Shown here piece after piece: positions 1 to 21,664 of a stretch of 21,664 bases of DNA (position 1 is the first letter of the stretch; each line of letters begins with the position of its first letter). The notes beneath the pieces were generated by a model that had not been told where the DNA came from, ran no database searches, and saw only the letters and a list, made by a program, of their open reading frames with translations. Where the stretch lies: contig FN649735.1 of the NCBI GenBank assembly GCA_000310025.1, positions 2,548,377 to 2,570,040 of the forward strand, given 5' to 3'. The position numbers and the translations under genes are program-made. This DNA is from Ectocarpus siliculosus. Lineage: Eukaryota > Sar > Phaeophyceae > Ectocarpales > Ectocarpaceae.

Positions 1-1461
1 CGAGCTAGTCGCAGCCTGGAACGTACGAGCCATCCGGGATACGACCCGGGACGAACTCGAAACACTCCGGGTAGTTGCCCCTTTCCTCTTTGGGGGAGCA
101 GATTCACGGCGAAAGGATGTTGTGCAAAGATGTGAACATCGAACACCACAAATAGCAAATAGGGTATGCTTGACGCGGCATTCCTCCTATCGGGGCTACC
201 ACCAGCGGACTAAACCACGTGACTGACACCAACCCCAGACACCATTCACCAACGTAAGACACCGGTCAGCAGGCGAGATGTTCACCTTTCGTTAAGATGC
301 CCTTCACGATGGCCATCCGAAAGATAGGGTATTCGCAGTCGCGCCTTTCGTAGCAAGGCGCAAGAACGAACGGGCGGAAATCGGCATGATATTTTCGGAT
401 GACTACAGTGTGAGCAGCGTCATTCCGTCATCTGCATAGCCCCCTGTTGTGTGTTCGGCAAGCCATGCGGGGAACTTGTAAAGGGAGGTGATGCGATAGC
501 GTCGGGAGCATAGGTATCATATGTCTCCTATCCTTGAATCGTGCTTTGAAGGCTGCCCTTCGAACGAACACATGTACGCCAAGCGGTAACCAGAATGTAG
601 CCATGCGCCGCCCAAAATACAACAAATCAACGCAATGTCGGCCGATTCAAACGGGCGATTTGACCCTGCGCCAATTAAAGGCATGCATTCGTGCCCACCG
701 GCTACCTCATCACTCACATCTGCATTTTGTTGACACTGAAGGGCAAGAGGTTGGGATCGCGATCCTCCTCCGACCGCACTTCTGTCACGAACCCCCGTAT
801 CCAGGGTCTCATTCCAACCCTAAGCTGTGTTGCAACCCAACAAAATTCGACGGACGCGGGGACACGACGGGACGTGAGCAGTCCATGTGCCGAAAATAAT
901 CGAGGAGTCGACGAGGAGCAGCAGGAATGGACGGACAAGACAGCAGCTAGCGGTTTTCACGTCCAGGTGCTGACACCTGTACGTCCGGTTTAGCGCAGGC
1001 AACCACAAGCGGGTGTACAAGTGCTGTCGAAGTGCTACGTGTTGTTGTAGCCGACCTCGAACTACATACATATAGAGGACGCGCCAATAACGCTGCATGG
1101 TGCCGCCATCCACGCCTTTTTGGAAGCGACGCAGAGAAGGGAAAATGAACCTTCCCAGCATATTTTAGAGGCCTAGAGCAACAACATCCTATAGAAAGGT
1201 AGCACGATGTTCTGTGGTGCGCGGGCGCGGCGGAATGCGTCGAAACACACCAGACTGCGAGTGCCAACACCCGTCAGGTGTGCATGACTCGCAAACGTAC
1301 GGGCAGTCGAGGCATGCACCCACCACGTCCGGGTAGGTGATCAGCATCCCGGCAGTGAGCCGAATGCCCTTCTCGCGCCATTCCTCGTGCTTGGGAGGTA
1401 TATACTTATCCCCCGTGCTTTTTCTGAAGAGACCACAGACCAACGCAACAAGGTTGTAACC
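1..1461. other. No recognisable gene
   Basis: Both strands contain only short overlapping ORFs in several frames with no recognisable motif and no convincing splice-bounded exon. I see no tRNA-like structure. This may be intergenic sequence or worn-out mobile DNA. Confidence 0.5.
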
Positions 1462-1489
1462 GGGCGGCGGGGTGTGGGGGTGGGGGGGG
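1462..1489 (+). other. G-rich tract, potential G-quadruplex
   Basis: Four G runs of 3, 4, 5 and 8 bases are separated by short spacers within 28 bases on the plus strand, which fits the usual G-quadruplex pattern. Whether it folds or has any regulatory role is inference; no gene nearby gives it an obvious function. Confidence 0.5.
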
Positions 1490-1584
1490 CGGCGGAGTGG
1501 TCAAACGAAGGCTGGCGACACCGGTTGGCTGCTCGTTCTTGTTTGAACCGACGGGGGCTTGGTTCACCTAAGCTTCAAACCGCA

Positions 1585-1683
1585 CCCGTGATCCGTGGCA
1601 TCCTCTACGTACGGGCTGCAGCAGTGCGCTACAAAGCCCGTGATCCGTGGCATCCTCTACGTACTGGCCTGCAGCAGTGCGCT
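1585..1683. repeat. Two-copy direct repeat, period about 52 bp
   Basis: A segment of about 46 bp (1585-1630) recurs almost identically at 1637-1683, separated by six bases. The copies differ by a base change and a one-base indel near the middle, so the duplication is fairly recent. No coding role is visible. Confidence 0.8.
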
Positions 1684-1689
1684 CAAAAG

Positions 1690-2436
1690 GGTGGTCATGA
1701 TGTATGCGACGGCACACCACACGCATATCTTATCACGCCGCAGCATGCTGCTAACCTTCGGTTCGGCTCCGCTCATGATGCCACGAAGGACGGGATGGGC
1801 CTCGAAGGTATGTGGGATCCTCCGCACGAGCTTGTGAGGAAGACACCGAGCATGCGATCTCCACGACGTCTTGCGCCAGGAGCCTCCGCACCCAGCACCA
1901 CTTGCGCGAAAGTGAAGGGAGCACCGCGAAAGAAAAAGTAAGGGGGGAGGCGGTTTGCACGGGCGTGCACGAGGCCCCCAGTTGCACCGCATTGCACCGC
2001 AAAGGCAGCAGACAGCAGACAGGCCCCGCGCTGCGCGGGAGGAAGCTCCCGCGGGTTATACGTCTTCTGACTGTTGGAGAGGGACGCACTTCCCCGGGCT
2101 CATCTTGGGTGCCTGTTGCTGGACTGCCATTGTCGGGTGAGGCGTGTTCGCTGCACTTTGGTAAGCAGCACTCCACGACTACGTTGTACCGGTACAATAG
2201 AGAGATGGACATGCTGTAGCGGCCAGTAGCGGCAATACAGGGTTAGGAGTATCGCAAGCTGAACGTCGAACGCGACGTGAAACTTGATCTGTTTGAAACG
2301 TGCCTCGCGTGTTGCACGTTGGCCGGTCTCGTCCCGAGGGAGTGCACCCCAACCAGCCCGCACCGTCGCAGCTTTTGCGCTCGAGTTTCGTACACACCAG
2401 CCTGCACACCAGCCTGTAGATCTGTAGATGCTTCTT
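1690..2436. other. No recognisable gene
   Basis: ORFs of 100 to 180 codons run through this stretch on both strands and overlap one another, as happens in GC-rich sequence. None has a recognisable domain, and none shows clear coding character over its antisense partner. The 184-codon plus-strand ORF ending at 1941 is the longest but is rich in Arg, Ser and Pro and overlaps the tandem repeat. Confidence 0.4.
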
Positions 2437-2817
2437 CTAATAACTAAAAAAGAAACTGGCGACGGTGCCGCAGGCGCCCAGCGTCAGTGCCTCCTCGCCG
2501 TACCTCGTAGTCCACAAATTGACTGACGCACACGCCCTCCACGTGCACGCTACCAACAGGTTGCCGTCGTCGACATGCACAACCGGAGGGTGTCTGATCA
2601 GCTTAACCCTGTCTAGCTCAACATTCGACACGCACGCCACGCACGTTTTGTTGACCCAAACCTCGCCAAACAATCCAACATTCGCTTCGCACATGCCCGT
2701 CGTCAACTTCGCCTCTGTTGGCACGCCGCAGACGGTGTTGTGCCCCCCGGACTTCATCCAGACATGAGTTTGTTCAACCTGGCGGATATCCTTCTTCAGG
2801 AGGGTGGTTTGTTTCAT
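2437..2817 (-). CDS. Hypothetical protein, 126 codons
   Basis: I do not recognise this protein. The minus-strand frame opens with ATG at 2817 and ends in TAG near 2437. Its composition is balanced, with Asp, Glu, Lys, Val and several Cys, whereas the plus-strand frame over the same bases (2465-2767) is rich in Ser, Thr and His, as antisense frames often are; that is why I favour the minus strand. No signal peptide or known motif is visible. It lies just upstream of and divergent from the KDZ transposon exons, so it could be a second gene of that element, an unrelated gene or a chance ORF. An intron-bounded exon of a longer minus-strand gene is also possible. Confidence 0.25.
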   Translation of the reverse strand: MKQTTLLKKDIRQVEQTHVWMKSGGHNTVCGVPTEAKLTTGMCEANVGLFGEVWVNKTCVACVSNVELDRVKLIRHPPVVHVDDGNLLVACTWRACASVNLWTTRYGEEALTLGACGTVASFFFSY

Positions 2818-2921
2818 GGCACGCCCACTCTAGACATATTGGTTCTGGTCGTTGCGTGTCAGCAGCAATCCAATCTACGTCGAGACGTCAATAACAACCC
2901 GACAAGCCTGACCATGAGTAG

Positions 2922-3395
2922 GGCAGCAGCAGCATCTTTCCGGGCAATGACTTGTCCGTAGCGCAGTACCAGGCCCTAGTCGACTTGTGTGACAATGGGG
3001 GGGGCGTAGGGGACGTATTCGCGGCGTATCAGAGATCTCTTCCCAACGGTTCGCAAGCTGCTGCAAGATTTGTAGCGAGATCGGTGCAGTATGCTGGAGT
3101 GTTCTGCCAGAATGAGTCTTGCGACGACGTAGCCATGACAGTGACATTTCTCCAATCGGCGTTTTATGGGGTGGACGAGTGCTACCCTATGCGGCACTAT
3201 GTCAAGACTTAAACGAGAGTGCGGGTCCAGTTACTACCTGAACAAACGCCGTCAGAGTGGTCCCGATGGCACAACCTGGCACGTTTTCTACGCCTGGGAC
3301 CAAGGCATCCCCGAAGAAATCAGCAACAAGTCCGGGAAGTGCGTTCTGTCCGTGGCGTTCCTGACGCAAGTCGCTCTTACTCTGTCGAGGATGAG
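2922..3395 (+). pseudogene. KDZ element: CxC5-like domain, with frameshift
   Basis: The frame opens after a TAG at 2919-2921 and runs to a TAA at 3210-3212 (GNDLSVAQYQALVDLCDN near the start). The protein continues at once in the +1 frame (LKRECGSSYYLNKRR, then WHVFYAW, then SGKCVLSVAFLTQ) to an AG/GTGGGT donor after 3395. No intron fits between the two parts, so I read a one-base frameshift near 3195-3212. The Cys-Gly-x-x-Tyr segment followed by a hydrophobic helix that leads into a CNVYN-type motif resembles CxC5 domains that accompany KDZ transposases. The start is not fixed: the acceptor at 2922 is weak and there is no early in-frame Met. Confidence 0.55.
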
Positions 3396-3696
3396 GTGGG
3401 TTCAGAAAGTGTCCCCGATATTGGCACAAGGGGTACATCCAGACGGGACACTGTTTTGTCATTGGACCTCGACTTTCGCCCACCGCAAGTTGCGTTTTTT
3501 GTTCGGCATAACTTTTGTCCCACTGTGCAGCTATCCCCCCTCGCTCGCAAACTCGTCCCTTGCCTGTGCCTGCAAGCTTTTATTTCTATCGTTGACACTG
3601 CGTTGACGTCCGCTGACACTGTCCCCTCGTACCCCCTAGTTTCTCGTATCCCCTCATTTTGTCGCTGACCTCATGTCAAACAACCCCCCCAACCAG

Positions 3697-3836
3697 AGTC
3701 GGCTTCACTGCCATCTGCAACGTCTACAACGATACAGTCTTGCGTTATCGAGGGCACGGATCGCCGCCGCTGGCGGTTGACACGCTCCTGGAGTGTTGGT
3801 CGCTCCTGGCGACTCTGAAAATGGCGCAAGGCGTAG
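3697..3836 (+). pseudogene. KDZ element exon: end of CxC5 and linker
   Basis: This exon follows a pyrimidine-rich acceptor (a run of C then AACCAG). It joins the previous exon in matching phase (two bases plus one), giving an uninterrupted RMRVGFTAICNVYND. It ends at a GTGCGT donor in phase 1, which matches the next acceptor. The sequence after CNVYN resembles the tail of CxC5 domains. The 301-bp intron before it and the 329-bp intron after it are typical in size for this genome. Confidence 0.55.
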
Positions 3837-4165
3837 GTGCGTATCTGCATTGCATTGTCGCGGGCGTGGCCATCACAACACTGCTGGGATACGCATGCCA
3901 GTACCCGTCTCGACTGTTTCACAGCGTAGAGCACTCGCTGTGTTGGCGGATAGACGGTGGTGCCGTGTTGGTGTACCTTGTTGGCATCCGAATGAAACGG
4001 GACCACCAAATGTGGCTAGTTTTGGTTGTCCATCGCACTCGAAGCTGTTTTCCCTTTGCTTCGCCATCGTTGGATGATGCTCATTGCACACTATTCCCTG
4101 CTTTCCGTATTGCTGCAGCTTGACTGCGCTCCCCTGACTTCCTTGTGCGATTTATTGCGACAAAG

Positions 4166-4454
4166 GTCCCTGGCTAACCTTCCCGCCGGAAGGGTTGACC
4201 CTTGTCGTGGGGAACCCACGGTTGGTATGGGTCCGAGACATCGACGGGGAACAAAGCGGGTCTAATCATTGGAAGGGTCTCCGTGAGTTGATGGCGGATC
4301 AAAACGAGGGTTTCTGGGAGAACGTGGCTTGGCACAGACACAGCTGCGACCTCTGCCGCCCTGCTGTGCGGTGCATGAGTGCCCCCATGATCTGCCCAAC
4401 CTCAGTGGGGCCAGGTGAGGAGTACGAAATCGGGTACGTCGCCGATTTGCGAGT
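4166..4454 (+). pseudogene. KDZ element exon: Cys-rich linker to CxC6
   Basis: The frame begins after CAAAG at 4165 and reads GPWLTFPPEGLTLVVGN, then a HRHSCDLC motif with further cysteines (RC, IC). I place the donor at GTACGT (4455) because it is strong and, in phase 2, joins the next exon to give DLRVFCEHHAP, which fits the CxC6 pattern. Alternative donors at 4415 (GTGAGG) and 4481 (GTACTC) are in phase 1 and would shift the next exon out of frame. The paired cysteines suggest metal binding. Confidence 0.5.
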
Positions 4455-4892
4455 GTACGTCATGAATACATACCTAACAGGTACTCCGAAATTCCCGGTT
4501 GCGCTTCGCGCGATGCTGTTGGTAGGGCGACGTATTTCAGACATGTATCGGTGGTTTGCTGTCGCTCATGAGCTCCGTTGCGCGCTTCGGCGGTAAGCAG
4601 TTTATCTTTTGGCGGTTGCAGCAAGTCCAACACTAGGCTAAGTAAGTTGTTAGACTGTATCGTTTCACATGTTTCGTGTTATCTGTATTCCCTTATGCCA
4701 CTCTCCTTGAACGGTGTGTACCCTGTTATTCGCACGTCTGACGTGTAGGCGTGCATGCATGCCTCGAACGCCGTCTCTTATGTCGACTACTACAGCCTGC
4801 ACTTCCCAGCACTTGCATCCTGCGAATTAAGCCCCCATCCTTGCCGTCGCAACCGACACTGCCGCCCCCGCCTGTTGTCTAACAAACCAAAG

Positions 4893-5085
4893 GTTTTGCG
4901 AGCACCACGCTCCTATCTACGAACATCGCTGCGCCGTTACCTCCCCCGAGAGCCTCAACGACCATGAGGATGGGAGCTTGGCCTGCGCAGAACTCGCTGA
5001 CATGGAAAGGCGGTGGAAAATTTTCAACAACTTCGGAGACTACCGGCGCAAGCAAAGGATGCGGGCTGCTGGCATCGAAGTGGAG
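4893..5085 (+). pseudogene. KDZ element exon: CxC6-like zinc cluster
   Basis: A CTAAC branch-site-like motif lies 13 bases before the acceptor, and the donor is GAG/GTATGT. The encoded segment runs from FCEHHAPIYEHRC through GSLACAELADMERRWK to DYRRKQRMRAAGIEVE. The order Cys-x2-His, Cys, Gly-x-x-x-Cys, then an aromatic/basic helix ending in an RxQRxRAAG-type tail is what I remember of CxC6 clusters next to KDZ cores. Overlapping plus-strand ORFs (4755-4967 and 4964-5242) are shadow frames. Confidence 0.6.
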
Positions 5086-5160
5086 GTATGTCCGGCGTAC
5101 GCCCTTACTGGTACACAACTTATACAATCTGTTGGTGTTTGTGATGTTTTCAACCAGCAG

Positions 5161-5222
5161 GGCGTGTGTCTGTCTATCGGCGTGCCATCGCCTTCGAGGA
5201 ACCTATGACTCGTCCCAAAAAG
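5161..5222 (+). pseudogene. KDZ element exon: linker, phase-shifted
   Basis: The frame starting at CGT 5163 reads RVSVYRRAIAFEEPMTRPKK and ends at AAAAAG/GTTTGC in phase 0, matching the next exon exactly. The previous exon also ends in phase 0, while this frame needs one extra base at its acceptor (CAG/GGCGT). One G appears to be missing, or the frame was broken another way. In the phase actually available, translation stops at TGA near 5208. Confidence 0.45.
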
Positions 5223-5292
5223 GTTTGCCTTTCCTTTCGTGAATAGCGGCCTCGAGTCCGACGGCGGTAGTACATGCGTACATGCGTACAAC

Positions 5293-5383
5293 CCTGAACC
5301 TGGTAGAATATGTTGAACGGCACAGAGAGTTTGCATGACCTGAACCTGGTCAAATATGTTGAACGGCAAAGAGAGTTTGCATG
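5293..5383. repeat. 46-bp tandem duplication in KDZ intron
   Basis: Two adjacent copies of a 46-bp sequence beginning CCTGAACCTGGT (5293-5338 and 5339-5383) differ at only a few positions. A short GTACATGC duplication precedes them. The repeat lies inside the intron between the 5161-5222 and 5498-5769 coding segments and is probably a recent local slippage duplication. Confidence 0.85.
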
Positions 5384-5497
5384 TTGTGTCCATCCCTGCT
5401 TGTGCTGAAGCGCCGATTACTGAACGTCTCGTTCCGCTCGAAAAACAACACTTTGTTTTGACCCGTCGATATTCGCTGTTGCTGCCGGTCCACCCAG

Positions 5498-5769
5498 CCT
5501 GACGACATCAAACTCTTGCGAGTGATGTTTTCAAGGCGCAACTCATACGGTCATCTGGTGGGCACCCTCAACTGCGGTATTATTTCGGGAATCTCTGCTC
5601 TTGCAGCTCACGAGGGCATGGAGTGCGTGTGCGCGGCCTTGGATCTAATGTGGCCTGACCCTCTCTCCAGGCCTGGAATCCTGTTTTACGGCCTCGCGTG
5701 CCGGCTCCTGGAATACCGCCTCTGGCACCCTCACCTGGGCTGGCTGATGTGTCGCTATATCGTGGACAG
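5498..5769 (+). pseudogene. KDZ transposase core, catalytic Asp lost
   Basis: The exon starts after a pyrimidine-rich CACCCAG acceptor (PDDIKLLRVMFSRRNSYG) and ends in GAC-AG/GTTGTT. It contains an LNCGIISGISAL strand region, a helix, PGILFYGLACRLLEY and, at its end, CRYIVDR. In KDZ transposases these correspond to the G-x-I strand, a (W/F)YDxAC motif and (Y/F)xVDRFHF. Here the motif is FYGLAC: the Asp I expect is Gly (GGC for GAC would be one base change). That probably makes the enzyme inactive. Which acidic residues are catalytic is from memory. Confidence 0.65.
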
Positions 5770-6111
5770 GTTGTTATATGTAACTGTTAGTTCCCTTTTT
5801 TCCCGTGCCACCGATGACGTGTCTACTCGTTTTGCTGAGCTCCAGGTAGGGGACCAATACCAATAGCGGTTGTGTTGTACCTCTGTAGTTGGTCATTGCT
5901 ACTTCACGTGGGGCTTGCCTGTCATGTTTTGTGACCGCTTATCAACCTGTTCGCGAACCGGGTCCTAGCCCAACCGCTGCATCTGACCGCGACCTACACG
6001 GCGACCTACAAGTACCACTGCTAGCGTTTCCCTGCCGCTTTCGTGTGTTCCGCCAACCCCTTTTGTCATGGTCATTGATCTTCGGCTTCCTCTTGCTGTG
6101 GCGTCCTCAAG

Positions 6112-6136
6112 ATTCCACTTTCGGTCTCACAATGAG
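6112..6136 (+). pseudogene. KDZ element 25-nt microexon
   Basis: Between CTCAAG and GTACGA lie 25 bases that, joined in phase to the previous exon, extend YIVDR to RFHFRSHNE. This is the VDRFHFxxH signature of KDZ transposases, so the tiny exon is supported by both its splice sites and its product. The phase also fits the next segment (phase 0). Confidence 0.65.
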
Positions 6137-6246
6137 GTACGAGTGACATTTCCTTCTACAGTGAACGCATGGGAAACAATGTTCCAACTTTAATTTGACT
6201 ACCGTAAGTATCGGATGTGCGGACGCCTTTGAAAAGTCCTGGTCAG

Positions 6247-6333
6247 ATTCTGATTGCAAAGGCGTGCGGAGACCGCGATACCTGTGCGGAAAGTCAATTC
6301 AATATTTGGAACTCGCTTTTCTCCGCGCACCCT
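6247..6333 (+). pseudogene. KDZ element exon: AExQF motif
   Basis: Following TGGTCAG, the frame encodes about 29 residues including CGDRDTCAESQFNIWNSL. It ends at a possible donor after CCT (GTGCGG). The DTCAESQF stretch aligns with the N-T-x-x-x-E-Q-x-F motif near the end of KDZ cores, which supplies a late acidic residue. The Cys-containing spacer usually found between the FHF motif and this one is short or missing here. Boundaries are tentative. Confidence 0.45.
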
Positions 6334-6376
6334 GTGCGGAGACCCCGACCGACATGTGCGGGGACCCCGATGCTTA
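6333..6376. repeat. 22-bp imperfect tandem repeat
   Basis: A unit beginning TGTGCGGAGACCCCGA occurs at 6333 and again at 6355, and a diverged relative lies near 6264. It spans the proposed donor at 6334, so it may be linked to the blurred exon end there. Confidence 0.6.
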
Positions 6377-6660
6377 CGGTAGCTAACCTTGCTTCGCCAC
6401 CCCGTCATGTAACTTCGATTGCCTCGTGCCCTGGGACTCGTGTTGCGATATACTGTGACAGATTAACTGCGCTATCATCAATTCACCGGAGGCCCGCGAC
6501 GATTCCACGCTCTGGCGGACAAGCCCCGAAGGACAGGAAGAATTTCGGTGGAACTCAAGTCGGGCGGAAAGCAGCAACAGCTGGCTTGAAGGTAGAGCGT
6601 CAAAATGTACATGTGTGCTCACCCGCCCTCTTGTCTTTTGTGTTGACCCCGGAAAAAGAG

Positions 6661-6738
6661 TTCACTTTTTATAATTGTTGGTTCACTTTTATAACAGTTA
6701 GTTCACTTTTGTAACAAGTGATTCTCACTTTCATGACA
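6661..6738 (+). repeat. Array of TTCACTTTT-TAACA units
   Basis: Four diverged copies of a roughly 20-bp unit (TTCACTTTTATAACAGTTAG) start at 6661, 6682, 6702 and about 6725. The array lies in the last intron of the KDZ element. The same words recur in the palindrome-rich block at 7735-8069, so the two clusters belong to one repeat family. Confidence 0.75.
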
Positions 6739-6986
6739 GAGACTTGGCGTTTCCCTGGCGACGGCACAACAGGGTGTTTTCGTTAATGCGAGACAGCACA
6801 CACGAAACGTCCAGGGTATACATGTTCTTGTGCGATCTGGTCTGTCTCTTGTCTTCCGACTGTCTTGCCAACATGCACGCCCACACCATCAAAAGACCGA
6901 TTTTTGCGCCCACGTCGTGTTTTTGTTTCTTTTTGCTGCCATGCTTTTCCCCTGCTTTTCTAGGCTTTGGGGTCGTCGTCAAACAG

Positions 6987-7094
6987 ATGCCTCAAGTGCT
7001 GAGGGACTTCTTCCTCAACCACGCCATCCTTGTTCGGAATGAGACCCTTCTCAGGTCCAAACTGATGAGCCAGCACCCTAACTTCGATGGTTGA
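6987..7094 (+). pseudogene. KDZ element last exon
   Basis: After a CAAACAG acceptor the phase-0 frame encodes 36 codons ending in TGA at 7092-7094 (MPQVLRDFFLNHAILVRNE, then a basic tail). The FFLxHxxxxRNE pattern resembles the helical C-terminus that follows the AEQ motif in KDZ proteins. It joins the 6247-6333 segment in phase over a 653-bp intron. No polyadenylation signal was identified. Confidence 0.5.
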
Positions 7095-7228
7095 GATCGG
7101 TGGTGGAGACATGCTGTACATGTTCTGGTTGTGGTGTAACCTTTGCGTTTGGTCAGCAGTTCACCGTTGTTTTTGCGGGTCTAGATTGGCATTCACCGAT
7201 CGTCGGATAGGACCCCCGACAGAGACCT

Positions 7229-7277
7229 ACTGTCACGGGTTGAGTGGTTACTGTCACAGGTTGAGTGGTTCACTCAA
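7229..7277. repeat. 21-bp tandem repeat with small hairpin
   Basis: TACTGTCACGGGTTGAGTGGT is repeated with a 21-bp offset, and the second copy runs into CACTCAA, giving a hairpin TTGAGTG-GTT-CACTCAA at 7261-7277. It lies shortly downstream of the KDZ stop codon. Confidence 0.65.
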
Positions 7278-7734
7278 CGACCTTCGTCGAGGTTGTTCAT
7301 CTGCCGTGGGGTTCATTTGCGTCGTCGGAGGAAGGCCCGCGATGGTATCAAAGGTGTTGTCGGCGAGTGTAGTGTGCCTTTATCCCTTCACGTCTTGCTC
7401 GCGGTATGTGCGAACCTAGGTGAACCAGCCGTACACACACGTGAGAATCGTTCCAGCTGCACTGGGGGTTCGTCCTATTTATGCGGTGCACAACACGTAC
7501 GGGCTTTCCTGCCCGAGGATCGCCATATCGCAATTACCTTCGTCACGTCATGCGCCTGGAACCTGTAACTGGTAACTGAAGTTGCATATTTCTATGATGC
7601 AATGATGCGCTTGGGCAAGTATGTGCTCGTCCCATCGTTCCGTTTCTTGATGAGAGCTGCAGAACTGCTCCAAAATCAAAGTCATTTTTACCGCCTGCCT
7701 GTTAAAGGTGACTTGCACGACCGTCGTTTTACTA
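7278..7734. other. No recognisable gene
   Basis: Short ORFs on both strands only. This is spacer between the KDZ coding part and the palindromic repeat block, perhaps part of the same element. Confidence 0.4.
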
Positions 7735-7965
7735 TTATAAAAGTCCCCAAACTGACTGTTAGTAATGTGCACCCACCTCACTTTCATAAGAGTCAGCTGA
7801 CTGTAACAACAGTGTTTGAACTGATACCTCACTTTCATAATGGTCAGCTGACAGTCGTTTCACTTTTATAAAAGTCACCAAACTGACTGTTAGTAATGTG
7901 CACCCACATCACTTTCATAAGAGTCAGCTGACTGTTACAACAATGTTTGAACTGACACCTCACTT
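7735..7965. repeat. Direct repeat of about 100 bp, offset 131
   Basis: The block 7735-7834 (from TTATAAAAGTC through CCTCACTT) recurs at 7866-7965 with few changes. Each copy contains a CAGCTG-centred inverted motif and a GTGCACCCAC segment. The copies sit inside a larger block of short palindromes. Confidence 0.85.
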
Positions 7966-8069
7966 ATGAAAGTGAATGAACTGACTGTTATAACAGTGAA
8001 ATAACGATGACTGTTATAGGAGTGAGCCGACTGTTATAACAGTCAAATATTCACTTTTATAACAGTGAA
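7862..8069. repeat. Cluster of short palindromes, TTATAA-centred
   Basis: Perfect or near-perfect palindromes include ACTTTTATAAAAGT (7862-7875), ACTGTTATAACAGT (7984-7997), GACTGTTATAACAGTC (8029-8044) and an inverted repeat TTCACT...AGTGAA (8050-8069). They share half-sites with the array at 6661. Arrays like this are typical of subterminal transposase-binding regions, but that role is inference. Confidence 0.75.
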
Positions 8070-9465
8070 TCCATAAACAAGATTGTGTGGGAGCCCGAGA
8101 CAAACTCAACAGTAAACAGTTCGTGCGCAGTGGTGTAAAAAACCTGGAAATGGTCAGTTTACTCTGTTTCATCCGTGGCTCCTTGATTTGAGAGGCTCAT
8201 CCGGCGAGCACGGGTTTGAGTTCGTCGAGCACCTGAATGACGTTGCCTTAATTTAAAAACGTCGCGAAAGTAATTTGAGGACTTCCACTACGTTGCACGG
8301 TAACAATCTCCATATGAACACCTTTTGGGATGAAGGCGCAGCAGGCGCCGCACGCAAAGCGGAGGAGATAAGCCGATCGCAACAGCCGTACTAGAGTGTC
8401 GTGCGTCGATGGCCTCCTCTGCTGATTTCGTGTTTGCGTTCAAGCGTGTAAAACGGAATGTTTGCAAGATGCAGGGTGCTCTTCTACGGAACAGTGACTG
8501 GCAGGTTGGGGTGTTGGGTATCAAAACCGATGGATAAAGACCCTGGAATTCAAAATTAGATTTCAGATTCAGGAACGTGGCAGCCGGTCTGAAGCTGGCC
8601 GTCGACGGGAGAAGGCAGCCCACCCCGCTAGGTCACAGGTCGACCGTGCTGGTATTAGGCTGACATAATGATGAATTCGCGGTGTTGTGGAATTTGAAGG
8701 TTGAGAAAGAGGGCGCCTCGGTTTGCAGTAGGCTGTGCAAGAGTAATGAGAAGGTGTGCTACTTGCTTTACCATCCCCACCAAAACGCCCCTGTATGGTT
8801 CTCGGTCTCACATGATTCCTCGAAACGGTCCTGGAACAGCTGGAACGGCCCATGGGACTGTAGAAGTACCAAGCCTGCAACTCCGCTGCGCTACGCCAGA
8901 GTACGACCTACGCTAAATGCATTCCATCACAACACTTGGGTACCAAAAAAGAAAAACGTCATCGCGCACACGCTGGTGTTAGCTACGGTACTGAAATAAA
9001 ACTCACTCATCGTCGAAACAAAACATTCGCTTCCATGTGAATTTAGGACCCGTGACATGGCGACTCAAAACAACCATCGCCCGTCCCTTCAAAAGGACGT
9101 TACTACTGCTGTGCGAATAAAAACACCACAAGGAAGAGAATCGCGAAGTCCGGTACAACGGTAGGGACAAAGCATGATCGAGGAAGCCATCAAAAACGAG
9201 ACCCGTGACAAAGGTAATACATTACAATCTCCGGGAACGTGGGTAACACAGGCACCGACCCGTTACGCCTGACGCTGACTACATACTTATCCCAAAATGC
9301 TCATCGCTCTGCTACACAAATCTCGCATGCCGCTCCGGTCTCGTGTTCACACCTGAGATGAGGAACGAAGAATTTTAAAAATCGGGAAAAATCAAAATCC
9401 TCTACACGACGGGTGAATGAGTAACAGGAGATAGAGCGTGTTTCCTTCGCACATGCGCATGACGC
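8070..9465. other. No recognisable gene
   Basis: Minus-strand ORFs at 8288-8623 and 8569-8880 and plus-strand ORFs near 8700-9000 overlap and show no recognisable motif. The part below 9466 should hold the 3' untranslated region of the minus-strand receptor gene, but I could not place its end. Confidence 0.4.
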
Positions 9466-9621
9466 CTATCTACTTCGCCGGCTGAACCGTGCACGGACCT
9501 TCTTTCGCACGGATTCCAGCCAGTTCCGAGTCCCGACCGTGTATGGGTGGTCTGCCCCAAGCTTCTTCGTGCGGATTGAGAGGGATCGTTCGAATAGCGA
9601 AATGGCTTCCTTGTGCTTCCC
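9466..9621 (-). CDS. Terminal TPR exon and stop
   Basis: 51 codons then TAG: GKHKEAISLFERSLSIRTK, LGADHPYTVGTRNWLESVRKK, ending with a basic tail RARFSRRSR. The TVGTRNxLExVRxK ending differs from the inner units and is, as I remember it, the conserved closing exon of such algal TPR receptors. Acceptor TTTCAG. The basic tail could bind lipid or nucleic acid, but that is speculation. Confidence 0.88.
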   Translation of the reverse strand, partial: GKHKEAISLFERSLSIRTKKLGADHPYTVGTRNWLESVRKKVRARFSRRSR

Positions 9622-12600
9622 CTGAAAAAGTTTGACATGGGGTTAGAGAGGCGTAAAGCAAGCAGCACTCGGCGTGAGCGCGCGATGAGAGAAAAAAAAG
9701 TGAAGCCTTGCGTGAAAAATAAGGGCCGCAAGATTGTTCCTGAAATTCTACCGCTTCTCCCTTGTGCCTCCAACAACTCCGTCCCGCCCGGTTGTTGGAG
9801 CACTTGCGAAATGTATCCCTTATCCCACAAAAAAAAATAGAATTTCTGACGGCTCTCACCTGACTCTCCAACAACACCGCCCTGTTGTTAAGCGACTGGG
9901 CTACGTCCGGATGCTCCGGACCCAACATTGTCTCCCTTATGGCCAGTGATCGCTCACAAAGTGGCTCGGCCTCCGCATGGTTGCCCTGTGAAAAGGCGGT
10001 GGGCATCGTGAAGTCAATGGTATTCCGCTGAGCACGCACGAGCCACTGACCCAAGCAGAACCTACAAGGACAAAAACAACACACACACATCCATCGACCC
10101 CCACCTGCATCCTTAATAACTCCGCCCGGTTGTCGAGATACTCGGCAAGAACTGGATGATCTGGACCCAAAGCCTTCTCTCCGATAGCGATGGCTTTCAC
10201 ACATAGAGGTTCCGCTTCGTCAAACTTGCCCTATTCATAGAGCGTCAAGAGAAAACAGGACCACGTGTGATCCCGGCTAGAATATCTGAGTGGGGGGTGG
10301 GAGCGCGCTCAACAACAATCGGGTCGTCGAGCGACAGTGGGTGTTATGCGACAAGCCGCGTCAGAGTGATCCAATACCCACCAACTAGAGGCATCAAACG
10401 CGAAAGGAACTTGTCTAAGGCCGCAAGTAGAAACGAACCCTCGACGACGCACATGGATAACGTCCATGCAGCTGAAACATGCTCTCTCCGAGCCGCCTGT
10501 GCAACGAGGGGCACGGTTTCGGTACATCTGTCCCATGCCGTACGCGACAAACCTGGTGATCCACCAAATGGTGGCCCATTTAAAAAACAAAACCAGCCGC
10601 CGTCGAATGCCACTAGAACGTCGGAAGATCCCCTGGGTTGGGTCCGTACTCTCACCTGCAACCTCAACAACTCCGCCAAGCCGTTGAGTGAATCGGCCAC
10701 GAAACGGTGGTCCGGACCGAGAGCCTTCTCGCGCGTGGCGTGTGACTTCACATACAGTGCTTGGGCCTCGGCGTATTTACCCTGTGAAAAGTTATGGGCT
10801 GCGATCTTAGACGAGGCTGTGGTGTAACCATGGAGGGATTCCTGTTTTTGACGCACGCAGCGATACCAAATTGGTCAGGACCTGGGGAGGTTGATACGAC
10901 GTACGGACATGCTCGTACCCACAGCTACATACATATCACAAACACGGGGTTGGCGCAAGACAGTGGTGCACGGTGAACGCGAAACAAATTATCGGCTCCC
11001 GCTCAAGCGACACGCTGCTTCTCCCACCTGAGCCTTCAACAACTCCGCCCAGTTGTAGAGAAAAAACGCAAGATCTGGATGATCCGGGCTTAAAGCTTTC
11101 TCCGCGATAGCAACAGCTCTGGCGTATAACGGCTCGGCCTCGCTGTATTTGCCCTAGAACCAAGCGGGAAGAGTGCGGGGAGTCTGGTCTAGGATAGTCG
11201 AGAGTACCACGGTCATGAGCAACGACAACGACCTTGAGGCCACTGAAAGCTGTTCACAGTCTTGCGGGTTGTCCCTCATCTGAACAAAAGCCTCTTTGCA
11301 CTTGATGTCTTGTAAGGAAGGGGCCCTAGAAAATCAACAAACGCCGACTCCCAACTTAATACATTAAATCATTGACGCTCACCTGTTTCTTCAACACCCC
11401 AGCCCAGTTGTTGAATGCCGTGGCCACATAGGGGTGTTCGTACCCAAGGTTTTTCTCAAAGACAGCCATCCGAGCGTACATGCTGGCGTATAACGGTTCC
11501 GCCTCGTCGTACTTCCCCTGTAGAGCAAGCAGTTCCGGGCTACTGGAGTCAGTGCATTGCACCAACGCATCCTTAAAAACACACACCCTCCCACTTCCAA
11601 GGGAAAACCACCCCCTCACCTGCTTAGTCAGTAATCCCGCCCAGTTATTGAGCACCTCAGCCACTAAAGGGTGGTCGGGGCCGAGAGTTTTCCGGCGGAT
11701 GGTTAAAGACTGCTTCATCAGTGGTTCGGCTTCCTGATAATTGCCCTGCAATTCCATCAACACGCGAACAGAATGTGGTCACGCCTGAATTAACGGCGCT
11801 CAGTAGTTGACGTCTGTGGCGACCTCCGGTGATCAGAACCGTACACGTTCTCATCGATAGCCAGCGAGCGCTGGTAAAGAGGCTCGGCCTCTTCATACTT
11901 GCCTTGGAATGCGTCAGCGTGGCAAGGGTGGAATTTTGTTACAAGTCGAATCCAGAACTGCGGAGGAGCATCGAAACATAAATTGGCTCTCACCTGACTC
12001 TCCAACAAACTCGCCCGGTGAATGAGCGACTGGGCCACGGCAGGGTGATCAGGCCCTAGCGCTTTCTCGCGGATGGCCAGGGAGCGCTCATACAGCGGTT
12101 CGGCCTGAAAATATTTCCCCTGGAGCGCAATCGACAGCGTGGCAGGGTTGTATTTTAGTCAATATCGTAGTTGCACTGCGGAGAAACAGTTTTTTCTAGT
12201 GCTTCTAGAAACATCGTTTGGCTCTCACCTGTGCTCTGAACAACCCCGCCCGGTGTCGTTGGATAGTCGGGTGAGAACCAACCAATTTCTGCGCCCGGTT
12301 GATGAGCACTGCAATATCCGCAGATCATCACAAAGAAATTCTTCGAAATTTCTCACGGCTCTCACCTGCTCGTGCAACAACCCCGCCCTGTTGTTGAGCA
12401 CTTCCGAAATCTATCGGGTACCACAAGAAACTTCCTGGAATTTTCTGATGGCTCTCACCTGCGCTCTCAACAACTCCGCCCGGTTGTTGAGCGACTGGGC
12501 CACATCAGGATGCTCTGGACCTAGCACCGTCTCCCGTATTGCCTGTGACCGCTCATACAGCGGCTCGGCCTCCTCATATTTCCCCTGGAATGGCGTCGAC

Positions 12601-15600
12601 AGCGTGGGTCTTGTTTTAGCACAAGTGGGATCTAGAACTGCGGAGTAACACTACCTTCTAGAAGAGAATCTAGAAGCAATATTTGGCTCTCACCTGTCTC
12701 TTCAACAACCCCGCCCTGTTGTTGAGCGCTCCCGAAATCTATCGGGTACCACAAGAAACTTCCTGGAATTTTCTGATGGCTCTCACCTGCGCCTCCAACA
12801 ACCCCCGGTTGTCGAGCACTCCCGAAATCTATCGGGTACCACAAGAAACTTCCTGGACTTTCCTGATGGCTCTCACCTGCGCTCTCAACAACTCCGCCCG
12901 GTTGTTGAGCCACACGGCAACATCTGGATGCTCTGGGCCCAACGCCTTCTCTCCGATAGCGATAGCTCTTACGTACAACGGTTCCGCGTCGTCATACTTT
13001 CCCTGAGATATAAGGGAAAAGAGGGAGGAAGGTGTGGTCATCGCTGTGTTATTGAACACTCCCGGAATCTATCGGGTACCACAAGAAACTTCCTGGAATT
13101 TTCTGATGGCTCTCACCTGCGCCTCCAACAACCCCGCCCTGTTGTTGAGCGTTGTGGCCAGACTTGGGTGCTCAAGGTGCTCAGGGCCTAGAATCTTCTC
13201 CTGTATTGCCTGACACCGCTCATAGAGTGGCTCAGCTTCCGAGTATTTGCCCTGGATGCAGTGAGGACAGCGTGATGGAGTCGTACTTCAGTGTGAAAAT
13301 CGTAAACGGGATTGTGGAGAAGCATTTTCTCAACAACCGCGCCGCCCGGTTGTTGAGCGCTTTGGCCACGTCAGAATGCTCCGAGCCCAGCACCTTCTCT
13401 AATATAGTTTGTGATCTCTCATAGAGTGGTTCGGCCTCAGCGAACTTGCCCTGTGCAAAAAGCGGTGGGTTGCCGGAAGACGGCGGGTCGTCCAGAATGC
13501 AAAACTTCAAAACATTACGCGGACACCAACCATCACTCAAGACTTCTAAGCAACAACGACAGCCAAGTATTCTAGAGAACATTTCTTCGACTCCAACCTG
13601 TCATATCATAATCACCAACTTTGCCCCGTGCAACATGCGTGAGCTAGGGGCATGGTGCACCGAGAGTTGAACTTCTCGTCAATACATTTAACAAACTAGA
13701 CTTGCGAACAGGTGTGCCATCGAATGCATCAGTAAACCAACGGTTCATCAGACGGAATAAACAGTCAACAGGACTCCGCACAGCATCTATACGCCACATC
13801 CCACAACACTATGAACACGCTGCGAATATTGCCAAACCCCAATGGACAACACCTGCCATACCTGGATATCGTACAAGAGAGCGACCCATTCGAGGCAATT
13901 AGCCACCTCCGCAGTCGCTTCGCATGAATCCAACTCTCCCAGAATGGCGCGGTACGAGGCAGTCTCCAGTACAGGGTCTCCTGAGAGCTTCTCTAGACAT
14001 CGCCAGAGGGTACCCAAACCGAACAAGCCTTGATTGTCAGCACCGTGCTTCTGGTCTCCGTAACTCATGACCACGTCTAGTCTCCCGAGGTACTGCGCCT
14101 GCAGCGCTGTAGCCTTTTTCACCCTCTCACCGTCTTGCTTGATTTTAACTCTCAAGTACTTGAGGAGGAGGTCATGTACACGGTACCCAACTCCATCCAC
14201 ATCTTGCAGCAGACACTTGTTCACCAGACCCTCAGCTTCCTCCTTCGTACCCTCCACGTCCTGCAAGTTGAACACCAGAGGAGGTGCGCGTCGAGACCAA
14301 TACGCAGCAAGGACATGACCACAGAAAAAAACGCGGATGTTCAACCGTGACATTGCATGTTGCAATAGTCCATCGTGCGCCATACGACTTCGCACAGTCG
14401 ACTTTGCACAGACAGCTAGCCCGCGATTAGCAAGCTGTGTTGAGACGTCCAACAACCCGGTAGAAGGGACATCGCAGCCTACCTGTATCTCCCACAGATT
14501 TCGCAGCATCTCGAACGGCGCAACAGCGCCCGGTGCCAACACAGCCATCCTTAGGAACTCCTCCCGCTTCCTTGCTGCCAACGCATTGAAGCTGGCCCCA
14601 AGGACCATATCGAGATTTCTCGACTCTTCTCCCGGCTCCCACATTATCGTGGTGACGTTCTCGAACTCTTCGATCAGCTCTTCCCAAGCACCGTCCTTCA
14701 AGCCCTTCCCTTTCACGACGGGCATGGAACCCGCGATGGCGAGCACCAGGGGCAGGCGTCCGCAGCGGTCAACAACCTGGATCGGTGTTTAAACGGAGTT
14801 AGCACATCACAAACACGGCAAACCGGTTTGAACGAGATCACCACGTCAGCGATTCCCTCACGTCCTAACCCCTATCTGATGCACTAAGCACTGAGTCCGC
14901 ACCCGATGCCATGCTCAACTCTCAAAAGGCACCAAAAACAAAGAACAATGCTAACACCAACATCACCTTGGTCATTTGTGTCCGGACACCGTCCCCAGGC
15001 TGACCCACAGTCCCACTCGTCTTCCACAACAGCTCCAGCGCCTCATCCTCCGCCATGTCTCCCAGCTCCAGCAACCCCCCCGGAACACCGACAATCGATC
15101 GGTCACGCGTGGTCACCAGCACCTTCAATCCCACCCCAAGAAACGCGGCCACGACCTCGCGCTCCCACACGTCATCCAGCACCACCAAGCGCGGGGAGGA
15201 GCCCCTGGATACCACCGCAGCCAGGTGTTGCATGACCTGCTCCAGGCTGTCGAAGACGTGAGGCACCCCGTGCGGAGCATCCGTGGGTGCTGCGCCCATC
15301 TCCCTTGCCAGGCCCTGCAGGCGGTGTAGGAGACTCTTGTTGGCGCCCCTCCCCATCTCCATCCAGAAAATACCCCCACGGAAGTGCTCCAGGACGCTCG
15401 ACTTCCGCACTAGAGCAGAGGCCAGCACCGTTTTCCCCCCTCCACCCATGCCGACAATCATGTAGGGGGCGAGGGCCTTCTCTGGGTCCATGAGGTCGCC
15501 CATAGCTTCTTGGACGCCGGGCCGCTCCACGTAGCTGCGGGGCAACGCAAGCGCTCCCGTGGGTACGGCGGCCCGTTGGGGCAACGTCGGGGGGAGCACA

Positions 15601-16283
15601 TCGCGAATCATGGTCGAGAAAGCTTTTCTCTGAGCCCAAATGACGGCCGAGGAAACGACGAGCAGCGCTCCGAACACCGCCACGATCGACACGTGCGATG
15701 CGAAGGTGATGCGCACCCCCTCAAGCTGTAGGTCTTGCAAAACAAGCCCTACCACTTCGCCCATGTCGATGTGCGATATCTCATTTCGGTGAGACAGTAT
15801 CACGGCCGCGAACGCGACGAGCAGCGCTGCGAACACCCCTCCCGCGATCGCCACCGGAGTTCCCACGGTGTTGGGTCCCCTCTGTAGCTCCAAGATTTGC
15901 TTGATTGTCTTGCGGGTGTCGATCGACGATTTCGTGGCAATAATGCCGAACAGCTGACGGGCTTCCTTGTCGATGGCGTCCAAGTCTTCCTCGATCGACT
16001 TGTGCTGGGTTCCTCTGTTGACCTTCTTGGCAGCCTTGGCCCACTTGGGGTCCGCAGGGTCTGCCGTGTGTTTCACGTGCAGCGCGTCTATTTCCTCGTA
16101 TAGTCCGCGCAGCCTGAGCAGTTCATTTTTGATATCCGCGAAGTCGCTCTGCAGCAGCACTTGAAGCACGCCGTCGTAGTCCGCGAGCCGGGTGCGCATT
16201 TTGGTCTTAACGGCATCGGCACCCTTCGCGGCATCGCGGATCCTTGTCCCCAACGAAAGCAGCTCCTTGATATCATCGATCAT
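9466..16283 (-). CDS. NB-ARC-TPR (NLR-like) receptor gene, multi-exon
   Basis: A predicted STAND-class immune receptor: nucleotide-driven switch plus TPR ligand-binding superhelix, with an architecture described from Ectocarpus. Coding exons in transcript order are 14967-16283, 14483-14776, 13862-14260, then TPR exons beginning at 13450, 13251, 13002, 12584, 12119, 11745, 11517, 11153, 10781, 10230, 9985 and 9621, with the stop TAG at 9466-9468. All introns are phase 0. Skipping the damaged exons (13325-13450 and 11785-11903) gives about 1147 residues; including the first gives about 1189. NB-ARC motifs visible are GMGGGGKT (Walker A), LVVLDDVW (Walker B/kinase 2), VLVTTR (RNBS-B), CGRLPLVLAIAG (GLPL) and YRVHDLLL (MHD-like). 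TPR units follow GKYxEAEPLYxRxxxIxEKxLGPxHPxVAxxLNNxAxLLxxQ, the kinesin-light-chain/NPHP3-like class. The 5' end is uncertain: ATG 16281-16283 directly follows an acceptor-like CCAG, so a further upstream exon is possible. Binding targets are unknown. Confidence 0.85.
9762..9859 (-). repeat. Decayed exon-tail plus spacer unit
   Basis: A tail of 39 bp (9762-9800) encodes ELLEAQ-like sequence but its junction is CAA/GGGAGA, so the donor is dead. It is followed by a 59-bp spacer (9801-9859) with a long A run, recognisably related to the 60-bp spacer of the other units. It shows the repeat family reaches the 3' end of the array. Confidence 0.7.
9860..9985 (-). CDS. TPR exon 11
   Basis: 42 codons: GNHAEAEPLCERSLAIRET, LGPEHPDVAQSLNNRAVLLESQ. 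Acceptor TTCACAG and donor CAG/GTGAGAGCC. Closely related to the exon at 12459-12584. Confidence 0.9.
10105..10230 (-). CDS. TPR exon 10
   Basis: 42 codons: GKFDEAEPLCVKAIAIGEK, LGPDHPVLAEYLDNRAELLRMQ, with a TAG acceptor (GAATAG) and CAG/GTGGGG donor. Cys takes the usual Tyr position after PL, as it does in the next exon. Counted in transcript order with the fossil left out. Confidence 0.88.
10656..10781 (-). CDS. TPR exon 9
   Basis: 42 codons: GKYAEAQALYVKSHATREK, LGPDHRFVADSLNGLAELLRLQ; PLY is ALY and NNRA is NGLA. Acceptor TTCACAG, donor CAG/GTGAGAG. Confidence 0.88.
11028..11153 (-). CDS. TPR exon 8
   Basis: 42 codons: GKYSEAEPLYARAVAIAEK, LSPDHPDLAFFLYNWAELLKAQ. Acceptor TTCTAG and donor CAG/GTGGGA are acceptable but not the common form. 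FFLYNWAE replaces xxLNNRAE. Confidence 0.88.
11383..11517 (-). CDS. TPR exon 7 (45 codons, expanded)
   Basis: GKYDEAEPLYASMYARMAVFEK, then LGYEHPYVATAFNNWAGVLKKQ. The three extra residues lie in helix A, where ASMYARMA looks like a small internal repeat; the other expanded unit (TPR exon 2) is expanded in the turn instead. Acceptor CTACAG, donor CAG/GTGAGC. Confidence 0.88.
11620..11745 (-). CDS. TPR exon 6
   Basis: 42 codons: GNYQEAEPLMKQSLTIRRK, LGPDHPLVAEVLNNWAGLLTKQ, with AATTGCAG acceptor and CAG/GTGAGG donor. Helix A is unusual: the PLY of most units is PLM. Confidence 0.9.
11785..11903 (-). pseudogene. Fossil TPR exon
   Basis: GKYEEAEPLYQRSLAIDEN and GSDH are clear, then the frame breaks. 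The acceptor CCAG/GG is changed to CCAAGG, the unit is 119 bp instead of 126, a stop follows in either frame, and the donor is CAG/GCGTGA. The intron to the next exon would be only 39 bp. It is almost certainly no longer spliced in and is removed as part of the 11746-11993 intron. Confidence 0.8.
11994..12119 (-). CDS. TPR exon 5
   Basis: 42 codons: GKYFQAEPLYERSLAIREK, LGPDHPAVAQSLIHRASLLESQ; the usual NNRA is IHRA. Acceptor CTCCAG and donor CAG/GTGAGAGCC are intact. Confidence 0.9.
12229..12365 (-). repeat. Two decayed exon-tail units
   Basis: A tail at 12278-12306 (LINRA, donor lost) with a diverged 59-bp spacer (12307-12365) lies beside a second tail at 12229-12258 (RHRAGLFRAQ) that still has CAG/GTGAGAGCC. 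They are older members of the same family as the 90/93-bp units and show the process has gone on for some time. Confidence 0.7.
12366..12458 (-). repeat. Exon-tail plus spacer unit, 93 bp
   Basis: A 33-bp tail (12366-12398, LNNRAGLLHEQ) with an intact CAG/GTGAGAGCC junction plus the 60-bp spacer (12399-12458) that follows TPR exon 4. It is nearly identical to the units at 12694-12876. Confidence 0.85.
12459..12584 (-). CDS. TPR exon 4
   Basis: 42 codons: GKYEEAEPLYERSQAIRET, LGPEHPDVAQSLNNRAELLRAQ with canonical acceptor and CAG/GTGAGAGCC donor. It is close to TPR exon 12 (IRET and PEHPDVAQSLNNRA shared), pointing to duplication and dispersal within the array. Confidence 0.9.
12694..12876 (-). 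repeat. Two tandem exon-tail plus spacer units (93 and 90 bp)
   Basis: Unit 12787-12876 has a 30-bp exon tail (LDNRGLLEAQ, one codon short) plus a 60-bp spacer; unit 12694-12786 has a 33-bp tail (LNNRAGLLKRQ) plus the same spacer. Each tail keeps the junction CAG/GTGAGAGCC, so there are three good donors in a row (exon 3 and both tails) but no acceptor or 5' exon half for the tails. The spacers contain CCCGA...TCGGG inverted repeats. Because the periods are multiples of three, a meaningless ORF (12632-12913) stays open across them. Confidence 0.85.
12877..13002 (-). CDS. TPR exon 3
   Basis: 42 codons: GKYDDAEPLYVRAIAIGEK, LGPEHPDVAVWLNNRAELLRAQ, with CTCAG acceptor and CAG/GTGAGAGCC donor. 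It resembles TPR exon 11 (AIAIGEKALGP in both), suggesting they share a recent ancestor. Confidence 0.9.
13057..13116 (-). repeat. 60-bp intronic spacer repeat, copy next to TPR exon 2
   Basis: This is the shared 60-bp intron start found after several TPR exons. Read from the donor it has GTGAGAGCCATCAG at one end, a GGTACC site and a CCCGG/AATC/TATCGGG-like inverted motif. It is followed by a worn exon tail (13024-13056, FNNTAM instead of LNNRAG) that has lost its donor. Confidence 0.8.
13117..13251 (-). CDS. TPR exon 2 (45 codons, expanded)
   Basis: GKYSEAEPLYERCQAIQEK, then LGPEHLEHPSLATTLNNRAGLLEAQ and a CAG/GTGAGAGCC donor. It is nine bases longer than the 126-bp norm because a segment like TTGAGCACC is duplicated, giving EHLEHPSL in place of EHPxV at the turn between the two helices. 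The splice sites are intact and the frame is kept. Confidence 0.85.
13325..13450 (-). pseudogene. TPR exon 1, 5' splice site lost
   Basis: A good acceptor leads into GKFAEAEPLYERSQTILEK, then LGSEHSDVAKALNNRAARLL. The end differs from all intact units: three extra bases sit near the RAARLL codons and the expected CAG/GTGAG is replaced by AGAAAATGCTTC. No plausible GT donor occurs before the next acceptor 73 bases away, and reading through gives a stop within the next exon in the wrong frame. The exon is therefore probably skipped (phase 0 makes that harmless) or uses a non-canonical site. Confidence 0.6.
13451..13861 (-). other. Receptor intron 3 (411 bp)
   Basis: Donor CAG/GTATGG at 13861 and acceptor TGCACAG before 13450. 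If the damaged first TPR exon is skipped, the intron would extend to 13252. No exon-like TPR sequence was seen inside it. Confidence 0.6.
13862..14260 (-). CDS. Receptor exon 3: MHD-like motif, helical linker
   Basis: 133 codons, phase 0. DVEGTKEEAEGLVNKCLLQD is followed by GYRVHDLLLKYLRVKIKQ, whose VHD corresponds to the MHD motif of NB-ARC proteins that senses the nucleotide state (residues about 565-567 of the protein). The rest is a helical region with LWRCLEKLSGD, ILGELDSCEATAEVANCLE and ends LLYDIQ at a CAG/GTATGG donor. The final helix matches the first half of a TPR-like hairpin leading into the array. Confidence 0.85.
14261..14482 (-). other. Receptor intron 2 (222 bp, no stop codons)
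   Basis: It runs from CAG/GTAGGC to AACTTGCAG/GACGTG. Its length is 74 codons and the reading frame stays open through it, so the genomic ORF looks continuous. I call it an intron because removing it joins LWEIQ to DVEGTKEEAEGLVNKCLLQ, the expected NB-ARC continuity, and because the acceptor has a pyrimidine-rich approach. Confidence 0.75.
14483..14776 (-). CDS. Receptor exon 2: GLPL motif and ARC1
   Basis: 98 codons, phase 0 at both ends. It begins VVDRCGRLPLVLAIAGSM, the GLPL motif that packs against the nucleotide, followed by helices of the ARC region (WEELIEEFENV, LDMVLGASFNALAARKREEF) and ends at LRNLWEIQ before GTAGGC. The LAxSFNxL segment and hydrophobic RMAVLAPG are typical of the ARC2 winged-helix start. 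Confidence 0.85.
14777..14966 (-). other. Receptor intron 1 (190 bp, phase 0)
   Basis: It starts GTGATG after AAG and ends GATCCAG before GTTGTTGAC. Splicing joins TQMTK to VVDRCGRLPL and completes the GLPL region of the NB-ARC domain, which is strong evidence that both splice sites are right. Confidence 0.85.
14967..16283 (-). CDS. Receptor exon 1: helical N-terminus, 2 TM, NB-ARC
   Basis: 439 codons from ATG 16283 to an AAG/GTGATG donor. Residues 1-135 are charged and heptad-like (MIDDIKELLSLGTRIRDAAK at the start), suggesting a helical bundle or coiled coil. Residues about 140-164 and 194-217 are hydrophobic and likely membrane-spanning. They align over 16 residues at a 53-residue offset (FAALLVAFAAVILSHR and FGALLVVSSAVIWAQR), so they look like an internal duplication. 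The NB-ARC part has Walker A GMGGGGKT at 278-285, GGIFWMEM (RNBS-A) at 303-310, LVVLDDVWE at 366-374, LKVLVTTRDRS at 386-396 and a LELGDMAEDEALELLW segment (RNBS-C) at about 405-420. Translation can also be extended to an ATG at 16334, adding 17 hydrophobic residues, but that stretch is better read as the pyrimidine tract of an intron. Confidence 0.85.
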
Positions 16284-16480
16284 CTGGTCACGTACCAAAA
16301 GGGGCAGCAAGACAGCACACAAAAAAAATGTCATCCCACAATCAAACTGCTGCTGGTTGGGATGCTTTCCCTAATTTTGTAGCTTTGAGCAACATCTTGT
16401 ACCAGACGCGCATGAAGAAGCTCACGATATCGCGGGGACTTGGAACTGTGAGCCTTGGCCCCGGGTCGTTTTGCTTATAC
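16284..16480 (-). other. Possible 5' intron and upstream exon of the receptor
   Basis: Reading on the minus strand, ATG 16283 is preceded by a long pyrimidine-rich run ending GTGACCAG, a strong acceptor. Upstream, an open frame of about 24 codons (16403-16474, ending YRELLHARL) stops at a possible donor CTG/GTACAA in matching phase 0. It has no start codon, so it would be an inner exon. Alternatively translation starts at ATG 16334 and the run encodes a signal-like MTFFLCAVLLPLLV. Confidence 0.3.
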
Positions 16481-18060
16481 GATGCTGCGAAGCGCTGACA
16501 CGGGGCGCTGCTGCTTTGGAATTAAGTAGAAGAGCACGCTATGGACCACAGCCGCGTTGCACAAACGACGATCTAGACCACATCCTGAGATTTGCCAAAA
16601 CGATTTCTTCGGAAAAATGTCGGTCTGGGGAGCATATGCGACACAAATTAGACGAAAGGATCGGTGGAAAGTAAATGAACCTGTGACTGCAAACAAGCCC
16701 GCTTTGCCAGAGTGCGCGCGATGCTTGGCAGGGGTTGAATCGCACCCTTCGCCTGGGAAATTCGTGGACTCTCTGTTCGTTGCATGTCATGGTTTGTCCC
16801 GAAACGCCAAAACAAGAGGATCGCTCAACACAGATGTAAACAAAACTTGCTTCAACCCAGCCTCGACGACAGGGTGTTAAGCACCGAATACCATCGGATG
16901 GCATACTCAACGAAGCTGTAGCCTACTGCGACTCGCGAACAACGCCCTCCACGGATAATTCAAAAGGGGATGCACAAACTTTCAAACTTTCTGTCGTAAG
17001 GCCGGCTGCACGGCAGATGCTAACAACAGCTGCTTGAGTGCAAGGCCATATTTCTGCAAGAATGTACAAAGGTTTGGCACAGGCACGATCGGAGGCTCTC
17101 GCCGGCTCTCACCTGGTGGCACCCTTACAGTACAAAAAGCACGCTTCTCGTATGTGAGAACATAGAAGAGGGACCTATCAAACGAAACCAAAGATTGGGA
17201 AGTTCCTGCTACACGATGGGGACACCAAATACTGACATGGCCTAGACGACTCTTCGGACGCTGCTGAACGGTGCTATGTACGCCACGATCGTTAAATGCT
17301 GCCGAAACCGCGTTCGTGGACGCCGAACTTTTGGAAAAATGTAAGGGCAACAAGAAACAGAAAAAAACGCCAAACTTCGGCAGAAAATAAAAAAAAAGGT
17401 GGGAAAGCATCCAAACTAGCTTGTCAGGCCAGGCACAGACCCTATCTGGGAAGGCAGCTCACCTTTGTCGCGAATCTATCCGATGTGCGCCGGGCGCACA
17501 CTACAAATGCGCGACCACAAAAGGAAAGGGCGGTGTGGAAGACCGCAATATTGGTCGGAGAGTTTCTCCGCGGGCTCGATATGCAGGCGCAGGAGCGACA
17601 GATCCACGGCGATGTTGGAACCCGGCGTTACTGAACACAGGGCGCACACACTTGTGTTGGGTGCGTGCGGTGTGTGTCGAACGGAAGATGAAGCGCGGGT
17701 CTGAACTGTAGAGCGGAAGTGCGGGTTGGTGGCCCCGTAAATTCTTGGGACGTGGGTGCGTACCGATTTTTCCAGTTTTGTCAGTGGGACAAAAAGACTT
17801 GTCGAAAAGCGGCGTTCTATTCTAGACTTCAAGGCCAGAACCCTCCGTAGTGGAGAAGACTGGCACCACCCAATTGCACGTTTCTCTTCCATCCCATCAG
17901 CTCCCCGGGAAAGATTCGTGCGCACTGCTCTTGGGGGGGGGAAGCTTTTCCCTGGGAAAGGGGTAGTTGGAGGCTCAACTTGCGGGAGCGAGCGCTGGTG
18001 ATACACCGCTTGTCATGCATCGAACAGTCTACGTGGACGGCTACAACGGTGAGGGGCATA
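16481..18060. other. No recognisable gene
   Basis: Several ORFs of 60 to 176 codons overlap on both strands with no recognisable domain. A 12-base match to the receptor's exon/intron junction is present at 17104-17115. The promoter of the receptor should lie in this region but I see no clear core elements. Confidence 0.4.
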
Positions 18061-18067
18061 GGCGTGC

Positions 18068-18415
18068 GTGGATACTGTCGGGAATCAAGCGACGGTCGAC
18101 CACTCGCGAGCTGTGTTGTTACCCAAGTTGGAGCATCATTTACTCCATAAGACATCCTTCGACAATATCTGGTGTATGGAGGACAACTCGTTTCGCGCAC
18201 GTGTAGCGGCGGACGTCAACAAAAAATCAGAGCGTTCGTGGACAATGTGCTGTAATTTTTCCTGGCGACGTCACTCATGCACTCATGAGTATGAGAACGC
18301 CCTTGCTTTCGTCGTATTCGATAGAAACCATGTCCACTGCGTAACTTCGGGCGCCCTCAGATGTTACGATGATTGCCGACCCCCCTCTCAGACTTACGCT
18401 CTGAAAGGGGCTTAG
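18068..18415 (+). CDS. Hypothetical ORF, about 115 codons
   Basis: I do not recognise this ORF. It starts with GTG rather than ATG in this window, has a mixed composition with Asp, Glu, Lys and several Cys, and ends in TAG near 18415. The overlapping frame before it (ATG 18015, MHRTVYVDGYNGEGHRRAW) also looks protein-like, so a frameshifted old coding region or mobile-element remnant is possible. No splice sites were convincing. Confidence 0.2.
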   Translation: MDTVGNQATVDHSRAVLLPKLEHHLLHKTSFDNIWCMEDNSFRARVAADVNKKSERSWTMCCNFSWRRHSCTHEYENALAFVVFDRNHVHCVTSGALRCYDDCRPPSQTYALKGA

Positions 18416-18488
18416 GAAAAACGGAACTGTGTAGAGCTAGCTAGTTTTGCTACAATGATGTTGCAGGGTAGTAGATGGCGCCCGCACT

Positions 18489-18649
18489 TGTTAAGAACAT
18501 CTTAATTTGCGTGAGGCTGGGGTTCTTAGTTGCCTGTTGAGGCTGCGAATGGCCATTATATAGGTTTTAGTGTGAGGTTCTTAACGGGGACCACTAAAAT
18601 ACGCTCATGTTCATGAGTTTTGGATTTTTTGAGCCTCATGTTCTTAACA
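18489..18649. mobile_element. MITE-like element with TGTTAAGAACAT ends
   Basis: TGTTAAGAACAT at 18489-18500 is matched by its exact reverse complement at 18638-18649. Further GGTTCTTAAC copies lie at 18576-18585 and 18654-18663, and an inner hairpin CTCATG-TT-CATGAG at 18604-18617. The size and ends suggest a small non-autonomous DNA element. No target-site duplication could be confirmed. Confidence 0.4.
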
Positions 18650-18817
18650 GGTAGGTTCTTAACCCCCTTACCACGCACCTAAAAATCAGGGCTGAGAAAT
18701 TATCGCGCAAAAGATAAAAAAAATAAAGAAAAAAAATCGCCCTCTGATTGGGCAATGATGGACAGTCCGTGGCCGGTGTGCAAGGGAGAGAACAGCGCCC
18801 GCCGGAGCCGACTCAAG

Positions 18818-18876
18818 TCTAAAAGCCCTATCAAATGTCCCCTAAAATCGAGGGGACATTTGATAGGGCTTTTAGA
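18818..18876. repeat. Perfect 26-bp inverted repeat, 7-nt loop
   Basis: Arms 18818-18843 and 18851-18876 are perfect reverse complements around the loop AAAATCG. The arms contain GCCCTATCAAATGTCCCCT and its complement. A transcript would form a long hairpin. A third copy of the right arm follows at once. Confidence 0.9.
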
Positions 18877-18881
18877 GAAAG

Positions 18882-18914
18882 AAAATCGAGGGGACATTTG
18901 ATAGCGCTTTAGAG
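18882..18914 (+). repeat. Third copy of the hairpin arm
   Basis: Direct, slightly changed copy (one substitution, one deletion) of 18844-18878, so the loop plus right arm was tandemly duplicated. The pattern suggests a foldback element or local template switching. Confidence 0.85.
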
Positions 18915-19218
18915 AACAACTGGGGCAAGCGTGGTAAACGGGGCACGAAAAGGAGGAAAAGGAGGAATTCAAGATATTCCTCTAGAGGGAACGCGAGACC
19001 TTCAAACCAAAGCCCTACGTTGCACGGAGCCTCCTTTCATTGGTGGGCAAGGTGCTTCTTCGAGTCGGGCCCTGGTAGCGCTTTCTGACCAAGCGCCGAT
19101 CGACGCGGCGCAACTTCGCTGTTGAACCTGCTGGGCTGCAGCGAGCACGTGCCGCACATCGCGCCGATATCCTCTTCCGCTTCCACTCCTCCTGTCCAAC
19201 GCCACACTACGATAGCCC

Positions 19219-19572
19219 ATGGCAGCAAACGCATACCCCAGCACTCCCCTCGTTGAGGAGTTCACGGGTGGAGACAGCCATGCCATTCTTGTCCAGGTCA
19301 AGGAGGCGTACGAGCATGATATCACGCGCGTCCGAGAATTTGTCTTCGATGCTGCCGTTGCGGTCGGAACGGCGTCATGTAATCACGACGAGCCGCCAGC
19401 GGCCTTACCAACAGGATTGACGCGCGATCAGCGCGCCCAAGCCGCCAAGGAGCACCCTGGACTCTGTGGAGTCTACCATGCGGCGGCGATTGCTGGCGTC
19501 AGCTACGCGGATGTGGCTGCTACGGCGGAGAGGCGTGGTGTTGGCGTCACGTTCAATGTCTTCCGCACTCAG
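19219..19572 (+). CDS. First exon of an unidentified gene (118 codons)
   Basis: ATG in a good context (GCCCATGGC) opens a frame with convincing protein composition: MAANAYPSTPLVEEFTGGDS, then HAILVQVKEAYEHDITRV, LTRDQRAQAAKEHPGLCGVY and GVSYADVAATAERRGVGVTF. It ends at a textbook donor CTCAG/GTAAGC, phase 0; without splicing it would stop at TAG 19618-19620. I do not recognise the family. The alternation of Ala-rich helices and a GVSYADVAATAERRGV stretch could be a helix-turn-helix-like module, but that is a guess. Downstream exons, expected to the right, could not be placed within the window, so the gene may extend past it or use exons I missed. Confidence 0.5.
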
Positions 19573-21634
19573 GTAAGCATAGCAGCAAACGCGGATACAG
19601 GCATCACTGCTGATGCATAGGGCACGATACTGCTACGTCTTCTAGTCCATACTGGTATGGGTCAGGTTTGGATTGTAAAGTGTAGACAGCCCTCGGTGCC
19701 CGTGGACGTGCCCAATTGTGGATGCGTTTACCATTGAGCGAAGCCCTACAGCAGTGACTTTACGTACACACAACATGCATGCACCTCTCTCTGCTTGCCT
19801 CGAAACTCAACCCACTCATCACTAGACTACTGCTGTACGCATTATTATACATACGTGTAGTCGAACAATCAGTCGCCGCGAACTGACTGAGGGTTCGGGA
19901 GCAGAATGCAAGCACGCATCCTTACATAATCTTTCACACATCATGAGTAAACCATGCCATACCCAAGAAAACATTTGATTGCCGTGAAAGAGCGGCTGCT
20001 GTGTATTTTCTTGGAGGCGCCGTTATTCTGTAGTTTTTCTTGTGACAATACGACGTTACCGTGTTTTGCGGTAGGCGGGATGGTGCGCACTAACTTCCTC
20101 GCACCCCCGTTCCTCGTAACCACTCACGCCCCCAGTGTTGCTTCGACGCAGCAAAGAAGCTTGGTGCGGCTGGGATGGGCGTCCAACTCCCTCGCAAGGA
20201 ATGCTTTACACAAGCATGCAGGGCTGTTTTTCCAGGGAATGGCACGCCGGAGCCATGGGTTGAAACAGCATTCAGCACTGAAAATGCGTAGGGGTCGAAG
20301 CTTTCTTGCGCGAAAGGAGTGGTGCCTAACGTGCATAAAAAAGAATGTGTAGCAGGATAAGCTTGTGCAGTTGAGTTAGAGATGCACCGGATAGGCCCGC
20401 CTCGCTTTTTGTCCCGCGCGGCTGGGAGTGGGGAGTGGGAGTGTCTACTCTCCTGGCGTTGCTTAATTTGGGAGAGGGCAATCTTGTAGAGAGAGCAACG
20501 ACACCTGGTGCAGCCGTAGTTATTTTCCGTGAGCAAACGCTCTAAACGTGATATGGATGATGGCATGCTTTGGGTGGCGCGTTTGTAAGAATGCTGGTAG
20601 GGTCTAACGAATGCAGATGTCTACGAGAGAGAGCGGCTGAGGTTCACTGTAGTGGACCGTTTGGTGGCCGTTGAGAGAACAACAGGGCACAACCGAGTGC
20701 TCGACAAACGTGGTTCGATCTATACGCAATACCCCAACAAAAAATGTTCAACATATCGTTTGTGTTGAAGAAGCCTCTGTAGACAACCTGCCTGTGCGTG
20801 TCCCAACGCATTTGACAGGTGTAGGGGGAGCTGAACGCCTGAGGTTGGGCCAAGAGTTTTCAGTACGATATGAAGCAGCTAACAGCAATTTCAGCCCTCC
20901 CCCCGAAACACAAAGTTGTGACTGTTCGTGTTTGATAAAACCGCGATGGTTCTTGTCTGCGAAGCTGGTTTCATGACCGCCCAGAGAGCGTGAACGTTGT
21001 GGCAATGTCAGCCGACTATAGGCCGCGCCCATGAGAGCATTTGTGCGAATTCAGCAAATCCAATCCATCACATGATCCATGCCGGCCCCTAAAAAATTGA
21101 AAATGGTGAGGTCGCCGTACAAAACTTGGTTGTTGGCGTGGGTGCAGCCGCGATAATTTCGCTACGATTGTAATGCTTTTTTCGAAGCACCCCACAGTTC
21201 TACTTTAGATCGAACCCCATGAAACCAGGAGTATTACTTCTACGGCGGCCGAGAAGAAAGCTGCACTCGGATGACAGGTGATGTCCAAGAGCGAAGAACC
21301 GGGCATATTGTTTTCATGTAAATCCATGTGAAGACAAGTCCTCCCGCCCCCGTGCCCATGCAGACAAAAGCGAACAGCGGTAGTCAAGATGCCAAACGTC
21401 ATTGGAAGCCTACATGCATTTGTATCTCAGCTATAGCTGATGTGCAACAGCGAAATCGCGTACCTTGGCGAGCGCAAGTTTTTTTTTTCTCCAGAAAAAC
21501 CCCAACTCCAGCCGCTCCCATGCCGACGCGAAAAAAGACAAAACACCCCTAAAGTATGCTCCTCGCGTTCACCACTTGATTTATTCCTTACACCTCTTGG
21601 GACACAAGGACGTCCCAACAAGTTTGTTTTTTCG
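19573..21634. other. No assignable exon
   Basis: This stretch should begin as the first intron of the 19219 gene. ORFs at 19954-20352 (+), 20090-20566 (-) and 20671-20976 (+) overlap or lack recognisable motifs. The last has a somewhat protein-like middle (VCVEEASVDNLPVRVPTHLT) and could be an exon, but phase and splice sites do not decide it. Confidence 0.35.
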
Positions 21635-21654
21635 CCCCCCCCCCCCCCCCCCCC
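21635..21654 (+). repeat. 20-base poly-C run at window end
   Basis: Twenty consecutive C bases followed by GGCC and a T run. Such a run next to the end of a window is either a real simple repeat or the low-quality edge of an assembled contig. Confidence 0.85.
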
Positions 21655-21664
21655 GGCCTTTTTT

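What the first reader, a model, noticed from the sequence alone, without database searches (positions are those of the whole stretch)
9466..16283. NLR-like receptor with a one-exon-per-TPR array built for shuffling
Every TPR is encoded by its own exon, all introns are phase 0 and exon lengths are multiples of three (126 bp, or 135 in two cases), so exons can be lost, gained or skipped without breaking the frame. Published work on Ectocarpus described NB-ARC-TPR genes with rapid TPR exon shuffling as candidate pathogen receptors; this locus fits and shows the process caught in several stages (intact, expanded, donor-less, fossil, tail-only).
Basis: partly seen in the sequence, partly recalled or inferred. 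Interest (0 to 1): 0.85.

Follow-up and report, generated by a model that had tools for sequence, protein, structure and literature searches.

The report
Receptor gene with swapped repeat cassettes
This is an immune-type receptor gene, probably of a brown alga, that trades its ligand-reading repeats with sister genes elsewhere in the genome, and many of these trades begin and end at one short conserved DNA stretch inside the exons rather than in the introns between them.

Summary
On the minus strand, 16283-9466 splices in silico into an unbroken 1147-aa NB-ARC/TPR protein with 14 exons and 13 phase-0 introns. The family and its TPR exon shuffling are already published as candidate immune receptors (passages in PMC11378527; the primary papers were not held), so the headline is known.

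Three corrections. (1) Exons are not TPRs: each intron splits a TPR between helix A and helix B. (2) "Tail-only" copies are partly recombination joints and partly tandem duplicates of a 90-bp piece, not simply decaying exons. (3) In the active gene group many exchanged tracts end in a 24-nt stretch inside the exon, codons 32-39 (LNNRAxLL), whose synonymous sites are unusually conserved in 100 exons and in 105 hold-out exons. A 263-bp cassette here (12466-12728) is 99.2% identical to one on contig C2, with this element at both ends and flanks at random similarity. Of 145 near-identical tracts, 32 have both ends at the element, against 1.1 expected.

Hold-out loci do not show the exon-internal joints. 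Whether the element is a dedicated recombination site, a splicing element or just conserved homology is open.

The parts
14967..16283 (-). Exon 1: N-terminal helical region with two hydrophobic stretches, then NB-ARC with GMGGGGKT (P-loop) and LVVLDDVW (motif names recalled)
   Evidence: Pfam NB-ARC E 2.7e-15; Foldseek to Apaf-1, CED-4, NRC; open frame and donor
14483..14776 (-). Exon 2: GRLPL motif (name recalled) and following part
   Evidence: phase 0, AG/GT
13862..14260 (-). Exon 3: contains VHD (MHD-like, recalled) and ends in the first TPR helix A
   Evidence: phase 0, AG/GT
13328..13450 (-). T1: TPR exon with acceptor, no donor (head-only); left out of the model
13117..13251 (-). T2: 135-bp TPR exon with a 9-bp expansion
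12877..13002 (-). T3: 126-bp TPR exon, 99.2% to a C2 exon
12787..12816 (-). tail-only copy in intron
12694..12726 (-). tail-only copy in intron; its element is the left end of the 263-bp cassette
12466..12728 (-). exchanged cassette, 99.2% to C2:8312223-8312485, element at both ends
12459..12584 (-). T4: 126-bp TPR exon
12468..12491 (-). 24-nt element in T4 (codons 32-39)
12366..12398 (-). tail-only copy in intron
12229..12261 (-). degenerate tail-only copy in intron
11994..12119 (-). T5: 126-bp TPR exon
11826..11903 (-). T6: broken TPR exon (AA at the usual acceptor place, frameshift, no donor)
11620..11745 (-). T7: 126-bp TPR exon
11383..11517 (-). T8: 135-bp TPR exon with a 9-bp expansion
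11028..11153 (-). T9: 126-bp TPR exon
10656..10781 (-). T10: 126-bp TPR exon
10105..10230 (-). T11: 126-bp TPR exon
9860..9985 (-). T12: 126-bp TPR exon
9767..9799 (-). very degenerate tail-like copy in intron
9466..9621 (-). T13: last exon, helix B, C-terminal end and stop

Best explanation
A gene for a STAND-type receptor: helical N-terminus, NB-ARC switch, winged-helix part, and a TPR solenoid of about eleven repeats. Shown: intact frame and switch motifs, exact exon/intron grammar, exchange of T2-T4 material with C2 loci, joints inside exons at a 24-nt element in the active gene group, synonymous conservation of that element. Inferred: the solenoid binds ligands mainly through helix-A positions, and NB-ARC turns binding into signalling. 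Inferred mechanism of diversification: ectopic recombination or gene conversion between loci uses the 24-nt stretch CTCAACAACCGGGCGGGGTTGTTG in each exon as its homology, so the cassette that moves is [element, exon tail, donor, intron, acceptor, next exon head, element]. Since every element sits at the same codon phase and every intron is phase 0, any such cassette keeps the frame. Each joint lies within helix A, so a swap puts a new end of helix A, intron and next repeat behind an old head. Some intron-borne tail copies arise when an element in an intron takes part.
For: Gene model without inner stop. NB-ARC; 36 Foldseek hits at E<=0.001, all apoptosome, CED-4 or plant NLR chains. Mosaic: exon 1 matches at 84% DNA identity or less in the 14 stretches compared, while T2-T4 blocks reach 91-99% with C2 loci. 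85 of 100 exon pairs with near-identical downstream introns have unlike heads, against 4 of 52 with near-identical upstream introns (76 of 100 exons used). The identity profile switches at codons 32-40 in both directions. Two intron classes are each joined to the same five head classes. Cassette 12466-12728: 0.992 inside, 0.367 and 0.375 in the flanks, random 0.37; 145 tracts: 68 start, 69 end, 32 both at an element, random means 10.0, 9.9, 1.1, maxima 19, 17, 4 in 200 trials. Synonymous variation at codons 32-39 is 0.27-0.38 of expectation, on average 0.89-1.0 elsewhere; hold-out 0.44 against 0.91, lowest window again at codon 32. pN/pS 1.34 at helix-A concave positions, 0.34-0.49 elsewhere.
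Against: Exon-internal joints with shared introns appear only among L005, L006, L010, L015 and the window; in the hold-out none of 3 (>=0.9) or 14 (>=0.8) intron-sharing pairs has unlike heads. L012 and L014 grow by whole-unit tandem duplication. Tract ends also occur in introns and near splice sites. Tracts and pairs are not independent events: the 85 pairs involve 25 exons, and the 145 tracts have 83 distinct start sites, 32 of them at an exon element. The element is also conserved (0.45-0.48) in exons with no sign of recent exchange, so recombination alone may not explain it. No expression, ligand or strain data.
Confidence: 0.72

Rival explanations
1. Conventional exon shuffling: whole exons with intron flanks are duplicated and moved by unequal crossing over in introns.
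For: All 13 introns of the model are phase 0; L012 and L014 are whole-unit tandem arrays; some tract ends lie in introns; hold-out loci show no exon-internal joints.
Against: In the active group the downstream intron is largely unlinked from the exon head, two intron classes are mixed with the same five head classes, and the 99.2% cassette ends inside T4.
Confidence: 0.2
2. The 24-nt stretch is conserved because it is an exonic splicing element (enhancer or hairpin near the donor); it serves as a crossover place only because it is a long shared word.
For: Conserved in old exons (0.45-0.48) and in the hold-out (0.44); it ends 9 nt before the donor; its arms can pair (-15.2 kcal/mol as RNA) and pairing across exons exceeds 500 of 500 shuffles, which do not allow for relatedness.
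Against: More strongly conserved in exchanging loci (0.10 all, 0.21 deduplicated); the hairpin loop codons are about as conserved as the arms; the pairing excess is small, 0.761 against 0.747, and the DNA fold of T4 is unexceptional (z -1.02); six spliceable old exons here have drifted from the consensus.
Confidence: 0.3
3. The introns are mobile (introner-like) and carry exon tails with them.
For: Near-identical introns follow unlike heads.
Against: Same position in the same gene family each time; by position the listed matches of the T2-T4 blocks fall in or near loci with TPR exons, a few not checked one by one; the cassette includes a coding head.
Confidence: 0.05
4. Assembly artefact: short identical words caused false joins.
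For: Joints sit at a short repeated word; one unnamed assembly, no reads.
Against: Cassettes differ by point changes, tail copies also by indels; the joined frame is open over 14 exons; the window's contig is 4.5 Mb and C2 is 9.3 Mb.
Confidence: 0.05
5. The locus is a decaying pseudogene.
For: T1 and T6 are broken; no expression data.
Against: Intact 1147-aa frame with P-loop and VHD; pN/pS of the family is low outside the helix-A positions.
Confidence: 0.1

Closest known systems
[quoted passage not shown] 2012, doi 10.1093/molbev/msr296; Teng et al. 2023, doi 10.1111/tpj.16131)
   Same: NB-ARC plus TPR, repeat exons, exon shuffling, candidate immune role. I saw only citations and passages in other papers; that each repeat has its own exon, with diversifying selection and birth-and-death, is recalled.
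   Different: Exon-internal 24-nt boundary element and its synonymous conservation; I do not know whether either paper reports it, since neither could be read.
Brown-algal ROCO LRR genes (PMC11378527, passages)
   Same: One LRR per in-phase exon, shuffling, alternative splicing
   Different: 72-bp phase-2 LRR exons with ROC-COR; here 126-bp phase-0 TPR exons with NB-ARC
Tetrahymena 90-bp LRR exon genes (PMC6564038, passages)
   Same: Very many equal in-phase repeat exons, attributed to ectopic recombination
   Different: LRR, phase 2, possibly retrotransposon linked; no exon-internal element in the passages seen
Lamprey VLR assembly (recalled; search listing only)
   Same: Repeat modules joined through short homologies inside coding sequence (recalled)
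   Different: VLR is somatic, LRR-based and deaminase-linked; nothing somatic is shown here
Kinesin light chain TPR
   Same: 42-residue TPR; best solved relatives by sequence
   Different: No NB-ARC and a different role (recalled)

Membership tests
NB-ARC-TPR candidate receptors | NB-ARC domain with P-loop | tested here: met
NB-ARC-TPR candidate receptors | C-terminal TPR array | tested here: met
   TPR_12 1.8e-53, TPR_10 3.2e-49 on four joined exons
NB-ARC-TPR candidate receptors | one repeat-length in-phase exon per repeat | tested here: met
NB-ARC-TPR candidate receptors | exchange of repeat exons between genes | tested here: met
NB-ARC-TPR candidate receptors | diversifying selection on the TPRs | tested here: inconclusive
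   pN/pS 1.34, 0.88 in the hold-out against 0.39 elsewhere; uncorrected distances
NB-ARC-TPR candidate receptors | alternative splicing of TPR exons | not testable with these tools
   no transcripts
NB-ARC-TPR candidate receptors | brown-algal genome | not tested
Plant NLR (NB-LRR) | LRR sensor domain | tested here: not met
   no LRR in exon 1, the exon 2-3 frame or four joined TPR exons; the other TPR exons were not scanned with Pfam
VLR-like somatic assembly | somatic joints in individual cells | not testable with these tools
   one assembly only

The most novel reading that the evidence does not exclude
The 24-nt stretch is a dedicated recombination site written into coding sequence: TPR exons carry it in the same codon phase, so frame-safe cassettes can be exchanged between receptor genes on different chromosomes, in the germline and perhaps in somatic cells, an algal counterpart of lamprey VLR assembly by short coding homologies.
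Probability: 0.15. Interest if true: 0.92.

Novelty: new variant of a known kind. Interest (0 to 1): 0.62.

Why it matters
Brown algae have been proposed to build an immune repertoire by shuffling repeat exons, perhaps somatically; in the passages I could read, somatic joints and a recombinase are said to be unreported. If the joints lie at one 24-nt coding element, the idea becomes directly testable: look for new joints at that element in strains, pedigrees and single-individual long reads, and recode the element. It also warns that site tests of selection that assume even synonymous rates may be misled near codons 32-39.

Tried and rejected
Hairpin idea: the element is an inverted repeat (-15.2 kcal/mol as RNA). 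Loop and arm codons are about equally conserved. Pairing across 100 exons is 0.761 against 0.747 in shuffles; 0 of 500 shuffles reach it (2 of 500 without L012 and L014), but shuffles ignore relatedness and the excess is small. The DNA fold at T4 is unexceptional (z -1.02). Dropped as the main explanation, not excluded. Control with TPR arrays whose repeats run on in open frames (34 repeats, L018-L021) shows no dip at codons 32-39 (0.73 against 0.77), but their residues there differ and L020 and L021 have only short frames, so the control is not fully matched. ROCO comparison: the COR-A model found only one place, so I did not pursue it. Hold-out test of exon-internal joints: negative. Rfam: nothing at gathering score in the window. 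tRNA: none. Flanking frames: seven long frames outside the gene, of those I chose to scan, gave no Pfam match. AlphaFold of exon 1: mean pLDDT 61, residues 121-246 below 50; only the NB-ARC match is used. Literature searches; the two primary papers were not held, so I make no claim that the element is unreported.
Full report
What is there. On its minus strand, exon 1 (16283-14967), exon 2 (14776-14483), exon 3 (14260-13862) and eleven TPR exons (T2-T5, T7-T13) join in silico to an unbroken 1147-aa frame that ends with the stop at 9466; all 13 introns are phase 0. Exon 1 matches NB-ARC (E 2.7e-15) and four joined TPR exons match TPR_12 and TPR_10. An AlphaFold model of exon 1 is only fair (pLDDT 61), but its 36 Foldseek hits at E<=0.001 are all Apaf-1, Dark, CED-4 or plant NLR chains. 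The nearest solved TPRs by sequence are kinesin light chains.

Register. The best Pfam TPR_10 match starts at codon 28 of T4 and runs across the intron to codon 26 of T5. Exon 3 ends with a helix-A-like stretch (VANCLEWVALLYDIQ) and T13 begins with a helix B. So each intron cuts a TPR between its helices, and an exon holds helix B of one repeat and helix A of the next. The helix assignment uses canonical TPR numbering that I recall.

Exon grammar. I surveyed this window and 14 related 8.6-10 kb stretches (L004-L017; L009 has no copy): 108 full copies, 107 with AG, 103 with GT; of 102 with both, 100 are 126 bp and 2 are 135 bp. The two 135-bp exons are T2 and T8 of this window. In 17 other loci (L025-L041) there are 109 full copies, 109 with AG, 105 with GT, 3 GC, 1 TC; all 105 AG+GT copies are 126 bp.

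Exchange between loci. Exon 1 of the window matches at 84% DNA identity or less in the stretches compared, yet T2-T4 blocks, introns included, are up to 91-99% identical to loci on contig C2. T3 is 99.2% identical to an exon of L010, T2 92.9% (its 9-nt expansion left out), T4 89.7% to its best full copy; T5-T12 do not exceed 80% with any exon of another locus (205 exons compared, T8 without its expansion). For 79 of the 205 exons the nearest neighbour is in the same locus, where label shuffles give 7.3; for the other 126 it is in another locus.

Where the joints are. I compared 76 of the 100 discovery exons (L012, L014 and one exon near an end dropped). Of 100 pairs whose downstream intron starts are at least 0.9 alike, 85 have exon heads below 0.75; of 52 pairs alike in the upstream intron, 4 do. 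The 85 pairs involve 25 exons of L005, L006, L010, L015 and the window. For them codons 1-31 stay near background, similarity rises to about 1 from codon 33 on, and codon 41 is at 0.89 against 0.31. For 93 pairs (49 exons) with alike heads and unlike introns, similarity stays high to codon 39, with dips at codons 27, 28, 30, 31 and 37, and is at background at codons 40-41. With single-linkage classes, intron classes I7 and I8 are each joined to the same five head classes, which needs recombination between head and intron; T2, T3 and T4 of this window all carry I8 with three different head classes.

The clearest case is window 12728-12466: 263 bp at 99.2% to C2:8312223-8312485, beginning two bases before an element in an intronic tail copy and ending two bases after the element of T4, with flanks at 0.367 and 0.375 when random stretches give 0.37. 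The C2 partner of T4 is itself a copy cut off at the element (L010 8060-8185, profile 3-128), while T4 has an intact tail and donor. Among 145 tracts of 90-1200 bp and at least 94% identity between loci, 68 start, 69 end and 32 do both at an element (within it or up to 6 bases outside, scored on the first member of each pair); random placement gives 10.0, 9.9 and 1.1 with maxima 19, 17 and 4 in 200 trials. Counting both members, 235 of 290 starts and 196 of 290 ends fall in the zone around an exon; of these 121 starts lie in exon bases 72-95 and 97 ends in 96-119. A local alignment always runs on through a conserved stretch, so a joint can be placed only within or at the edge of the element, not to the base; and tracts are not independent (83 distinct start sites, 32 at an exon element).

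The element. Codons 32-39 encode LNNRAxLL as CTCAACAACCGGGCGGGGTTGTTG. Synonymous variation there is 0.38 of expectation in all 100 exons, 0.27 without L012 and L014, and 0.32 in 22 exons whose heads are under 70% alike; the other codons average 0.89-1.0 and the next-lowest eight-codon window is 0.78-0.91. Single codons elsewhere are also low (42 beside the donor; 18 in some sets; 31 and 40 when L012 and L014 are left out), but codon 41 is not. The hold-out of 105 exons gives 0.44 against 0.91 and the lowest eight-codon window again starts at codon 32; codons 18 and 42 are low there too. Exchanging loci show 0.10 (0.21 after deduplication, 11 exons, interval 0.07-0.35), other discovery exons 0.45-0.48 (0.36-0.54 for 33 deduplicated). 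At up to one mismatch the pattern occurs 145 times in the genome, and its backwards control 0 times; of the first places listed, nearly all lie by position in TPR loci found here, and a few were not checked.

Tail-only and head-only copies. Of 19 tail-only copies in the fetched loci, 12 share one left flank (...GATAGATTTCGGGAGTG or close to it). Eight of these run on into the same right flank, as tandem duplication of a 90-bp piece would give; four run on into other right flanks of three kinds, as joints at the element would give. DNA-profile ends cluster in the same way: 27 of 54 copies cut before profile position 135 end at 125-134, and 16 of 26 copies that start at position 20 or later start at 90-109; a second, smaller group of ends lies at 85-104 (17 of 54). 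T1 lacks a donor in the same way as copies in L005, L006 and L015.

Results against. In the hold-out, 0 of 3 pairs (>=0.9) and 0 of 14 (>=0.8) with alike downstream introns have unlike heads, so exon-internal joints with shared introns are shown only for L005, L006, L010, L015 and this window. L012 and L014 expand by whole-unit tandem duplication. Conservation of the element in old exons means that a splicing role remains possible.

Selection. At the helix-A concave positions (canonical TPR positions 2, 5, 9, 12, 13, recalled; exon codons 30, 33, 37, 40, 41) pN/pS is 1.34; other parts give 0.34-0.49, Fisher p 7.5e-7 on rounded counts. In the hold-out it is 0.88 against 0.39 (with a looser pairing limit), higher than elsewhere but not above 1. 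Distances are uncorrected.

How it most likely works. Shown: frame, domains, exchange, joints, element. Inferred: ligand reading by the TPR surface and switching by NB-ARC, by analogy with Apaf-1 and NLRs; exchange by ectopic recombination or gene conversion through the 24-nt homology. Germline or somatic timing is unknown.

Comparison with what is known. The family, its exon shuffling and candidate immune role are published; I saw this in passages of PMC11378527, PMC5772912 and PMC12879055, not in the primary papers. PMC11378527 notes that somatic recombinant loci and a recombinase have not been reported. Tetrahymena LRR genes are a parallel (PMC6564038, passages). I therefore rate the gene itself a member of a known kind and the exon-internal, element-bounded exchange a new variant, with the caution that the two primary papers may already describe it.

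Noticed in passing
L022 (G000:C16:824600-827900), also L023 and L024: A satellite-like array in which TPR exon copies alternate in orientation with a unit of about 269 bp; most + copies stop near codon 32, where they meet the inverted copy.
   Followed up: partly
L015 (G000:C6:3466500-3476499), about 109-939: A chimeric gene: N-terminal domain like the window's (57% over residues 2-131), the rest 94% identical to L005 over 5 kb; at least two kinds of N-terminal domain sit on similar NB-ARCs in this family.
   Followed up: partly
L012 and L014: Regular whole-unit tandem arrays of TPR exon plus intron (about 0.7 and 0.45 kb), a different way of growing; their elements match the consensus less well, 17.9 and 19.1 of 24, but so do those of L013, 17.4.
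   Followed up: partly
L018 (G000:C6:3062300-3065200), also L019: Long open frames (850 and 604 aa) with the same 42-residue repeat period and no introns between repeats.
   Followed up: partly
window 13117-13251 and 11383-11517: The only two 135-bp exons among 207 with AG and GT; both carry an in-frame 9-bp expansion that looks by eye like a local duplication.
   Followed up: partly
L005 and L006, head-only copies: The same donor-removing joint (GTTGTTGAGC then AATTGTTAG or ATTTGTTAG) sits behind four different exon heads.
   Followed up: partly
window 7719-7965: A 131-bp unit repeated 1.9 times, 93% alike, outside the gene.
   Followed up: no
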